From: Holdemania sp. Marseille-P2844
Lineage (GTDB): Bacteria; Bacillota_I; Bacilli_A; Erysipelotrichales; Erysipelotrichaceae
Length of the DNA: 64,000 bases
NCBI RefSeq assembly: GCF_900120005.1
Contig: NZ_LT635454.1
Span: forward strand, 340,759-404,758
Direction of reading: 5' to 3'
This document shows positions 1 through 64,000 of this stretch, piece by piece. The notes beneath the pieces are model-generated. The model did no database searches. It was given only the letters and a program-made list of their open reading frames with translations, and was not told where the DNA came from. Each line of letters starts with the position of its first letter. Position 1 is the first letter of the stretch. A program made the translations under genes and the position numbers.

Positions 1-2
1 GC

Positions 3-1691
3 TGGTGGTCGGAGTTGTCCGATGACAACTGCGAGTTTATCCAACCGCAGATCATCACGGTGAAGTTTGACAAGCGGCACAGCTCCGCGGGGATCACTTG
101 CTATTACGATGAGTATAGCAAGCCAGTGGAATCAATCTGCCGCTGGTATCGCGGGGAGAAGCTGCTTGCAGAGCACAAGCTGCTTTATCCGGCATGGACC
201 GTTGAGTCGTTTAACAGCGCCAACATTACCGTGGATCAATTTAACACGATGACTGTCGGGTCGTTGAATTACGGCGAGGCTCCGGCCAAGCAGGAGTATG
301 GCCAGAGCGTTGATGGCTACGATCGTATTGAGGTCGAGATGATCCAGACACAAAACCCGCAGACCTATGTCAAGCTGTATGAAATTGATTTTGGGCTGAC
401 TTATGCGCTGACGGGAGAGCAGACGCAGGGAGCAAAGGTTAAGGAGCAGGTATCACTGTTAAGCAATACGCTCTATCCCAACGAGCTGTCGTTTAACCTC
501 GAGAACTATGAGCGCAAATATGATCTACTTAACCCGTCGGATCTGCTGCGCTATTTCAAAAAAGGGCAGGAGGTGCGGGTGCAGGCCGGTGTCAAAAACC
601 GCAAGACTGGGATCTTCGAGCGGGTCAACATGGGCAAGTATTATCTGGATCCGCCATCCAGCAAGTCTGCCAAGCTGACCTGTAAGGCGTTTGGGATCTT
701 AAACATGCTGCTGGACGACGAGGATTATTACTCGCCGTTTTGGCAGGATGCCGCGGTTGCCGATATCGTCGCGGATATCTTGATCGGTTATGATCACTAC
801 GTCCATCCCAATGTCGGCGGGATTAAGCTGACCGGCTACATCCCAACGCAAAACAAAAAGGACGCGTTAAAGGTGGTGGCCATCGCGGTCGGCGCCATCG
901 TTAAAGAGGGCCGCAACGGTAAGATTTATTTTTACCAGGCCACTGAGGAGCTGATCAGCAATCAGATCATCGCGGAGGACACAGTTTATACCGGCTGGCC
1001 ACATGCAGGCATGTTGATGGCCGGCCTGGTGCCACTGCCACAGACGATCATTGCGCTGCCGTATGTACTTAAGGCAGATCGCAACACCCGGCTGGGAGAT
1101 ATCGACTCCAAAGATATTGGCAGCTACACCAAGGTGTCTGTCAATTACTTTAATTACGGATCTGCGGATCCAGCCGCCGAACTGCAGGAGCTGTTTAGCG
1201 GCGAGGTGATCACCGATGAGGACGGCAACGCCAAGATTACTTACTCGGATGCACCGGTCTATGATCTGACCTGTGATCTGCCGGAGGGCTGCACAATTAA
1301 GCACTACGCTGACGTCAGCCTTTTCCATGGCGATCCTGGGATGATTTACGAGCTGATAGTCAATGGTAGGGTGCGCAAGGTATCAAGCGCTACGGCCAGC
1401 GCAACGTTGCCACAGATCGAGATTGACCCGCAGGCACAGACGCTGGTACTGGACAGCTGTAATGAGCTGATCGGCAGTGCTCAGCAGGCCAGGGCGGCCG
1501 CCAGATGGTATTTGGAGCAGATGCAAAAGAGGCTGGACATCAGCTTTAAATGGTGGGCGGTAGCAACCACGGAGGCCTCAGAGTATTTAGAGGTGGAGAC
1601 CACTTACGGGACCATTGTTAAAGCGCAGATCAGCAGCATAGAGTATGACCTTGGCAGCGGTCTGACCGCAACCGTTAAGGGGGTGGTTTGA
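3..1691 (+). CDS. Phage tail/baseplate-associated protein, 5'-truncated by the window edge
   Basis: The reading frame is open from the first bases (it encodes WWSEL before the TTG at 15), so the real start lies upstream and the 558-residue figure from TTG 15 is a minimum. The visible part has phage tail-tip character: a mixed alpha/beta core with NELSFNLEN-type and KKGQEVRVQAGVK-type stretches, seen in proteins that join the tail tube to the fibres of Gram-positive siphophages, followed by a long C-terminal module. No catalytic motif is evident. The stop TGA is followed immediately by the TTG start of the next gene, which implies coupled translation in a late structural operon. The family role is inferred from content and position and I cannot name the exact protein. 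Confidence 0.7.
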   Translation, partial: WWSELSDDNCEFIQPQIITVKFDKRHSSAGITCYYDEYSKPVESICRWYRGEKLLAEHKLLYPAWTVESFNSANITVDQFNTMTVGSLNYGEAPAKQEYGQSVDGYDRIEVEMIQTQNPQTYVKLYEIDFGLTYALTGEQTQGAKVKEQVSLLSNTLYPNELSFNLENYERKYDLLNPSDLLRYFKKGQEVRVQAGVKNRKTGIFERVNMGKYYLDPPSSKSAKLTCKAFGILNMLLDDEDYYSPFWQDAAVADIVADILIGYDHYVHPNVGGIKLTGYIPTQNKKDALKVVAIAVGAIVKEGRNGKIYFYQATEELISNQIIAEDTVYTGWPHAGMLMAGLVPLPQTIIALPYVLKADRNTRLGDIDSKDIGSYTKVSVNYFNYGSADPAAELQELFSGEVITDEDGNAKITYSDAPVYDLTCDLPEGCTIKHYADVSLFHGDPGMIYELIVNGRVRKVSSATASATLPQIEIDPQAQTLVLDSCNELIGSAQQARAAARWYLEQMQKRLDISFKWWAVATTEASEYLEVETTYGTIVKAQISSIEYDLGSGLTATVKGVV

Positions 1692-2093
1692 TTGGAGCTT
1701 AAAACCTTCCGGGCGACAGATCGGTATAATGTCGACGATCTGATGCGTGTTGAGCATAACTGCCAGCTCCTGCGGGATCGGATCGCTGCGCTGCTCGGTG
1801 TTAACCTGCAGCTGGATATCCGGACGGACTGGGATCTGACCAGCTTGCCGACGATCGGTCAGATGGATCGGATCCGGTGCAACATCGAGCAGCTGGCCCG
1901 CACCATGCGTGACGCCTACACCATCCCTGACTTCGGGGATTTTTTTGATTACACAATCGCTAATCAATTTGAGCGGGCGTTTGAGTTTATGGATCAGTAC
2001 CTCGCTGATCTGATCGCAATCATCAGTCAGCCGCTGGCTGGCCAGTATTTTGCTAACGAGCCATTATTTCTACCTGCGGAGAGGAGGGATTAA
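1692..2093 (+). CDS. Small phage structural protein, unknown function
   Basis: This 133-residue protein starts at TTG 1692, directly after the upstream stop. It is predicted soluble and mainly helical, with a repeated pattern of polar and hydrophobic residues and several Arg/Asp-rich turns. I see no signal peptide or membrane segment. Proteins of this size between the tail-tip protein and the fibre gene in related phages are often adaptor or chaperone-like structural parts. That is inference from position only, because I do not recognise the sequence. The following gene starts with GTG right after its stop, preceded by GGAGAGGAGGG inside this gene. Confidence 0.6.
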   Translation: MELKTFRATDRYNVDDLMRVEHNCQLLRDRIAALLGVNLQLDIRTDWDLTSLPTIGQMDRIRCNIEQLARTMRDAYTIPDFGDFFDYTIANQFERAFEFMDQYLADLIAIISQPLAGQYFANEPLFLPAERRD

Positions 2094-3239
2094 GTGGCAA
2101 ACTTATATGATTTTACGGAGCGGCTTAAGCTGCTCCTTTATTTAAACCATCGCAAGTCATCGGTCAACACACGGCACTTTGATGACAACTTCCAGGCGGT
2201 GGACGACTTTGCGCGTGAGACGGACCAAAAATTTGTTGATCAGGACACAGCCCGGAATCAGATGCAATCTGATCTGCTGGAGATCATCCGCACCAACAAG
2301 ACTGCTTTTGATAATCATGTTGAGGATCAAGTGATCCACATTAAGGCCGCTGAGCGAGAAAGTTGGAATGGTGCGGTTAACGCAAAGCACACTCACAGCA
2401 ACAAAGCGGTGATTGATAAGATCACACAGGCTATGCTGGATACGTGGGACACGGTAAGCAGTAAAGCGGCCGCAGTACACAAGCACGTTAAGGCTGACAT
2501 TACAGACTTCCCGGTATCGCTCAAAAATCCTACTGCATTGACTTTAAAGTTAAACGGCACTGCTGCGGCTACTTATGATGGATCCGATGCCAAAGAGGTA
2601 AACGTTACATCAGCCAGCATTGGAGCGGCAGCAGCGAGTCACAGCCATAGTTATCTGCCCTTAGCTGGAGGTACGATGACTGGCAACCTCACTCTAAAAG
2701 GCGCTCCAACAGCTGATCTCATGGCTGCAACCAAAAAGTATGTCGATGACTTAGCAGCGAGTGCCGGTAATGGCGATATGCTTAAATCCGTATATGATAC
2801 CAATGGTGATGGCATAGTCGATAACGCTGCCAAAGTAAATGGATTGACAGTACAGACAGCTGTTCCAGCAAACGCTAAGTTTACGGACACAACTTATAGT
2901 TTAGCAACAGCAAGCGCCAATGGGTTAATGCCGGCTACCTATGTTGTAAAAGTGGACAAGCTTAGGCCGGAAAATGTCGTCCGCAATGTAACGATAGCAG
3001 TCGCATCGTTTGTGGCAAATACAGATGACAACAAGACTCAGTACCCCTACTGTGCAGACTACACGGTAAGTGGTATGACGGCAACGTGTTGGGCTAATGT
3101 TAACCTGTCGGCAGCATCCAAGGCACTCGGGGTCATTGAGCAGGGTAACACCTTGGCCGGCAAGCTGAGACTGTACGCCAACGCTGTGCCGGCAAGCGAC
3201 ATTATTATCGATAATATCGTGTGGAAGGAGGTTGGATGA
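2094..3239 (+). CDS. Phage tail fibre protein with trimerisation-type repeats
   Basis: The 381-residue product starts at GTG 2094 behind a strong GGAGAGGAGGG site. The N-terminal 110 residues are helical. The middle (about 165-225) contains the tail-fibre signature LPLAGGTMTGNLTLKGAPTA followed by ATKKYVDD, which is typical of trimeric phage fibres. The final 90 residues form a beta-rich domain that is visibly repeated in the next gene (both carry an N-[VI]-T-[IV] motif at the domain start and G-[KI]-LRLYA near the end). This suggests a host-receptor-binding fibre at the tail tip. Its stop overlaps the ATGATG start region of the next gene. Confidence 0.8.
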   Translation: MANLYDFTERLKLLLYLNHRKSSVNTRHFDDNFQAVDDFARETDQKFVDQDTARNQMQSDLLEIIRTNKTAFDNHVEDQVIHIKAAERESWNGAVNAKHTHSNKAVIDKITQAMLDTWDTVSSKAAAVHKHVKADITDFPVSLKNPTALTLKLNGTAAATYDGSDAKEVNVTSASIGAAAASHSHSYLPLAGGTMTGNLTLKGAPTADLMAATKKYVDDLAASAGNGDMLKSVYDTNGDGIVDNAAKVNGLTVQTAVPANAKFTDTTYSLATASANGLMPATYVVKVDKLRPENVVRNVTIAVASFVANTDDNKTQYPYCADYTVSGMTATCWANVNLSAASKALGVIEQGNTLAGKLRLYANAVPASDIIIDNIVWKEVG

Positions 3240-3688
3240 TGGCGTTAAGTGAAATCAAAGATACAACCGGATCAAAACTCAATCAATACAAAATAACCCA
3301 CGCAGACGGCACTACAGAGGTCGTCACGCTGGAGTTTAGCCCGGGGGATGACTATGTACCGGGTACACCGTTTAATGCCGCTACGGTCAATCCGTGGCTG
3401 CGTAAGATCAACAATCATGATCTGACACCGCTTGAAAATATCACGGTGCCCGCATCACAGTTTGTTGACTCTACGGATTATCCGCAATATGCGTACCATG
3501 TGGATATCGCGGTGGCGGGGCTGCTCGAAACAGATTTTTGTCATGTGGTGCTGTCGCCGGCAACCGACGAGGAGGGGTGTATTGCAAAAGGTCGGAGCCT
3601 TAACGGGATCTTGCGGCTGTATGCGATTGCACTGCCTGAGGAGAGCATCACGATCGCTACACTTTCAATAGATAGGAGGGGCGTATAA
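3239..3688 (+). CDS. Tail-tip protein sharing a C-terminal domain with the fibre
   Basis: The start is taken as ATG 3239, seven bases after AAGGAGG (3225-3231). ATG 3236 and GTG 3221 in the same frame are alternatives, but the GTG lies upstream of the ribosome site. The product is about 149 residues. The first 60 residues resemble a small tail-tip domain (NQYKITHADGTTEVV). Residues about 65-149 look like a diverged copy of the C-terminal domain of the preceding fibre, with matching beginning and LRLYA-containing end. It is probably an accessory adhesin or baseplate decoration. There is no enzyme motif. Confidence 0.65.
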   Translation: MALSEIKDTTGSKLNQYKITHADGTTEVVTLEFSPGDDYVPGTPFNAATVNPWLRKINNHDLTPLENITVPASQFVDSTDYPQYAYHVDIAVAGLLETDFCHVVLSPATDEEGCIAKGRSLNGILRLYAIALPEESITIATLSIDRRGV

Positions 3689-4192
3689 GTGCTTACTGAT
3701 ATTTTGGGAGGCGGAAAAGGTAAGAATCCTTTTCCGGGGTACGAATTAAAAAGCGGTACATTGTTTAGCGGAGGTTTCCAAACATTTTCTTGGGATAAAA
3801 ATAAGTATATTCCTCTAATTATTCACATTAGCTGTTCGGGGCGTGGCAATTATTACACCGCAAGATATGCAAGATTCAGTCTAAATAACATAACAAAAAC
3901 AATTCTCTACTTAGAGGATATTGATCCGGGATCGTGCGCTGGCTCAACCGAGTCGGATATCTGCACACTAACCTTTGCCAGCTTTGAACAAATGAAAAAT
4001 ATTGGAAGTTGTTCCTTCTCACAGTCGGGCGGCGGCAGCGGATTTAGCTTATCAGCTAAATGTACATTGTGGCTCGAAAAAATCGGGGGGGGGGCGCTTA
4101 AATGCTCTAAAAACCCTTTTGTTAAGCCGATTTTCACACTTTTCAAGAAAATTAAAAACAGTCAAAAGCGGGGTGAAAACCATGCTTTTTGA
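3689..4192 (+). CDS. Small phage tail-tip/adhesin-like protein with G10 tract near its end
   Basis: A GTG start at 3689 follows GGAGGGG. As sequenced, the product is 167 residues. The first 135 are glycine- and serine-rich with many beta-prone stretches and no membrane segment. At 4085-4094 a run of ten G residues encodes Gly-Gly-Gly directly after LWLEKI. Beyond it the frame runs 30-odd lysine-rich residues into the next gene. The next gene's product ends in WLEKVGA, so a one-base longer tract, which would give WLEKIGGGGA and a stop, probably marks the natural C-terminus. The N-terminus (MLTDI) also resembles those of the two following genes. Function is unknown; a receptor-binding accessory protein is an inference. 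Confidence 0.6.
   Translation: MLTDILGGGKGKNPFPGYELKSGTLFSGGFQTFSWDKNKYIPLIIHISCSGRGNYYTARYARFSLNNITKTILYLEDIDPGSCAGSTESDICTLTFASFEQMKNIGSCSFSQSGGGSGFSLSAKCTLWLEKIGGGALKCSKNPFVKPIFTLFKKIKNSQKRGENHAF
4085..4094 (+). repeat. Homopolymeric G10 tract, possible slippage or phase-variation site
   Basis: Ten consecutive G residues lie inside the preceding gene. With 10 G the frame continues to 4192. With 11 G it stops at the TAA starting at 4099 in the present numbering. With 9 G it enters the frame of the next gene and gives a fusion ending at 4682. All three outcomes can be read directly from the sequence. Whether the tract varies in cells is not known from this window, and a sequencing or assembly miscount is also possible. 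Confidence 0.75.
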
Positions 4193-4682
4193 CATCGTGA
4201 ATAAGGGCATAAGTATATCTGATGGAATTGAAAAATATCAACGTTTTCGAGGAAACTATGCGAAAGACTTTTTTGCCAGATATAAAGATCAGCCAGGCTG
4301 GGAGACCAATCTTCCGGATTCTTATTTTAACATGGGGCAGAATGTCAATTTCAATAATGCAAGTTCTATCGCTAATCCAGCGGAATACCCTTGGTATATC
4401 AAATTTCCAAAACCGTTAGTTGTATTGGAATGCTATACCTATTGTAATAACTGGGCCGGAATTACGGAAATGGCGTTTATCTACGAAGATGGTACAGTAG
4501 AAGCTTGTACTGGACCGAAGAGTTACTCAAGATACAGCGGCGGAGGTCAACAGAACAGAACGCAATTAAAAGAATGTGTTGGTGTACGCCTTCATTTTTA
4601 TGGTCAGGGCGTAGGATATGCGCCGGATGCTCATTATCAGGGCGGTGGTGTCATTGATTGGCTGGAAAAGGTAGGTGCTTAG
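4182..4682 (+). CDS. Small phage tail-tip/adhesin-like protein
   Basis: ATG 4182 is chosen because GCGGGGTGA lies about six bases upstream. The same frame is open back to 4002 and beyond, but that part is the out-of-frame body of the previous gene. The product is 166 residues, begins MLFDIVNKG and ends DWLEKVGA. It is aromatic- and glycine-rich (YYWN-rich strands, GGGQQN loop) and predicted beta-sandwich-like, with no signal peptide. It overlaps the previous gene by 11 bases. Shared termini with the neighbouring products suggest a set of diverged tail-tip adhesins. The function is not recognised. Confidence 0.6.
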   Translation: MLFDIVNKGISISDGIEKYQRFRGNYAKDFFARYKDQPGWETNLPDSYFNMGQNVNFNNASSIANPAEYPWYIKFPKPLVVLECYTYCNNWAGITEMAFIYEDGTVEACTGPKSYSRYSGGGQQNRTQLKECVGVRLHFYGQGVGYAPDAHYQGGGVIDWLEKVGA

Positions 4683-5106
4683 TATGCTTGTAGATACGGG
4701 GAAATCTGGCGGAAAAAGAAAACGTGATGTAACTCAAATCACGTCAGCGGCTTACACAGCTACAGGCATTGTTTGGACTATGAGTGCTACATCTACACCG
4801 TCGTTTGTGCCTTTTGTTCCTAGCGAGGTATCAATATCTTATGTATATTGGTCACAGGATGAAAATGATCCTGGTAATTACAATTTCGCGACTAACTTGT
4901 ACGGTATAAAAGAAGACGGTACAGAGGACTTGATTGATACCTTTACGGTCAGTGATCGTTGGGGGAATTCCAGTGGTACTACAACTCGAAAACTTACTAC
5001 ATCAGAAGAATTTATAAAAATAAAGATTGCTTCTGGAACATGGTGGAAGTATAAGTCTGGATCAAAATTAAGCTTTACGATTACGAAAGGTACAGTGATC
5101 GTCTAA
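4675..5106 (+). CDS. Small phage tail-tip/adhesin-like protein
   Basis: The longest form starts at GTG 4675 and overlaps the preceding stop. ATG 4684 in the same frame has an AGG eight bases before it and is an alternative start. The product is about 143 residues, opens with a short basic stretch (GKSGGKRKRD) and continues as a beta-rich domain dense in Thr, Ser, Tyr and Trp, a composition common in phage receptor-binding or carbohydrate-binding tips. It is the third small protein in a row with an ML-type N-terminus. No family is recognised. Confidence 0.55.
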   Translation: MLSMLVDTGKSGGKRKRDVTQITSAAYTATGIVWTMSATSTPSFVPFVPSEVSISYVYWSQDENDPGNYNFATNLYGIKEDGTEDLIDTFTVSDRWGNSSGTTTRKLTTSEEFIKIKIASGTWWKYKSGSKLSFTITKGTVIV

Positions 5107-5126
5107 CGTAAAAAGGAGTGATGCCT

Positions 5127-6647
5127 ATGTACGACTACACATCTGCTGCTGACCTCTGCCGATGGGCAGAGCAGCAGCTCAACCGCCAAACGTTTTACCA
5201 GCTCGGCGGGATCGGCCGCTACGATTCATCCGGCCGCCGGTTGTTTGATTGCGTCGGCCTGATCAAGTGTTTTTTGTGGCACGATTACGGCCCGGGCAAT
5301 ACCAGCTACTACGGTAAGACGGCGCCGGATATCAACGCTGATCAGATATACGCCCGGGCGACCGACAAGGGCCCGATCAGCACAATCCCGGAATCTCCGG
5401 GACTGCTGGTCTGGCAGCGGGGTCATATCGGGATCTACATCGGCGGTGGCCAGGTTATTGAGGCGACGGCTAAACGCTGGGGATCCGTCGGCGGCTGCGT
5501 CGTCAAGTCACAATTTAGAGATAAAACTGCGGCGATGTACCGCGGGACATGGACACACTGGCTCAGGTGTCCTTTTTTAATGTACGAGGAGGATGAGGGA
5601 ATGGGCATTAAAGACAGCTACAAGACAGAGGTTTACAATGGCCTAACAATCCAGATCGCTCGCATGGGTTTGGATCCTGATTATGAGTATAAGGGTACAG
5701 TCGTAGGCAAGCCGTTTGGCCCCAATGCTGTACAGCGATCGCAGAGCATTGACGATCCAGAGTTGGAGGCGGCCGGATGGCAGTCCTGTGGTCACACTAA
5801 TGGCGGGATTTTTTATAAAGAGCCGAGTGACGGTAACTGGATGGCCAGTGGTATCGAGGTACTGATGGGCAATGCCACACAGCTTTGGGATACTCGGTTT
5901 GACAGCTGCGCGGCCATCGGGTTTTACCACTCTGGGGAGATGATTATCGGCACCCAAGTGGAGATCAAGGCTTTAGCTGCAGCTGGTCAGCTACGCGGCG
6001 CTGTAACCGCAGCCTTCGGCATTAAGCTCAATGGTCAACGATGGACTGCGGGATCAGAGTTTAACTCTCAGAGGGATTACATCTATTCCAACAAGTCCGG
6101 ACGCACAATCGTCGGTCAGGCTGCCAACGGCCAGTATGTGATGGTATCTGTGCCAGGCGTAAGCGGCAAGTCTGGGTTAACCGGTAGCCAGTTGCCAGCA
6201 CTGGCGGATCACCTGGGATTAACCGCAGCGGTCTGCCTGGATGGCGGCGGTAGTCGGTACCTGTCTTACTGCGGGTCGATCAAAACAAATACCACCCGCG
6301 CAGTTAAAAACGACATTATTATTTATCGCCGCAAAAAGGCATCGCCGGCGCCGGATCCAGAGCCAGACACAAAGCCAAATCATCAGCCGGATACTGGCGG
6401 TGATGGTATGGTGCTGATCACCGACAAGGGGCCGCTGCGGATTCGCAATGCGGTCATGGGCGACAAGATCTTGTATACGGTGCCACAGGGCGAGCAGATC
6501 GACATCCTGGACATGCTGGCCGGCCGGCAGCAAGATGGATATCAATGGGCATTTGTGTCCTATACGCCGGTGGGAAAATCTGACAAGATCATCGGGTACA
6601 GTCAGATTGATTTAGACTATTCGCAAATGGATGAAAAGGAGAACTAA
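5127..6647 (+). CDS. Phage lysin: NlpC/P60-like peptidase + phosphodiester glycosidase-like + SH3-like domains
   Basis: ATG 5127 has AAAAGGAG eight bases upstream; GTG 5118 lies inside that site. The product is 506 residues. Residues 1-145 form an NlpC/P60-like peptidase with catalytic Cys42 in RLFDCVGLIKC and His100 in GHIGIYIGGG. Residues about 150-405 look like a phosphodiester-glycosidase domain of the NAGPA/DUF2233 type, with the signature DGGGSRYL beginning at Asp372. After a Pro/Asp linker, residues about 430-506 form a bacterial SH3-like domain (LRIRNAVMGDKILYTV) that probably binds the cell wall. The protein likely cleaves peptidoglycan at release or during entry. The glycosidase-like middle domain is unusual for a lysin, and its substrate, perhaps a teichoic-acid or capsule phosphodiester, is inferred. 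Confidence 0.8.
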   Translation: MYDYTSAADLCRWAEQQLNRQTFYQLGGIGRYDSSGRRLFDCVGLIKCFLWHDYGPGNTSYYGKTAPDINADQIYARATDKGPISTIPESPGLLVWQRGHIGIYIGGGQVIEATAKRWGSVGGCVVKSQFRDKTAAMYRGTWTHWLRCPFLMYEEDEGMGIKDSYKTEVYNGLTIQIARMGLDPDYEYKGTVVGKPFGPNAVQRSQSIDDPELEAAGWQSCGHTNGGIFYKEPSDGNWMASGIEVLMGNATQLWDTRFDSCAAIGFYHSGEMIIGTQVEIKALAAAGQLRGAVTAAFGIKLNGQRWTAGSEFNSQRDYIYSNKSGRTIVGQAANGQYVMVSVPGVSGKSGLTGSQLPALADHLGLTAAVCLDGGGSRYLSYCGSIKTNTTRAVKNDIIIYRRKKASPAPDPEPDTKPNHQPDTGGDGMVLITDKGPLRIRNAVMGDKILYTVPQGEQIDILDMLAGRQQDGYQWAFVSYTPVGKSDKIIGYSQIDLDYSQMDEKEN

Positions 6648-6652
6648 TTATC

Positions 6653-6949
6653 ATGAAAAAAGTATTTATCAGTCAGCCGATGAGAGGAAAAACAGAAAAC
6701 GAAATCCTCATGGAACGAAACCGAATTATCGAAGAAATCCAGACATCTATCGGAGATCATGAGGTCCTGGACACCTACTTCGACGACTTTGGCCCCGGAG
6801 CTAAACCGTTGCAGTACCTGGCAAAGTCGCTCTGGATGCTTGCGGACGCAGACTGCGCCTATTTTGCGCCAGGCTGGCAGGATGCCCGGGGTTGCCGGAT
6901 TGAACATGATTGTGCTATTGCTTATGAAATTGAAGTCTTGAAGGACTAG
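6653..6949 (+). CDS. DUF4406 / nucleoside deoxyribosyltransferase-like protein
   Basis: This 98-residue protein begins six bases after the lysin stop, with AAAAGGAG overlapping that stop. It opens with FISQPMRGKTE and has a D-A-D-C-A-Y-F-A-P-G-W-x-D-A-R-G-C motif followed by H-D-C-A-I-A-Y. This is the typical pattern of DUF4406, a small family related to nucleoside 2-deoxyribosyltransferases and common in phages. The family may act on nucleotides or nucleotide signals, but the reaction is not established. Its place in the lysis module is curious, since such genes more often sit in replication regions. Confidence 0.75.
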   Translation: MKKVFISQPMRGKTENEILMERNRIIEEIQTSIGDHEVLDTYFDDFGPGAKPLQYLAKSLWMLADADCAYFAPGWQDARGCRIEHDCAIAYEIEVLKD

Positions 6950-6963
6950 AGGAGGAATAGAAC

Positions 6964-7149
6964 ATGGAAGACATCAAAAAGCGTATTTCCAAGCTGGTCG
7001 ATTTAAAGTCGATCATCTCCATCATCATGGTGGCCGCAATGGTTGCCGGATTTTTTGCCAAGATGGTATCTGCAGAGCAGTTTGTTCCATTGGTGACGAT
7101 GATTGTCACCTTTTATTTTGCTAAGCAGGACAAGCCTGATAAGGAGTAA
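6964..7149 (+). CDS. Small phage membrane protein, possible holin component
   Basis: This 61-residue protein starts at ATG 6964 behind GAGGAGG. A basic N-terminus (KKRISKLVDLK) precedes a hydrophobic helix at about residues 16-33 and a second at about 40-53 (FVPLVTMIVTFYF), followed by a charged tail (KQDKPDKE). Two short helices with a charged C-terminus, next to a lysin, fit a small holin or holin-like protein that permeabilises the membrane. This is inference from topology and location. Confidence 0.55.
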   Translation: MEDIKKRISKLVDLKSIISIIMVAAMVAGFFAKMVSAEQFVPLVTMIVTFYFAKQDKPDKE

Positions 7150-7154
7150 GATCA

Positions 7155-7469
7155 ATGTTTGAGTTTATCTCTACGCACATCATGGAGTTTGGCTGGACTT
7201 GTATTGTCGGCATCCTTGCGATGCTATACAAAACGATCCAAAAAAACTTTAAAAAAGTATTGGCCGATAATCAAAATATGAAGTTTGGTGTTCAGGCAGT
7301 GCTCCATGATCGGCTCATACAAAAGTGTACCTATATTATCCAGCGTGGCCATGTAACCACAGATGATCTTGATGAGCTGGAGGAGCTCAACAAGCCTTAT
7401 AAGGCGCTGGGTGGCAACGGCACCGTTAAAACAGCGCTGGAAAAAGTCAAACAGCTACCACTTAAATAG
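7155..7469 (+). CDS. Phage membrane-anchored protein, holin-like
   Basis: ATG 7155 is preceded by AAGGAG. The 104-residue product has one N-terminal membrane helix (about residues 9-25, GWTCIVGILAML) followed by a soluble, charged helical part ending in KQLPLK. It is the last prophage gene, five bases after the small membrane protein and just before the operon terminator. Position and topology suggest a partner in lysis or a holin/antiholin pair with the previous gene, but no named family is recognised. Confidence 0.55.
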   Translation: MFEFISTHIMEFGWTCIVGILAMLYKTIQKNFKKVLADNQNMKFGVQAVLHDRLIQKCTYIIQRGHVTTDDLDELEELNKPYKALGGNGTVKTALEKVKQLPLK

Positions 7470-7475
7470 CAAATA

Positions 7476-7513
7476 CCCCACTCTCCAATGCCGGAGGGTG
7501 GGGGATTTTTTAT
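7476..7513 (+). terminator. Terminator of the prophage late operon
   Basis: CCCCACTCTCC (7476-7486) pairs with GGAGGGTGGGG (7493-7503) around a short loop and is followed by A and a run of six T. It lies seven bases after the last phage stop codon. Confidence 0.85.
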
Positions 7514-7519
7514 TTTGCC

Positions 7520-7543
7520 AAAATCGTTCAAAAAATCGTTCAA
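7520..7543. repeat. Two tandem 12-bp repeats next to attR
   Basis: The unit AAAATCGTTCAA occurs twice in perfect tandem (7520-7531 and 7532-7543), about 70 bp inside the attachment remnant. Direct repeats at this place are commonly arm-type integrase binding sites in phage attP. The role here is inferred. Confidence 0.5.
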
Positions 7544-7610
7544 AATTTCTGATCAATATTATATAAGAGCTTAACTAAGCCGTAATTTTGACGCTTTTAT
7601 GCAGATATAT

Positions 7611-7629
7611 AATCCCGTTCGGTGCACCA
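7611..7629 (+). other. attR: fragment matching a tRNA 3' end
   Basis: AATCCCGTTCGGTGCACCA reads as the end of a T loop, the 3' half of a T stem (CCCGT), an acceptor-stem strand (TCGGTGC), a discriminator A and CCA. Upstream bases do not form the rest of a tRNA, so this is a displaced 3' fragment. A transcription terminator follows at once, as behind a real tRNA gene. This is what remains on the far side when a phage integrates into a tRNA 3' end. The intact tRNA should begin GCACCGA and lie at the left end of the prophage. The core may extend further in either direction. Confidence 0.7.
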
Positions 7630-7663
7630 TTTGAAATCAAATTTCCCGGGAAACCGGGATTGA

Positions 7664-7687
7664 AAGTCCTGTAATCAGGACTTTTTT
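7664..7687 (+). terminator. Former tRNA terminator
   Basis: AAGTCCTG, loop TAAT, CAGGACTT and a run of T form a clear intrinsic terminator. A second small hairpin with a GAAA loop (CCCGG/CCGGG, 7645-7658) lies just before it. Both sit directly behind the tRNA 3' fragment and probably ended the original tRNA transcript. Confidence 0.75.
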
Positions 7688-7707
7688 GTGATTTCCAAAC
7701 CATGGAA

Positions 7708-7725
7708 TCTAACAGTTTTGTTAGA
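7708..7725. promoter_or_regulatory. Bce-type response-regulator operator
   Basis: TCTAACA-GTTT-TGTTAGA is a perfect inverted repeat that contains TnACA-N4-TGTnA, the core known for BceR-like regulators. It lies upstream of the response-regulator gene. An almost identical dyad is found at 15735-15752 in front of the ABC transporter. This suggests autoregulation; the binding itself is inferred. Confidence 0.6.
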
Positions 7726-7763
7726 GAGAGGAAAAGCCATGGCAGGAAGATTTTCTGTTAGTG

Positions 7764-7769
7764 TATAAT
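7764..7769 (+). promoter_or_regulatory. -10 box of the two-component operon
   Basis: TATAAT lies 26 bases before the start codon. There is no good -35 hexamer 16-18 bases upstream, which fits a promoter that needs an activator bound at 7708-7725. Confidence 0.5.
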
Positions 7770-7794
7770 AAGACCATACGAGGAGGGATTGGGA

Positions 7795-8463
7795 ATGTTC
7801 AAAATCTTGATTGTCGAAGATGAGGAAAAAATCCGGGTGGAGCTGCAGAACCTGTTAAACCGCTATGGCTATGAGGCGCTGACGCTCTCCGATTTTCATG
7901 AGGTCGACCAACAGATCCTGCGGATTCAGCCGCATCTGGTCTTACTGGATATCAATCTGCCGGAAATGGACGGCTATATGATCTGTCGTTCGCTCCGCCA
8001 GCAATCTTCGATTCCCATCCTGATGGTGACCAGCCGCAGCAGCGATCTGGATGAGTTAATGAGCATGAGTTTAGGCGCCGACGACTTCATCACTAAGCCT
8101 TACAATGTCCAGATCCTTCTGGCGCATATTCAGGCAGTTTTAAAGCGCGCCTATCCGCAGGATCAGGGACGGCTGTTAGAGGTCAAAGGCGTGACGCTGG
8201 ATTTAAGCAAGGGCTGCGTGATGCACGAAAATCAAAGCGTGGAGCTGACGAAAAACGAAATTCGAATCCTGTGGCTGTTGATGCGCAAGCAGGGCACGAT
8301 CGTCAGCCGCGACGAAATCATGACTGATTTATGGCAGTCGGAGGAATTTGTCGACGACAACACGCTGACTGTCAATATCAACCGGCTGCGGCGAAAATTG
8401 GAAAGTATCGGCGTGAGCCCGGACTATCTGTCGACCAAACGCGGGCTGGGGTATCGCATATGA
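7795..8463 (+). CDS. OmpR-family response regulator, BceR-like
   Basis: ATG 7795 follows AGGAGGG with seven bases spacing; the in-frame TTG 7789 is inside the ribosome site region. The protein is 222 residues. The receiver domain (1-115) has the acidic pocket Glu8/Asp9, phospho-acceptor Asp52 in VLLDINLPEMDG, and the conserved Thr and Lys (VTS and TKPYN). The winged-helix DNA-binding domain (about 130-222) ends in LSTKRGLGYRI, typical of the OmpR class. It probably activates a peptide-antibiotic resistance transporter on a signal from the next gene's kinase. The ATGA overlap with the kinase implies translational coupling. Confidence 0.9.
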   Translation: MFKILIVEDEEKIRVELQNLLNRYGYEALTLSDFHEVDQQILRIQPHLVLLDINLPEMDGYMICRSLRQQSSIPILMVTSRSSDLDELMSMSLGADDFITKPYNVQILLAHIQAVLKRAYPQDQGRLLEVKGVTLDLSKGCVMHENQSVELTKNEIRILWLLMRKQGTIVSRDEIMTDLWQSEEFVDDNTLTVNINRLRRKLESIGVSPDYLSTKRGLGYRI

Positions 8464-9485
8464 CGTTCAAAGAATTCCTTCAGGACCGCTGGCTGTTTCT
8501 GTTGGGCCAGACGATTTTTCTGCTTTTTGCCGGGGTGCTGCTGCGGTTACTGCGCGTCAGCGGTTTCGCGCTGGGATTTCTGGCGTTTCTCTATCTGACG
8601 TTGACCAGCGTCACGCTGGGCGTGGAATTTTACCGCAAGAAAACCTTTTTCGATCAGACGTTCAACTTGCTTGACCAGCTGGAAGAAAAGTATTATCTTT
8701 CGGAGATCGTCGAGTCGCCCGGCTTTGTCGAAGGGCAGAAGCTGACGCAGCTGTTCCGGATCGTCAGTAAGTCGATGAACGATACGATCGCCGAATACCG
8801 CCGCCGCAACGAAGATTACAGCCGTTACATTGAAACCTGGGTGCATGAAGTCAAAACGCCGATCGCCTCGAGCAAGCTGATCATTGAGAATCATCCTGAT
8901 CCGGTGACGCGCTCGCTGGAGGAGGAGATTGACCGGATCGATCAATATGTCGAACAGGCACTCTACTACACCCGTTCCTCCGTGGTGGAAAAAGACTACG
9001 TGATCCGCCGCTGTTCGTTGGATCACATCGTCAGTCAGGTGATCAAAAATCATGCGAAAATCCTGATCTCCCGACAGTTTTCAATTCAGCGGGAGAATCT
9101 GGATCAGATCGTCTATACCGATGTGAAATGGATCGATTTCATCCTCGGCCAGATCGTGACCAACGCCGTCAAATATCGGGCGGCGGAGAAACCTCAGCTG
9201 AGGTTTGCTGCCGAAGCGCGGGACAGTCAGGTGGTGCTGACCATCGAAGACAATGGGTGTGGGATCAGCGCCCGTGATCTGCCGCGGATTTTCGATAAAG
9301 GCTTTACCGGAGACAACGGCCGGCAGGTGGCCCGATCGACGGGGATGGGGCTGTATCTGGTTAAACAGCTGTGCGAGAAAATGAATATCGGCATTCAGGC
9401 TGAATCCCAGCCCGGCATGGGAACGATGATCAAGCTGAGCTTTCCGCTGTCCGGCTTTTTGCTTCCGGAATCAATGAGTGAATAA
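8460..9485 (+). CDS. Intramembrane-sensing histidine kinase, BceS-like
   Basis: The start is ATG 8460, overlapping the regulator stop (ATGA). The 341-residue protein has two membrane helices at about 11-30 and 36-55 with almost no extracellular loop, the mark of BceS-type kinases that read the state of a partner ABC transporter and do not bind ligand themselves. His129 in WVHEVKTPI is the phosphorylation site. The ATPase part has the N box (IVTNAVKYR), DNGCGIS and TGMGLYL motifs. Its usual transporter partner is not adjacent but is probably the BceAB-like pair at 15938-18713, which shares the operator sequence. Confidence 0.9.
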   Translation: MTFKEFLQDRWLFLLGQTIFLLFAGVLLRLLRVSGFALGFLAFLYLTLTSVTLGVEFYRKKTFFDQTFNLLDQLEEKYYLSEIVESPGFVEGQKLTQLFRIVSKSMNDTIAEYRRRNEDYSRYIETWVHEVKTPIASSKLIIENHPDPVTRSLEEEIDRIDQYVEQALYYTRSSVVEKDYVIRRCSLDHIVSQVIKNHAKILISRQFSIQRENLDQIVYTDVKWIDFILGQIVTNAVKYRAAEKPQLRFAAEARDSQVVLTIEDNGCGISARDLPRIFDKGFTGDNGRQVARSTGMGLYLVKQLCEKMNIGIQAESQPGMGTMIKLSFPLSGFLLPESMSE

Positions 9486-9533
9486 GGCTGTACGCTCAAA
9501 CGGAAAACTTTCAAAAAGTTCAGGGAAAAACGC

Positions 9534-9561
9534 TTGCTTTTCGGTCGCCTCTGATTATAAT
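9534..9561 (+). promoter_or_regulatory. Promoter of the HD-domain gene
   Basis: TTGCTT (9534-9539) and TATAAT (9556-9561) are separated by 16 bases and lie 25 bases before the start codon. Confidence 0.65.
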
Positions 9562-9585
9562 AAGGGCGAAAAGAATGGGTGAACT

Positions 9586-10104
9586 ATGATCGAAAACAAC
9601 GAAGAACAAACGGAGCTGGTAGAGCTTCTGAGAGTCTATGCGCAGGCGACGCTGAATACGGAAAAGGTGCAGTCGATGCGCGGCTATCTTCAGCATGGGG
9701 ATACGACGACGCTGGATCATGCGATTGCCGTGGCGTATTACAGCCTGATGCTGGATCGAAAATGGAATCTGAACTGTGATAAAAGCAGTCTGGTGCGGGG
9801 AGCGCTGCTTCACGATTATTTTCTTTACGACTGGCATCAGCCGCATAAGGAATACGGGCTGCATGGGTTTACGCATCCCTTCACAGCGCTGCGCAATGCG
9901 GTGCAGGATTTTAATTTAAACGCCGTGGAACGCAACATCATCGCCCGTCACATGTTTCCGCTGGTGCCGATTCCGCCGCGGTATCGGGAAAGCATGATCG
10001 TCTGTCTGGCCGACAAGTTCTGCTCGCTCAACGAAACGTTCAGCTCTCAGCGCTACTGCGCGCTGGTCAAGCTGCTTTCCACAGCGTTAATTTTCCATCA
10101 ATGA
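9586..10104 (+). CDS. HD-domain protein, putative metal-dependent phosphohydrolase
   Basis: The 172-residue protein starts at ATG 9586 with GGGTGA upstream. It carries the HD-superfamily elements in order: His in TTTLDHAIAVA, the His-Asp doublet in LLHDYFLYDWHQ, HGFTHPFTALRNA, a further His in IIARHMFPL, and a late Asp in CLADKFC. Such proteins hydrolyse phosphate esters of nucleotides or similar substrates using a metal ion. The exact substrate is unknown. It is a single-gene unit with its own promoter and terminator. Confidence 0.75.
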   Translation: MIENNEEQTELVELLRVYAQATLNTEKVQSMRGYLQHGDTTTLDHAIAVAYYSLMLDRKWNLNCDKSSLVRGALLHDYFLYDWHQPHKEYGLHGFTHPFTALRNAVQDFNLNAVERNIIARHMFPLVPIPPRYRESMIVCLADKFCSLNETFSSQRYCALVKLLSTALIFHQ

Positions 10105-10105
10105 A

Positions 10106-10125
10106 GCGTCCGCAAGGACGTTTTT
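10106..10125 (+). terminator. Terminator of the HD-domain gene
   Basis: GCGTCC, loop GCAA and GGACGT are followed by a run of T, directly after the stop codon. Confidence 0.8.
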
Positions 10126-10216
10126 CTTGTTTTGGATGAAGTGGGAGTCCCGGTGCAGACTAAGCAGAGAAGACGAAGCGAAGAGGAGAGAAACGCCGCA
10201 AAGACCGGAATTAAAC

Positions 10217-10245
10217 TTGAAAATAATTCAATTTACGGGTATAAT
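10217..10245 (+). promoter_or_regulatory. Promoter of the Y-family polymerase operon
   Basis: TTGAAA (10217-10222), a 17-base spacer and TATAAT (10240-10245). A GAATTA/TAATTC dyad spans the -35 box and might be an operator. No LexA-type GAAC-N4-GTTC site is visible. Confidence 0.65.
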
Positions 10246-10316
10246 AAATTCAAAGTCGGCTGGATTAAGGAGCGGGCATTGGATTCATCAGACGAAGGGT
10301 GAAAGGGGACTTGGGT

Positions 10317-11843
10317 ATGCAGAAGGAACGTGTGATTCTGGCGATCGATCTCAAATCGTTTTATGCTTCGGTGGAGTGCGTCGATCGGGGACTGGATCCA
10401 TTAACGACGCATCTGGCGGTTGCGGATGAAAGCCGCACGGAAAAGACAATCTGTCTGGCGGTTTCCCCCTCGTTAAAAAAGCTGGGATTGGCGGGGCGTC
10501 CGCGTTTATTTGAAGTCGTTGAGAAAATGGCGATCGTCAATGCCCAGCGCCGCCGGCATGCGCCGCATGGGAAGTTGATCGGTTCATCCTGGAACGCGGA
10601 GGAGCTGGCACGTTCTTTGCAGCTTGCGGCTGCCTATATTGCCGCCCCGCCGCGGATGGCGCGGTATATTGAGGTCAGCCGCCAGATATACCAGCTGTAT
10701 CTGAACTACGTTTCCCCGCAGGATATCCATGTGTATTCCATTGACGAGGTGTTCATGGACGTCAGCGCCTATTTGAATCCGTTGGGGATTTCCGGCAGGG
10801 AGCTGGCGAAGCGGATCGTTCAGGATGTGCTGCAAACGACAGGCATTACCGCGACCGTCGGGATTGGAACAAATTTGTATTTAGCCAAAGTGGCGATGGA
10901 TATCGTCGCCAAGCATGTCGAAGCGGATCAGGACGGAACGCGGATCGCTGAACTGGATGAGATGAGCTATCGCCGGCAATGCTGGACACACCGGCCGCTG
11001 ACTGATTTCTGGCGCATCGGCCGGGGCTATGCTAAAAAGCTGGAAGACCACGGCTTGATGACGATGGGCGATATCGCGCGCTGTTCGCTGGCCGATCCCG
11101 ATCACTTCCGCAGCGAAACGCTGTTGTATAAATTGTTCGGCGTGAATGCCGAGCTGTTGATCGATCATGCGTGGGGCTGGGAACCTTGCACGATCGCGGA
11201 TATCAAAGCTTATCAACCTGAATCCCGCAGTCTGGGCAGCGGTCAGGTGCTGCGTTGTCCATATCCGGCAAAGAAAGCCCGCCTGATCATCCGGGAAATG
11301 ACGGATTTGTTAGCGCTGGATTTGGTGGAAAAGGGACTGGTTACCGATCAGCTGGGGCTGTATGTCAGTTATGCCGCCGAGAATCTGCGCGATCCAGAAG
11401 TGCGTCGACGGTATCAGGGGCCGGTGAAAAAGGACCGCAGCGGGCGTGAGGTTCCCCAATCCGCGCATGGAACAACGCGTCTGACCCGTCCCTGTGCTTC
11501 CGGCAAGCTGATCGTCGAGGCGATGCTGGCGCTGTTCGACCGGATTGTGGATCCCTCGCTGCTGGTTCACCGCGTCGGCGTGAATGCGCTGCATGTGCGG
11601 CCGGAAAGCGAGGCGGGGGGTGGACAAAGCGTCGAACAGTTCGATCTGTTCAGCGACGCCGAAGCGATTCTGCGCCAGCGGGAACAGGAAAATGCCGATC
11701 TGGAAAAAGAGAAGCAGGTGCAGCAGGCGATTTTGAAAATCAAGCGGAAATATGGCAAGAATGCCATTTTAAAAGGAACCAATCTGCTGGAGGGGGCGAC
11801 GACGATCGAGCGCAACCGGCAGATCGGCGGACATAAGGCGTAA
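10317..11843 (+). CDS. Y-family translesion DNA polymerase (UmuC/UvrX-like)
   Basis: ATG 10317 has AAAGGGG eight bases upstream; the GTG at 10299 in the same frame precedes that site. The product is 508 residues. The palm begins AIDLKSFYASVE with metal ligand Asp11, and YSIDEVFMDVS supplies Asp143 and Glu144. The little-finger region and a charged C-terminal helix (EQENADLEKEKQVQQ) follow. Such enzymes copy damaged DNA with low fidelity. The length and the YolD-like partner directly downstream place it with the UmuC/UvrX group of Firmicutes and not the short DinB type. It is probably stress-induced, but no SOS box is seen. Confidence 0.9.
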   Translation: MQKERVILAIDLKSFYASVECVDRGLDPLTTHLAVADESRTEKTICLAVSPSLKKLGLAGRPRLFEVVEKMAIVNAQRRRHAPHGKLIGSSWNAEELARSLQLAAAYIAAPPRMARYIEVSRQIYQLYLNYVSPQDIHVYSIDEVFMDVSAYLNPLGISGRELAKRIVQDVLQTTGITATVGIGTNLYLAKVAMDIVAKHVEADQDGTRIAELDEMSYRRQCWTHRPLTDFWRIGRGYAKKLEDHGLMTMGDIARCSLADPDHFRSETLLYKLFGVNAELLIDHAWGWEPCTIADIKAYQPESRSLGSGQVLRCPYPAKKARLIIREMTDLLALDLVEKGLVTDQLGLYVSYAAENLRDPEVRRRYQGPVKKDRSGREVPQSAHGTTRLTRPCASGKLIVEAMLALFDRIVDPSLLVHRVGVNALHVRPESEAGGGQSVEQFDLFSDAEAILRQREQENADLEKEKQVQQAILKIKRKYGKNAILKGTNLLEGATTIERNRQIGGHKA

Positions 11844-11854
11844 GGAGGCGGAGG

Positions 11855-12307
11855 ATGCAGACGAAGAAAGCGGATTATTTTCCCTATGAAGACATCGTTG
11901 ATCTTCCTCATCCCACCTCGAAAATCCACCAGCCGATGGCGCGGATGGACCGGGCGGCGCAGTTTAACCCGTTCGCCGCGTTGACCGGGTATGACGATGA
12001 AATCCGGGAAGCGGCCCGATTAACCAGCGAAAAAATTCTGTTAGCGGAGGATGAAAAGCGGGTGCTGGATAAAAAGCTGCAGGGACTCATGCTGCGGATC
12101 CATGAACATCCTGAACTGGAAGTGACTTACTTTATCGCTGATGAGAAAAAAACAGGCGGCGTTTACCACACGCTTCAGGGAGTGTTAAAAAAGATCGACG
12201 CGATTCAGCGGACGCTCGTCTTGATGGACGGGACGCGGATTGAAATGCAGGATATTTTACGTTTAGAAAGCAGGATCTTTGACGGCTTGCCCGAGGCGGA
12301 GGGGTAG
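11855..12307 (+). CDS. YolD-like protein
   Basis: The 150-residue product starts at ATG 11855, 11 bases after the polymerase stop, behind GGAGGCGGAGG. It has the YolD-like signature MARMDRAAQFNPFAALTGYD followed by a helical segment and a small beta domain (GVYHTLQGVLKKID...TLVLMDGTRI). Proteins of this family are the usual operon partners of UvrX/UmuC-type polymerases in Firmicutes and may modulate them, but their biochemical role is not settled. The terminator stem overlaps the end of the gene. Confidence 0.85.
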   Translation: MQTKKADYFPYEDIVDLPHPTSKIHQPMARMDRAAQFNPFAALTGYDDEIREAARLTSEKILLAEDEKRVLDKKLQGLMLRIHEHPELEVTYFIADEKKTGGVYHTLQGVLKKIDAIQRTLVLMDGTRIEMQDILRLESRIFDGLPEAEG

Positions 12308-12320
12308 GCCGTCTGTTTTT
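12281..12320 (+). terminator. Terminator of the polymerase-YolD operon
   Basis: GACGGC (12281-12286) inside the gene end pairs with GCCGTC (12308-12313), followed by TGTTTTT. Confidence 0.6.
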
Positions 12321-12371
12321 GATCCGCATATTGATCCATCTTTTTAAATGAGGAGTTCCTGCATCTGCGGC

Positions 12372-12401
12372 TTGCCTTTCCTTGTTCCTCTGGCGTACAA
12401 T
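12372..12401 (+). promoter_or_regulatory. Promoter of the amidohydrolase pair
   Basis: TTGCCT (12372-12377), an 18-base spacer and TACAAT (12396-12401), about 28 bases before the start codon. Confidence 0.55.
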
Positions 12402-12429
12402 AAAGACATGATTCTTGAGGAGGGATTTT

Positions 12430-13572
12430 ATGTTCTGCATCACGGGCGGCACAATCCATACCGGCAAGGGGGAAGTGCTGGAAAACACCGATATTCTGAT
12501 CGACAACGGAAAGATCGTTGAAGTGGGGAAGAATTTAAAAGGAAAAGCCGAAGGGTACATCGACGCTTCCGGCAAAGTCATTCTGCCGGGATTGATCGAC
12601 GCGATGAGCGAGCTGGGCATGGCGATCCGGCGTGGGGAAGTGCGCGATAACGACGAAAAGAGCGATCCGCTTACGCCGCATTTAAAGGCGCTCTATGCTT
12701 ATGATGGGGACTGCGTCAGCGAACAGGCGCCGTACACCTATGGAATAACCGCGTTGGCAGCCTCGCCGAGCAATTCCAATATTCTGGGCGGCCAGATGGC
12801 GGTTTTCAGAACGGCCGGCATCAATCCATTTAAAATGTTGGTGAAGGATGAGGTGGGGATGAAAGGTTCCGTGACCGATCAGGTCAAGGAAGCCTATGGT
12901 TCCCGCAATGTAGCGCCGATGACGAAGATGGGAATTTTCAGCTTGCTGCGGGATGCGCTGCGGCAGGCGCAGGAGTATGACGAGAACAAACCGGAAATTA
13001 AGCGGGATGAAAAAGCCAAGGCGCTGAAAAAGGTGCTGGCGAAGGAAATGCCGCTGGTGATCGCCGCCAACAACGCTGCCGAGCTGCGGGGCGTGCTGCG
13101 GGTTTGCGCCGATTACGATCTGAAACCAATTCTGGCGCTGGGCTATGATATCCATGCGGAAGACGTCGATCTGTTAGATAAGATTCAGGGCGTGATTCTG
13201 GGCAATCTGTCGTATGGCTTTAACGCCTATTCGCAGAAAGCGGATTTGGAAGGATTGTATGCGCTATATAAGAAGGGACTGCCAATCGCGATGGCGACGA
13301 TCGGCAACAACCCTAATGGAAAGGAAGGCCTGATCTGGACGGCGGCGCGGATGATGCGCGCCTGCGGGGACAGCGAAGCCGTGTTAAGCATGCTGACAAG
13401 TCAGGCGGCGAAGCTGCTGGGCTGTGCGGATCAGATCGGTTCGATTGAAGCGGGCAAGGACGCGGACTTCGTCATTTGGAGCGCCAATCCGATCGAAACC
13501 TATGAAGGCCGGGTTGAAAAGGTCTTCATGCAGGGCAAGGTCGTCTATGTTCAGGGAGGTTATCAACAATGA
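12430..13572 (+). CDS. Amidohydrolase-fold protein without metal ligands (pseudo-enzyme)
   Basis: ATG 12430 follows GAGGAGGG; TTG 12415 in frame is upstream of it. The 380-residue protein has the amidohydrolase layout: an N-terminal beta sandwich (GGTIHTGKGEVLENTDILIDNG), a barrel beginning VILPGLIDA, and a C-terminal SIEAGKDADFVIW. The ligands expected for the barrel are missing. HxH is replaced by MSE after LIDA, the histidine strands read LVIAANNAAE and ILALGYD, and the final Asp strand reads AMATIGNN. The next gene is a close relative that keeps all of them, and the two are translationally coupled by ATGA. A regulatory or structural partner in a heteromer is the likely role; an altered activity is possible. 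Confidence 0.8.
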   Translation: MFCITGGTIHTGKGEVLENTDILIDNGKIVEVGKNLKGKAEGYIDASGKVILPGLIDAMSELGMAIRRGEVRDNDEKSDPLTPHLKALYAYDGDCVSEQAPYTYGITALAASPSNSNILGGQMAVFRTAGINPFKMLVKDEVGMKGSVTDQVKEAYGSRNVAPMTKMGIFSLLRDALRQAQEYDENKPEIKRDEKAKALKKVLAKEMPLVIAANNAAELRGVLRVCADYDLKPILALGYDIHAEDVDLLDKIQGVILGNLSYGFNAYSQKADLEGLYALYKKGLPIAMATIGNNPNGKEGLIWTAARMMRACGDSEAVLSMLTSQAAKLLGCADQIGSIEAGKDADFVIWSANPIETYEGRVEKVFMQGKVVYVQGGYQQ

Positions 13573-14723
13573 AGCTGATTAAAAATGGAACCGTCATGAC
13601 GATGGGGCCGCAGGGAACGCTGCAGGCCGATATTCTGATTGAGAACGGGAAGATCGCTGAAATTGCGGAAAACATCACGGCGGAAGGTGCGGAAATCATC
13701 GACGCTTCCGGGCTGCTCGTCTTGCCGGGGCTGGTCGACGCGCACAGCCACATCGGCGGCTTCGACACCAAGACCGGCGCGCAAGATCTCAACGAAAGTG
13801 TCAATCCGGTTACGGCGCAGCTGAACGCCTATGACGGCGTGGATCCGTTATCGCCGCAGTTTGCCTCCGCTTTGGAAACCGGCATCACCGCCAGCGGGAT
13901 CGTGCCGGGCAGCGCCAATGTGATCTGCGGTCTGGGCTGCGTGATCAAATCTGCCGGGGCCAGTCTGGCAGAGCGCTGCGTGAAGCAGCCGTTTGCGCTG
14001 AAGGCTGCGGTCGGCGGCAATCCGAAGGGCGTCTACGGCAAACGCAATCAAAGTCCGATGACGCGCATGGCGATCGCCGAAACAATCCGCGAATACTTCC
14101 ATCAGGTTCAGGACTACCGCAAGAAGAAGCAGGAAGCCGGGGACGATCCGGCCAAAATGCCGAAGTTCGATCAGGGGTTGGAAAACGGCGAGCTGGTGCT
14201 CGATAAAACGATCCCGTTAAAAATCCATGTCTATCAGCACGATATCCTGACGTGCATCGAACTGGCGAAGGAATTCGACATCCGGATCACGATCGACCAT
14301 GCTTTAGGTTCCAGTGATTTTCTTGATGAAATCGAAGCGGAAAAAGACCGGCTGGCGATTATCTACGGTCCGATCGGCGCACAGAAGGGGCAAAACGAGC
14401 TGCATTTGGTCGATACCGGCTGCTTGAAAGATCTCGATGAGCGCGGCGTTTTGTGCGCGATCATGACTGACGGTCCGGCCCGCAATCCATGGATGATTTT
14501 GGCTCAGGCGGGGGAAGCGGTACGCTTCGGCTGTCCGGCGGAGCGCGTGCTGCGGATGATCACGATCAACGCGGCGACGATCCTGGGCTGCGAAGACCGG
14601 ATCGGTTCGCTGGAAGTTGGCAAGGATGCCGATCTTGTCCTGTTTGATCATAACCCGGTCGTCTCCACTGCAGCCAAAGCGCTGCTGACCATGGTGGACG
14701 GCGAGGTCGTTTACCGCCGGTAA
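13569..14723 (+). CDS. Amidohydrolase, metal-dependent (imidazolonepropionase/dihydroorotase-like)
   Basis: This 384-residue protein starts at ATG 13569 overlapping the previous stop. It retains the metal site of the amidohydrolase superfamily: His59 and His61 in VDAHSHIGG, His220 and His224 in KIHVYQHD, His244 in TIDHALG and Asp301 in IMTDGPA. The C-terminus carries GSLEVGKDADLVLFDHNP. It should hydrolyse a C-N bond in a cyclic or linear amide. The sequence does not let me choose between imidazolonepropionase-like, prolidase-like and other members. It probably works with its inactive paralogue upstream. Confidence 0.85.
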   Translation: MKLIKNGTVMTMGPQGTLQADILIENGKIAEIAENITAEGAEIIDASGLLVLPGLVDAHSHIGGFDTKTGAQDLNESVNPVTAQLNAYDGVDPLSPQFASALETGITASGIVPGSANVICGLGCVIKSAGASLAERCVKQPFALKAAVGGNPKGVYGKRNQSPMTRMAIAETIREYFHQVQDYRKKKQEAGDDPAKMPKFDQGLENGELVLDKTIPLKIHVYQHDILTCIELAKEFDIRITIDHALGSSDFLDEIEAEKDRLAIIYGPIGAQKGQNELHLVDTGCLKDLDERGVLCAIMTDGPARNPWMILAQAGEAVRFGCPAERVLRMITINAATILGCEDRIGSLEVGKDADLVLFDHNPVVSTAAKALLTMVDGEVVYRR

Positions 14724-14833
14724 GTGGATTCCCCTTGCCTGCGTTATTGTGGAAGCGTGCCTCTGTGTCTCTTTGAAAGAAAACAGGGAAGATCGCGATT
14801 TATGGCATGTTTTTGCGATCTTGGTAAAAAAGA

Positions 14834-14878
14834 CTGGCCGATCAAAGCGTTTGGATAAGCTTTGGACGGCCAGTTTTC
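14834..14878. terminator. Long bidirectional terminator between convergent genes
   Basis: CTGGCCG (14834-14840) and CGGCCAG (14867-14873) are the outer stem, and CAAAGC/GCTTTG continue it inward after a two-base mismatch. TTTT follows on the right and AAAAAA precedes on the left, so it can end transcription from both sides. Confidence 0.8.
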
Positions 14879-14940
14879 TGTATTGGAAAAATTAAGCATA
14901 CCCGCAAGAGTAGGAAGCACCTGTCGCATGGCAGGCTGTG

Positions 14941-15582
14941 CTAATCCCGCTTTTCAATCGTGAGCGAAGCGATGATTGAGGGATTCGGCTCGCCGGTGCT
15001 CAGGTTCTGTGCGCCAGGCATTAACAACATATATCCCGCTTTCCCGCATCGGCTTTCCGGGGACAGATCGGCGTCGATCCAACAATGCCGCACCTGGCCC
15101 ACAACCATTGCGGTGATTCCAGCCCCGCTGAGATCCTCTACGGATTTCAGCGAACATTCCAACGTGAGAAAACTCTCCTGAATGATCGGCGCGGAAATCG
15201 TGCGGGCGTTTTCCAGCGTGAAGCCGCCGGCGGAAAACTCATCGGCGTCCAGTTCGTTTTGACGGATGGTTTCGATCAGCGCGTCATAATAGTGCACCGG
15301 CAGAAAATTGACCGCAAAGCCGCGGGTCCGTTTGATATTGACATAGGTGTGCGTGTGCTGATACAGATTGCCGAGCACGGCGAAGAACGCCGTTCTGTCG
15401 CCATGGAAGCAGCTCCAGCTGTGAAAACAAACATTCGGCTTGCCATTTTCCTTCCACGTCGTCACGGCAAATAAGACCTGCGGGATCGCTGCGGCCAGCT
15501 CCAGATGGGAAAACAGATCAAATTCCTCCGGATAGGCAGGCTGGAAACAGGCTGGTCGTTCGATTCCGATTTCAATTTTCAT
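14941..15582 (-). CDS. Flavin-reductase-like / flavoredoxin-type FMN-binding protein
   Basis: The 213-residue minus-strand protein has AAAGGA before its ATG. It belongs to the split-barrel FMN-binding family: an N-terminal extension, the core strand pattern IPQVLFAVTTWKENGKPNV, WSCFHGDRTAFFAVL and the dimer region with FAVNFLP. It ends in a strand that closes the barrel (SIIASLTIEKRD). Such proteins bind FMN without membrane association and pass electrons or reduce free flavin. It is a lone gene convergent with the amidohydrolase operon, so its partner is unknown. Confidence 0.8.
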   Translation of the reverse strand: MKIEIGIERPACFQPAYPEEFDLFSHLELAAAIPQVLFAVTTWKENGKPNVCFHSWSCFHGDRTAFFAVLGNLYQHTHTYVNIKRTRGFAVNFLPVHYYDALIETIRQNELDADEFSAGGFTLENARTISAPIIQESFLTLECSLKSVEDLSGAGITAMVVGQVRHCWIDADLSPESRCGKAGYMLLMPGAQNLSTGEPNPSIIASLTIEKRD

Positions 15583-15737
15583 AGTTTTCCTTTCAGCAGG
15601 CTTGCATGGCCCTGCGGATTCCCGGATTTTTAGTCCCGAATCCTTCTGCCTTGATTATACACCCTCTTTGTTTATTCGCGGCGCAATAACCCGACGTGTG
15701 AAGAAAAATAGGAAACGATATCGCTGAATGATGAATC

Positions 15738-15751
15738 TTACAATTCTGTTA
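15738..15751. promoter_or_regulatory. Bce-type operator upstream of the ABC transporter
   Basis: TTACA-ATTC-TGTTA fits TnACA-N4-TGTnA. Extended by flanking bases, it matches the dyad at 7708-7725 at 14 of 18 positions. A looser CTTACA/TGTAAG repeat surrounds it. The two-component system at 7795-9485 is the obvious candidate regulator. Confidence 0.65.
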
Positions 15752-15795
15752 GCGAGCTGTAAGTCCCTTCTAAGGTACAATAGACAGGACAAGCT

Positions 15796-15801
15796 TATAA
15801 T
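15796..15801 (+). promoter_or_regulatory. -10 box of the ABC transporter operon
   Basis: TATAAT lies 28 bases before the small ORF at 15830. There is no consensus -35 box; the operator lies 44 bases upstream. TACAAT at 15776-15781 is an alternative. Confidence 0.5.
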
Positions 15802-15829
15802 AAAGCCGTAATCAAGGAGGAATCATAAA

Positions 15830-15919
15830 ATGAAAACATTCAATAAGATTCTGATTGTATGCCAGGTTTTATTTCAGGTCATTGTGTTGGGCCAGGACGG
15901 CCTTGGCGATATTCATTAA
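15830..15919 (+). CDS. 29-residue hydrophobic peptide at the head of the transporter operon
   Basis: The ORF begins ATG at 15830 behind a near-ideal AAGGAGG and ends with TAA at 15919, 18 bases before the ATPase gene. The peptide opens MKTFNK, continues with a hydrophobic stretch long enough for one membrane span (ILIVCQVLFQVIVL) and ends in a short polar tail (GQDGLGDIH). A small membrane accessory or a coupling leader are both possible. It is too short for standard gene calling and I do not recognise it. Confidence 0.55.
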   Translation: MKTFNKILIVCQVLFQVIVLGQDGLGDIH

Positions 15920-15937
15920 TAAAGGAAGGGAAAACTT

Positions 15938-16705
15938 ATGGAAACGATATTACAGGTAAAACAAATTGAAAAGATTTACGGCAACAAAGGAAGCATCACC
16001 CGGGCGATCGAGGATATCAGCTTCGAGGTGAAGAAAGGGGAGTTCGTCGGGATCATGGGACCCTCTGGTTCCGGCAAAACGACGCTGCTCAACTGCATCT
16101 CGACGATCGACACCGTGACCAGCGGCCACATATTGATCGGAAAGGACGACATCACCAAGATGAAAAGCAGCCAGCTGTCCAAGTTCCGGCGCGAACAGCT
16201 CGGCTTTATCTTCCAGGATTTCAATCTGCTGGATACGCTGACGGCGTATGAAAACATCGCGCTGCCGTTGACGATTCAGCGGGTCAATCCGAAGAAGATC
16301 GACAGCCGTATTAAGAAACTGTCAGTTCAGCTGGGAATTGAGGAAGTTTTGAAAAAATATCCGTATCAGATGTCCGGCGGCCAGCAGCAGCGCGTTGCCT
16401 GTGCCCGCGCGATGATCTGCCATCCGTCGCTGATTCTGGCTGACGAGCCGACCGGAGCATTGGATTCCAAAGCATCAAGAATGCTGCTGAACAGCTTTGA
16501 GGTGCTCAACAAATCGCTGGAAGCCACAATCCTGATGGTTACCCACGACGCCTTTACCGCCAGCTTCGCCCACCGCATTTTGTTCATCAAGGACGGCCGG
16601 ATTTTCAATGAATTAGTCCGCGGCGGCGACGACCGCAAGACGTTCTTCAACCGCATCATCGAGGTCGTCAGTTTGTTGGGAGGGGACACCAACAATGTAC
16701 TTTAA
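15938..16705 (+). CDS. ABC transporter ATPase, BceA-like
   Basis: The 255-residue protein starts at ATG 15938 with AAGGAAGGG upstream. It has Walker A GPSGSGKTT at 41-49, signature MSGGQQQRVACARAM, Walker B LILADEPTGALD and the H-loop MVTHD. It is of the MacB/BceA subfamily that powers mechanotransmission-type permeases. In BceAB systems the pair protects lipid II-cycle targets from antimicrobial peptides and signals flux to a BceS kinase. It overlaps the permease gene by 11 bases. Confidence 0.92.
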   Translation: METILQVKQIEKIYGNKGSITRAIEDISFEVKKGEFVGIMGPSGSGKTTLLNCISTIDTVTSGHILIGKDDITKMKSSQLSKFRREQLGFIFQDFNLLDTLTAYENIALPLTIQRVNPKKIDSRIKKLSVQLGIEEVLKKYPYQMSGGQQQRVACARAMICHPSLILADEPTGALDSKASRMLLNSFEVLNKSLEATILMVTHDAFTASFAHRILFIKDGRIFNELVRGGDDRKTFFNRIIEVVSLLGGDTNNVL

Positions 16706-18713
16706 AATCGCGCTTGGCAATGTCCGCCGCAGTATCCGGGATTATGGCGTTTACTTTCTGACCCTGACCTTCGGCGTCTGCCTGTTCTATGTCTTCAATT
16801 CCATCCAGTCCCAATCCGTCATGCTGGCGCTGAGCCAGTCGCAGGCGAAAATGCTGGTATTGTTAAACAATCTGATGCAGATTTTCTCGGTGTTTGTCTG
16901 TATCGTTCTGGGCTTTCTGATCGTTTACGCCAATAACTTTCTGATCCGGCGGCGTAAAAAAGAACTTGGCCTGTATCTGGTGATGGGCATGAACAAAGGC
17001 ACGGTGGCCCGGATCCTGATGATCGAAACCGTGATGATCGGCTTGTTGGCCTTCGCGGTCGGTCTGGGCTTGGGGATTCTGGTCTCGCAGGCGCTGACGG
17101 TCGTCACTGCCAATCTGTTCATGGTTCAGCTCAAAGCGTTTGAGTTTATCGTTTCCTTGAAAGCGATTCTGTTGTCGGCGCTGTTTTTCGGCGGATTGTA
17201 TCTGATCGTGCTGATCTTCAACAGCGTCGTCGTCAGCCGTTATAAACTGATCGACCTGCTTCAGGGGGATCGGCATAACGAAACGCTGAAGCTGCACTCG
17301 ATCGGCTTGTCCGTCGTGCTGTTCATCGCCAGTCTGATCATTCTGGGCTGTGCTTACGCGCTGATCCTGGACAATGGCTTTGTGATGTTCACGCTGGAGT
17401 TCACCGCCTCGATCGTGCTTGGTTCGATCGGGACCTTCCTGTTTTTCTTCTCGCTGTCCGGCTTCCTGTTAAAGTTTGTGCAAAGCCGCAAGAGTTTCTA
17501 TTACCGTAATCTGAACATGTTTATCTTGCGTCAGCTGAACAGCCGGATCAATTCGGCGTTCGTGTCAATGACCGTCATCTGCATCATGCTTTTGTTGACG
17601 ATCGGCGCGTTGTGCACCGGATTGTCCTTTGGTCAGGTCCTGGCGGGCGACGTTGAAAAGACTTCGCCCTATGACGCGACCGTGTATGTCTATGATACGC
17701 AGACGCTGGGGTTCAGCTTATCTCAGGACTATCGCGAGCGGGGTCTGGATCTGGATGGCCTGGCCCGTGAAGCCGCCGATCTGGATCTGTACGATCTGGC
17801 TGTGAAAATCAAGGATTTCAGCAGCCCGGAAGTCATCGCGACGATGCAGAACAGCACGTCCCATGATGTCGGGGAAATGGCGATTGATTTCCTGCCGTTG
17901 TCCCAGCTCAACGCTGCCCTGACGATGCAGTCAAAACCGCAGGTCACGCTGGCGGAGAACGAATATTTGATCACCTATTCGATGAACGCCGCGGAATCGG
18001 ATATCTTCAAGGCGGTGAAGGAGCACCGCGAGCTGACGGTCGATGGCAGGACGCTGACGGTGAGCCAGCCGGCGATGTTTTTGCAGCTGCAGAATTTCAG
18101 CGCTTACGGCAACTTCTTAACGATCGTGCTGCCGGATTCGTTTTTCGTCAATAAAATTCCGGCCAGTCAGTCCTTCAATGTAAATTACAAGGTTTCAGCC
18201 GAGGAAGGCGACGTGTTGTTGAATGAAATGGCGAAAACGTATGGAAAGCAGACCGGCCTGGCCTACAACGCGGTTACCCGCGGGGAAATGTTTGAGGCCT
18301 CCGGGGGCATGAAGCTGATTCTGTCCTATATCGCGGTCTATCTGGGCCTGGTTTTCCTGATCGCGTCGGCCGCGATACTGGCTTTGCAGCAGCTATCGGA
18401 ATCCGCCGATAACGTGGAGCGTTACGCTTTGCTGCGCAAGATCGGCGTCGAAGAGAAGATGATCCGCCGCTCGCTGTTCACTCAGATCGCAATCTATTTC
18501 CTGTTCCCGTTGGCATTGGCCATCGTTCATTCCATCGTCGGCGTCAGCGCGGTGATTCAGTCGCTGGTGGCGCTGGTCAAAATTGATATCGGCAGCCAGG
18601 TATTGCTTGTCGGCGGGTTCCTGGCCCTGATCTACGGCGGTTACTTCCTGATCACTTACTCAAGCAGTCTGAGCGTGATCCGTGACCGCGCGCAATCCCG
18701 CCGTTTGGAATAA
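16695..18713 (+). CDS. FtsX-type permease, BceB-like
   Basis: The 672-residue product starts at ATG 16695 inside the ATPase gene. Ten predicted membrane helices are arranged as in BceB: one N-terminal (YGVYFLTLTFGVCLFYVF), a group of helices up to about residue 315, a large extracellular domain of roughly 200 residues (about 320-530) before the last three helices, and a short cytoplasmic tail. FtsX-domain patches appear in both halves. The large domain is thought to bind the peptide drug or its lipid complex. The probable partner kinase and regulator are encoded 6 kb upstream. Confidence 0.9.
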   Translation: MYFKIALGNVRRSIRDYGVYFLTLTFGVCLFYVFNSIQSQSVMLALSQSQAKMLVLLNNLMQIFSVFVCIVLGFLIVYANNFLIRRRKKELGLYLVMGMNKGTVARILMIETVMIGLLAFAVGLGLGILVSQALTVVTANLFMVQLKAFEFIVSLKAILLSALFFGGLYLIVLIFNSVVVSRYKLIDLLQGDRHNETLKLHSIGLSVVLFIASLIILGCAYALILDNGFVMFTLEFTASIVLGSIGTFLFFFSLSGFLLKFVQSRKSFYYRNLNMFILRQLNSRINSAFVSMTVICIMLLLTIGALCTGLSFGQVLAGDVEKTSPYDATVYVYDTQTLGFSLSQDYRERGLDLDGLAREAADLDLYDLAVKIKDFSSPEVIATMQNSTSHDVGEMAIDFLPLSQLNAALTMQSKPQVTLAENEYLITYSMNAAESDIFKAVKEHRELTVDGRTLTVSQPAMFLQLQNFSAYGNFLTIVLPDSFFVNKIPASQSFNVNYKVSAEEGDVLLNEMAKTYGKQTGLAYNAVTRGEMFEASGGMKLILSYIAVYLGLVFLIASAAILALQQLSESADNVERYALLRKIGVEEKMIRRSLFTQIAIYFLFPLALAIVHSIVGVSAVIQSLVALVKIDIGSQVLLVGGFLALIYGGYFLITYSSSLSVIRDRAQSRRLE

Positions 18714-18733
18714 GTTTGGCATTACCCCCTGAT

Positions 18734-18774
18734 GAAGGCTGGCGGAAGATTGGATTCGCCAGCTTCCTTTTTTA
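18734..18774 (+). terminator. Terminator of the Bce-like transporter operon
   Basis: GAAGGCTGGCG and CGCCAGCTTCC form the stem, followed by TTTTTTATT. Confidence 0.85.
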
Positions 18775-18924
18775 TTCTGAAAGGGGACTGAAACAGAACG
18801 CATCCTTTTCAGGAAAGTCCGCAGCCTGTGTGCGGCTGATTAGAGTTTCGTATTCAATCGGGAATAAAACGTAAGAAGTTTGAGAAAAATGAAAGAAAAT
18901 CGCAAGGAAGATCACCGAAAGGTT

Positions 18925-18933
18925 TGTTATAAT
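18925..18933 (+). promoter_or_regulatory. Extended -10 promoter of the carboxypeptidase gene
   Basis: TGTTATAAT is an extended -10 element (TGn plus TATAAT) without a clear -35. It lies 30 bases before GTG 18964 and after the farther in-frame start at 18880, so it supports the later start. Confidence 0.65.
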
Positions 18934-18963
18934 AAGAAGGAATTCAGCGAGGAGTTTTGTTAC

Positions 18964-20385
18964 GTGAAAAAAGGAATGATTCAATTATGCTTACTGGCGC
19001 TGTGTTTGTCGCTGACGCCGGTTTTTGCGGAAGCGCCCGCCCGCGATTTGATCACGGTGGATTCTCAAAACGGGGAAATCGTGCGCCGGCAGGCCCCGCG
19101 TTTTGAGGATGGGATATCTTATTTGGAAGAGGATGTGGATTTCCCGTCGGTCAAAAGCGATTTTATCTACATGATTGATATGGACACCGGCCAGGTGATG
19201 ATTGACAAGGGCAGCGAGGATCAGATTTATCCCGCTTCCATGACCAAGATGATGACGTTGTTGGTGGCGATTGAAAACGCCCCGGCGCTGGACAGCACGA
19301 TGACGCTGGGGCCGGAGGTGTTCGCCGGACTGGCAGAGGCGCACGCTTCGGTCGCCGGGTTCAAGCCGGGGGAAATCGTATCGGTCAAGGATCTGCTTTA
19401 CGGTTTGTTTCTGCCTTCGGGCGCGGATGCCGCCCAGGCGCTGGCGCTGGAGGAAGCTGGCAGCGAAGCGGCGTTTGTCGATTTGATGAATGAAAAAGCC
19501 GCGGAGTTGGGGATGTCGGGAACGCATTTTGTCAATACGTCCGGGCTGCATGATCCGGATCACTACACGACGCTGCGTGATTTGGAAAAGCTGATGCGCT
19601 ACGCTTTGGAAAACCCGACGTTTAACGAGATTTTCCAGACCCGCCGCTACACCGCCACCCCGTCGCTGCACCCCGGCGGGCTGGTGTGGGAAAGCACGCT
19701 GTTCGCGAAGATCTCATCGACCGATCCTGCCAAGATTGCCAATGATTCGATTCTTGGCGGCAAAACCGGGTATACCAATCCGGCCGGTCTGTGTCTGGCT
19801 TCGATCGCGGAGAAAAACGGCACGCGGTATCTGTTGATCACCGCGCATGCCCCGGTATCCAATACGCCGTATCACATTCTTGACGCCGCTCACCTCTATG
19901 ATTATTTCTATGACCATTACAGCAAGCAAACGGTTTTAACGGCGGATCAGACGTTGTTGGAAACCAAGGTTCCGTTTGTCCTGTTCAACGACAAGCTGAC
20001 ATTGAAGGCCGGGACCGACGTTGTGCTGAACCTTCCCAACGGCGATGATCGGTCTGCGCTGCAGATCGAAACCCAGCTGGACGGGGAGCTTCAAGCTCCG
20101 ATTGAGGAAGGCCAGCGCTTGGGCACGGTGACAATCACCCGCACCGACACGGAAACCCCGCAGGAATTGGCTCGGATTGAGCTGACCAGTCCGCGCAGTT
20201 ACAAACGCAGCGCGCTGCTCTACGGCTTCCATCAATTTCAGCTGTGGGTAAAAGCGCATACCGTCTTTTTCGGGTTAACCGTGCTGGGTTTGGTTCTGTG
20301 TCTGATCTTGATTCGCGATTACCGGCGGGAACAGCGCCGCTACAAATCGGCCAGGAAGAAACGCAAGCGCCGTCCGCATCTGTGA
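18964..20385 (+). CDS. D-alanyl-D-alanine carboxypeptidase (DacF/PBP5-like)
   Basis: GTG 18964 has GAGGAG nine bases upstream and gives a proper signal peptide (MKKGMIQLCLLALCLSLTPVFA). The product is 473 residues. The active-site motifs are Ser92-Met-Thr-Lys95, Ser152-Gly-Ala154 where SxN is usual, and Lys267-Thr-Gly269. A beta-rich C-terminal domain follows, then a membrane anchor (VFFGLTVLGLVLCLILI) and a basic tail. The enzyme trims the terminal D-Ala from peptidoglycan stem peptides on the outer face of the membrane. The Ala in the SxN position is unusual but the rest of the site is intact. Confidence 0.9.
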   Translation: MKKGMIQLCLLALCLSLTPVFAEAPARDLITVDSQNGEIVRRQAPRFEDGISYLEEDVDFPSVKSDFIYMIDMDTGQVMIDKGSEDQIYPASMTKMMTLLVAIENAPALDSTMTLGPEVFAGLAEAHASVAGFKPGEIVSVKDLLYGLFLPSGADAAQALALEEAGSEAAFVDLMNEKAAELGMSGTHFVNTSGLHDPDHYTTLRDLEKLMRYALENPTFNEIFQTRRYTATPSLHPGGLVWESTLFAKISSTDPAKIANDSILGGKTGYTNPAGLCLASIAEKNGTRYLLITAHAPVSNTPYHILDAAHLYDYFYDHYSKQTVLTADQTLLETKVPFVLFNDKLTLKAGTDVVLNLPNGDDRSALQIETQLDGELQAPIEEGQRLGTVTITRTDTETPQELARIELTSPRSYKRSALLYGFHQFQLWVKAHTVFFGLTVLGLVLCLILIRDYRREQRRYKSARKKRKRRPHL

Positions 20386-20399
20386 TTCAATAATGAACT

Positions 20400-20427
20400 G
20401 ACAGGAGATTCGATTCCTGTCTTTTTA
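20400..20427 (+). terminator. Terminator of the carboxypeptidase gene
   Basis: GACAGGA, an eight-base loop, TCCTGTC and TTTTT. Confidence 0.9.
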
Positions 20428-20478
20428 TATGGAAATAACGGAGGGAGATAACTGCTGAATAAGAATTTTGTGAATATA

Positions 20479-20507
20479 TTTACAAAATGGAAAATCTATG
20501 CTAAACT
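20479..20507 (+). promoter_or_regulatory. Promoter of the flotillin gene
   Basis: TTTACA (20479-20484), a 17-base spacer and TAAACT (20502-20507). The leader is about 120 bases. Confidence 0.6.
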
Positions 20508-20631
20508 AAGATCAACAATTTGATAAGATAAATAAGAGAAATAAATTATCGAAGCAAATTGCCGGAAAGAGGTGAGGAATCGGCAAACAGAAAGCAAGCA
20601 AGGCGCCACCACAAGTGAAGGAGGGATGTTT

Positions 20632-22179
20632 GTGTTGGAAGCAGTAATGGCTTATCAGAGTTTGATCATCGTGCTCGTCATTGCTGTGCTCGTCATCGTA
20701 ATTTTGACGACCGGCTACATCAAAGCGCCGCCCGATACGGCGTATATCATTTCCGGCCTGCGGAAGAAAATTATCATCGGCAAGGCCAGTATTAAAATTC
20801 CTTTCTTTGAACGGATGGACCGGCTGAGTCTGAAGCTGATTCCGATCGACGTCAAGACGTCTACCGCCGTGCCGACCGCGGATTACATCAATATCCAGGT
20901 CGACGCCGCCGTCAATATCAAGATCAGCAGCGACAGCGGCCGGTTGTCCGTCGCCGCGGAAAACTTCCTGAATCAGGATACGGATTACATCGCCCGCGTC
21001 GCGCGCGAAGTGCTGGAAGGCAACATGCGCGAGATCGTCGGTCGCATGAAGTTAGAGGAAATGGTCAGCGACCGGCAGAAATTCGCGGAGCTGGTCAAGG
21101 AAAACGCGATGCCGGACCTGGCGGCGATGGGATTGGACATTATCAGCTTCAACGTCCAGAACTTCTCCGACTCCAACGGCGTGATCGACGATCTGGGCAT
21201 CGACAATATCTCGCAGATCAAGAAGAAGGCCGCGATCGCCAAAGCGGAAGCCGACAAGGAAATCGCCGTGGCGAAGGCCGAGGCCGACCGGCAGGCCAGC
21301 GATGCGCGGATCAATGCCGAGCGCGAGATCGCGATTAAAAACAACGAGCTGGAAATCCAGAAGGCTGAACTGAAAAAGGAAGCGGATCTCAAACAGGCGG
21401 AAGCCGACGCCGCATATCAGATCGAACAGGAAACCCAGCGCAAAACGATTGAAATCACATCGGCCAACGCCAATATTGCCAAGCAGGAACGCGAGGTTCT
21501 GTTGAAGGAAAAAGAAGCGGAGGTCAAGGAAAAAGCACTGGACGCGCAGATCCGCAAGCAGGCGGAAGCGGAGAAATACGCGCAGCAGCAGCGTTCCGAC
21601 GCCCAGCTGTACGCCCGCCAGAAAGAAGCGGAAGCGCGTAAATTTGAAATCCAGCAGGAAGCGGAGGCGCAGAAAGCCAAGGCCGACGCGGAGCGGTATA
21701 CGAAGGAACGCGAAGCGCAGGGCATCCAGATGGTCGGCGAAGCGGAAGCGGAAGCCGCCCGGGCCAAGGGCATTGCCGAGGCGGAAGCGATGGAAAAGAA
21801 AGCGCTGGCCTATCAGAAATACAACGACGCCGCAATGGCGGAAATGTTGATCCAGATTTTGCCGGAGGTTGCCGGCAAGATTGCCGAACCGTTAAGCCAG
21901 ATTGACAAGATCACGATTATCGGCGGCGAAGGCAGCGGATTGGACGGGGTGTCCAATAACGTGCCGGCCGTCATGGCGAAATTATTTGAGTCGATGAAGG
22001 AAACCACCGGCATCGACCTGAAGGAAATCGTCCGGGCTGGCTCCTATGACGCCAAGGTTAACCGCAATCTCAACGTCCGCGGCCTGACGCTGCCGTCTTC
22101 AGCGGAAGTGTCCCAGCCGGAAACAGAAGCCGAGCCCGCTGCAACGGTGCAGGAGGAAAACGAACCGGTCGCTGACTGA
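20632..22179 (+). CDS. floT: Flotillin-like SPFH-domain membrane protein (FloT/YuaG type)
   Basis: GTG 20632 is six bases after AAGGAGGG. An ATG at 20626 is too close to that site, and ATG 20647 is a weaker alternative. The 515-residue protein has an N-terminal membrane hairpin (SLIIVLVIAVLVIVILTTGYI), an SPFH domain to about residue 200 and a long Ala/Glu/Lys-rich coiled coil (about 200-420) with the repeated EAEA pattern of flotillins. The C-terminal tail is acidic. Flotillins scaffold membrane microdomains with other proteins. The usual NfeD partner gene is not adjacent. Confidence 0.9.
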   Translation: MLEAVMAYQSLIIVLVIAVLVIVILTTGYIKAPPDTAYIISGLRKKIIIGKASIKIPFFERMDRLSLKLIPIDVKTSTAVPTADYINIQVDAAVNIKISSDSGRLSVAAENFLNQDTDYIARVAREVLEGNMREIVGRMKLEEMVSDRQKFAELVKENAMPDLAAMGLDIISFNVQNFSDSNGVIDDLGIDNISQIKKKAAIAKAEADKEIAVAKAEADRQASDARINAEREIAIKNNELEIQKAELKKEADLKQAEADAAYQIEQETQRKTIEITSANANIAKQEREVLLKEKEAEVKEKALDAQIRKQAEAEKYAQQQRSDAQLYARQKEAEARKFEIQQEAEAQKAKADAERYTKEREAQGIQMVGEAEAEAARAKGIAEAEAMEKKALAYQKYNDAAMAEMLIQILPEVAGKIAEPLSQIDKITIIGGEGSGLDGVSNNVPAVMAKLFESMKETTGIDLKEIVRAGSYDAKVNRNLNVRGLTLPSSAEVSQPETEAEPAATVQEENEPVAD

Positions 22180-22190
22180 CCGGTTTTCGT
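22163..22190 (+). terminator. Terminator overlapping the flotillin stop codon
   Basis: AACCGGTC (22163-22170) pairs with GACCGGTT (22178-22185), followed by TTCGTTT. The remaining gap to 22356 shows nothing I can name. Confidence 0.65.
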
Positions 22191-22356
22191 TTGCTTGAAA
22201 TTCATGGATTCTCACAAGCTGCAAGGCGTCCGGGATTGTCCCAATCGGGAAGAAACGGGAGAAAACCGGGTGCTCAGCAAGACGTGAGAAAGTCGTTCCA
22301 TCGCGTTTTTCAAAATTTGTCAATCTTCGATTTATCGCTTTGTTATGCGGTTTTTG

Positions 22357-22385
22357 TTGTAATTTAATGATAATGCGTCTATAAT
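22357..22385 (+). promoter_or_regulatory. Promoter of typA
   Basis: TTGTAA (22357-22362), a 17-base spacer and a perfect TATAAT (22380-22385), 29 bases before the start codon. Confidence 0.75.
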
Positions 22386-22414
22386 AAATCACTGTGTAAA
22401 GGAATGGTACTTTT

Positions 22415-24256
22415 ATGGCATATCAGAAGATTATTAACATCGCGGTCATTGCCCACGTCGACGCCGGTAAGTCGACGCTGGTAGATGCGTTTTTAAATCA
22501 GAGTCACGTTTTCCGGGATAACGAGGAGACGGTCGACTGCGTTATGGACAGCAACGATCTGGAACGGGAACGGGGAATTACGATTTATTCCAAGAACTGT
22601 TCCGTGACGTACAAGGATTACAAAATCAATATTGTCGATACTCCGGGCCACGCGGATTTTTCCTCCGAGGTTGAACGGATTATCAAGACGGTCGACACCG
22701 TCATCCTGCTGGTGGACTCCAGCGAAGGACCGATGCCGCAGACCCGCTTCGTGCTTCAGAAAAGTCTGGAATGCGGTCTGCGTCCGATCCTTCTGATCAA
22801 CAAGATCGACAAGAAGGATGAACGGGCTGATCAGGTTATCGACGAGGTTTACGATTTGTTCCTCGATCTGAACGCGACCGATGAGCAGCTGGATTTCCCG
22901 ATTCTTTACGGCATCGCCCGTCAGGGAATTGTACGCTATCAGCCAAATGATGAAAACGAGGATATCATCCCGTTGTTCGAAACGATCCTGAAGCATTGCG
23001 AAGCGTATCCGGATTTTACGGAAGAGCCGGTGCAGATGCAGGTTTCCGCTCTGGCTTACGACGATTACATCGGCCGTTTGGGCATCGGCCGGGTTTATGA
23101 AGGAACGCTGAAAGAGGGCAGCACAGTGATTCTGTGCAATGACGAAGGCCGTCAGGAACGCCGTAAAATCAATCAGGTGTTCGTGTATAAGGGCTTGAGC
23201 CGGATTGCGGTTTCGGAAGCCCAGTGTGGTGAGATCGTCATGATCTCCGGCGTGGCTGATATCTCGATCGGCGATACGCTGTGCGATCCGGAAAGCATCC
23301 GGCCGCTGCCGATGATCCGGATCGAAGAACCGACCCTGTCGATGAACTTTATGGTCAACACCTCGCCATTTGCCGGACAGTCCGGAAAATATGTCACCTC
23401 CCGCAACATCCGCGAACGGCTGGAAAAGGAACTGGAAGTCAACGTCGGCCTGAAGGTCGAAGAAACCGATACGACCGACTGCTTCAAGGTTTCCGGCCGC
23501 GGCGAGCTGCATCTGTCGGTCCTGTTGGAAAACATGCGCCGGGAAGGCTATGAAGTGGCGGTCTCCAAGCCGGAGGTTATCATGCACAAGGTCGACGGCG
23601 CGCTGTATGAGCCGGTTGAGGAAGTCGTGTGCAGCGTCCCTAACGAATATTCAGGCACGGTCATTTCCAAACTGAATCTGCGCAAGGGAATCATGGTCGA
23701 TATTCAGGATGAAGGCAGCTATACGCGAATTTTATACACGGTTCCGACGCGCGGCTTATTGGGCTACCGTTCGGAATTCATCAACGATACGCGCGGGGAA
23801 GGCACGATGGTCCGCCGTCTGGCCGGCTATGAAGCCTACAAGGGCGATATCCCGCAGCGGGCCAACGGCGCGCTGATCTCTACGGAAACCGGCAAGGCGA
23901 TGACCTACGCGCTGTGGAATATCCAGGAACGCGGCCAGCTGTTTGTATCCCCGCAGACCGAGGTCTACGAAGGCATGATCATCGGGATGGCGGCCCGGAA
24001 TATGGACATGGACGTCAATCCGCTGAAAAACAAGAAGATGACGGCCGTTCGTTCCACCGGCAACGATGAAGCGATGAAGCTGGTTCCGCCGAAGATCATG
24101 TCGCTGGAAGAAGCGCTGGAATTCATCAACGACGACGAACTGGTCGAGCTGACGCCGACCGATATCCGGATCCGCAAGAAATATCTGACCGCGCTGGAAC
24201 GCCGGCAGCACATGCGCGAGCTGAACAAGGCTGCGGCAGAGCTGGACGAAGAATAA
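22415..24256 (+). CDS. typA: GTPase TypA/BipA
   Basis: The 613-residue protein starts at ATG 22415 with AAAGGA upstream. It is full length for the family: a GTP-binding domain with G1 HVDAGKST (14-21), switch [15 protein letters not shown]3 DTPGHADF and G4 NKIDKKD, then translation-factor domains II, III and V, and a C-terminal BipA-specific domain. TypA binds the 70S ribosome and helps assembly or translation under stress and cold. The G1 loop reads DAGKS where DHGKT is commoner in this family. It is a single gene with its own promoter and terminator. Confidence 0.95.
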
Positions 24257-24264
24257 ACCCTGAA

Positions 24265-24292
24265 ACATCCGTTTGATCGCGGATGTTTTTTC
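24265..24292 (+). terminator. Terminator of typA
   Basis: ACATCCG and CGGATGT around an eight-base loop, followed by a run of T. Confidence 0.9.
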
Positions 24293-24330
24293 TTTCGCGC
24301 GCCAGAGTGGATCCGTCAGACGAATGCCCG

Positions 24331-24359
24331 TTGTTTTTCACCGAATCCGCCGGTATAAT
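24331..24359 (+). promoter_or_regulatory. Promoter of the YcxB-like gene
   Basis: TTGTTT (24331-24336), a 17-base spacer and TATAAT (24354-24359). Confidence 0.7.
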
Positions 24360-24432
24360 GAAGTTAAAGAAAAAGTCAGCCTTGCGCGCCGGAATGGATC
24401 CGCAAAGCGATAAAATCGAACAGGAGAAATTG

Positions 24433-25026
24433 ATGATGGATCAGAATCATGTTCAAACTCACGCCGGTCCCTACTCTCTCAGCGTATTCTACAAACTTTC
24501 CACGCGCTTTGATTATGCTTTATTAAAATGGAATTATCTGATCATCTGCTGGGGCGAAGCGCTTTTATTGATGGGACTGGGAGTTTTATTTATCTTGCGG
24601 GGGACGGACTTCGCATTAGCCTGTTTTCTTATCTTTGGCGGAAGTTTCTTTTTCGTCAGGGCGTGTGCTACACCCAAAATCATCAAATCCATGGTTCAGC
24701 ATGCGATCAATGAAATAATCGAAGAAAATTTCAGATCGAAGACCGGTTATACAATCCGCTTTTCCTTTGGCGAGGATGCATTTGAAGTCAGCACGGAAAA
24801 CAGCTGGAGCCGATTGAACTATGCCGAATGTTACGGTTATCTGGAAGATCCGGAATTTCTTTTTGTCCAACCGCAGAAGAATAAAGGATACCCGTTAGAA
24901 AAAAAGCATTGTGATCCCGAGCTTCTGGATTTTTTGAAGCAGAAGCTGACAAACAGAGAGCCTGTTAAGCCTTCTGTAAAGGCTTTCCTGAAGGAAACGT
25001 TTAAGTTGGCAACAAGTAAAATCTAA
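24433..25026 (+). CDS. Membrane protein with YcxB-like domain
   Basis: ATG 24433 follows CAGGAG by six bases and lies behind a good promoter. In-frame starts further up fall in the promoter and typA terminator. The 197-residue product has two membrane helices (about 34-54 and 58-75) and a cytoplasmic C-terminal domain of the YcxB type (IRFSFGEDAFEVSTENSWSR), ending in a lysine-rich tail. YcxB-like proteins are widespread, small and uncharacterised. Two further ATG codons at 24433/24436 are both usable. Confidence 0.7.
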   Translation: MMDQNHVQTHAGPYSLSVFYKLSTRFDYALLKWNYLIICWGEALLLMGLGVLFILRGTDFALACFLIFGGSFFFVRACATPKIIKSMVQHAINEIIEENFRSKTGYTIRFSFGEDAFEVSTENSWSRLNYAECYGYLEDPEFLFVQPQKNKGYPLEKKHCDPELLDFLKQKLTNREPVKPSVKAFLKETFKLATSKI

Positions 25027-25081
25027 GAAGGAGAGAGCTGGAAGAACGACTTTTCCATCATTCGCGGCGATCACTCTTGAA

Positions 25082-25110
25082 TTGTAATTGCTTTCAGAAA
25101 TGGTTATAAT
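25082..25110 (+). promoter_or_regulatory. Promoter of the first GGDEF-EAL gene
   Basis: TTGTAA (25082-25087), a 17-base spacer and TATAAT (25105-25110). Confidence 0.75.
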
Positions 25111-25155
25111 GAAAGTGATTGAATAACGAACTAATTCAAAGAAAAGAGGGAGCGT

Positions 25156-27093
25156 ATGTCCTGGAATATCGCGGCGGAGTGCATCTCCATTGTTTTCTTA
25201 TCGATCATTCTGGTGTATGCCCACAAAGGCACGCTGCTGCCGTCGTGGAAAAACCGGATGTTTCAGTGCTGTCTGGGGGCGACCTTTGCCGCGATGGTAT
25301 CGAACGTCCTTTCAACGCTTATGCTGGCCAGTCCGCATTGGGTTGAATCGTGGCTGTGCTGGGGCGTGACGGAAATCTATTTTTTAGCGACGCCGTTAAT
25401 GGGGCTGGCGTATTATTGCTACACGGCAGCGACGATTTTCGAGGAACACGCGGGGGGACGGCTGGCGTTAATACTCGGCGTTTTGCCCGGCATTTTCTAT
25501 GCCGCGCTGGTGCTGCTGAACCCCTTCACCGGCGCGTTGTTTTCAATTCGCGCGGGGATGTATCTGCGCGGCCCGCTGATCATTGCAACGTATCTTATTT
25601 TTTATTTCTACTGCCTGATTTCGGTGCTGCTGGTGCGGCGGTACCGCCGCTGGCTTCAGCCGCAGATTTATCGCATTCTATTTGTTTTCCCGCTGATCGC
25701 CTGCAGCGTCATCGTAGTCCAGCAGCTGTTTCCCCACGTCGTCTTAAGTGGTTCGGCGGCGACGACGGCGATCCTGTTGATTTATCTCTATCTGCAGAAC
25801 AAGCAGATCTCTCTGGATCCGTTGACCGGGTTGGGCAACCGCCTTGAATTTCAGAAGCTGATCAACCTGTCGATGCAGCGCGGCCGTTCGCTGTTTTCAG
25901 TCATGGTGATTTCGCTGCGCGACTTCAAGCAGATCAACGATCACTTCGGCCAGCGAACCGGCGATCACTTCCTCAAGCAGATCGCGGCGACGTTGAAAAC
26001 GATGGCGGCGCCGTATCCGGTATACCGGTTTTCCGGCGATGAATTCGCGCTGCTGATCCACAACCGCACGCCGGAAGAAATGGAAAAACTCCAGCAGGAC
26101 ATTCTGGCCCTGTTTAACAAGCCGTTTCACGTCGACGGATATGAGTACCGGCTGCATGCGGTGATCGGGCTGGCAGCTTATCCCGACAGTGCGGAAAATC
26201 TTGAATGCTTGATCAACGGACTGGAATACGCGGTCAATCAGGCGAAGCTGCATCACTGGCCGACATGCTATTGCGATCCGGCGATGCTGGAAGGGATGCG
26301 GCGGCGCACGGAGATCATTGAAATCTTAAAACAAAAGCTGCAGGAAGCGGCGCTGGTTATGGTTTATCAGCCGATTGTGGCGGTGAAGACCGGACGCATC
26401 AGCGCGGTCGAATCACTGATGCGGATTCCCGAAAGCCCGTTGGGAGCGCTGTCTCCGGCTGAATTTATACCGATCGCTGAGGAAACCGGTTTGATCATCC
26501 CGATGACCTGGCAGATTCTGCGGCAGATCTGCGCGATGATCGCCCGGCTGCAGGATCAGGGAATTCCGCTGCCGGCGGTTCACGTCAATTTCTCGGCCGT
26601 CCAGCTGGTTCAGCCGGAGCTGGCGGAAACCGTCTTGCAAACGTTGAAGGAATGCCGGACCGATCCCAAACAGATCATCATTGAAATCACCGAAACAGCT
26701 CTGGCGGAAAATCCGGAGGAAACGATCCGCTTTGCCCGGGCGATGATGGAACATGGCGTGAAGATGGAGATGGATGATTTTGGCACCGGCTATTCCAACA
26801 TTGATTCAGTCATGCACATGCCGCTGAGCACAGTGAAGCTGGACCGCAGTCTGGTCGTGTCGGCGGTGGAAAACAAGCGCAGCGCGACGATGCTCGGATA
26901 TTTGATCCGGGTCTTTCATGAATTGGGGTATGAAGTACTGGCGGAAGGGGTGGAAACATCCCGACAGGATCAGTTTGTGCGAGCGGAAGGCGTCGATCTG
27001 ATTCAGGGGTTTTATTATTCCCGGCCGCTGACGGAAGCGCAGCTGGCCGATTTCCTGACGCATTTTCATGATCGTCAGCCAGCCGGCGCTTGA
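25156..27093 (+). CDS. Membrane GGDEF-EAL protein (c-di-GMP turnover)
   Basis: The 645-residue protein starts at ATG 25156 with GAGGGAG upstream. About seven membrane helices fill residues 1-210 and may form a sensor. A GGDEF domain follows (LDPLTGLGNRLEFQKL, then FSGDEFALL, so Ser replaces the first Gly), and an EAL domain with AVESLMRIP, ITETALA, DDFGTGYSN and AEGVETS. The EAL ligands Glu and Asp-Asp are kept, so phosphodiesterase activity is likely. The SGDEF site may be an active cyclase or a GTP-binding regulatory site. The ligand of the membrane part is unknown. Confidence 0.88.
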   Translation: MSWNIAAECISIVFLSIILVYAHKGTLLPSWKNRMFQCCLGATFAAMVSNVLSTLMLASPHWVESWLCWGVTEIYFLATPLMGLAYYCYTAATIFEEHAGGRLALILGVLPGIFYAALVLLNPFTGALFSIRAGMYLRGPLIIATYLIFYFYCLISVLLVRRYRRWLQPQIYRILFVFPLIACSVIVVQQLFPHVVLSGSAATTAILLIYLYLQNKQISLDPLTGLGNRLEFQKLINLSMQRGRSLFSVMVISLRDFKQINDHFGQRTGDHFLKQIAATLKTMAAPYPVYRFSGDEFALLIHNRTPEEMEKLQQDILALFNKPFHVDGYEYRLHAVIGLAAYPDSAENLECLINGLEYAVNQAKLHHWPTCYCDPAMLEGMRRRTEIIEILKQKLQEAALVMVYQPIVAVKTGRISAVESLMRIPESPLGALSPAEFIPIAEETGLIIPMTWQILRQICAMIARLQDQGIPLPAVHVNFSAVQLVQPELAETVLQTLKECRTDPKQIIIEITETALAENPEETIRFARAMMEHGVKMEMDDFGTGYSNIDSVMHMPLSTVKLDRSLVVSAVENKRSATMLGYLIRVFHELGYEVLAEGVETSRQDQFVRAEGVDLIQGFYYSRPLTEAQLADFLTHFHDRQPAGA

Positions 27094-27133
27094 CGGACGC
27101 GGTATAATGGAGACAAAAAGGAGGGTCATTGAA

Positions 27134-27655
27134 ATGTCAGAAGCTACGATCAAAGATCTTCAAACACGCCGGGCAATCCGTCGTTTTCACTCCGAAGCCC
27201 CATCTGCCGAACTGCTGGATATCGTCTTGAAAACAGGAACCTATGCGCCAAGTGGTCAGGGAAAACAATCGCCGGTGATCATCGCCGTTCAAGATCCCCA
27301 GCTGCGCGCGCAGCTGACGCGCATGAACGCCGAGTATGCCAATCCGGGCACCGATCCTTACTATGGCGCGCCGGTGATCATTCTGGTGCTGGCCGACAGC
27401 ACGGTCAGCACCTGGGTTGAAGACGGCAGCTGCGTGCTGTGCACGATGATGCAGGCGGCGCATGCGCTGGGATTGGGCAGCGTGTGGATTCACCGCGAAC
27501 GCCAGATGTTTGACAGCGAGGAAGGCAAGGCGCTGTTAAAGGCCTGGGGATTAAGCGGGAACCTGCGCGGCGTCGGTGCGCTGGCGCTGGGAATTCCGGA
27601 AGGCGAAGCGCCGCAGCCCAAGCCGCGCAAAGCCGATTATATCCTGAAGCTGTAA
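27134..27655 (+). CDS. Nitroreductase-family protein
   Basis: ATG 27134 has AGGAGGG eight bases upstream; the frame is open further up inside the previous gene. The 173-residue protein starts with the nitroreductase pattern RRAIRRFHSEAPSAELL and contains APSGQGKQSPVII (FMN binding), an Asp/Cys-rich central stretch (EDGSCVLCTMMQAAHALGLGSVWIHR) and a C-terminal LALGIPEGEAPQPKPRK. It should be an FMN-dependent NAD(P)H oxidoreductase acting on nitro compounds, quinones or a natural substrate not evident here. A TATAAT at 27103-27108 may give it its own promoter. Confidence 0.9.
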   Translation: MSEATIKDLQTRRAIRRFHSEAPSAELLDIVLKTGTYAPSGQGKQSPVIIAVQDPQLRAQLTRMNAEYANPGTDPYYGAPVIILVLADSTVSTWVEDGSCVLCTMMQAAHALGLGSVWIHRERQMFDSEEGKALLKAWGLSGNLRGVGALALGIPEGEAPQPKPRKADYILKL

Positions 27656-27662
27656 ACGCAGA

Positions 27663-27687
27663 AAACGCTGGTTCGCCGGCGTTTTTT
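27663..27687 (+). terminator. Terminator of the nitroreductase gene
   Basis: AACGCTGG, loop TTCG, CCGGCGTT and a run of T. Confidence 0.85.
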
Positions 27688-27728
27688 GTACTTTCAGCCA
27701 GGCATGGTGGGAAAGTAGGGAAAAGCGA

Positions 27729-27757
27729 TTGTCAAGCCGTGATCCTTTCGCTATCAT
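27729..27757 (+). promoter_or_regulatory. Promoter of the TetR gene
   Basis: TTGTCA (27729-27734), a 17-base spacer and TATCAT (27752-27757). Confidence 0.65.
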
Positions 27758-27809
27758 AGAGAAGGTTAAACGCGGCGGACAAACGCCGCCAGCGGGAAGG
27801 AGGATGAAA

Positions 27810-28370
27810 ATGACGATTGCGATCAATCAGAATGAAGAAGAACTGGAACAATGTCTGTTCGACGCGCTGATCGAGCTGATGCGGCGGATGCCGTTAGACA
27901 AACTGACCGTCAACGATCTGCTGAAACAGGCGCATGTCAGCCGTTCCAGCTTTTACCGGCGTTATCAGGACAAATATGATCTGGTCAACAAGAGCTATCA
28001 GAAAATTCTGGATAAGACGCTCTATACTTTTCTGGACGGCTGCGGCTGGCATGATTCGGTGAAGGCGCTGTATCAGGTATTTCAGGAAAATCTGTTTTTC
28101 TTCCAGAACGCGCTGCGCTCACACGATCCCAATTCGCTGCGCAACTATATCTTTCAAATCAGTCTGAATTTGTATGCGGAAACGCTGGAACGCAACGGCG
28201 AGGACATTCAGGACTGGCATACGATGGCGATGCTGCGGGTACACATTTACGGCAATCTCGAGCTGATGTGCGAATGGGTGGAAAAGGGCATGGATCGGGA
28301 TATCGACGAGATGATCCAGTTGTCTTTCGACACGCTGCCGGAACAATTTAAGCCATATTTCAACGACTGA
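27810..28370 (+). CDS. TetR/AcrR-family transcriptional regulator
   Basis: ATG 27810 is seven bases after GGAAGGAGG; ATG 27804 abuts that site. The 186-residue protein has the TetR DNA-binding helix-turn-helix in the first 60 residues (PLDKLTVNDLLKQAHVSRSSFYRRYQDKYDLV) and an all-helical ligand-binding or dimer part after it. The type with an N-terminal LFDALIELMRRMPLDKLTV is common in Firmicutes. The next gene, a secreted flavoprotein reductase with its own promoter, is the natural candidate target. Confidence 0.85.
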   Translation: MTIAINQNEEELEQCLFDALIELMRRMPLDKLTVNDLLKQAHVSRSSFYRRYQDKYDLVNKSYQKILDKTLYTFLDGCGWHDSVKALYQVFQENLFFFQNALRSHDPNSLRNYIFQISLNLYAETLERNGEDIQDWHTMAMLRVHIYGNLELMCEWVEKGMDRDIDEMIQLSFDTLPEQFKPYFND

Positions 28371-28415
28371 TCGTGAAGCTGCGGACAAAGAGAAACAAAA
28401 ATGCCGACCTGTTTC

Positions 28416-28444
28416 TTGAATCTTCTTTCTTTGAATTGGATAAT
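28416..28444 (+). promoter_or_regulatory. Promoter of the flavoprotein gene
   Basis: TTGAAT (28416-28421), a 17-base spacer and GATAAT (28439-28444), 28 bases before the start codon. Confidence 0.6.
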
Positions 28445-28471
28445 AAAATCACAAAGCAGGAGGAAAGAAAC

Positions 28472-30007
28472 ATGGCAAAGAAATCAATCAGCCGCCGGGA
28501 TTTCCTGAAAGGCGCCGCCGCTTCCACATTGGGACTGGCCGCCGTCGGGATGTTGGGCGGATGCAGCAGCGAGGATGCGCCGAAGGCCTCGGCGTCCACG
28601 ATCAGCTGGACAAAGGAAACCGACGTGTTAATCGTCGGCGCCGGCGGCACCGGGGTGTGTGCAGCGGCGGCTGCGGCGGAAGCCGGGGCCAAGGTGCTGG
28701 TTCTGGAGAAGGCGGGCGTAGCCGGAGGGACAACCAATCTGTCCGGCGGCGTCATGCAGGCAGCGGGCACAACCTATCAGAAACAATTTACGCAGTATCA
28801 GGACGATACGCCGGAAAAGCATTTTGCATGCTGGATGGCGGAAGGTGAAGGACAGCTGGACGAAGCGCTGGTCAAGGATCTGGCGCTGGGCGCGCCGGCG
28901 GACATCGAATGGCTGGCCAGCACCTGCGGCTTAAAATGGACGAGCGTTTACGGTCATTGCCACGTTCCTTATTTAAAGGACGACGTTCTGGCTGATCGGA
29001 TTCACGTCTATGAAGGCGGCGGTGCTTCCGGCAGCGGCGGAATCTACGTGCAGGCGGTTTTAAAGGTTGCCGAGGGCTTGGGCGCGGTCGTGGAATATGA
29101 AACCGAAGTAACCCGGCTGATCACAGACAATGGCAAGGTGATCGGCGCGGAAGCGGTTCAGAACGGTCAGACGATCACGATCAAGGCGAACAAGGGCGTC
29201 ATCCTGGCAGCCGCCGGCGTCGACCAGAACGCCGAAATGGCGAAGGAACTGAATCCGCAGCAGTATTGGGATGATACGACGCAGATCTGTCTGTGTGTCG
29301 CTACCGATATGGGCGACGGTATCCGCATGGGAATGGAGCTGGGCGCGGCCTATGTCAGCGGCGGCACGATCGACTTCTGCGGCAAGACCGGCGCGGCGAC
29401 GGATAACCGCAAACCGGTATTCCCGTCGTTCATCGTCAATCAGGCCGGACGCCGGTTTGTTTGCGAGGACGCAACATACGCTTATCATTACCGCGCGATC
29501 TATCAGCAGGAAATGCAGCTGCAGGGCCCGACGTACATGATTTTCGGCGCGAGCAGTCTGGAATCGGACGGTGCGCCATGGACGCCGGATACAGTAGCCA
29601 AGGACGTCGCCGACGGCGTGGTGATCACGGCGGATACGTTGGAGGATCTGGCGGAAAAGCTGGGCATCGACGCGGCAGGCCTGGTCCGTACGATGAAGGA
29701 CTGGAACGAAGATGTTGCGGCTGGAAAGGATCCGTTTGGCCGCAAGGACGGCCTTGAGCCGATCAGCGGCCCATTCTACGCCTATAAGAATACCGCGTAT
29801 AACTTGGGCGCGTTAGGCGGCTTGAAGATTACGACGGATTGCGAAGTGGTCGACGTCAACGGCAAGGTGATCGAAGGCCTGTACGCAGCCGGCTTAAATG
29901 CCGGAGGCTGGGTTGGCCCGTACTATCCCGGCAGCGGCACCGCGGTCATCGGCACCTGTCACTTCGGACGCAAAGCCGGGGCTGCGGCGGCGAAGCGCTC
30001 AGCGTAA
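28472..30007 (+). CDS. Tat-exported FAD-binding fumarate reductase/urocanate reductase-like protein
   Basis: ATG 28472 follows AGGAGG. The 511-residue product begins with a twin-arginine signal (SRRDFLKGAAAS, Arg8-Arg9) and a lipobox ending at Cys31 (GMLGGC), so it is probably a Tat-exported lipoprotein. The FAD-binding site is DVLIVGAGGTGVCAAAAAAE, with VLEKAGVAGGTTNLSGG and a C-terminal FAD segment (AAGLNAGGWVGPYYPGSGTA). It is of the fumarate reductase/3-ketosteroid dehydrogenase flavoprotein class, where extracellular members reduce fumarate-like organic acceptors. No FMN-binding domain or haem motif is present, so the electron donor must be another protein. The substrate cannot be named. 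Confidence 0.88.
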   Translation: MAKKSISRRDFLKGAAASTLGLAAVGMLGGCSSEDAPKASASTISWTKETDVLIVGAGGTGVCAAAAAAEAGAKVLVLEKAGVAGGTTNLSGGVMQAAGTTYQKQFTQYQDDTPEKHFACWMAEGEGQLDEALVKDLALGAPADIEWLASTCGLKWTSVYGHCHVPYLKDDVLADRIHVYEGGGASGSGGIYVQAVLKVAEGLGAVVEYETEVTRLITDNGKVIGAEAVQNGQTITIKANKGVILAAAGVDQNAEMAKELNPQQYWDDTTQICLCVATDMGDGIRMGMELGAAYVSGGTIDFCGKTGAATDNRKPVFPSFIVNQAGRRFVCEDATYAYHYRAIYQQEMQLQGPTYMIFGASSLESDGAPWTPDTVAKDVADGVVITADTLEDLAEKLGIDAAGLVRTMKDWNEDVAAGKDPFGRKDGLEPISGPFYAYKNTAYNLGALGGLKITTDCEVVDVNGKVIEGLYAAGLNAGGWVGPYYPGSGTAVIGTCHFGRKAGAAAAKRSA

Positions 30008-30047
30008 ACGGCAACCGGTGAAATTCATTACAATCTCAGAGGTACGC

Positions 30048-30092
30048 AGTGGAAGAAACGGGGCAAACATCTCCGGTTCTTCCGCTTTTTTA
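30048..30092 (+). terminator. Terminator of the flavoprotein gene
   Basis: GTGGAAGAAACGGGG pairs, with few mismatches, with CTCCGGTTCTTCCGC, followed by TTTTTTATT. Confidence 0.9.
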
Positions 30093-30463
30093 TTGGTTTT
30101 TCAACGGCTTTAACCCGGGATCCGTTTGAGAAATGTTGGGCAATCGTTCGGATTCAGGCGCAGTATGAATGCCAAACAGGATCTCTTTGTCTGTCTGATT
30201 TACATCCTGCCGTCAATTCCAGCTTAAAAGATGGCGCATACGCGGTGCATCATGAAGCAATCCAAAACAAAAACGTAAAAAGTGAACGATTTAGGGTAAG
30301 AATGGCGATCCGGCGGAGAGAAACCGGAATATTCCCCAATTTCTGACAAATCAATGATATAATCCTGTTATAGAACAATACAGAAATATACAAGACCATG
30401 ACCGCCGGGAAACGGGCAGCGGCCTGAACCGGATTGCTCCTCAGGAAGGAAAGAGAAAGCCGT
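30093..30463 (+). other. Gap with a -10 box and GC-rich leader
   Basis: No gene is seen. TATAAT at 30358-30363 probably starts the next transcript, though the -35 is unclear. The leader of about 100 bases contains a short GC stem with a GAAA loop near 30400-30420. I looked for a c-di-GMP riboswitch because a GGDEF/EAL gene follows, but the conserved GEMM core is not present. Confidence 0.4.
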
Positions 30464-33370
30464 ATGAAAAAGCGCAGTCTGATTTTAATGCTTGGATTCT
30501 GCCTGGGATTGTGTTTCAGCGTCCCGCGATTGCCGCCGGCTTCCGTGAAAGCGGAAGCGCCTCTCATCCGCGTCGGCTACATTGACTACGCCGGCTTTAT
30601 AGAAGAAACCGGAACGGGAAAATACACCGGCTACGGCGTCGAACTGCTCGAGCGGATCAGCCGGATTACGGGCTGGCGCTATGAATATGTTTATGGCGAC
30701 TGGCAACAGATTCTCGATCAGTTAAATGAAGGCGCGATCGACCTGGTCATGACCGCGCAGTATACCGAAGAGCGCTCCGGGCGGTTTCTATTTTCACACC
30801 AGCCGATCGGCGAGGAGCTGGCGGTTGTGTACGCCCGCGAAGACGCGGCGGTGTATTATGACGACAGTGCGGCGATGAACGGCTTGCGCGTCGGGCTGCT
30901 TCAGGGCAGCTATCAAAATGAAAGCTGGCAGAGATATGCGCAGGAAAAGGGGCTGGATTGTCCGCAGACGGAATATAAGACGGAAAATCAGCTGATGGAA
31001 GCGCTGCTGTCAAACCAGGTCGACCTGATCATCAGCGGCGGGCTGGCGCTGCACAATGAAGCGAAAGCCGTGCTCAAGCTGGAACCGGCGCCGTTTTACA
31101 TCATTACCAACCAGAACCGGCCAGATCTGATGGCGCAGATCGACGAAGCGCTAAAGGAAATTCAGCTGGCGGATCCTTATTTTGAAGCTCATCTGTACGA
31201 CGAGTATTATGGCGACAGCCAGTATTCCGTACAGCCGCTGTTCACCCGCGAGGAAGACGCCTATATCCGCAATGCGGGGGAAATTCCCGTCGGTCTGGAC
31301 GGTTCGCAGATTCCCTTTGCCGGTATGGAAAACGGCAGGCTGAGTGGCATCTGGCCGCAGCTGCTGGCGCTGATCGAAAAGAAATCAGGGCTGCGGTTTG
31401 CGCTTACTCCGCAGCCGCCGCATGCCGATTACGTCGCGTTTCTCGAACAGAATCCCCGTCAGGCACTTTATTGCGGCATTACCCGGCGAAATCTGCGGCT
31501 GACGCACAACGCCGCTGTTCAGCTCAGCGATCCGCTGCTGCAGCTGGATCTTATGGTTGTGGTCAACGCAAAGGATTTCGGCGGGGAAAGTGCGGAAGGG
31601 TTCAGTCTGATCGTAACGGAAAATACCGCGGTCAACAGCGAATTCTTAAATCAGATGCCATCCGGTCAGATCCTCTATGCTGATTCGCTCTATGAGTGTC
31701 TGCTTGCGGTCGCCGATCATCACGCCAACGCGACGGTCTGCGATTCCTATACGCTGAATTATTACAGCTGGAAACCGGGGATCAGCGATCTGCAGGACAA
31801 TTACCCGCTGGAATTCCCGGCGCTGCAGCCCTGTTTCGCCGCCAGCGTCGATCTCGATCCACTGCTGATGACAATCTTGAACAAGACGATCGCCTGTTTG
31901 TCGCAGAAAGAAATCAATCAGATCATTTATGATTCCACCCTCGGCCTGCACTATAAACCCTCATGGACGGACTGGCTGAAAGCCAACCGATATCTTGTCG
32001 CCTCGCTGGCTCTGGCGTTGATTCTGGGCGTCACGCTGCTGCTTTACCGCAGCCGCAAGCAGACCGAGGAACAAATCCAGCGGCGGCGCACGGAAATGTT
32101 CAGACACAAGGCGGAAATGGACCGGATCAGCGGTTTGTACAACGAGGATACGTTCACGGAGAAAGCCCGGGCCCTGCTGATGCAGGATCCGCAGCCCTAC
32201 TACCTGATCTACATCAACATCCGGCGCTTCAAGATCGTCAACGAACTGCTCGGAGTGGAACAGGCCGATCAGCTGTTAAGTCATATCGGCAGCCGGCTGC
32301 AGGATTATTGCCGGCGCTATCCCGGCTCGCTGGCGTGCCGGATTACGGCGGATCATTTCATGTTGATGACGTCCTGCGAAGCGTATCAGGCCAATGGCCG
32401 TGAGGAGATTCTCAGCGACTATCCCAGCGATCTGAATCTGTCTCTGGAATACGGCGTGTATCCGATCACTGATCGCTCGCTGCCGATGAAGCTGATGCAG
32501 GACCGCGCTGCCCTGGCGGCTAAAAACCGGATCGATCCGATGTTCAGCGAGGTCGGCTTCTACACGGATCAGCAGCGCCAGCGGATCATCCGCGAGCAGC
32601 AGGTTCTGGATGAAATCGAGGGGGCGATGGAGCGCGGGGAGATGATCATTTATATCCAGGCGAAATACGATATCATCGCCCGCCGCGTGATCGGCGGCGA
32701 AGCGTTGGCCCGCTGGCGGCATCCGACCCGCGGTTTGTTAGGGCCGGGGCAGTTTGTCAGCGTCCTGGAAGAAAACGGCCTGATCATGAAGCTGGACTAT
32801 TATATCTGGGAAAAGACATGCCAGTTTCTGCAGCGGCAGCGCCATCTCCATGCGCAGGTTCTGCCGATATCGGTCAACGTCTCGAAGTATAACTTCTACC
32901 GCACCAATCTGGTCGCTCTGTTTCTTGATCTGATCGCAAAATATGAATTGAAGCCCGCAGATTTGCAGCTGGAGATTACGGAGACTGCCTGCGCTGAGGA
33001 TACCGAACAAATTTACGCGGTGATCCGGCAGCTTCAGCAGGCCGGCTTTACCGTGCTGATGGACGATTTCGGGGCCGGCTATTCCTCGCTGAACATGTTC
33101 AAGGATGCGCCGGTGGATATCATCAAGCTGGATATGGGCTTTATCAGCTCCGATGAAAACAATGCCCAGCGCAGCGGCGCGGTGATCGCGTCGATCGTCA
33201 ATTTATCCCATTCCCTGAATATTCCGGTGATCGTCGAAGGTGTGGAAACACAGGCCCAGGTCGATTTCCTGAAATCCATTAACACGCGCTACATCCAGGG
33301 CTATTATTTCTCCCGGCCGGTGCCGGAGGAGGACTATGCCGCGCTGTGTTGTGCGAAGGATGAAGCTTGA
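30464..33370 (+). CDS. Periplasmic-binding-domain GGDEF-EAL signalling protein
   Basis: ATG 30464 begins a signal peptide (KKRSLILMLGFCLGLCFS); the in-frame ATG at 30434 would precede it with a charged stretch. The 968-residue protein has two tandem SBP_bac_3-like solute-binding domains outside the cell (about 38-265 and 275-500), one membrane helix (about 515-535, ASLALALILGVTLLLY), a GGDEF domain whose signature is degraded to ITADHFML, and an EAL domain with intact GGEALARW, EITETAC, DDFGAGYSS and VEGVETQ. It should be a c-di-GMP phosphodiesterase controlled by an external amino-acid-like ligand, with the GGDEF part regulatory. Confidence 0.88.
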   Translation: MKKRSLILMLGFCLGLCFSVPRLPPASVKAEAPLIRVGYIDYAGFIEETGTGKYTGYGVELLERISRITGWRYEYVYGDWQQILDQLNEGAIDLVMTAQYTEERSGRFLFSHQPIGEELAVVYAREDAAVYYDDSAAMNGLRVGLLQGSYQNESWQRYAQEKGLDCPQTEYKTENQLMEALLSNQVDLIISGGLALHNEAKAVLKLEPAPFYIITNQNRPDLMAQIDEALKEIQLADPYFEAHLYDEYYGDSQYSVQPLFTREEDAYIRNAGEIPVGLDGSQIPFAGMENGRLSGIWPQLLALIEKKSGLRFALTPQPPHADYVAFLEQNPRQALYCGITRRNLRLTHNAAVQLSDPLLQLDLMVVVNAKDFGGESAEGFSLIVTENTAVNSEFLNQMPSGQILYADSLYECLLAVADHHANATVCDSYTLNYYSWKPGISDLQDNYPLEFPALQPCFAASVDLDPLLMTILNKTIACLSQKEINQIIYDSTLGLHYKPSWTDWLKANRYLVASLALALILGVTLLLYRSRKQTEEQIQRRRTEMFRHKAEMDRISGLYNEDTFTEKARALLMQDPQPYYLIYINIRRFKIVNELLGVEQADQLLSHIGSRLQDYCRRYPGSLACRITADHFMLMTSCEAYQANGREEILSDYPSDLNLSLEYGVYPITDRSLPMKLMQDRAALAAKNRIDPMFSEVGFYTDQQRQRIIREQQVLDEIEGAMERGEMIIYIQAKYDIIARRVIGGEALARWRHPTRGLLGPGQFVSVLEENGLIMKLDYYIWEKTCQFLQRQRHLHAQVLPISVNVSKYNFYRTNLVALFLDLIAKYELKPADLQLEITETACAEDTEQIYAVIRQLQQAGFTVLMDDFGAGYSSLNMFKDAPVDIIKLDMGFISSDENNAQRSGAVIASIVNLSHSLNIPVIVEGVETQAQVDFLKSINTRYIQGYYFSRPVPEEDYAALCCAKDEA

Positions 33371-33394
33371 AGCCGGCGGATTGGCACTGACAAA

Positions 33395-33440
33395 ACATTT
33401 TCCCAAAGCAGGCGCAAACCTGCGGGAAAATGTTTTTTTC
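33395..33440 (+). terminator. Terminator of the sensor EAL gene
   Basis: ACATTTTCCC (33395-33404) pairs with GGGAAAATGT (33423-33432), with an inner GCAGG/CCTGC stem, and is followed by a run of T. Confidence 0.92.
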
Positions 33441-33512
33441 TGAGCTGTGAAAGGGAAAAACGCGCCCGGGATGAGTGAATTCTGGTACAATAAGGCCAGG
33501 AGTGATGATTCG

Positions 33513-34304
33513 ATGATAAAACTGTTGGTCTTTGACGTCGATGGGACGTTGTATGATTTAAACCGCCATGAAATACCGCGCTCATGCCGGGAAGCGATCG
33601 CACAGGCAAAGCAGAACGGCCTGATTTTTGTGATTGCGACCGGACGGACGCATTACGGATTGGGCGCGGCGCTTAACGCCTTGAACCCCGATTACATTTT
33701 GGCGGTCAACGGCGCGGTGGTCGCCGACGGTCAGGGACGGATTCTGGCGCATCATGATTTATCGCGGGGACAGGTGGAGCGCGTCAACGCGTTCTGCCGT
33801 TCTCATCAGGCGGGGCTGGCCTGGAAGTTTCTTGACCATTGTTATATTTATCAACATCCGGAGAAGATCGACTGGCTGCAGCCGCAGAAAGAATCGGATA
33901 TCGGACCGGAACCGTTTATCGACTGTCCTACGCAAGACCGGCATCTGAGCGCTTTGCCGCAAAGCGCGAGCGTGCATGCCGAGCCTGAGGCGGTGGATGA
34001 AGTCTTCCATGCCGATTCAGAGTTGGCGTTTCTGCGCTATTCCGCCGACGGCTACGACGTCGTGAGGCGCGGCATGAACAAGGCGGTCGGTTTGCGGGAG
34101 CTGATCGATCAGTTGAAAATTGCGCCTGAAGAAGTCGCGGCGTTTGGCGATAATTACAACGATGTGGAAATGTTGAAGCTGGCCGGCACGGCAGTGGCGA
34201 TGGGCAACGCCGTGGAAGAAGTGAAGGCGCTCGCGGATTATGTCACAACTTCGTCCGATCAAGACGGCATCGCCCGGGCATTGGCGCATCTGGGCTGTAT
34301 TTGA
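33513..34304 (+). CDS. HAD-superfamily phosphatase, Cof/IIB type
   Basis: ATG 33513 has AGGAG ten bases upstream and lies behind TACAAT (33486-33491); the frame is open upstream but without these signals. The 263-residue protein has motif I VFDVDGTLYDL, motif II IATGRT, the C2-type cap (about 80-185), motif III Lys in the GMNKAVGL region, and motif IV FGDNYNDVEML. Members remove phosphate from sugar phosphates, flavin mononucleotide or pyridoxal phosphate. The substrate cannot be read from sequence. It precedes, but is not obviously co-transcribed with, the PAS-GGDEF-EAL gene. Confidence 0.9.
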   Translation: MIKLLVFDVDGTLYDLNRHEIPRSCREAIAQAKQNGLIFVIATGRTHYGLGAALNALNPDYILAVNGAVVADGQGRILAHHDLSRGQVERVNAFCRSHQAGLAWKFLDHCYIYQHPEKIDWLQPQKESDIGPEPFIDCPTQDRHLSALPQSASVHAEPEAVDEVFHADSELAFLRYSADGYDVVRRGMNKAVGLRELIDQLKIAPEEVAAFGDNYNDVEMLKLAGTAVAMGNAVEEVKALADYVTTSSDQDGIARALAHLGCI

Positions 34305-34345
34305 CGCTGATTTAAGTCGGAAAACGATCCGTTTAGGTAATCAAT

Positions 34346-34373
34346 TTGAAATTTGGCAGGAATTCCCTAAAAT
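34346..34373 (+). promoter_or_regulatory. Promoter of the PAS-GGDEF-EAL gene
   Basis: TTGAAA (34346-34351), a 16-base spacer and TAAAAT (34368-34373), 27 bases before the start codon. Confidence 0.65.
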
Positions 34374-34400
34374 AGAAAAGGATACGAAAGGGGAAAACGG

Positions 34401-36020
34401 ATGCCTACGATTTTGGACAACGCTCTGTTCACCGCTTTTTCCGAAGCTTCTGAACAGGTTTATATCTATGTCTGCGACGTCAAACGGGATTTGTCTCACT
34501 GGTCGAAAAATGCCGTGACCTTTTTCGGCCTGCCGGGCGAATATATGGAAAATGCCGCTGCTTTGTGGAAGGCAAAAATCCATCCGGAAGATCGCGGCCG
34601 ATACCTGAAGGACATCGCAGACGTTTTTTCCGGCGTCAAGACGCACCACAGCTGTGAATACCGGGCACTCAGCCAGAGCGGCGATTATGTGTGGCTGGAA
34701 TGCCGCGGCACGATGATGAAAAACGAACAGGGTGAACCGTGGTTGTTCGCCGGAATGATGACGCGCCTGGACGCGCGCAATAAAATCGATCCGCTGACCG
34801 GTCTGCCGACGATGCGGGAGTTTGCCGAACTGGACTTTACAGATATCAAAGGCGTGGCGATGGTCGTCGGCTTCGATGGTTTCCGCGAAGTCATCAACAA
34901 TTATGGATATCGCGGAGGCGATGAAATTCTTGCGGATTTCGCTGTAAAGCTGCGTCAGGTCTGCCCGATGGCGGCGACGCTGTACCGGTTTGAAGGCGAT
35001 GAATTCGCCGTTTTGATTCCCGACGGCAGCCGCAATCAGGCGGGCAGCGTGTTTGAAGCGCTGAGGCAGGCGGCAAAAGAGCTGGGCAGCCGGCAAGTCA
35101 GTCTGGAAATCACCGGCGGCGCTGTCTGCGTGCCGCAGGATGGAACGACGCAGGAGGCGCTCATCAGCAAGCTGGAACATTCTCTGGCCCATGGCAAGGC
35201 ACACCGGCGTTCTCAGCTGGTCTTTTTCAGCCTCGAGGTTTCGTCCGAATACCGCCGGATAAGTGGTTTGAAGCAAATGCTGGCGCGCTCTGTCAATCAT
35301 GCGTGCGAGGGCTTTTCAATGGTTTATCAACCGTTAGTCGATCAGGATCACCGCGTGGTCTGCTGCGAAGCGCTGTTAAGGTGGAATGCCGATCCCGACG
35401 TCGGGGAAATGATCCGGCTGTTGGAAAACACCGGGGAAATTCTTCCGGTCGGCCGCTGGATCGTCCGTCAGGTGTTCGCCCAGGCGCGCTCCTGGCAGCG
35501 CAAAAGTCCGGATTTTATCACCGGGTTTAACGTTTCCTATTTGCAGTTTAAGGATCCAGGGTTTGCCGATTTTCTGATCGCGGAAGCCTGGCGGTTGGAA
35601 ATCAACCCGCGTCAGATTGCGATTGAGCTGACGGAAAGCTGTCAGGTCGAGGACTTTGAAGGACTGGCGCAGGAATTTGCCCGCTTGCGGGCGTTCGGCT
35701 TCAATCTGTCGCTCGACGATTTCGGCATCGCGTATTCCACGCTGCTGCTGATCCGCAACCTGCCGGCCGATTCCGTGAAGATCGATCAATCGTTTATCCG
35801 GGATTTGAGCGAACAAAATCAGGTGGATCTGGCGATTATCGAAAGCGTCGTGTCGCTGTGCTGCAAGCTGGAAATCAGACTGGTGGCTGAAGGGGTGGAA
35901 AACGCCCGCATCCTGAAGCTGTTAAAAGCTTATCCGATCACGCTGTATCAGGGCTTTTATTTTGCCAGGCCGATGATGGCGAGGCAGCTGGAACCGCTTA
36001 TCGGCACGATTCTGCCCTAG
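34401..36020 (+). CDS. Cytoplasmic PAS-GGDEF-EAL protein
   Basis: The 539-residue protein has no signal peptide or membrane helix. A PAS domain occupies about 15-125 (WKAKIHPEDRGRYLKDI and ENEQGEPWLFAG-type strands are visible). The GGDEF domain keeps DPLTGLPTMREF and has YRFEGDEFAVLI, with Glu in place of the first Gly. The EAL domain has CCEALLRWN, ELTESCQ, DDFGIAYST (usual DDFGTGYSS) and VAEGVENA, so the main Glu and Asp ligands remain. It likely turns over c-di-GMP in answer to an intracellular signal, perhaps redox or a small molecule. Confidence 0.87.
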   Translation: MPTILDNALFTAFSEASEQVYIYVCDVKRDLSHWSKNAVTFFGLPGEYMENAAALWKAKIHPEDRGRYLKDIADVFSGVKTHHSCEYRALSQSGDYVWLECRGTMMKNEQGEPWLFAGMMTRLDARNKIDPLTGLPTMREFAELDFTDIKGVAMVVGFDGFREVINNYGYRGGDEILADFAVKLRQVCPMAATLYRFEGDEFAVLIPDGSRNQAGSVFEALRQAAKELGSRQVSLEITGGAVCVPQDGTTQEALISKLEHSLAHGKAHRRSQLVFFSLEVSSEYRRISGLKQMLARSVNHACEGFSMVYQPLVDQDHRVVCCEALLRWNADPDVGEMIRLLENTGEILPVGRWIVRQVFAQARSWQRKSPDFITGFNVSYLQFKDPGFADFLIAEAWRLEINPRQIAIELTESCQVEDFEGLAQEFARLRAFGFNLSLDDFGIAYSTLLLIRNLPADSVKIDQSFIRDLSEQNQVDLAIIESVVSLCCKLEIRLVAEGVENARILKLLKAYPITLYQGFYFARPMMARQLEPLIGTILP

Positions 36021-36029
36021 ATCAAACCC

Positions 36030-36056
36030 AGACGGAATGTTTTCCGTCTTTTCTTT
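36030..36056 (+). terminator. Terminator of the PAS-GGDEF-EAL gene
   Basis: AGACGGAA, a short loop, TTCCGTCT and TTTTCTTTT. Confidence 0.8.
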
Positions 36057-36151
36057 TGTACAAGATTATCCCGTTGTCTTTCATTTTCTGAATTTTTGAG
36101 GATTAAGGTGGCTGCGTGTGGGAAATACTGCAAGGGAAAGCAGGTGATTGG

Positions 36152-37141
36152 ATGCGTGCAGCACAGATCCGCAGAGAAGAAATGGGACTGCATTCCCTTG
36201 GCGAAAAGAAAGATTATTTTGAAGGCTGGTATTTCCGGCTGTGCGACCCGCGTTGTTCGCTGGCGGTGATCGTCGGTTTCAGCCCGCAGCATTCAGCCGC
36301 GCCGTTTTTTATTCAGACGACGGATACGTTGACGAATCAATCACAATGGGCGGAATTTGGCTGGCAGGACGCGGTAGTGCGGCAGTCGCCGTTTCATCTG
36401 ACGCTGGGAAGCAACGAATTTTCGCTGACGCGCGTGAAGCTCGATCTGCCAAAGCTGAAAGTCCGGCTTCGTTTAAGCGGCTTGACGCCGCTGCCGTTTT
36501 CCCGGTACGCCCCGACGATCATGGGACCGTTCGCGTATTTGAAAAATATGGAATGCGTGCATGGCGTGATCAGCCTGCATCACCGCATGGAAGGCGTTGT
36601 CATCGCCAACGGACGTTCGCTTCCCGTAACCGGCGTGGGTTATCTGGAAAAGGACCGCGGCACTTCGTTTCCCCAGCGCTATCTGTGGTTTCAGTCCAAC
36701 CAGTGCGGCGTACCGGATTCGTGCTTCTTCCTGTCGCTGGCCAGTATTCCGTTAGGACCGCTGACATTTAATGGTTGTCTGCTTGTCGTCAAACTGCGCG
36801 ATCAGCTGCATCGCTTTGCGACCTATACCGGCTGCCGCCTGGAATCGCTGCGCTGCCGTCAGTTTAAAGAGGGTTCCGGGTGGGCCAAACTGCGGTTTCA
36901 TCAGGGCGGCTGGCAGATCCGGATCCGTCTGGAATGCGGTCCGGCCTGTTCGCTGGCTTCGCCGCACAACGGGCGGATGCAGGGCCGGATTCAGGAAAGT
37001 CTCAGCGGCCGGGCGCATGTGACGCTGCTGCATCATGGCGTGAAGGTTCATGAAAGCCTGTGGTCGCAGGGCGGCATGGAGCTGCAATGGGAAAAAGAGG
37101 AAGATCAGAACGCGGAATACAGTAAAAAAGGGTTGTCCTGA
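36152..37141 (+). CDS. Tocopherol-cyclase-like protein, function unknown
   Basis: ATG 36152 is preceded by CAGGTGATTGG; GTG 36116, 36 bases upstream in frame and behind AAGG, is a possible alternative. The 329-residue protein carries the family mark KKDYFEGWYFRL near its start and repeated beta strands with conserved Trp/Arg and Gly, as in plant tocopherol cyclase-like (lipocalin-related) domains. Bacterial homologues are widespread in Firmicutes and have no established role; tocopherol is not made here. No signal peptide is seen. Confidence 0.75.
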   Translation: MRAAQIRREEMGLHSLGEKKDYFEGWYFRLCDPRCSLAVIVGFSPQHSAAPFFIQTTDTLTNQSQWAEFGWQDAVVRQSPFHLTLGSNEFSLTRVKLDLPKLKVRLRLSGLTPLPFSRYAPTIMGPFAYLKNMECVHGVISLHHRMEGVVIANGRSLPVTGVGYLEKDRGTSFPQRYLWFQSNQCGVPDSCFFLSLASIPLGPLTFNGCLLVVKLRDQLHRFATYTGCRLESLRCRQFKEGSGWAKLRFHQGGWQIRIRLECGPACSLASPHNGRMQGRIQESLSGRAHVTLLHHGVKVHESLWSQGGMELQWEKEEDQNAEYSKKGLS

Positions 37142-37166
37142 AACGGCAACCCTCAACATTTTTATT
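37130..37166 (+). terminator. Weak terminator overlapping the previous stop
   Basis: GGGTTG (37130-37135) pairs with CAACCC (37147-37152); a T-rich stretch follows after five bases. Confidence 0.5.
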
Positions 37167-37408
37167 ATAGCACGAAAAAAATTTGAATGAAAGGGCTTAC
37201 TTTTTTGAAAACTCTGTTTATAATAAAGTCGAAGATAAGGAATGAGATCTTCAAACAGAGGAAGCTGATCCCTCAGACAGCCGATCAGAACGGTTGAGTC
37301 CGTTAAGGAGAGAACCTAGTTTCTCAATGAATCCATTAAGGCTGATAAAGTAAGAGGAGCGAAGCTTTCAGAATAAACGGAACGTTTATTCTAAGGAGGT
37401 TAAAGTAA

Positions 37409-37441
37409 ATGGAACCTGGACAGAGAGGATACCGCCGCTAA
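37409..37441 (+). CDS. Ten-codon ORF with ideal ribosome site inside the RNA candidate
   Basis: ATG 37409 is eight bases after AAGGAGGT (37393-37400), which itself abuts the perfect hairpin. It encodes MEPGQRGYRR and stops. The spacing and strength of the ribosome site make translation plausible. A peptide this small could be regulatory, or translation could shape the RNA. No function is known to me. Confidence 0.45.
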   Translation: MEPGQRGYRR

Positions 37442-37696
37442 ACGCCGGCGTTGCGCGATGAATCGCAGATCCGTGTGATGCTTCTTACAACTTCCCATTT
37501 TGCTGAAAATTTACAAAACAGCCATCGAACAGATAAACAGCCATTTTGTGAGGATTAAGGGTAAACGCGAGGAAGAAATGAGAACGGTTTGGTTTCAGCA
37601 GTGGAATCGAATTGATGTCATAGAGAGAGTTGCGGAAATGTTGGAAAACAGCCGCTGCGGTTCATCGGTATAAATAGAATCAATAACATAGATGAA

Positions 37697-37726
37697 GAAC
37701 CTGCAAAAAATGCGGGTTCTTTTTTC
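37697..37726 (+). terminator. Terminator of the RNA candidate
   Basis: GAACCTGCA, a short A-rich loop, TGCGGGTTC and TTTTTT. Confidence 0.92.
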
Positions 37727-37887
37727 GTGCTTTGAATTCCTTTGATAACGAGCATCGGGAAATAAGCCGGTTTTGCTTCTTAGGTCTCTGTTTCAGCAGA
37801 ATGGCGGCAGCAGGAAGTCGGAACGAGAGTTTTGAGGAACAGCGCCGTTTAAAGGTTGTTTTTCAGCCTTGAATTTCCCAGGAAATA

Positions 37888-37917
37888 GTAAGTTTAACGA
37901 TTGTTAAACAAGCTTAC
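37888..37917. promoter_or_regulatory. Operator-like dyad before the hydrogenase promoter
   Basis: GTAAG-TTTAAC-GATT-GTTAAAC-AAG-CTTAC is an imperfect 30-base palindrome ending eight bases before the -35 box. TTGTTAAACAAGCTTACAA within it recalls, but does not match, Rex sites (spacing is one base longer). A redox regulator would make sense for hydrogenases. Its identity is open. Confidence 0.45.
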
Positions 37918-37924
37918 AATTATT

Positions 37925-37953
37925 TTGAAAGCACTTGCGGAATATGCGATAAT
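37925..37953 (+). promoter_or_regulatory. Promoter of the hydrogenase operon
   Basis: TTGAAA (37925-37930), a 17-base spacer and GATAAT (37948-37953). Confidence 0.7.
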
Positions 37954-38028
37954 AAAAGTAGGTTTTCAGAATTGAAAATCAGCGCTATCTATGGTAATGT
38001 GAATTTGTTAGCAATGGAGGAGAAAACA

Positions 38029-39483
38029 ATGTCCATGTTCAATCACGAAGCACGTCAGTTCAAGTTCGACGTGCTCAAGGAAATTTCACAGCTGGCTTAT
38101 GAAGGAAAATTGACGGACGACAGCGCGGCCGCGATCAGCCGCAAACTGATCCCGGGGCGCAAGGCGGAATTCCGCTGCTGCGTGTATAAGGAAAGAGAAA
38201 TCCTGCGGCAGCGCACGCGCCTGGCGTGCGGGAAAATGGCGGATGAAGCTGCGGCATACAATCCGCGTCAGATCGTTCAGGTGATCGACGCGGCGTGCGA
38301 CGGCTGCACGATCCGCAAGATTCAGATCACCGACAACTGCCGCAAGTGCATGGCGAAAGCCTGTCTGGCTTCGTGTAAGTTCGATGCCATCAGCATGGGG
38401 CTGCACCGCGCCCAGATTGATTATACAAAATGCAAGGAGTGCGGCGCCTGCGCCCGCAGCTGTCCATACAACGCGATCGTCGTCACCGAGCGGCCGTGTT
38501 CCCAGCACTGCCCGGTCGACGCAATCCGCTGGGATGAAAATGGGATCGCTCAGATCGACGAAACCAAATGCATCAACTGCGGCGCCTGTCAGGCCGCCTG
38601 CCCGTTTGGCGCGATTGAGGATATGTCATGGATCGTGCCGGTCGTCAGCCTGTTGAAAATGGGAACGCCGATGTTTGCGATCGTCGCTCCGGCGATTCAG
38701 GGGCAGTTTGACAACGCCACCCTGCCGCAGATCAAGAAAAGCATTGAGCTGCTGGGGTTTGAAAAAGTCTACGAGGTCGCGCTGGGCGCGGATGCCGTCG
38801 CGTGGGAGGAACAGGCGGAGCTGGCGGAAAAGATGGAAGCCGGCGTGCCGATGACGACCTCCTGCTGTCCGGCTTTTGTCAACCTCGCAAAGATGCACTT
38901 CCCGCAGATTTACGAAAACAATATGTCGACCGTCGTTTCACCGATGATGGCGCTGGCCCGCAAGCTGAAAAAAGACCATCCGGATCACGGCGTGATCTTT
39001 ATCGGCCCATGTCTGGCGAAAAAGCAGGAAGCGATGGAATCCTTCACCGCCGTTGATTACGTGCTGACCTTTGAGGAAATCGCGGCGATGATGATCGCCA
39101 AACACATTGATCCTTCGGAAGTAGAGGCGAAAGAGGAAGACTATCCGTCGATCTTCGGCCGCAACTTCGCTCAGGGCGGCGGTGTTGGCAAAGCGGTCGC
39201 GCAGGCTGCAAAGGAAAAAGCGATGGCCGCGCCGGTGAGCGTGTACGCCGACGGCTGCATGGAATGCAAGAAGCAGCTGACGTTAATGAAGTTCGGCAAG
39301 TTTACCGGCAACATTCTGGAAGGCATGGCCTGTCCGGGCGGCTGCATCGCCGGGCCGGCGGTCATCGAGCCGCCGATGGTGGCAAAAGGCCGGATGGCGA
39401 AAGAAAATAACGGCCAACAGAAAACGATTGAGGAATCGCTGGAAAGCTTTGATTTTACCGGCGTGCCGATGCATCGAAAATAA
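38029..39483 (+). CDS. [FeFe] hydrogenase, monomeric group-B-like
   Basis: ATG 38029 has GGAGGAG about seven bases upstream. The 484-residue protein has an N-terminal domain with extra cysteines (CDGCTIRKIQITDNCRKC), two ferredoxin-type 4Fe-4S motifs (CKECGACARSC and CINCGACQAAC), and the H-cluster motifs TSCCPAF (277-283), GPCLAKKQE (from 326) and MACPGGCIAGPA with Cys435 and Cys439. It should take up or evolve H2 with ferredoxin. The motif variants (GPC for MPC, F after CCPA) fit the less studied group B. Maturation genes hydEFG are not in the window. It heads a four-gene operon. Confidence 0.88.
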   Translation: MSMFNHEARQFKFDVLKEISQLAYEGKLTDDSAAAISRKLIPGRKAEFRCCVYKEREILRQRTRLACGKMADEAAAYNPRQIVQVIDAACDGCTIRKIQITDNCRKCMAKACLASCKFDAISMGLHRAQIDYTKCKECGACARSCPYNAIVVTERPCSQHCPVDAIRWDENGIAQIDETKCINCGACQAACPFGAIEDMSWIVPVVSLLKMGTPMFAIVAPAIQGQFDNATLPQIKKSIELLGFEKVYEVALGADAVAWEEQAELAEKMEAGVPMTTSCCPAFVNLAKMHFPQIYENNMSTVVSPMMALARKLKKDHPDHGVIFIGPCLAKKQEAMESFTAVDYVLTFEEIAAMMIAKHIDPSEVEAKEEDYPSIFGRNFAQGGGVGKAVAQAAKEKAMAAPVSVYADGCMECKKQLTLMKFGKFTGNILEGMACPGGCIAGPAVIEPPMVAKGRMAKENNGQQKTIEESLESFDFTGVPMHRK

Positions 39484-39501
39484 GCGAAAAGGAGAAGCGA
39501 C

Positions 39502-39750
39502 ATGGTCACTGTTGAAGTTTGTATTGGAAGCGCCTGTTACGTCAAGGGCAGCAATGAAGTCGTCACAATTCTGCAGGAGTTAATCAAAGAAAAAGGCTGG
39601 GAAGATCAGGTCAATGTTAAGGGGGCTTTCTGCATGCAGGTCTGCACACAGGGCCTGGGACTGCGCGTTAACGGCAAGCAGCTGCTGGGCGTCGGTCTGC
39701 ATAATGTCAGAGAAGTGCTCGAGCGGGAAATTACGGCGGCCCTGGCATGA
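39502..39750 (+). CDS. Thioredoxin-like [2Fe-2S] ferredoxin
   Basis: The 82-residue protein starts at ATG 39502 behind AAAAGGAG, 18 bases after the hydrogenase stop. Four cysteines, in VCIGSACYVKG and AFCMQVCTQG, match the [2Fe-2S] fold of NuoE C-terminal/HydC-type ferredoxins. It probably passes electrons between the two hydrogenases or to another partner. Its stop overlaps the next start (ATGA). Confidence 0.85.
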   Translation: MVTVEVCIGSACYVKGSNEVVTILQELIKEKGWEDQVNVKGAFCMQVCTQGLGLRVNGKQLLGVGLHNVREVLEREITAALA

Positions 39751-41435
39751 GCTACATCCAGCTGTCCGAGGCGAACTGCCGCAACTGTCTGCGCTGTGTG
39801 CGCGTCTGTCCCACCAAGGCGATGACGTATCAGAATCATCAGCCTACAATTCTTGAAGACGAGTGTATTCTGTGCGGCAAATGCTACGCGATCTGTCCGC
39901 ACAGCGCCAAAAAGGTTCACAGCGACGTCGATCAGGTCCGTCAGTGGATCGCTCAGGGTCAGCCGCTGGCCTTAAGCATCGCACCGTCCTTTGCGTCGGT
40001 CTGGCCGGACTATCCGCGGCTGAAACGACAGCTGGAAGCGATCGGGTTTCAGGTGATCGAGGAAACGGCGGTCGGCGCCCGGCTGGTTTCTCAGGCTTAC
40101 ATGAAGCTGATCGAGGAACATCAGATGAAAAACATTCTGTCGACGTGCTGTCCGGCCGTCGTCACCTATGTTGAGAAAAATTTTCCGGAACTTGTCGATC
40201 AGCTGGCGCCGGTTGTGTCGCCGATGATTGCGCATGGCTATGATTTGAAAGAGCGTTATCCGGGTGTGAAGACGGTGTTTTTGACGCCATGCATCGCGAA
40301 GCAGAAGGAAGCTGCCGATCCGCGCTTTGCGGGGGCCATCGACGCGGTGTTAACGATGCCGGATCTTTCTGTCTGGCTGAAAGACGAACCTGTAAACGAG
40401 GATGAGGAACAACCGGAAGTCCGATGGGAAAGTCTGAAAGCCAGCACCGTACGAATGTATCCGACCCCCGGCGGGGTGATCCGCACCTTAAGCAGTTCGG
40501 ACGAAGTGTACGAGCGGGTCAGTGCGGAAGGCATGGACCGCGTCCGGGATGCGCTGAAGTCGATCGCTCAGGGACACATGGAAGGCTATTTCTTCGAACT
40601 GTCGGCTTGCGAACAGTCCTGTCTGGGCGGTCCGCTGTTATGCCACGTCGATCACAGCGAATGGAGAGCGCGCAGCGCGATCCGACGCAACATGGATCCC
40701 CAGGATCAGGTGCGCCAGGCCCAGCTGCCCGCCAATCTGCGCGCGAAGTGGCAGGCCGATCCAATCGAGCGGACGACGCATACCGAAGAAGAAATTAAGG
40801 ACATGTTGTTTTTGATGGGCAAGACGACGCGGGAAAAGGAACTGGACTGCGGCGCCTGCGGTTACGAAAGCTGCCGCGCCAAAGCGATCGCAGTGCTGGA
40901 GGGCAAAGCGGATCCGAAGCTCTGTCTGCCCTACGCACTCGAGCACGCCCAGTCGATTTCCAATCTGATCATCGAGAATACGCCGAATGGAATTCTCGTG
41001 CTGGATGAGCATAACTGCGTGCGCGAGATCAATCCGGCGGCGCTGAATATGATGAACCTGCAGGAAATTGATCCGATCGGCATGCCGGTCGAGTCGATTC
41101 TGCCGGATCAGGGGCTGCATGAGCTGCTTCAGGATTTTGTCGGCGTCCAGTATTACCGCTGCGAATATCCGCAATATCATAAAATCTTAAACCACGCGAT
41201 GATCTCGATTGAGGACCACCGCTATGTCATCCTGATTTTAATGGATCTGACGGTGGAGGAAACCAAGGAGAAAGTCATCCGCCAGATGCAGATGAAGACG
41301 GCGGAGGTTGCGCAGACCGTCATCGACGATCAGATGCGCGTCGTTCAGGAAATCGCCAGTCTGTTGGGCGAAACGACGGCGAAGTCCAAGGTTGCCTTAA
41401 CGCGGCTGATGAAAGCGATGGATGAAGATGATTGA
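39747..41435 (+). CDS. Sensory [FeFe] hydrogenase with Fe-S and PAS domains (HydS-like)
   Basis: The 562-residue protein starts in an ATGA overlap. Order of parts: two 4Fe-4S motifs (CRNCLRCVRVC, CILCGKCYAIC), an H-cluster domain with STCCPAVV (132-139), TPCIAKQKE (from 180) and ACEQSCLGGP (Cys288, Cys292), a four-Cys Fe-S domain (DCGACGYESC and a later Cys), a PAS domain (about 405-500) and a helical tail. This is the layout of group C, putatively H2- or redox-sensing hydrogenases. The PAS and helical tail suggest it controls the phosphatase encoded next. Direct evidence of sensing is lacking for most of the group. Confidence 0.88.
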   Translation: MSYIQLSEANCRNCLRCVRVCPTKAMTYQNHQPTILEDECILCGKCYAICPHSAKKVHSDVDQVRQWIAQGQPLALSIAPSFASVWPDYPRLKRQLEAIGFQVIEETAVGARLVSQAYMKLIEEHQMKNILSTCCPAVVTYVEKNFPELVDQLAPVVSPMIAHGYDLKERYPGVKTVFLTPCIAKQKEAADPRFAGAIDAVLTMPDLSVWLKDEPVNEDEEQPEVRWESLKASTVRMYPTPGGVIRTLSSSDEVYERVSAEGMDRVRDALKSIAQGHMEGYFFELSACEQSCLGGPLLCHVDHSEWRARSAIRRNMDPQDQVRQAQLPANLRAKWQADPIERTTHTEEEIKDMLFLMGKTTREKELDCGACGYESCRAKAIAVLEGKADPKLCLPYALEHAQSISNLIIENTPNGILVLDEHNCVREINPAALNMMNLQEIDPIGMPVESILPDQGLHELLQDFVGVQYYRCEYPQYHKILNHAMISIEDHRYVILILMDLTVEETKEKVIRQMQMKTAEVAQTVIDDQMRVVQEIASLLGETTAKSKVALTRLMKAMDEDD

Positions 41436-42615
41436 AGAAAAAATCCATGTGGAAACGTCGTTTTCCTCGCTGATCAAAAAGAATGAGGAACTGTGCGGCG
41501 ATAAGGTGGCGATCCGCTATTGCGATCAGTTCTGCATCCTGGTGCTGGCTGACGGTCTGGGCAGCGGAGTCAAAGCGAACATTCTGTCCACGCTGACCAG
41601 CACGATCATCTGCGAGATGATGGCAGAAGGTGCGACGCTGCAGGAAGCGGTCGATACGATCACTGCGACGCTGCCGCAATGTCAGGAGCGCGGAATAGCG
41701 TATTCCACATTCACCATCGTTCAGATTTACTACGACGGGACGGCGCATCTGATCGAATTTGATAATCCGGCCGCCGTGATCATGCGCCGGGGAACCTGTA
41801 TTGAATTGCCGCGGACAACGCGCGTGATCGGGCAGCGGCGAATCCGGGAAAGCAGCTTTCAGGTAGAGCCGAACGATTTCATCGTCGTGTTTTCCGACGG
41901 GATTATCCACGCCGGCGTCGGTACGTTTTTGAACTTCGGCTGGGATCATGCCGATGTGGAAAAACATCTGACGGAATATTGCCGCTCGACTGATCCGGCA
42001 CGCGAGGTGACGCGGATTTTACTGGCCTGCGTCAACGATCTGTATCAGGGCCAGCCAGGCGACGATTCGACGGTGGCCACGGCCAAGATCGTGCCGGCCA
42101 CGGAGGCCCGCGTGATGGTCGGGCCGCCGGAACATCCGGAGGACGACCGCAAGGTGGTCGGCCGTTTATTGAGCGCCACGGGGAAGAAAATCTGCTGCGG
42201 CGGGACGACGTCCAACATTGTCTCACGGATTACCGGCAAGGAAATCCAGATCGAAAACCTGTTATCCTTAACCTCCGACGTCCCGCCGATGGCCTATATC
42301 GAAGGGCTGGATTTAGTGACAGAAGGGGTGCTGACGCTGCAGAAAGCGAATGAATATCTGCACGAATGCGCTCAGTCGCCGCAGTTTTACGAGCAGTTTC
42401 TGCTGACGAAGCAGGAAGACGGCGCGATCTTGCTGACGAAAATGTTTTTGCAGGACTGCACGAAAATCGTGTTCATGGTCGGCCGTTCCGATAATCCCGC
42501 GCACCGCCAGTTAGCCTATTCGACGATCTCGCTGCGGGCAAAAATCCGGATGATTGAACGGATGGCTGAAAATCTCAAGAAGCTGGGCAAGATCGTCCAG
42601 ATCGAGCTGTATTAA
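41422..42615 (+). CDS. PP2C/SpoIIE-type serine/threonine phosphatase
   Basis: ATG 41422 overlaps the sensory hydrogenase by 14 bases; ATG 41428 is an alternative and no strong ribosome site is present, so coupling is likely. The 397-residue protein has an N-terminal SpoIIE/PP2C domain (ILVLADGLGSGVKA, VVFSDGIIHAG, GQPGDDSTVATA with the metal Asp residues) and a C-terminal domain of about 170 residues without a family I can name. It probably dephosphorylates a protein partner in response to the upstream sensory hydrogenase. Such a pairing is known from several anaerobes. Confidence 0.85.
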   Translation: MKMIEEKIHVETSFSSLIKKNEELCGDKVAIRYCDQFCILVLADGLGSGVKANILSTLTSTIICEMMAEGATLQEAVDTITATLPQCQERGIAYSTFTIVQIYYDGTAHLIEFDNPAAVIMRRGTCIELPRTTRVIGQRRIRESSFQVEPNDFIVVFSDGIIHAGVGTFLNFGWDHADVEKHLTEYCRSTDPAREVTRILLACVNDLYQGQPGDDSTVATAKIVPATEARVMVGPPEHPEDDRKVVGRLLSATGKKICCGGTTSNIVSRITGKEIQIENLLSLTSDVPPMAYIEGLDLVTEGVLTLQKANEYLHECAQSPQFYEQFLLTKQEDGAILLTKMFLQDCTKIVFMVGRSDNPAHRQLAYSTISLRAKIRMIERMAENLKKLGKIVQIELY

Positions 42616-42762
42616 ACAAAAGGATAATCGGGAATGAAATTGACGTGCAAAGAGCGAAGATGCATACTGCCTGATGCTGAAGAATGGGACGATCCATTGT
42701 GGAATTTCCCAGTTGGCTTTGCGGACGTGGTTTATGGAGAAGTTGATAGAGAAGTAGGAAAG

Positions 42763-42786
42763 CTGCCGGATCTTGCGGCAGTTTTC
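42763..42786 (+). terminator. Terminator of the hydrogenase operon
   Basis: CTGCCG (42763-42768) pairs with CGGCAG (42776-42781), followed by TTTTC. It is shorter than most terminators in the window. Confidence 0.6.
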
Positions 42787-43305
42787 ATTTGGTCAGAAGG
42801 CAGCCGGAACCAATCGTTTCTCCTAAGGAAGAACACCGCTGCGCAATCATGCAGGCTTCGGCCAGAGAAATTGTTCAAAAGTTTAGTGTGGCTAAACTGA
42901 TGATATCACTTTATTAAATTTATACTTGCGCTGACGAATTTTTTTGATATAATTTTTTCGTGATTGAAGTTAAGGAGGGATGGGAAAACAGACGATCACG
43001 CCCGTTGATTTTGAATGATGAGTACCACGTCATTGCCGGTTGAAAACGACCGGCCGCATGACCTGATGTTCCACGAAGAACAGGCCTCGGACAGCCGGGT
43101 CAAATGCCGAAATTGAAACAGGGTTACCCTTGTTGATGCCAAAGCGTAATGCTTTGAAAAAGTTCTGTGACACGCAATCACCAAGCGGCCAAAAGCCATC
43201 GTCTTGTCTTTCTATCCTGAAGCGCAGGGAGCGCACCGGAAGAAAATTGAAGAAACGAAAAGAACTGTTTTTGTTTTTCTATTTTGAAAGGGGAAGTATC
43301 ATTTT
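42787..43305 (+). other. Gap with a promoter but no convincing gene
   Basis: TTGCGC (42926-42931), a 16-base spacer and TATAAT (42948-42953) form a promoter, followed by AAGGAGGG (42972-42979) that abuts a 12-codon ORF at 42980. Nothing longer is in frame. On the minus strand two partial frames (43236-43030 and 43199-42996) would join by one frameshift near 43040 into about 80 residues, which could be a relic gene. No family is recognised. An RNA with an untranslated start is the other possibility. Confidence 0.35.
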
Positions 43306-44127
43306 ATGAAAAAATTATTGACTGTGCTTTGCGCACTGCTTTTCATTGCGGGCTGTTCCGCCGCGCCTGCCGCGCCGACGCCTCTGGCTTCTGCGGACTC
43401 CGTCCCAACTCGCTCAGGCGGCAACTTTACGGATCAGATGAAGCTGGCTTACCGCGATGATCTGGATCCGGAAGCCGGCGCGGATGCAGTTGAGCGGCAG
43501 GGCGATCATCCGGATTCACCTTATTTTTCCACGGTTGACTTTTACAATGCCGAAAGTACGGAAACGCTGACGATTCTGCCGCATTTTCAGACGATGCAGC
43601 AGACTTCGGAGTGGTCCTGCGGGGTGGTTTCCGCGCTGTTGGTTTTCAACTATTATGATCAGCTGGGCGAACAGACCGAGCGCACACTGGCAGAAATGCG
43701 AAGCAACGGCCTGACCCCGGAAGCGACCGATATGGAATCCATGATCGCGATCTTTAATCAGGTTGGCGGCTTCGATCTGGAAAGCAGTCTGGATTATCCG
43801 GCTGATCAGCTGGAAGCGGCCTTTCCATTAGAACGGTTTGAAGCCCTGCTGAAGGAAGGCACGCCGGTGATGGTCGCCTGGAACGACTGGGGCGGACATT
43901 GGCAGGTGGTGATCGGCTATGACAACATGGGAACGGAAACGACGCAGGATGATGTTCTGATCGTCGCCGATCCTTACGACACGACAGATCACAATCAGGA
44001 TGGCTATACCGTCTATGGGGCGGAACGCTTTTATTACAACTGGACGATGTATGATTTCTTCGAAGAACAGGGAATGGAGAATCAGCGGGATCTGATGTTT
44101 CTGATCGCCACGCCGTCTGCCGGCTAA
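43306..44127 (+). CDS. C39-like cysteine peptidase lipoprotein
   Basis: ATG 43306 follows AAAGGGGAAG. The 273-residue protein has a lipoprotein signal with Cys17 (LLFIAGC), a linker rich in Ala/Pro/Thr and a papain-like domain of the C39 type: Cys105 in SEWSCGVVSALL, His198 in GGHWQVVIGYD and Asp222 in VADPYDTTD. It sits on the outer membrane face and may process peptides or proteins there. It is not linked to a bacteriocin transporter, so the C39 fold does not by itself mean leader-peptide processing. Confidence 0.8.
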   Translation: MKKLLTVLCALLFIAGCSAAPAAPTPLASADSVPTRSGGNFTDQMKLAYRDDLDPEAGADAVERQGDHPDSPYFSTVDFYNAESTETLTILPHFQTMQQTSEWSCGVVSALLVFNYYDQLGEQTERTLAEMRSNGLTPEATDMESMIAIFNQVGGFDLESSLDYPADQLEAAFPLERFEALLKEGTPVMVAWNDWGGHWQVVIGYDNMGTETTQDDVLIVADPYDTTDHNQDGYTVYGAERFYYNWTMYDFFEEQGMENQRDLMFLIATPSAG

Positions 44128-44248
44128 CTTATCCAGATCAAGATCAAAGCTTTTCATCTCCGCTGTGGAAACTAACTGCGATTTTCTGAAAGCTGAAATA
44201 GAGAAAACGAACATGGAGAATTAATTTTCAGAAAATACTGAAAAAGAA

Positions 44249-44277
44249 TTGACAAGTTTTTCGGTCTGCGGTAAACT
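44249..44277 (+). promoter_or_regulatory. Promoter of the T-box leader
   Basis: A perfect TTGACA (44249-44254), a 17-base spacer and TAAACT (44272-44277). Confidence 0.8.
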
Positions 44278-44289
44278 AATCCCATCAAC

Positions 44290-44563
44290 ACAAATGCATA
44301 GATCAGGAAATGAGAAACTGGAACGTCGGGTTTAAGAGAGCTGCCGGAAGGTGCGAGGCAGTACGGACACCGGGGACAACTGCCCTGTTAGCAGCGAACT
44401 GAAAGGCCTGGCCGAGTAGGGGAAGCCGGGAATTCCCGTTATAGAAGAAGACATTCTCGCAAGTGCGACGATGTCCGCAGAGTGATCCTGTTTTAACAGA
44501 CAGGATAATAGGAGTGGTACCACGGATTGATCATCCGTCTTCTAATTGGAAGGCGGATTTTTT
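44290..44563 (+). promoter_or_regulatory. T-box leader before a peptide-binding lipoprotein gene
   Basis: The conserved T-box sequence GGAGTGGTACCACGGA lies at 44511-44526. The competing terminator is ATCCGTCTTC/GGAAGGCGGAT with TTTTTT (44533-44563). Stem I elements (AGAGAG, GGTGCGAG) and the GAGTAGG linker appear upstream. Uncharged tRNA binding should open the anti-terminator and raise expression of the downstream transporter protein. The specifier codon is not certain; CTG after GAA (44396-44401) would mean leucine, but I cannot fix the loop by hand. Confidence 0.88.
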
Positions 44564-44677
44564 GTGTTTGATTAAAGGGGGCTTGAGGGCGTGAAACTGG
44601 GGAGACAAACCGGAGTTTCCGGAGCACTGCTTTTCTGAACTGCAGGGTTAAGCGAAATTCAGAAAAGGAGAAAATTA

Positions 44678-46273
44678 ATGATGAAAAACTGGGTAAAGAA
44701 AATTATCGTCGGCGTCTGCGCCGTCATGTTAACAGCCTGTGCTGTTCAGGGAGAGAACAGCGCCGCACCTGCCGCCACCGCGTCGGACGAACCGGTCAGC
44801 GGAGGAACCTACATCGTCCGCGGGGCGGGCGATCCGTACAGCTTCAATCCGGATTTGAAAGTCGACGACTGGGGCGTCGTCGCCTATCAGAATATCTTCA
44901 ACCGGCTGGTCAAGCAGACGATTTCCAATGAAGTAGTCGGTGATCTTGCGGAAAGCTGGGAATTTTCAGAAGATGGCCTGACGCTGACGTTCCATCTTCA
45001 CGAAGGTGTGAAGTGGCATGACGGCGAGCCGTTCAGCTCCGAGGACGTCAAGTGGACGTTTGATAAGATCCGTACCGAAGGATATCAGTCCAACAGCTTC
45101 AAGCAGCTGAGCGAAATTACCTGCCCGGATGAAAATACCGTCGTATTCCATCTTTCCGAGCCGAATTCCGGGATTGTCGCCACGATCGGCTGGCTGGGAA
45201 CCTTCATCATGCCAAAGCATATCTACGATACGCCGGAGTACGACTGGTCGACCAATCCAGCCAACTTCCAGCCCGTCGGCACCGGTCCGTTCAAGTTTGT
45301 TTCGTATGAAAAGAGCGTTGCGATCCGCATGGAGCGCAATGAGGATTACTTCAAGGGCGCGCCGTATATCGACGAATTAATCGTTTCGATTATTCCGGAT
45401 GAATCAACGGCATTCCAGGCATGGCAGAATGGCGAAGTCGACGACATTCTCGGCAAAGCCCCGTCTTCGGAAATCGCCGCGCTGAAGCAGGATCCGAATT
45501 ACAACGTTTACCAATATGTCGCCACCGGCCGCGTTTATCTCTCGTTCAATCTGAAAGAAGGTCCGTTTGCGGACGTGCGCGTTCGTCAGGCGGTTGACAT
45601 GGCGTTAAATCGTCAGGAAATTCTCGATAAGGCGGCCAAGGGCATCGGCAGCGTCCCGGAAACGTACATGACGCCGGTCTTTGACTGGGCGATGAGCGAC
45701 ACTGCGCGGATTCCGGAGATGGATCGGGAAGCGGCAAGGAAGCTGATTGAGGAAGCCGGCTATACCCAGGACGAAAACGGCTATTATTTCACCTGCACGC
45801 TTGACACGTTTGAAAGCGGCAACTTCAAGGATACCGCGACGGTCATTCAGGCGCAGCTGAAAGAAATCGGCATCGAAGTGAAGCTGAATATTTCAGAAAT
45901 CGCCAACTTCCAGACCAAGGTGCTGGATAATTACAACTTCGATATGGCGATGAACTCCGGTTCGCAGGGCCCGGACGCCAACGCGATTGAAAACCGGATC
46001 GGTTCCAACGGTTCGCTGAACATCTCCAAATATGCCAATCCGGAAATTGACGAATTGTTGAAAGCGGGCATCGCCGTGTCGGATAAAGCGGCCCGTGGGG
46101 AAGTGTATAAGCAGATTCAGGAAATCCTGAAGCGTGATCTGCCGATGGTCATCGTTACCGATGAAATCTACAGCTATCCGATCAAGGCGACAATTCATAA
46201 CCATCCGTTATCCACTGAAAAGTCCACGACGCTGGGGACCAACGAGTTCTCTGAAGTCTGGATCGAGCAGTAA
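44678..46273 (+). CDS. Oligopeptide-binding lipoprotein (SBP family 5), T-box controlled
   Basis: ATG 44678 has AAAGGAG upstream. The 531-residue protein has a lipoprotein signal with Cys21 (VMLTAC), a short Ala/Thr linker, and the SBP_bac_5 fold with marks GGTYIVRG, LAESWEFSEDG, VKWHDGEPFSSEDVKW and VGTGPFKF. It binds peptides outside the cell and delivers them to a Dpp/Opp permease. No permease is next to it; the Dpp-type one at 56317-60153 is the likely partner, and it is a paralogue of the proteins at 60309 and 62069. Its T-box links uptake to shortage of one amino acid. Confidence 0.92.
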   Translation: MMKNWVKKIIVGVCAVMLTACAVQGENSAAPAATASDEPVSGGTYIVRGAGDPYSFNPDLKVDDWGVVAYQNIFNRLVKQTISNEVVGDLAESWEFSEDGLTLTFHLHEGVKWHDGEPFSSEDVKWTFDKIRTEGYQSNSFKQLSEITCPDENTVVFHLSEPNSGIVATIGWLGTFIMPKHIYDTPEYDWSTNPANFQPVGTGPFKFVSYEKSVAIRMERNEDYFKGAPYIDELIVSIIPDESTAFQAWQNGEVDDILGKAPSSEIAALKQDPNYNVYQYVATGRVYLSFNLKEGPFADVRVRQAVDMALNRQEILDKAAKGIGSVPETYMTPVFDWAMSDTARIPEMDREAARKLIEEAGYTQDENGYYFTCTLDTFESGNFKDTATVIQAQLKEIGIEVKLNISEIANFQTKVLDNYNFDMAMNSGSQGPDANAIENRIGSNGSLNISKYANPEIDELLKAGIAVSDKAARGEVYKQIQEILKRDLPMVIVTDEIYSYPIKATIHNHPLSTEKSTTLGTNEFSEVWIEQ

Positions 46274-46295
46274 GCCGAAAACTATGAATCTAAAC

Positions 46296-46330
46296 AAATC
46301 CCCGGTTGTGTCGTTCCGGGGATTTCTTTT
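46296..46330 (+). terminator. Terminator after the T-box-controlled gene
   Basis: AAATCCCCGG, a ten-base loop, CCGGGGATTT and CTTTT. Confidence 0.88.
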
Positions 46331-46370
46331 GGTTTTCGCATCGTGCTATAATGCGGGCGAGGTGATGGGA

Positions 46371-46928
46371 ATGATCAGAACCCGGCAATGGATCATGGAT
46401 AACTTTATGGCGCTGGCGCAGGAAAAACCGCTGAACAAGATCACCGTAGCGCAGATCGTAGGACGCTGCGGATTAAATCGAAACACGTTCTATTATTATT
46501 TTGAGGATATCCCGTCTTTGGTGGAAGCAATCTTTGCCCAGCAGGCGGCGGCTTTGCTTCCCGAGCAGCGGGATACGCTTTCGCTCCTGGACAGTCTGCA
46601 TCAGGCGCTGGCCTGGTGTCAGAAGTATCGGCAGGCGGCCCTGCATATTTATCATTCGGCCAGCCGCGAATTGTTTCAGCAGCATCTGACCGATCTGATC
46701 GGCAATACGCTGGACGCTTATGCCTGTCAGGCGGGACTGGATGGAAAATATGAACCGGAAGCTCTGAAGACTGTGCTGCATTTTTACCGCTGCCTGCTTT
46801 TGGGGGTAACGCTGGACTGGCTGGACCACGATATGCGCTATGATCTCAAGGAGGAAGCGCGAAGTCTGATCACGCTGGCGGAAAACGGCGCGCTGCTGCC
46901 ATCTGAATATTCAGGCAAACAGCCTTGA
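46371..46928 (+). CDS. TetR/AcrR-family transcriptional regulator
   Basis: ATG 46371 has AGGTGA five bases upstream; ATG 46365 lies inside it. An extended -10 (TGCTATAAT, 46344-46352) is just before. The 185-residue protein has a TetR helix-turn-helix in the first 55 residues (ITVAQIVGRCGLNRNTFYYYFEDIPSLV) and a helical C-terminal part. Its target is unknown; the radical SAM gene downstream and the binding protein upstream are candidates. Confidence 0.85.
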   Translation: MIRTRQWIMDNFMALAQEKPLNKITVAQIVGRCGLNRNTFYYYFEDIPSLVEAIFAQQAAALLPEQRDTLSLLDSLHQALAWCQKYRQAALHIYHSASRELFQQHLTDLIGNTLDAYACQAGLDGKYEPEALKTVLHFYRCLLLGVTLDWLDHDMRYDLKEEARSLITLAENGALLPSEYSGKQP

Positions 46929-47023
46929 TTGTCTGATCGTTTTACACCTGGCGAAATCTGTCGCTGGGTTTCTTTTTCTGGCTTTCCTATAATGAAACCA
47001 GTGGAAAAAGGAGAAGCTAATTT

Positions 47024-48388
47024 ATGAAAACGATCGAAAAAATGAAATCCGCTGCTTTGGAAACCGCTGTTAAAACAGCGTTGGCGTATCTGGAACGGGA
47101 TCCGGAGGCCAATATTCCCAAGGTGATGAAGCTGGTGGATCAGGTTTGCCCTGAGGACTGGTACGCGTCTCAGCGCCGGGCGGTGCGCGAGGTGATCGAA
47201 CAGAAGAATCATTGGTATGACCTGATGCTGAAGCTGTATGATCTGGACGCCGGCGTCCGGAAAACATTCTTCACCAATTTCATTATCAACGCCTCCCTCA
47301 GAGGCAGCGCCCGTCAGATTGAAGCCTCGGCTGAAAATCAATGCAATGTTCCGTGGGCGATTCTGCTGGATCCGACCTCGGCGTGCAATCTGCGCTGCAC
47401 CGGCTGCTGGGCGGCGGAATACGGCCATCAGCTGAATCTCAGCGTGGCGGAAATTGACAACATCATCACTCAGGGCAAAGCTCTGGGGACCTTTATGTAT
47501 ATCTATACCGGCGGGGAACCGCTGATGCGCAAAGCGGATCTGCTTACGCTCTGCCGGAAGCATCCGGATTGCGAGTTTCTGGCGTTTACCAATGGAACAC
47601 TGATCGACGAGGCGTTTTGCGAAGCGATGCTGGAAGTGAAGAACTTTGTACCGGCGATTTCACTGGAAGGCTTTGAAGAAGCCAACGACAGCCGCCGGGG
47701 CGCGGGGTGTTATGCGAAGGTCCGCGCGGCGATGGCGCTGCTGAAGCAATACAAGCTGCCCTTCGGCGTATCGACGTGTTATACCAGCGCGAATGTGCAG
47801 GATGTCAGCAGCGAGCGGTATTTCGATCAGATGATCCGGGACGGCGCGTTGTTCGCCTGGTTCTTCCACTACATGCCGGTCGGCAATGAAGCGGCGCCGG
47901 TGTTATTGCCTTCTGCGGACCAGCGGGCCTGGATGATTCAGCAGATCCGCGGCTTCCGCAAGACGAAGCCCATCTTCACGATCGACTTCCAGAACGACGC
48001 CGAATATGTCGGCGGCTGCATCGCCGGCGGCCGGCGTTATCTGCACATCAATGCCAACGGCGATGTCGATCCGTGTGTGTTCATCCATTATTCCAATGTG
48101 AATATCCGCGAGCATACGTTGCTAAAAGCTCTGCAAAGCCCTTTGTTTATGGCTTATTATCACAACCAGCCGTTTAATGAAAACATGCTGCGGCCATGTC
48201 CGATGCTGGAAAATCCGGAAATCCTGCCTCGGCTGGTCAAGCAAAGCGGCGCTGTTTCGACAGATTTGCAATCGCCGGAAAGCGCGGAACATCTGTGCGC
48301 GAAATGTCAGAACTACGCGCAGGTGTGGGCGGTTCGTTCCCAACAGATCGCAAACGAACTGCATCCGCAGGGAAACTCTGACAAGTAA
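47024..48388 (+). CDS. Radical SAM protein of unknown substrate
   Basis: The 454-residue protein starts at ATG 47024 with AAAAAGGAG upstream. An N-terminal helical region (1-105) is followed by the radical SAM core with Cys121, Cys125 and Cys128 (CNLRCTGC), and TGGEPLMRKADLL for SAM binding. Later cysteines (GGCIAGG, DPCVFIHYS, PCPM, LCAKCQNY) suggest a SPASM-like domain carrying extra Fe-S clusters. Such enzymes often modify peptides or proteins. No precursor-peptide gene is visible next to it, so function stays open. Confidence 0.85.
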   Translation: MKTIEKMKSAALETAVKTALAYLERDPEANIPKVMKLVDQVCPEDWYASQRRAVREVIEQKNHWYDLMLKLYDLDAGVRKTFFTNFIINASLRGSARQIEASAENQCNVPWAILLDPTSACNLRCTGCWAAEYGHQLNLSVAEIDNIITQGKALGTFMYIYTGGEPLMRKADLLTLCRKHPDCEFLAFTNGTLIDEAFCEAMLEVKNFVPAISLEGFEEANDSRRGAGCYAKVRAAMALLKQYKLPFGVSTCYTSANVQDVSSERYFDQMIRDGALFAWFFHYMPVGNEAAPVLLPSADQRAWMIQQIRGFRKTKPIFTIDFQNDAEYVGGCIAGGRRYLHINANGDVDPCVFIHYSNVNIREHTLLKALQSPLFMAYYHNQPFNENMLRPCPMLENPEILPRLVKQSGAVSTDLQSPESAEHLCAKCQNYAQVWAVRSQQIANELHPQGNSDK

Positions 48389-48402
48389 GCGGTTTGCTGA
48401 GA

Positions 48403-48438
48403 AAACCCGGCCGGTCATGAGAATCGGCGCGGGTTTTT
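48403..48438 (+). terminator. Terminator of the radical SAM gene
   Basis: AAACCCGGCCG pairs with CGGCGCGGGTTT, with one bulged base, followed by TTCTCTTTTTT. Confidence 0.85.
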
Positions 48439-48660
48439 CTCTTTTTTCCCTGTGGCTTGGCCGAACTGTCCCGCGTTAATCTGGCCGGGGGCTCACGCTT
48501 GGAAAATCAGTCGTATAACCCCTCAATAAATAATAAAAAAGTTTTCCACCGCCGTTCTTTTTGTATTACAATAAGGAAGACCGCGGCGCCGGTTTCCTCG
48601 GGAATCCTGTAGGAAGCGGATTTTCTACGCGGTATTCTGAAACAAAAAGGGGGATTTGAA

Positions 48661-49239
48661 ATGAAAAAAAGGACGCGGACGATGGCGTTTATCGCTATCT
48701 TTGCGGCGATCAATTACATTGTTTTCAGCTATTTGAAGATCGACATCCCATTGGCGGCCGGATCTTCAGTCGCGATCCACGTCGCAAATGCGATCGTGGT
48801 GGTGTCGGCCTTTTTGTTAGGACCAGCCGAGGGGGGCGTTGCCGGAGCGATCGGCTTGTCGATTGCCGACTTGCTGGATCCGCGCTATGTCGCATCCGCA
48901 CCGAAGACATTTTTCCTGAAATTCTGCATCGGCTATCTCTCCGGAAAAGTCGGACAGAAGCTGGGACTGGCGCAGGCCGCAGATTCCAGACAGGCGGCTC
49001 AAATCGCAGCGATCAGCGCGGCGGCAGGCCTGGGCTTCAACGTGGTCTTTGATCCGATCATCGGTTATTTGTTCAAACGGTTTATTCTGGGGATCAATGC
49101 CGAAGCCGCGGCGATCATCCTGACCTGGACCGGCGGTGTTACCGCCTTCAACGCCGTGATCTGCGTCTTTGTTTCCGTATTCTTGTATATGGCGTTAAGA
49201 AAACCGTTCGCCAGTATTTACGGGCGGAAGGAGAGTTAA
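48661..49239 (+). CDS. ECF transporter S component, substrate unknown
   Basis: The 192-residue protein starts at ATG 48661 behind AAGGGGG. It has about six membrane helices and the small polar motifs usual for energy-coupling-factor S components (N-terminal MAFIAIFAAINYIVF, and AEGGVAGAIGLSIADLLDP). It captures a vitamin or similar micronutrient and uses a shared EcfAAT module encoded elsewhere. The upstream gap has TACAAT but no riboswitch I recognise, so the substrate is not inferable. Confidence 0.85.
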   Translation: MKKRTRTMAFIAIFAAINYIVFSYLKIDIPLAAGSSVAIHVANAIVVVSAFLLGPAEGGVAGAIGLSIADLLDPRYVASAPKTFFLKFCIGYLSGKVGQKLGLAQAADSRQAAQIAAISAAAGLGFNVVFDPIIGYLFKRFILGINAEAAAIILTWTGGVTAFNAVICVFVSVFLYMALRKPFASIYGRKES

Positions 49240-49290
49240 GGCAAAACGCGTCTGGGCGGAAAAGGAAACAAGTTCTCTCAAACAAAAAAG

Positions 49291-49358
49291 AAAAACCACC
49301 GCAGGAACAAGCTTCTGTCATGCGGGCAGAGAGCAGGATTCCATTCGGTGGTTTTTTT
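49291..49358. terminator. Bidirectional terminator between convergent genes
   Basis: AAAAACCACCG (49291-49301) pairs with CGGTGGTTTTT (49346-49356) around a long loop that holds smaller stems. T or A runs on both sides allow it to serve both strands. Confidence 0.8.
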
Positions 49359-49374
49359 GTGGACCCGCGGGATT

Positions 49375-50619
49375 TCAGACTTCCGGATTCAATTCCGCCT
49401 GGATGAAGCGTTCCTTGATTTCCGGATAGACAAACAACAGAATAAACGGCAGAATCGAGATCAGGCTGGAAACGGTGCCCAGTACGCTCAGATCGACGAA
49501 TTCCGCGATGAACCCGAAAGCCAGCGAGGATAACGCCTGACCACCGCTGGAGGCCATCATGATAAAGCCGGAAATCATCGCCCGCTTTTCCCGCGGGATG
49601 ACCAACATGAACGCGGCATTGAGAATTGCGTTGGCCACAGCGCTGACAAAATAGGTGATCAGAAAGGTGAACGCCAGCGAGTTGAACGTCTGCATCGAAT
49701 AACAGACGGCAAACAACAGGGAACTTAACGGAAAACCGAACAACATCAGTCGGATCCGCAGCTCCGGTTTGATATTCAGCGTGCCCATGAAAATCGTGCC
49801 GATCAGCGCGGAAATCGACTGCAGCGACATCAGATAGCCATACTGTACGACGTCCAGCCCCCGGCCCAGACAAAACGGCAGGAACACGGCGCCCATGCCC
49901 GAGCCGAAGAAATTGGCGGACACCGCGATGATGACGATCAGGCGGAAGCAGCGGTCGTTGAACACATACTGGGCGCCCTCTTTCAAATCGGCAAACAATG
50001 TTTTCAGGTTGATCGGCATGCCTGTCTTGGGCGCCCGCGGCACGTCGATGAAGCATTCGGTGAACGCGGAGATCAACAGGGAGACCCCGTTGAGCAGGAT
50101 GACGAAGGGAACGCCGAGAAACGCGATGATCGCTCCGCTCAAGCCTTTGCCGGCCATCGCGACGAGCGAGCGCATGCCGCCGGAGAGCGACTGCGCCCGG
50201 ACCAGATCCTTCGGCATCACCAGATCGGTCATGACGGTCATTGAAGCCGGTGTGAAAAACGCGTTGCACAGGGCGGCGATGAAAGCTGTAGCCAGCACCA
50301 TCCAGACTTCCAAGTGCTGGCTCATCGCGATCAGGCCCAGTCCGATCATCGTTAAGCCGCGGATCAGGTCCGTGCCGACGATCATCCATTTGCGGTGGCT
50401 GCGGTCGATGATCGCACCGCAGAAGGGTCCCAGGATCATTGCAACAAACATGGAGATGCTTGTCAGCAGACCCATTAATGCGGTGGATCCGGTTTTCTCA
50501 TAGACCCAATAGCCGATGCAGATGCTGTAAAGCACATCGCCGAACGTGGAGAACAGCGTACCCTGCCACAGCAGGATAAAATTTTTATTCCAGAGCTTCA
50601 GTGTTTTCGTTTCATTCAT
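49375..50619 (-). CDS. MFS transporter, drug-efflux type (DHA3/MefA-like)
   Basis: On the minus strand ATG 50619 follows AGAGGTGG; GTG 50628 overlaps that site. The 414-residue protein has 12 predicted membrane helices, the MFS motif between helices 2 and 3 (GAIIDRSHRKWMIVGTDL) and the style of macrolide or multidrug exporters of the DHA3 group. The substrate is unknown. The start region has a good promoter (50671 to 50643 on the minus strand) set in AT-rich DNA with several dyads. Confidence 0.85.
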   Translation of the reverse strand: MNETKTLKLWNKNFILLWQGTLFSTFGDVLYSICIGYWVYEKTGSTALMGLLTSISMFVAMILGPFCGAIIDRSHRKWMIVGTDLIRGLTMIGLGLIAMSQHLEVWMVLATAFIAALCNAFFTPASMTVMTDLVMPKDLVRAQSLSGGMRSLVAMAGKGLSGAIIAFLGVPFVILLNGVSLLISAFTECFIDVPRAPKTGMPINLKTLFADLKEGAQYVFNDRCFRLIVIIAVSANFFGSGMGAVFLPFCLGRGLDVVQYGYLMSLQSISALIGTIFMGTLNIKPELRIRLMLFGFPLSSLLFAVCYSMQTFNSLAFTFLITYFVSAVANAILNAAFMLVIPREKRAMISGFIMMASSGGQALSSLAFGFIAEFVDLSVLGTVSSLISILPFILLFVYPEIKERFIQAELNPEV

Positions 50620-50642
50620 GACGTCCACCTCTTGTTAGTTCC

Positions 50643-50671
50643 ATAATATGACAAAGCGATTAAACTGTCAA
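50643..50671 (-). promoter_or_regulatory. Promoter of the MFS gene
   Basis: On the minus strand TTGACA (50671-50666), a 17-base spacer and TATTAT (50648-50643). The adjacent 50680-50745 is very AT-rich with an ATTTTTATTTTT/AAAATAAAAAT dyad that may act as an UP element or operator. Confidence 0.75.
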
Positions 50672-50808
50672 TTAAAATTATGAATTATAAAATAAAAATA
50701 ATTAATTTATTCTTTTAAATTTTTATTTTTAAAATAAAAATGATGAAAGAAAAGTTGCTTATTCGAATAAAGGGGTCAAGCGGGGGCCGGTTTGAGCGAA
50801 GGGTAAAG

Positions 50809-50838
50809 CAAACCCTGCCAATGTCTCGGCAGGGTTTG
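50809..50838 (-). terminator. Hairpin behind the minus-strand aminotransferase
   Basis: CAAACCCTGCC (50809-50819) and GGCAGGGTTTG (50828-50838) form an 11-pair stem. The T run on the minus strand is weak, so termination may be partial. Confidence 0.55.
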
Positions 50839-50863
50839 TTTGAATCCAAAGAAAATGTGAACT

Positions 50864-52108
50864 TTATTGCAGCGAATCCAGAATCGCTTTCATCCGCCCG
50901 GCCAGTCCCTGCACTTTCGACAGACTCAGCGAACAGAGTGCGACGCGGATTCCTTTGTTGACCTTGACGGTGTAGATATGATTGTCGATCAGCTTCTGGT
51001 GATATTGATCACGCAGCGCGTTATCCTTCATCTGCAGCGTTACAAAGAAACCTTCTTTATAAGGATAACAAAGCAGACCGCAGGCGGCGGCTTCTTCGAT
51101 GAAGCACTGGCTGCGCTGTTTCAGCAGATCGACATAGCGCTGTTTTTCTGCCTCGAAGCCAGCGCGGTTTTCCGTCGTGATCCAGGTGAAGTTTTCCATC
51201 GCGGCGTTGGGGATGTTGCTCCATGTGGCGCGTGCGGTCTTTTCGAAAACGATCTCGGCTTCGCGCACGCGCCGGGCGTTTTGTCCCAGAATTAATGCCG
51301 CCCCGCAGCGCAGGCCGTAAGAGGTCAGCGTTTTGGAACAGCTGAACGCGATCACGGCCAGCACGTTTTCATTTATTTCATTAAGGCAGCTCAGATAATC
51401 GCGGCTGTGCAGGCCCTGATAGCTGTAATCAATATAAGCGATATCGTTGAGAATCACGCACGGTCCCTGTTTGCTCAGCTCGTTGAGGAAGTGGACGATT
51501 TGCCGCCATTCCGTCAGACTCATGGAATAGCCGGTCGGGTTGTGGCATGGATCATTGATCACGGCCAGCAGCCGTCCCTGCTCGCTCATCACCTGGCGGC
51601 AGACGCTTTCAAACGAAGCGAAGTTGAAGTGATCGCCGTCAAACATCGCGTAGGAAGCGGTCTTCAGCCGGGCCTGGGCGGCCATCAAGTTGTACGATCC
51701 CCAGCAGATTTCCGGCAGGACGACGGTTTGTCCCGCTTCCAGAACATTGATCATCGTCATGTTGACGGCGCCGGTGCCGCCCGGGGTAGCGATGACGGAG
51801 GCGTTTAATTTGATCGGCTGATCCTGCAGCACCCAGTTTCTGACCTGAGTCCGGTAGCCAGGATTGCCGGTGAAGCTGGCGGCGTAAGCCGCTTTGACTT
51901 CCTTGGCAATCGCGTTGTAGTGATCGAAGACATTCTGGTAGGCGACAAGTCTGCCCTGTTCATCGTAAAGGGAGCCGATCGTCGCGTCGACGACGGCCTC
52001 TGCGCCATGTTCGGCGATATCCTGCTTCGCCATTGAGACGACGGCGAAGACGGTATCTTCAATCGGCTGCAGATCGGCGGATTGTTTCATAAAAGACATC
52101 GGGATCAT
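50864..52108 (-). CDS. PLP-dependent aminotransferase, class I/II
   Basis: The minus-strand ATG 52108 has AAGGA six bases upstream; a longer frame to 52150 lacks a site. The 414-residue protein has the fold-type I layout with NDPCHNPTGYS near the cofactor, DIAYIDY and the PLP lysine in AFSCSKTLTSYGLRCG, and the C-terminal Arg for substrate carboxylate. It resembles aromatic/aspartate aminotransferases. It is divergent from the next aminotransferase gene with which it shares a 90-base intergenic region. Confidence 0.88.
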   Translation of the reverse strand: MIPMSFMKQSADLQPIEDTVFAVVSMAKQDIAEHGAEAVVDATIGSLYDEQGRLVAYQNVFDHYNAIAKEVKAAYAASFTGNPGYRTQVRNWVLQDQPIKLNASVIATPGGTGAVNMTMINVLEAGQTVVLPEICWGSYNLMAAQARLKTASYAMFDGDHFNFASFESVCRQVMSEQGRLLAVINDPCHNPTGYSMSLTEWRQIVHFLNELSKQGPCVILNDIAYIDYSYQGLHSRDYLSCLNEINENVLAVIAFSCSKTLTSYGLRCGAALILGQNARRVREAEIVFEKTARATWSNIPNAAMENFTWITTENRAGFEAEKQRYVDLLKQRSQCFIEEAAACGLLCYPYKEGFFVTLQMKDNALRDQYHQKLIDNHIYTVKVNKGIRVALCSLSLSKVQGLAGRMKAILDSLQ

Positions 52109-52196
52109 CTTCTTTCCTTGATTAATGTCTTGATTATAACTGAATTGCACAGAATTGAAAAGAACCTTTCATACAATGAAAAGAAAGGAGGCAATT

Positions 52197-53327
52197 ATGC
52201 GAATTCATGAAGAAGTACGAAAAATGCCGGTCAGTCCGATCCGGACCTGGACTGCGCGGCTGCATGAGTCCGGTGCGCGGGCGCAGCTGACGCTGGGCGA
52301 GCCGGCGCAGAACACGGATTTGAGGATCGCGGAAGCCGCGTCGGAAGCGCTGCGGCAGGGCCTGACGCACTATCCCCCAGCCGCCGGACTGGCCCCGCTG
52401 CTACAACAACTGGCAGAGCGCGAACGAGCTTTGCGCGGCTGGACGTTTCATCCGGAACAGATTCTGATCACCAATGGGGCACAGGAGGCGCTGGCAGTCT
52501 GCTGCCTGGCGTTATTGAATCCCGGCGACGAGGTGCTGGTGATGGATCCCGGCTATCCCGGCACGCTCAGCGCGATCGCACTGGCGTCTGCCGTACCGGT
52601 GTTCTGTTTGACCGACGATCAATTTCAGCCGGAGTTTGCGGCGATGGAACGTGCGGTCAGCGCGCGGACCCGGGCGATTATCGCCGCCAGTCCGAATAAT
52701 CCGACCGGTCAGATTTTATCTGCCGACGCGTTAGAGCATCTGGCGGCCCTGGCGGAAAAGTTTGATCTGGCGCTGATCCTGGATGCGGCTTACGAACAGT
52801 TAAGCTGGAAACCGCTGAATTTCAAGGTGTTGCGGTCTGCCCGTCACCGCGTGATCTTCGTCGGCAGCTTTTCCAAGACGTACGCGATGACCGGCTGGCG
52901 GCTGGGCTGGATCAGCGCTCCCCGGCGCTGGAATCCGGCACTGCTGAAAACACATCAGGCGCTGGTCTCGGGCGTGGCTGGATTTGTGCAGAAGGCCGGC
53001 TGCACCGCGCTGACGCTGTCGGCTGCGCCCTGGCGGCAGACTGTTGAAAAACAATGCGAACACGCCTGGCGGCGGCTGAATGAAATCGGTTTATCCTGTC
53101 TTTGTCCGGAAGGCAGCTTTTACTGCTTTCCGTCGATCGTCTCAACCGGTTTGACCAGCGAACAATTTGCGCTTGCGCTGGCGGAACAGGCCGGCGTCGC
53201 CGTCTTGCCGGGAACGCTGTTCGGCAGGCGCGGAGCAGGTCATGTGCGGATATCGGTCGGCGGCGAGTGGGAAACGCTGAACTGGGCGCTGGATCAGATC
53301 GAAAAGTTCGTTAAAGCAGCCGGCTGA
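52197..53327 (+). CDS. PLP-dependent aminotransferase, class I/II (AspC/MalY-like)
   Basis: ATG 52197 follows AAAGGAGG; the frame opens at 52155 without a site. The 376-residue protein is of aminotransferase fold type I: GEPAQNTDLRIAEAA, ITNGAQEAL, the Asn/Pro loop AASPNNPTGQI, ILDAAYEQLS and the PLP lysine in VGSFSKTYAMTGWRLGW. It should exchange amino groups between an amino acid and a keto acid, perhaps for aromatic or branched amino acids. The last 17 bases overlap the tail of the next, opposite gene. Confidence 0.9.
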   Translation: MRIHEEVRKMPVSPIRTWTARLHESGARAQLTLGEPAQNTDLRIAEAASEALRQGLTHYPPAAGLAPLLQQLAERERALRGWTFHPEQILITNGAQEALAVCCLALLNPGDEVLVMDPGYPGTLSAIALASAVPVFCLTDDQFQPEFAAMERAVSARTRAIIAASPNNPTGQILSADALEHLAALAEKFDLALILDAAYEQLSWKPLNFKVLRSARHRVIFVGSFSKTYAMTGWRLGWISAPRRWNPALLKTHQALVSGVAGFVQKAGCTALTLSAAPWRQTVEKQCEHAWRRLNEIGLSCLCPEGSFYCFPSIVSTGLTSEQFALALAEQAGVAVLPGTLFGRRGAGHVRISVGGEWETLNWALDQIEKFVKAAG

Positions 53328-53892
53328 AGGCCAAAAGCAGAAACAGCAGCGAAGGCAGGTATTCACTGCCTTTTTCAATTCTTCGGACAAACGGCAGCAC
53401 TGGGCAGAGATTGCCGGCCATAACCAACAGGAAATTCACAAGCGCAAAACACAGCGCTGTCGAGCCCACCGGCGCTCCATCCAGAGCGAAGCTGAATCCC
53501 AGCACGGCGTTGTCCAGACTTAACGCCAACCCCAATAACAACGCTTCGCGGCTGCTCAGACGCTGGTTGTGATCCAGATCGGAGCTGGCCGGGTCGTTGA
53601 TCATCGTGATCAGCGTGGGTGAACCGGATCTGCGTTTTTTTAACGCCTCTGCAAACGACAGGTAAGCCAGACAGAAAAACAACACAAAGCCTAATCCCCG
53701 GGCGGCGCCCGGGGGAATGGCGGCCGTCATTCGCCGCGCGGACAACATCACCGCACTGACGATCACCAGCGGGCAAAGCGAGATGAAAAGCAGCTGCGGC
53801 AGACAGATGCGGATTTTTTTCAGCCGGAAGGTGAATCCGCTGAAAAAACCGTCCAGACTGACCAACAGGCTTAAAAAGATCAGATGGGCCAT
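53311..53892 (-). CDS. Membrane protein of the YtaF/MntP family
   Basis: The minus-strand ATG at 53892 has a very strong GAGGAGGAG. The 193-residue protein has six membrane helices and two related halves, each with a D-G or D-N motif in a helix (SLLVSLDGFFSGF; LGLALSLDNAVLGF). This pattern marks the MntP-like manganese exporters and the YtaF proteins linked to spore formation. Which of the two is not clear. Its end overlaps the end of the convergent aminotransferase gene by 17 bases. Confidence 0.8.
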   Translation of the reverse strand: MAHLIFLSLLVSLDGFFSGFTFRLKKIRICLPQLLFISLCPLVIVSAVMLSARRMTAAIPPGAARGLGFVLFFCLAYLSFAEALKKRRSGSPTLITMINDPASSDLDHNQRLSSREALLLGLALSLDNAVLGFSFALDGAPVGSTALCFALVNFLLVMAGNLCPVLPFVRRIEKGSEYLPSLLFLLLAFSRLL

Positions 53893-53966
53893 AACACTCC
53901 TCCTCTATCGTCAGGGTATGAGCGGCCCGGCCGCGCTGTCCAGGCGAAGAACCCGGGAAGTTTTCT

Positions 53967-53996
53967 TTGTCAGATTCCGTCGAAGTCATGTATAAT
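53967..53996 (+). promoter_or_regulatory. Promoter of the small membrane protein gene
   Basis: TTGTCA (53967-53972), an 18-base spacer and TATAAT (53991-53996). Confidence 0.7.
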
Positions 53997-54023
53997 AGAG
54001 GACGTTAAGTTAGGAGTGAGTTT

Positions 54024-54374
54024 ATGAGCTTTGCCAGAAGATATGGCATTCCCTTTCTGATCATGATCGTCAGCGGCCTGATCGTGCGGCTGTTCAATAT
54101 GTATCTGCCGGTTTCGATCCGTTCGACGCTGGTGACGATCGCGATCGCAATCAGTTTGTTCGCATTCGGCCTGAGTTTGCATATCCATAAAAAAAGACGA
54201 GATGAGTCATGGTTTAAAAAACTCGTCATCTCGTTCTTTCTGATGTTTTTCGTGTTATGGGATCTGGGCTATATCGTCTTCCCGCAGCTGAAATCCATTT
54301 TCAACTTTCTGGGGATCCAGGGGTTTGTTATCTATATGGTTTATGTGTACTGCGGCTGGGCGTTTTTTGATTGA
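54024..54374 (+). CDS. Small membrane protein of unknown function
   Basis: ATG 54024 is behind TTAGGAG. The 116-residue protein has about four membrane helices with a charged loop (HIHKKRRDESWFKK) in the middle and no other motif. It is a single-gene unit between divergent neighbours and could be a sporulation or envelope protein. I do not recognise the family. Confidence 0.65.
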   Translation: MSFARRYGIPFLIMIVSGLIVRLFNMYLPVSIRSTLVTIAIAISLFAFGLSLHIHKKRRDESWFKKLVISFFLMFFVLWDLGYIVFPQLKSIFNFLGIQGFVIYMVYVYCGWAFFD

Positions 54375-54432
54375 TCCGCTGCCGTTGTTCCCACTAAAAA
54401 CGAAAAGCGCAGCCCCGGGGATGTACGAAGGC

Positions 54433-55074
54433 TTAATCTTCGAACAGAATCGTCCCCAGGCGCAGCTGCGTGGAGCCTTCGCGCAGGGCGATCGGGTAAT
54501 CGTGACTCATCCCCATCGAACAGATCGTAAACTGCGGGCCGCCGTAGTTCTTTTTCAGCCGATCAAATAAGGCGCGGGCCTGACGGAAGACGGCGGCAAT
54601 GGCGGCTTCATCCTCCACATGCGGCCCCATCACCATGATCCCTTCGGGAATCAGATGTTCAAACTGGCTGAGTGCTTCAAAGAAAGCGTCGGCCTGGGCG
54701 GCTGCCAATCCGGTTTTGGTCGTCTCCTGGGCCAGATTGAATTCACTCAGCACGCCGATTGTCCGGCTGAGGCGGGCGGCTTCCTTGTCCAGCACGGCCG
54801 CCAGCTCCAGCGAATCCAGCGAACAGACACGGTGCAGATAAGGCAAAACGGCGCGGACCTTGTTGCGCTGCAGGTGGCCGATAAAATTCCAGCGGATATC
54901 GGATGGCAGCTGCGGCGCCTTCTGCAGCAGCTCCTGTGCCCGGTTTTCCCCGAAATCGCGCGCGCCGCAATCGTAATAAGCCTGGATCTGGGCGATGGAG
55001 CGATGCTTGGAGACGATTAAAAGCTCGCATTGGTCTTGACATTGATGAAGAATGGTTTCATAAAGCTGCGGCAT
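54433..55074 (-). CDS. yggS: YggS-family PLP-binding protein
   Basis: The minus-strand ATG 55074 follows AGAGGG; the frame runs on to 55341 but that part overlaps the divergent gene. The 213-residue protein has the family marks: PLP lysine in LLIVSKHRSI, CGARDFGENRAQELLQKA, WNFIGHLQRNKVR and SMGMSHDYPIALREGST. YggS proteins bind PLP and keep its level and branched-chain amino acid metabolism balanced; no catalytic reaction is proven. It is divergent from the PHP gene with a 52-base gap. Confidence 0.92.
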   Translation of the reverse strand: MPQLYETILHQCQDQCELLIVSKHRSIAQIQAYYDCGARDFGENRAQELLQKAPQLPSDIRWNFIGHLQRNKVRAVLPYLHRVCSLDSLELAAVLDKEAARLSRTIGVLSEFNLAQETTKTGLAAAQADAFFEALSQFEHLIPEGIMVMGPHVEDEAAIAAVFRQARALFDRLKKNYGGPQFTICSMGMSHDYPIALREGSTQLRLGTILFED

Positions 55075-55126
55075 ACTATCCCTCTTTTCTTGGGATATTA
55101 TACCACTTTCAAAGGAGGAATGAACG

Positions 55127-56014
55127 ATGAAAGCAGATCTGCACATCCACTGTTCAGCCAGTTTTGACGCCACGGAATCCGTGGAAACGATCCTGCGCCT
55201 GGCGCGGGAAAAGCATCTGGACCTGATCGCGATCAGCGACCATAATGAGATCGACGGCGCGCTGAAGCTGGAGGCCAAGGCGCAGGAAACGGGGATCGAA
55301 ACGCTGCGGGGCATTGAAATCGACTGCTTCTTCGGCCGCAATATCGTACATTTGTTAGGTTACGGCTGCGATCTGCGTGATCCCGGCTTCACGCGCTTAA
55401 AGAATCATTACATCGAAGAGCTGCGGCGCACCGGACGTCAGCGGCTGGCATTGATCGAGGAGCATTACGGCTTGAAGCTAAACGAAGCGGCGATCATCGC
55501 ACGGGCGCACGGCCGGCCGTATACCAACGTTGAAATTACGCAGGAGCTGCTTGAAACTCAGGCTCATCCTGATCTGAAGCCATATCAGACAGGCGCACGC
55601 AGCGCCAATCCGATCGCCAACTTCTATTGGGATCAGCTGGCGGTGGGGTGTTGGGGCTATGCCGAAATGCGGCTGCCGGACTGGCGGCAGGTTGTGGATT
55701 ATGTGCATCGCTGCGGCGGAGCGCTGATCGTCGCTCATCCGATGCAGAATCTGAAGCTGGACGCCGCGGCGGCGGAAGAACTGCGCGAAGGCGGAGCGGA
55801 CGGTTTTGAAGTTTACAGTTCTTACCATGATGAGAAAGGCCGGCGGTTTTATCATGAATTCTGCCGGAAATGGGGACTGGCCGAAACTTTCGGCAGTGAT
55901 TTTCATGGGGCGACCAAACCGAATATTGATTTGGGAAAGACGGGCTTTGACGGCGACTGCGCGGCGATGATCGCGCTTCTGAAAGCCCGGATCGCGTACT
56001 GGCAGGCGCGCTGA
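55127..56014 (+). CDS. PHP-domain metal-dependent phosphoesterase
   Basis: ATG 55127 follows AAAGGAGG. The 295-residue protein has the PHP metal-site motifs in order: DLHIHCS, ISDHNEIDGA, GIEIDC, a histidine in NIVHLLGYG, VAHPMQN and SDFHGATKP. Relatives include RNase AM/TrpH-type 3'-5' nucleases and histidinol phosphatase. Which phosphoester it cleaves is not clear; nucleotide or RNA ends are plausible. Confidence 0.88.
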   Translation: MKADLHIHCSASFDATESVETILRLAREKHLDLIAISDHNEIDGALKLEAKAQETGIETLRGIEIDCFFGRNIVHLLGYGCDLRDPGFTRLKNHYIEELRRTGRQRLALIEEHYGLKLNEAAIIARAHGRPYTNVEITQELLETQAHPDLKPYQTGARSANPIANFYWDQLAVGCWGYAEMRLPDWRQVVDYVHRCGGALIVAHPMQNLKLDAAAAEELREGGADGFEVYSSYHDEKGRRFYHEFCRKWGLAETFGSDFHGATKPNIDLGKTGFDGDCAAMIALLKARIAYWQAR

Positions 56015-56316
56015 ACAAGGCGCGCCCGGCTTATTTCAGGGGCTGAAAAAGGAGATATCCGGCGGCAAATTTGAACAAGTTCCGTTTACAAGCGCTTTCT
56101 GAAAACGAATGTAAAAAATAAGAAAAACGGCGCAAAATGGTAAAAAAAACGGGAAAATTCTTTTCAGGTTATTCCATTTGACAGATTTTCGTGTATAATA
56201 GAAAGCAATGAAATTATGTTTCATTGAATGTAAAATTATGAAAATTTTACATTTTTATTTTCCCGTTTGAGAGGACAGAGGAAAAAGATTTTTAGGTAAA
56301 AGGAGGAAATCTTGAA
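56015..56316 (+). promoter_or_regulatory. Leader of the dpp operon with promoter and perfect hairpin
   Basis: A TATAAT box stands at about 56195-56200, preceded by TTGACA at an unusual ten-base distance. At 56227-56253 AATGTAAAATT, loop ATGAA and AATTTTACATT form a perfect 11-pair dyad followed by TTTATTTT. It could attenuate transcription or bind a regulator. A 20-codon ORF from ATG 56209 runs through it. No riboswitch core is recognised. Confidence 0.55.
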
Positions 56317-57282
56317 ATGAAACGTTATATTGGAAAACGTGCATTGAGTGGTCTTCTCGTTGTCCTGTTGTCAGTCTGCTTCAACTTTACGTTGATCCGT
56401 CTGGCTCCGGGCGATCCGATCCGCATTATGGCGGGCACGGATAATCCAAACGAAGAGATGATCGAAGCACTGCAGCAAAAATATGGCCTGGACAAATCCA
56501 TTCCGGAGCAGTTCGTCATGTTTCTTGGCAATGTAGCGAAGGGGGACTTGGGGTATTCTTACATCAGCGACGAATCCGTCATTAAACTGATCGGCGAGAA
56601 GATCGGCCCGACACTGGCGCTGTCGTTAACCGCGGTGCTGCTGTCCGTCACCATTGGTACATTGATAGGAATCTACGCTGCGCGAAAGAACGGGTCCAAG
56701 TTTGACCAGTTCGTGTGCAGTATCTCGTATGTGTTCGACGCGACGCCGGGATTCTGGCTGGGGTTAATGATGATTCTGATCTTCGCTTCGACGCTGAAAT
56801 GGTTCCCGACCTCGGGCATGGTGAACCTGAGAGCCAATTATAAGGGGTTTGCGTACTTCGCCGACGTCTGCCGCCATCTGGTGCTGCCGATTACGACGAT
56901 GGTGCTGACGCAGACGCCGTATTATTTCCGAATTGCGCGTTCTTCCGTCTTACAGGTGATGTCGGAAGATTTCATTACGACGTTCAAGGCGACCGGCATG
57001 AAAGAAAGCCGGATCTTCAACAAGTATGTTCTGCGCAACGCGATCCTGCCGACTGTTACGGTTTTAGGCATGTCGCTGGCATTCCTGCTTTCGGGTTCCG
57101 TCTTAATCGAAACGGTTTTCGCATGGCCGGGCATGGGACGTCTGATGTTCAGCTCGATTTCCAAGCGTGACTATCCGGTGCTGACTGGGATTTATCTGGT
57201 CACATCCGTCGTTATCTGTATCGCGATGATTCTGGTCGATATCCTCTACGGCTTTATCGATCCGCGGATCCGCTACGACTAG
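56317..57282 (+). CDS. dppB: Dipeptide/oligopeptide ABC permease, DppB type
   Basis: The 321-residue protein starts at ATG 56317 behind AAAAGGAGG. It has six membrane helices, a large loop after the first helix (LIRLAPGDPIRIM...), and the permease EAA loop (about residue 205-235: DFITTFKATGMKESRIF) that docks the ATPase. With DppC it forms the channel through which peptides enter the cell. It heads a four-gene operon. Confidence 0.93.
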   Translation: MKRYIGKRALSGLLVVLLSVCFNFTLIRLAPGDPIRIMAGTDNPNEEMIEALQQKYGLDKSIPEQFVMFLGNVAKGDLGYSYISDESVIKLIGEKIGPTLALSLTAVLLSVTIGTLIGIYAARKNGSKFDQFVCSISYVFDATPGFWLGLMMILIFASTLKWFPTSGMVNLRANYKGFAYFADVCRHLVLPITTMVLTQTPYYFRIARSSVLQVMSEDFITTFKATGMKESRIFNKYVLRNAILPTVTVLGMSLAFLLSGSVLIETVFAWPGMGRLMFSSISKRDYPVLTGIYLVTSVVICIAMILVDILYGFIDPRIRYD

Positions 57283-57295
57283 GAGGAACAGTACA

Positions 57296-58147
57296 ATGAA
57301 AAAAGACAATGTTTTTCAGGCTGCGATGCGGGTGTTGAAAAAGAACTCCCAGCTGCGCATGGGCGTCATTCTTCTGATCGTCTTATTGTGCATCGCTTTC
57401 TTCGCGCCGATTATCGCTCCGTGCGATCCGTATAAATTATATGATGCGCTGGTTGCCGGACCGGGCACGCCGGGACATATCCTGGGTACCGACGGTCTGG
57501 GCCGCGACGTTTTAAGTGAGATTATCTATGGGACGCGGACGTCGTTAATGATCGGCGTCGTCGCCGCGAGTATTTCCGGTATTCTGGGTACCTGCATCGG
57601 CGGCATCGCGGGTTTCTTCGGCGGCAAGATCGACCGGCTCATTTCGGAATTCATGAACTTCTTCCTGATGACGCCGTCGTTCTTCCTGATTCTGATCATC
57701 GTCGCGCTGTTTGGCAGCAACATCATGTACATCATGATTGTTATCGGCCTGACTTCGTGGACCGGCAATGCGCGTTTAATGCGTGCGCAGGCGATCTCCT
57801 TAAAGGAGAGAACGTTCGTCAAGAGCGCGCAGGCGATGGGCGAAAGCCGCTTCAGCATCATGTTCAGGCACATCATTCCAAACGGGATTTTCCCGATTAT
57901 CGCGCAGACTACGATGAACGTCTCCAGCGCGATCCTGTCCGAAGCCGGCCTGTCATTCTTGGGCTTAGGCGATCCAAATGTCGTCAGCTGGGGTCAGATT
58001 ATCTACCATGGCAAACAGTACATGCCGAAGGGCTGGTGGATTTCCACCTTCGCCGGCGTTGCCGTTGTCTTCACCGTTCTGACATTCTTCCTCATCGGTG
58101 ACGGCCTCAACCGCGTGCTCTCGCCTAAGATGGACGCCAATAACTAG
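57296..58147 (+). CDS. dppC: Dipeptide/oligopeptide ABC permease, DppC type
   Basis: The 283-residue partner permease starts at ATG 57296, 14 bases after dppB, behind AGGAGG. It has a cytoplasmic N-terminus, six membrane helices, the DppC motif ILGTDGLGRDVLSEIIYGTRTSL, and an EAA loop (FVKSAQAMGESRFSIMF). It is full length for the family. Confidence 0.93.
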   Translation: MKKDNVFQAAMRVLKKNSQLRMGVILLIVLLCIAFFAPIIAPCDPYKLYDALVAGPGTPGHILGTDGLGRDVLSEIIYGTRTSLMIGVVAASISGILGTCIGGIAGFFGGKIDRLISEFMNFFLMTPSFFLILIIVALFGSNIMYIMIVIGLTSWTGNARLMRAQAISLKERTFVKSAQAMGESRFSIMFRHIIPNGIFPIIAQTTMNVSSAILSEAGLSFLGLGDPNVVSWGQIIYHGKQYMPKGWWISTFAGVAVVFTVLTFFLIGDGLNRVLSPKMDANN

Positions 58148-58161
58148 GGAGGAAGGAAAAA

Positions 58162-59130
58162 ATGGCATTATTAGAACTGAAAAACGTCAATGTACGTTAT
58201 ATTATGAAGGACAAGAAGGTCCATGCCTGCCAGCATGTCAGCCTGGAAATTGAGGAACAGGATTCGATCGGCATCGTCGGCGAGTCCGGCTCCGGCAAAT
58301 CCACGCTGGCCAGTGCCGTTCTGCGCCTGCTGCCGCATCGCATCACGCAGGTCGACGGCGAAATTCTGTACAACGGCAAGGATCTGTTAAAGTTAACGAA
58401 GGATGAAATGGATGCGCTGCGCTGGACCGATCTGTCGATCGTATTCCAGAAGTCGATGAGCGCGCTGAGCCCGGTTCACAAGGTCGGAGCGCAGATGGAA
58501 GACGTTTACCGCGTGCATTTCCCGAATGCGGACAAGAATGAAATCAAGCAGCGGGTTTACGATCTGTTCAAGGTCGTCAACCTGTCTGACCGTGTTTACG
58601 AGTTATATCCGCACGAACTGTCCGGCGGCATGATGCAGCGTGTTTCAATCGCGCTGAGCCTGCTTCACAATCCGCGCTTACTGGTTCTGGACGAAGCGAC
58701 AACGGCGCTGGACGTCGTTACGCAGAGTCAGATCCTGCGCGAGATCATGAGTCTGGAACAGAATCTGAACGTAACCCGGATTATGATTACCCACGACGTT
58801 TCCGTCGTCGCCTCGACCTGCAAGAAGATCGCCGTCATGTATGCCGGCCGACTGATGGAAAGCGGCGAGACGAAGGACGTCTTAGTCAATCCGCAGCACC
58901 CATACACGCAGGGTTTGCTTAAATCGTTCCCGTCCTTTAAGGGCGCCAAGAACGATCTGCGCGGGATTCCGGGTTCGCTGCCGGATTTAAGTCAGGAAAT
59001 TCCAGGCTGCGTCTTCGCGCCGCGCTGCCCGTTTGCGACTGAGAAATGCCGCACGGTTGAGCCGGAATTGAAGACGGTCAACGAGAAGGGCAACTGGAAG
59101 GTTGCCTGCCACAAGGTAGGAGGTGAATAA
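58162..59130 (+). CDS. dppD: Dipeptide/oligopeptide ABC ATPase, DppD type
   Basis: The 322-residue ATPase starts at ATG 58162 behind GGGAGGAAGG. Walker A GESGSGKST, signature LSGGMMQRVSIALSL, Walker B LLVLDEATTALD and H-loop MITHD are intact, and the C-terminal oligopeptide-type extension with four Cys (GCVFAPRCPFATEKC and a later Cys) may bind an Fe-S cluster. It powers peptide import with DppF. Confidence 0.94.
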   Translation: MALLELKNVNVRYIMKDKKVHACQHVSLEIEEQDSIGIVGESGSGKSTLASAVLRLLPHRITQVDGEILYNGKDLLKLTKDEMDALRWTDLSIVFQKSMSALSPVHKVGAQMEDVYRVHFPNADKNEIKQRVYDLFKVVNLSDRVYELYPHELSGGMMQRVSIALSLLHNPRLLVLDEATTALDVVTQSQILREIMSLEQNLNVTRIMITHDVSVVASTCKKIAVMYAGRLMESGETKDVLVNPQHPYTQGLLKSFPSFKGAKNDLRGIPGSLPDLSQEIPGCVFAPRCPFATEKCRTVEPELKTVNEKGNWKVACHKVGGE

Positions 59131-59133
59131 GCG

Positions 59134-60153
59134 ATGTCGGATACAGTAAACTCAGATGTAGTTATTCAGGTCAAAGACCTGACCCGCTGGTATATCCAGA
59201 AAAAAGTGACCAAGCAGGATGGCAAGGTCAGCAAGAAACAGACGATCAAGGCTGTCGACGGCGTCAGCTTTGAACTGAAACGGGGCGAAACCTTAGGCGT
59301 TATCGGCGAATCCGGATGCGGTAAGTCGACGCTGGGCCGCGTTTTGATCCATTTGGAAGATCCGACGGCCGGTGAGATTTTATATCACGGTGTTTCCAGC
59401 ACTCAGCTGAAAAAGAAGGATCGGCTGGCTTTCTGCCGGACCTGCCAGATGATTTTCCAGAACCCGTTTGATACATTTGATCCGCGGTACACGATCGAAA
59501 AAATCTTCATGAGCACGATGAAGCTTCACAAAATTGGCGCCAATGATGAAGAACGGCACAACATTATGATCAAAACGCTGGAAGACGCCGGAATGGCGCC
59601 GGCCACCGATTATATCTACCGTCACCCGCATGAACTGTCCGGCGGTCAGCTGCAGCGTATTTCGATTCTGCGAAGCATGCTGCTGCGCCCGACGTTCTTA
59701 GTTGCGGACGAACCGGTCAGCATGCTGGACGTTTCGATCCGTGCGGATATCATCAATATGCTTCAGACATTAAGCAAGGAAGAAAACACGGCGATGGTTT
59801 TCATCAGCCATGATATCGCGACAACCCGTTATATTTCCGACCGGGTTGCGGTCATGTACCTGGGCCGGATTGTGGAAACGGGCATTACCGACGAGGTTCT
59901 GCACAATCCGCAGCATCCGTATACCAAGGTTCTGATTTCCAACTGCGCATCTTTGGATCCGCTGGAAAAACGCGAAATCATCGAAATTGAGGGCGAACCG
60001 CCGACCCCGATCAACACTGGCCCGGGCTGCTACTTTGCCCCGCGGTGTTATCAGGCTTGCGAGAAGTGTTTTAAAGAATATCCGGAAGCCCGTGATCTGG
60101 GCAACGGACATATCGTTTCCTGTCATTTTGTCGGCAACGACGCTGAAAAATAA
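59134..60153 (+). CDS. dppF: Dipeptide/oligopeptide ABC ATPase, DppF type
   Basis: The 339-residue ATPase starts at ATG 59134, three bases after dppD, behind AGGAGGTGA. It has Walker [10 protein letters not shown], signature [15 protein letters not shown], Walker [13 protein letters not shown] and H-loop FISHD, with the oligopeptide C-terminal extension ([15 protein letters not shown]). A short charged insert ([15 protein letters not shown]) sits in the first sheet. Confidence 0.94.
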
Positions 60154-60163
60154 ACAGCGGTTC

Positions 60164-60198
60164 AGGCTCATCTGTGATTGACGGATGAGCCTTTTTTC
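60164..60198 (+). terminator. Terminator after dppF
   Basis: AGGCTCATC, a loop of 11 bases, GATGAGCCT and a T run. Read-through into the next gene is possible because no strong promoter is seen before it. Confidence 0.88.
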
Positions 60199-60308
60199 GA
60201 ACTTTTCTTCCTTCATTCACGAGCAAGGCCGCGTGGGAAACGACCTTGAGGGTGGGGAGTTTACCGCTCCGGCAAGGAAGCTGAAATAGAAGACAAGGAG
60301 AAAGAAAG

Positions 60309-61904
60309 ATGAAATTTGCAAGAAAAGCACTGACTGCGCTGTTGGCGCTGGCGATGCTGGCCGGTTGTTCTTCTGCACCGAAAGAACCGGCTGCCAACCC
60401 GGAAAATCCGTCCGAGGGCGAACAGACGCCCGTTCAGGGCGGAACCTACATCATCCGTCAGGCTACCGATCCAGGCAGCTTTAACCCGGATGTCAAGGGC
60501 GACGATATGGCGACCTACACGGCGACCAATGTCTTCAACCGGCTGGTAAAGACAACGGCGTCGACCGAAATCATTCCCGACCTGGCTGAAAGCTGGGAAT
60601 TCAGTGAGGACGGCAAGACGCTGACATTCCATCTCTATGAGAATGTGAAGTGGCATGACGGCGAACCGTTCAGCTCGGAAGACGTCAAGTGGACGCTGGA
60701 TATGATCCGCACCGAAGGCTTCCAGTCCAACAGCTTCAAAATGATTGAAGAAATCACCTGCCCGGACGCCAACACGGTTGTCATTCAGATGAGCTCCCCG
60801 AGCGCCGCTATTTTAAGTTCGTTAGGCTGGCTGGGGACGTTTATTCTGCCGAAGCATATCTATGAAGGCACCGACTGGACGGCCAACGACGCCAACATGC
60901 ATCCGATCGGCACCGGCCCGTTCAAATTTGAAAGCTATGAAAAGGGTCAGGCGATCACGTTAGTCCGCAATGACGATTACTTCATGGGCGCACCGTATCT
61001 GGATAAGCTGGTCATCACGATTATTCCGGATGCCAACACGGCTTTCCAGGCATACATGAACGGTGAAGTCGACGATCTGATGCTGAATATCCCAAGCAAT
61101 GAAATCGCCGGCTTAAAAGCCAATCCGGACTACACCGTTTACGAACGGGCATCCAACAACCGTACCTATCTGACCTTTAATTTTGACGAAGAACCGTTTA
61201 ACGACGTGCGCGTGCGCGAAGCGGTCAACCTCGGCATCAACCGCCAGGAAGTTCTGGATAAGGCGGCGAAGGGCATCGGCGCAGTGCCGCAGTATTACAT
61301 GACGCCGGTCTTTGCCTGGGCGATGAACGACGCGGTGACGATTCCGGAACGGGATGTGGAAAAAGCTCGTCAGCTGCTGGAAGAAGCCGGGTATACCGCC
61401 GACGCTAACGGCATGTACATGAGCGTAACGCTCGATCTGTTTGACAGCGGCGATTTCAAGGATACCGCGACGGTATTGCAGCAGAATCTGAAAGAAATCG
61501 GGATTGACGTGAAGCTGAACATCACGGAAATGGGCACCTGGCAGCAGAAGGTTCAGGTCGACAGCGATTACCAGATGGCGATGCTTTCGGGATCGCAGGG
61601 ACCGGATGCTTCAGCGATTTCGATGCGCGTGCATTCCGCCGGCGCATTTAACCTGGCGCATTGCAAAAACGCAGAACTGGACGCGTTGTTAGACGAAGGC
61701 GCGATCACGACGGATCAGACGGCCCGGGCTGAGATCTACAAGCAGGCGCAGGTCATCCTGGCGGAAGAACTGCCGATCGTTCCGGTCAAGGAAGCGACTT
61801 TTACCGTCGCCGTCCGCAATACGATCCATGGGCATCCTTATTCTGAGGAAGGCATCCATACCGTAGCTTCCAATGAATTCTCCCGTGTCTGGGTCGAAGA
61901 ATAA
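60309..61904 (+). CDS. Oligopeptide-binding lipoprotein (SBP family 5)
   Basis: ATG 60309 follows AAGGAG. The 531-residue protein has a lipoprotein signal with Cys20 (LAMLAGC), a Pro/Glu-rich linker and the SBP_bac_5 fold (GGTYIIRQATDPGSFNPDV, LAESWEFSEDGKTLTF, VKWHDGEPFSSEDVKW, GTGPFKFESYEKG). It lies directly after the permease-ATPase operon and is the natural binding protein of that transporter. It is very similar to the T-box-controlled one at 44678 through its length, so the two probably share the permease. Confidence 0.93.
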   Translation: MKFARKALTALLALAMLAGCSSAPKEPAANPENPSEGEQTPVQGGTYIIRQATDPGSFNPDVKGDDMATYTATNVFNRLVKTTASTEIIPDLAESWEFSEDGKTLTFHLYENVKWHDGEPFSSEDVKWTLDMIRTEGFQSNSFKMIEEITCPDANTVVIQMSSPSAAILSSLGWLGTFILPKHIYEGTDWTANDANMHPIGTGPFKFESYEKGQAITLVRNDDYFMGAPYLDKLVITIIPDANTAFQAYMNGEVDDLMLNIPSNEIAGLKANPDYTVYERASNNRTYLTFNFDEEPFNDVRVREAVNLGINRQEVLDKAAKGIGAVPQYYMTPVFAWAMNDAVTIPERDVEKARQLLEEAGYTADANGMYMSVTLDLFDSGDFKDTATVLQQNLKEIGIDVKLNITEMGTWQQKVQVDSDYQMAMLSGSQGPDASAISMRVHSAGAFNLAHCKNAELDALLDEGAITTDQTARAEIYKQAQVILAEELPIVPVKEATFTVAVRNTIHGHPYSEEGIHTVASNEFSRVWVEE

Positions 61905-61921
61905 GCAGAAATATTCAGGAA

Positions 61922-61949
61922 AAAGAGTTTGTGATCAGACTCTTTTTTT
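61922..61949 (+). terminator. Terminator after the second binding protein
   Basis: AAAGAGT, a ten-base loop, ACTCTTT and a run of T. Confidence 0.85.
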
Positions 61950-61999
61950 CATTGGGTTGAAAAACTTTCTGAAAACTGCGAAGAATGATGAAAAAGAGA

Positions 62000-62028
62000 T
62001 TGACTTGATTTACAGGAAGGGATAAACT
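62000..62028 (+). promoter_or_regulatory. Promoter of the third binding protein
   Basis: TTGACT (62000-62005), a 17-base spacer and TAAACT (62023-62028). The -10 is identical to that of the T-box transcript. Confidence 0.78.
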
Positions 62029-62068
62029 GAAATTAATCTCTAGGGGAGAAAGAAAGGATCATAAGTTT

Positions 62069-63676
62069 ATGAAGAAACTGATTCAAAGCCTGGCGGTGAT
62101 CTTGGCTCTGGCGCTGACACTGACCGGGTGCGATGGGAAAGGCAAGCCAGCGGCTTCACCGGCAACGGACGACAATTCGCAGATCAGCGAACCCAAGCAG
62201 GGAGGAACGTATGTGATGCGCAGTCACGGCGAACCGAACTCGTTTAACCCGAACATGAAAACTGACGATCTGCAGCTGCCCGCGACTTACAACATCTTTA
62301 ACCGGCTGGTTAAGATGACGGTTGATAGCAGCGTCGTTCCCGATCTGGCGACAGATTGGGAATTCAGCGAAGACGGAATGACGCTGACTTTCAATTTACG
62401 CGAAAATGTAAAATGGCATGATGGAGAACCATTTACATCCCACGACGTTGTCTGGACGTTTACGCAGGTGCTTAAAGACGGTTATCAATCGAATACATTG
62501 AACATGATCGATTCGGTTACGGCCGACGGAGATTATAAAGCTGTCTTCCATCTGAAACAGCCGGACGCCTCGGTTGTCAGCGCGCTGAGCTGGCTGGGAA
62601 CCTGGATTATGCCGGCTCATTTATACGAAGGCACGGACTGGACGCAGAACGAACACAATATGCATCCGATCGGAACCGGTCCGTTCAAATTTGAAAAATA
62701 TACGCCGGGCGTTTCGATTGAAATGGTCCGTAATGACGATTATTGGGATGGCGCACCGTATTTGGACAAGCTGATCATTTCGATCATTCCGGATGCTTCC
62801 ACCGCCTATCAATCTTATCTCAATGGCGAAGTCGACGATATGCAGAGCGGCGTTCCGACTTCCAATCTGCAGGAGCTGATCGACGATCCTGAACATTATT
62901 CTGTTTATCAGTATGTTTCCAGTTCCAGAACCTATCTGTCGTTCAATCTTGGCGAAGATAAACCGTTCAGCGACGTTCGCGTCCGTCAGGCGATCGACAT
63001 GGCGGTCGACCGTCAGGCAGTCCTGGACAAAGCGGCCAAAGGCTTCGGTGCGGTTTCTGAATACTACATCTCGCCGATGTACCCGTGGGCGCTCAACGAG
63101 GACGCCCGAATTCCGGCCCGGGATGTGGAGGCGGCCCGCAAACTGATTGAGGAAGCCGGCTACACTGCGGACGCCAACGGAATGTATTTCAGCTGTGAGC
63201 TGACAACCTTTGATTCCGGCGACTTCAAGGATTCCGCGATCGTTATTCAGGACAGCCTGAAACAGGTCGGTATCGACGTGAAGCTGAATATTCTGGAAAT
63301 GGGCGCGTGGATGACGAAAGTGATCGACGATTACAACTTCGATATCGCCTTATGCTCAGGCGGACAGGGACCGGACGTTTCCGCGATCCGCAACCGCGTG
63401 CATTCGGAAGGCTCGCTGAATCTTGACAAGTATGTCAATCCGGAGCTGGATGAAGCGCTCAATCAGGGCGTACAGGTCTTCACGCAGGAAGAACGTGCTC
63501 CTTATTACAAGAAAGTTCAGCAGATCATGCACGACGATGTTCCAATCGTCATTCTGAAAGATTTCACCGCAGTTTATCCTGTCAAGAGCTACATTCACAA
63601 CAGTCCGTTTGAGCCGGAAATGGCCAGCTTGTACGGCACGTATGAAATGGCCAAGGTCTGGATGGATCCCCAATAA
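62069..63676 (+). CDS. Oligopeptide-binding lipoprotein (SBP family 5)
   Basis: ATG 62069 has AAAGGA upstream. The 535-residue protein has a lipoprotein signal with Cys21 (LALTLTGC), a linker and the SBP_bac_5 fold (GGTYVMRSHGEPNSFNPNM, LATDWEFSEDGMTL, VKWHDGEPFTSHDVVW, VRQAIDMAVDRQ). It is the most diverged of the three paralogues. It has its own promoter but no T-box, so it can be made independently, perhaps for different peptides. Confidence 0.92.
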   Translation: MKKLIQSLAVILALALTLTGCDGKGKPAASPATDDNSQISEPKQGGTYVMRSHGEPNSFNPNMKTDDLQLPATYNIFNRLVKMTVDSSVVPDLATDWEFSEDGMTLTFNLRENVKWHDGEPFTSHDVVWTFTQVLKDGYQSNTLNMIDSVTADGDYKAVFHLKQPDASVVSALSWLGTWIMPAHLYEGTDWTQNEHNMHPIGTGPFKFEKYTPGVSIEMVRNDDYWDGAPYLDKLIISIIPDASTAYQSYLNGEVDDMQSGVPTSNLQELIDDPEHYSVYQYVSSSRTYLSFNLGEDKPFSDVRVRQAIDMAVDRQAVLDKAAKGFGAVSEYYISPMYPWALNEDARIPARDVEAARKLIEEAGYTADANGMYFSCELTTFDSGDFKDSAIVIQDSLKQVGIDVKLNILEMGAWMTKVIDDYNFDIALCSGGQGPDVSAIRNRVHSEGSLNLDKYVNPELDEALNQGVQVFTQEERAPYYKKVQQIMHDDVPIVILKDFTAVYPVKSYIHNSPFEPEMASLYGTYEMAKVWMDPQ

Positions 63677-63693
63677 TCGAAAATCATAAAAAG

Positions 63694-63725
63694 AACAGGC
63701 AAATCCAGTCGATTTGCCTGTTTCC
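63694..63725 (+). terminator. Terminator after the third binding protein
   Basis: AACAGGCAAATC, loop CAGTC and GATTTGCCTGTT form a perfect 12-pair stem followed by TCCC, so the T run is short. Confidence 0.7.
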
Positions 63726-63766
63726 CGGGTTATCGGAAAATAAAAAACAAAAAAAGGAGAATTGAA

Positions 63767-64000
63767 ATGGCTGATTTTATTCAAAAACTGATCGACAACA
63801 TTCCGGATTATCAACAATTTCTGACTGTGGATGAGATGGATGAAAATTCCAAGCGGCTGGCAGCAGAATTTCCGGGGATCGTAGAAATTTTTGAGGCCGG
63901 GAAATCACGCAAGGGACATCCGATTTACTGCCTGAAGATTGGCAAAGGCAGCCGCAACGCTTTGATGTTCGGCTGTCCGCATCCCAACGAACCGATGGGC
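63767..64000 (+). CDS. M14 zinc carboxypeptidase, N-terminal part (cut by window edge)
   Basis: ATG 63767 has AAGGAG seven bases upstream; 78 codons lie in the window. The sequence has the M14 start: a helical opening, SRKGHPIYCLKIGKGSRNALMF and the zinc site H-x-x-E in CPHPNEPMG. No signal peptide is seen, so it probably acts in the cytoplasm on imported peptides, removing residues from the C-terminus. Its place behind the peptide importer supports this. Confidence 0.82.
   Translation, partial: MADFIQKLIDNIPDYQQFLTVDEMDENSKRLAAEFPGIVEIFEAGKSRKGHPIYCLKIGKGSRNALMFGCPHPNEPMG

Follow-up and report, generated by a model that had tools for sequence, protein, structure and literature searches.

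A conserved structured RNA gene of Holdemania with a micro-ORF start site behind a promoter common with hpf

Positions 37231 to 37726 of the window, the 64,000-nucleotide stretch of the Holdemania sp. Marseille-P2844 genome that was analysed, encode a structured RNA as a gene in its own right, conserved in Holdemania. Computation supported the RNA gene, its conservation, a hairpin (hairpin 1) in front of a ten-codon open reading frame (ORF), a conserved translation start site, and a promoter common with the ribosome hibernation gene hpf. It is quite possible, though short of probable, that this RNA belongs to a previously undescribed group of small genes for structured RNAs which, behind the promoter common with hpf, would engage ribosomes when growth stops; its transcription and timing, the docking of ribosomes and the effect on them are what we infer.

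The RNA gene and its conservation in Holdemania

The features of the locus are listed in Table 1. Reading of the sequence and a script located every element named in the original prediction, that is, a promoter, a hairpin, a Shine-Dalgarno (SD) sequence of the AAGGAGG type, the ORF MEPGQRGYRR and a terminator. The absence of an ordinary gene, also part of that prediction, was in agreement with the ORF list, in which nothing plausible as a protein gene lay from the stop at 37141 to the hydrogenase start near 38029. A mechanical ORF on the minus strand reaches into this region at 37159, and the TTG at 37972 extends the start of the hydrogenase frame. Another candidate ORF, of 31 codons (MRTVWF...) and located in the 3' half, was rejected, as sister species have a frameshift or a stop in it.

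The predicted fold of 37226-37726 reached -141.8 kcal/mol (z = -4.05), and none of 100 shuffles was equally good. Transcription would start at about 37231. Generic scans flagged neither the promoter, whose -35 element does not resemble TTGACA, nor the final terminator, whose U tract lies partly within the stem, yet both are kept in all four species.

Table 1. Features of the RNA locus (positions in the window)
Feature	Position	Strand	Basis or remark
Divergent TATAAT (37169-37164), then at once a terminator-like hairpin	37125-37169	-	Reading; layout conserved at related sites
90-bp promoter module, CCCYAACA..TNATTATA..RACTGTT/GGCTTAC..N17..TATAAT	37149-37237	+	R3 match, alignment, hpf-free matrix
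-10 element TATAAT	37219-37224	+	Reading and script; conserved in four species
Structured RNA gene, ~495 nt	37231-37725	+	Fold z -4.05; conserved in four Holdemania genomes
5' hairpin GAAGAT/ATCTTC	37231-37252	+	Fold and Holdemania comparison
Hairpin 1, perfect ten pairs, AGAATAAACG-GAA-CGTTTATTCT	37370-37392	+	Directly 5' of the SD
Extended Shine-Dalgarno sequence AAGGAGGT	37393-37400	+	Reading and script
Ten-codon ORF MEPGQRGYRR-stop	37409-37441	+	Start and length conserved
Hairpin 2, CGCCG/CGGCG, overlapping the stop codon	37433-37450	+	By reading
Possible long-range helix, 37456-37468 with 37655-37667, around hairpin 37513-37549	37456-37667	+	Fold, alignment
3' block TGGAAAACAGCCGCTGCGGTTCATCGGTAT	37642-37671	+	Nearly invariant within the genus
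Intrinsic terminator, stem AAGAACCTGCA/TGCGGGTTCTT at 37695-37721, T run to 37725	37695-37725	+	

Each of the four Holdemania genomes has the locus in the same position, upstream of an [Fe]-hydrogenase operon (Fe_hyd_lg_C). Its identity was 89 to 92% in two of them, and it was strongly diverged in G001; a conserved 31-nt part gave exact matches in H. massiliensis AP2, H. filiformis DSM 12042 and an uncultured Holdemania. Five blocks stand out against the drift that has affected most of the RNA in G001, namely, the promoter (AATGAAAGGGCTTACTTTT plus TATAAT), GAAGATAAGGA at the 5' end, TCTAAGGAGGTTAAAGTRAATGGAACCTGGACAGARAGGA, the 3' block and the terminator. The ORF was ten codons long in all four genomes, ending in TAA, TGA, TAG and TGA, respectively. 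This constancy of length under three different stop codons, together with conservation at the same place, indicates that the locus is more than a chance arrangement.

Compensatory changes in relatives, which had been expected of a genuine structure, were observed among the Holdemania copies in the terminator and in hairpin 1, where four of the ten pairs have changed on both sides with pairing kept. The proposal of a large structured RNA was thus borne out by conservation, by these compensatory changes and by the presence of its own promoter and terminator. For its part, the long-range helix is tentative, because 4 of its 13 pairs are broken in G001.

The start site in other genera

The original prediction was right to single out the tiny ORF behind the hairpin as unusual: across genera, no part of the RNA is better conserved than the start site. 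Conservation between genera is poor in the large 5' and 3' parts. When 273 family genomes were searched by pattern, the start site turned up in three further genera (g66, g18 and g52); an order-wide repeat completed g66 (9 of 9) and added one g57 genome, and an RNA model gave a second genome of g57. In total, GGAGGUYAAAGURAAUGGAACCU or a close variant was present in 18 genomes from five genera of Erysipelotrichaceae, which have in common the promoter layout, the start site, an ORF of 10 to 18 codons (MEPG..., MEPT... or MTPT...) and a second hairpin located at the end of the ORF or close to it. Two 30-nt matches in another family lie inside coding sequence and were read as chance, and the phage and viral collections searched yielded no match.

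Hairpin 1 was found, with differing sequences, in 16 of the 18 relatives (mean z -2.0), and the stretch around the stop gave a mean z of -1.4; these sequences are related, so that the combined scores are not independent. Hairpin 2 has a counterpart of unrelated sequence in other genera and gave weak statistics in the Holdemania copies themselves. The start, the length and the stop position of the ORF are kept within genera. In g66 the ORF stays in frame although the hairpin loops differ by whole codons, and eight of the nine species stop (TAA or TAG) at the same place relative to the second hairpin.

Codon 3 was CCT in all 18 genomes, and codon 2 was GAA in 16 and ACA in the other two; synonymous changes were seen at neither position, while later codons vary. 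These data indicate that the constraint acts on the nucleotides of the initiation site rather than on the peptide. The AGGU of the SD is able to pair with the ACCU of codons 2 and 3 (in the window, AGGTT at 37397-37401 with AACCT at 37413-37417), and this was the only pairing that RNAalifold found in the cross-genus alignment, because the hairpin positions shift. At the g66 loci (e.g., L048), a small membrane protein gene lies 3' of the RNA, with a TATAAT about 7 to 12 nt before its ATG and no SD, and it is probably expressed from a leaderless mRNA.

The promoter module, hpf and related RNAs

Alignment of 23 upstream regions yielded the strict module CCCYAACA...TNATTATA...AAANAGACTGTT-N17-TATANTAWAGGTGTAAAGA. 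A sequence-only model of the module (R3), whose training set included the window site and the hpf sites of G009, G001 and G000, scored the window site at an E value of 5e-13 (in training) and its orthologue in G003, outside training, at 5.6e-13. In the RNA's own genome, R3 found exactly four strong sites (E values of 1e-16 to 3e-11, the next independent site being at 0.013), corresponding to the window RNA, two RNAs with the mini-ORFs MKKVLLEY-stop and MKQVLLEF-stop, and hpf (S30AE domains). The module was present in 152 of the 273 family genomes and in 30 of the 60 genera (E ≤ 1e-4). Outside the family, matches in a class-wide sample were weak and scattered (best, 3e-8). Two of them (L240 and L252) precede ordinary genes and were rejected; another, L249 in G573, a genome of another Bacilli family, is a weak match (E 1e-6) in front of hpf, and hints that control of hpf may be older than the RNAs.

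Since three hpf sites had been in the R3 training set, the hpf link was retested with a matrix rebuilt from 20 RNA sites and no hpf sites. This matrix recovered hpf in five genera, with scores of 18 to 25 bits in the four Holdemania genomes, 30 in G009, 56 in G152, 34 in G141 and 13 in G027, and in the 64-kb window the RNA's own site was the only one above 8 bits. In seven other genomes it gave no site in front of hpf, and it did not recover the out-of-family G573 site. An earlier model built from class-1 RNAs only (R2) had already matched the hpf promoters of G009 and G141. These results support a promoter common to the window RNA and hpf.

The module looks like a pair of promoters placed back to back, and transcription from the leftward one would run straight into the terminator-like hairpin. 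In the window and on the same side of the related sites, the conserved divergent TATAAT has GTTGRGGG and a terminator-like hairpin within a few bases behind it, as if each site gave an opposite-direction RNA of about 30 nt.

The RNA model also matched loci of a second kind, which all four Holdemania genomes contain and which have the same promoter and 5' end, an SD, the eight-codon ORF MKKVLLEY-stop and a hairpin, followed in the RNA's own genome by GAAAGUGAGUCUGGAGAGGACAGACCAAUGGGCA 3' of the hairpin. The own-genome loci L103 and L123 (C13:195 kb and C13:192 kb) lie about 3 kb apart, with the mini-ORFs MKKVLLEY-stop and MKQVLLEF-stop, and both carry the motif GAGAGGR...ACCAATGGRCA.

Among 67 fetched module sites, the first SD-led ORF was short in 47, hpf in 2 and a 51-codon ORF in 1, and was absent from 17. 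The window RNA, with an SD-led mini-ORF shortly 3' of its promoter, follows an arrangement that is common in the group, not universal. The form MK[KE][VI]L[LK]E. predominated among the short first ORFs. As for the 17 sites lacking an SD-led ORF, they include several RNAs with a start-like AGACCAAUGGACA about 30 nt past the transcription start and others with no evident ORF; some are cut off by contig ends. Tandem units of SD, mini-ORF and hairpin were observed at L092 (four ORFs, MKKVLLEY-stop or MKE[IV]LLEF-stop) and at L227 (three ORFs, M[RK]GPGI[HY]-stop). The G027 RNA appears to hold both AUGGAC near the 5' end and MEPTHS-stop near the terminator, and would thus tie the RNA classes together. 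Four loci (L214, L216, L217 and L225) have the same promoter and long RNAs without a mini-ORF, with common blocks such as GATGAAGTCTGCAGTCCGAGCAGAAAC, and form a separate RNA class.

Possible function and comparison with known RNAs

In many members of the group, one or more strong ribosome-entry sites and their very short ORFs appear to form the center of the RNA. When HPF is induced, the RNA would present such a site, and its extended SD and AUG would recruit a ribosome, which would be captured or cycled, either making the ten-residue peptide or idling on the site. The hairpins on either side would leave the start site accessible and, at the stop, either retain the ribosome or let it go. Ribosomes would in this way be kept in an mRNA-like complex, or diverted, while HPF inactivates the remainder.

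We favor this ribosome-engaging role because the start site is conserved as RNA and the rest of the peptide is not, with hairpins on both sides; because the only four strong module sites of the genome belong to three such RNAs and hpf; because the hpf-free matrix finds hpf in five genera, R2 having matched it in G009 and G141; and because related RNAs carry several tandem SD mini-ORF units. It is weakened by the same-promoter RNAs without an SD-led ORF, by the lack of the module before hpf in at least seven genomes, and by selection on the MKKVLLEY peptide itself (see below), which docking alone would not need.

More tentative is the wider idea of an RNA arm of ribosome hibernation, in which RNAs switched on with HPF would capture or park ribosomes, a role comparable to that of 6S RNA for RNA polymerase. 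6S RNA occupies RNA polymerase, a central machine, during growth arrest; the likeness is by analogy alone, the proposed target here being the ribosome, and there is no structural likeness. The promoter common with hpf provides a concrete, testable link to hibernation, and the module adds a set of RNA genes, with no Rfam family, in half of the sampled genera of Erysipelotrichaceae, which are common gut bacteria. In the window class, the conserved core is a translation start, not a fold. If docking is true, these RNAs would form a regulatory class with the ribosome as its target; should it be the peptides that matter, these would be a family of gene products of 8 to 15 residues under selection, also rare.

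The main rival to the ribosome-engaging role is a micropeptide gene or dual-function RNA, in which the peptide (MEPG..., MKKVLLEY...) would be the product, made on hpf induction, and the structure would control its translation. When first ORFs were chosen by promoter, SD and length only, the MKKVLLEY relatives showed 277 synonymous and 157 non-synonymous single-base codon differences (N/S of 0.57 versus an expected 3.25), which argues that micropeptides of this type are under selection. The explanation is thus well supported for these relatives. It is not so for the window RNA: the length and stop position of its ORF are kept in four species, which favors it, but the window class has only MEP or MTP in common, invariant as nucleotides, the other residues vary between genera, and the RNA has a long structured 3' part. 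Overall, we regard it as somewhat unlikely.

SR1 and RNAIII are dual-function bacterial RNAs. VcdRP of Vibrio cholerae is also a dual-function RNA (PMC8672173). As in these, a single RNA here would combine regulatory structure with a short ORF (theirs being translated), and the window ORF has a conserved start, frame and stop. Unlike theirs, the ORF of the window class is 10 to 18 codons long and variable, with a fixed start site; the promoter is common with hpf, and relatives have tandem mini-ORF units.

An RNA acting in trans, pairing with mRNAs via the 3' block or the start-site region and with the ORF secondary, is clearly unlikely. It would be consistent with the gene's own promoter and terminator and with the near invariance of the 3' block in Holdemania (the sole exception being a 21-base insertion in G001), whose would-be helix partner drifts; however, the 3' block was not found in other genera.

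That the RNA is a leader or attenuator acting in cis on the [Fe]-hydrogenase operon downstream is very improbable. In three genera (g1, g18 and g52) the hydrogenase follows the RNA, but the gene next to it in g66 is a different one, and the terminator and a promoter of the hydrogenase's own (TTGAAA-N17-GATAAT, 37925-37953, present in G001 as well) intervene; the RNA did not keep to a place in front of a single regulated gene within one transcript. The fthC motif is a uORF motif in front of one gene under its regulation (PMC11109978). Like it, the window RNA has its SD and AUG in the interval between two hairpins, the second of which contains the stop; unlike it, the RNA stops at its own terminator, and the neighboring gene changes between genera.

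Size, structure and its own promoter recall the known large classes (raiA, ROOL, GOLLD, OLE, 6S and tmRNA), but a diverged member of one of them is the most improbable explanation, since Rfam searches of the window locus and 25 related loci, at gathering and permissive thresholds, gave weak chance hits only, mostly terminator-like. The suggestion of a raiA or ROOL type was not supported, as neither the raiA motif RNA model (RF03072) nor the ROOL model matched; ROOL, GOLLD and OLE were absent among the matches of the locus and related loci, as were 6S RNA and tmRNA among those of the locus, in keeping with the alternative that the RNA may be new. A raiA search of four family genomes gave no match, with the controls also silent, and no description of these RNAs was found in the literature. 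To our knowledge, a conserved SD-AUG core is not a feature of any of those classes, and we are aware of no published RNA group that joins the promoter of a hibernation gene to a core consisting of a micro-ORF start site. It is this combination that appears to be new, a structured RNA of unproven function being of a known kind.

ModT, a raiA motif RNA, modulates the transition to stationary phase and in C. difficile measures about 215 to 260 nt, with a canonical SigA promoter (PMC11706538). The window RNA is likewise an independent structured RNA of Bacillota, but with no sequence or structure match to it, and the raiA/hpf tie is here via a common promoter, not adjacency. ROOL, GOLLD and OLE are ornate large RNAs (PMC12286853); the window RNA resembles them as a long structured RNA with function unassigned and no Rfam-independent clue to its role, and differs in having a translation start as its core and 5' and 3' parts poorly conserved between genera. 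Elsewhere in the window, downstream of the hydrogenase/SpoIIE-like operon, Rfam matched SpF59_sRNA (RF02440), a family described from Streptococcus, at 43059-43110 on the plus strand (40.3 bits versus a cut-off of 37.2), which may be a terminator-like chance hit.
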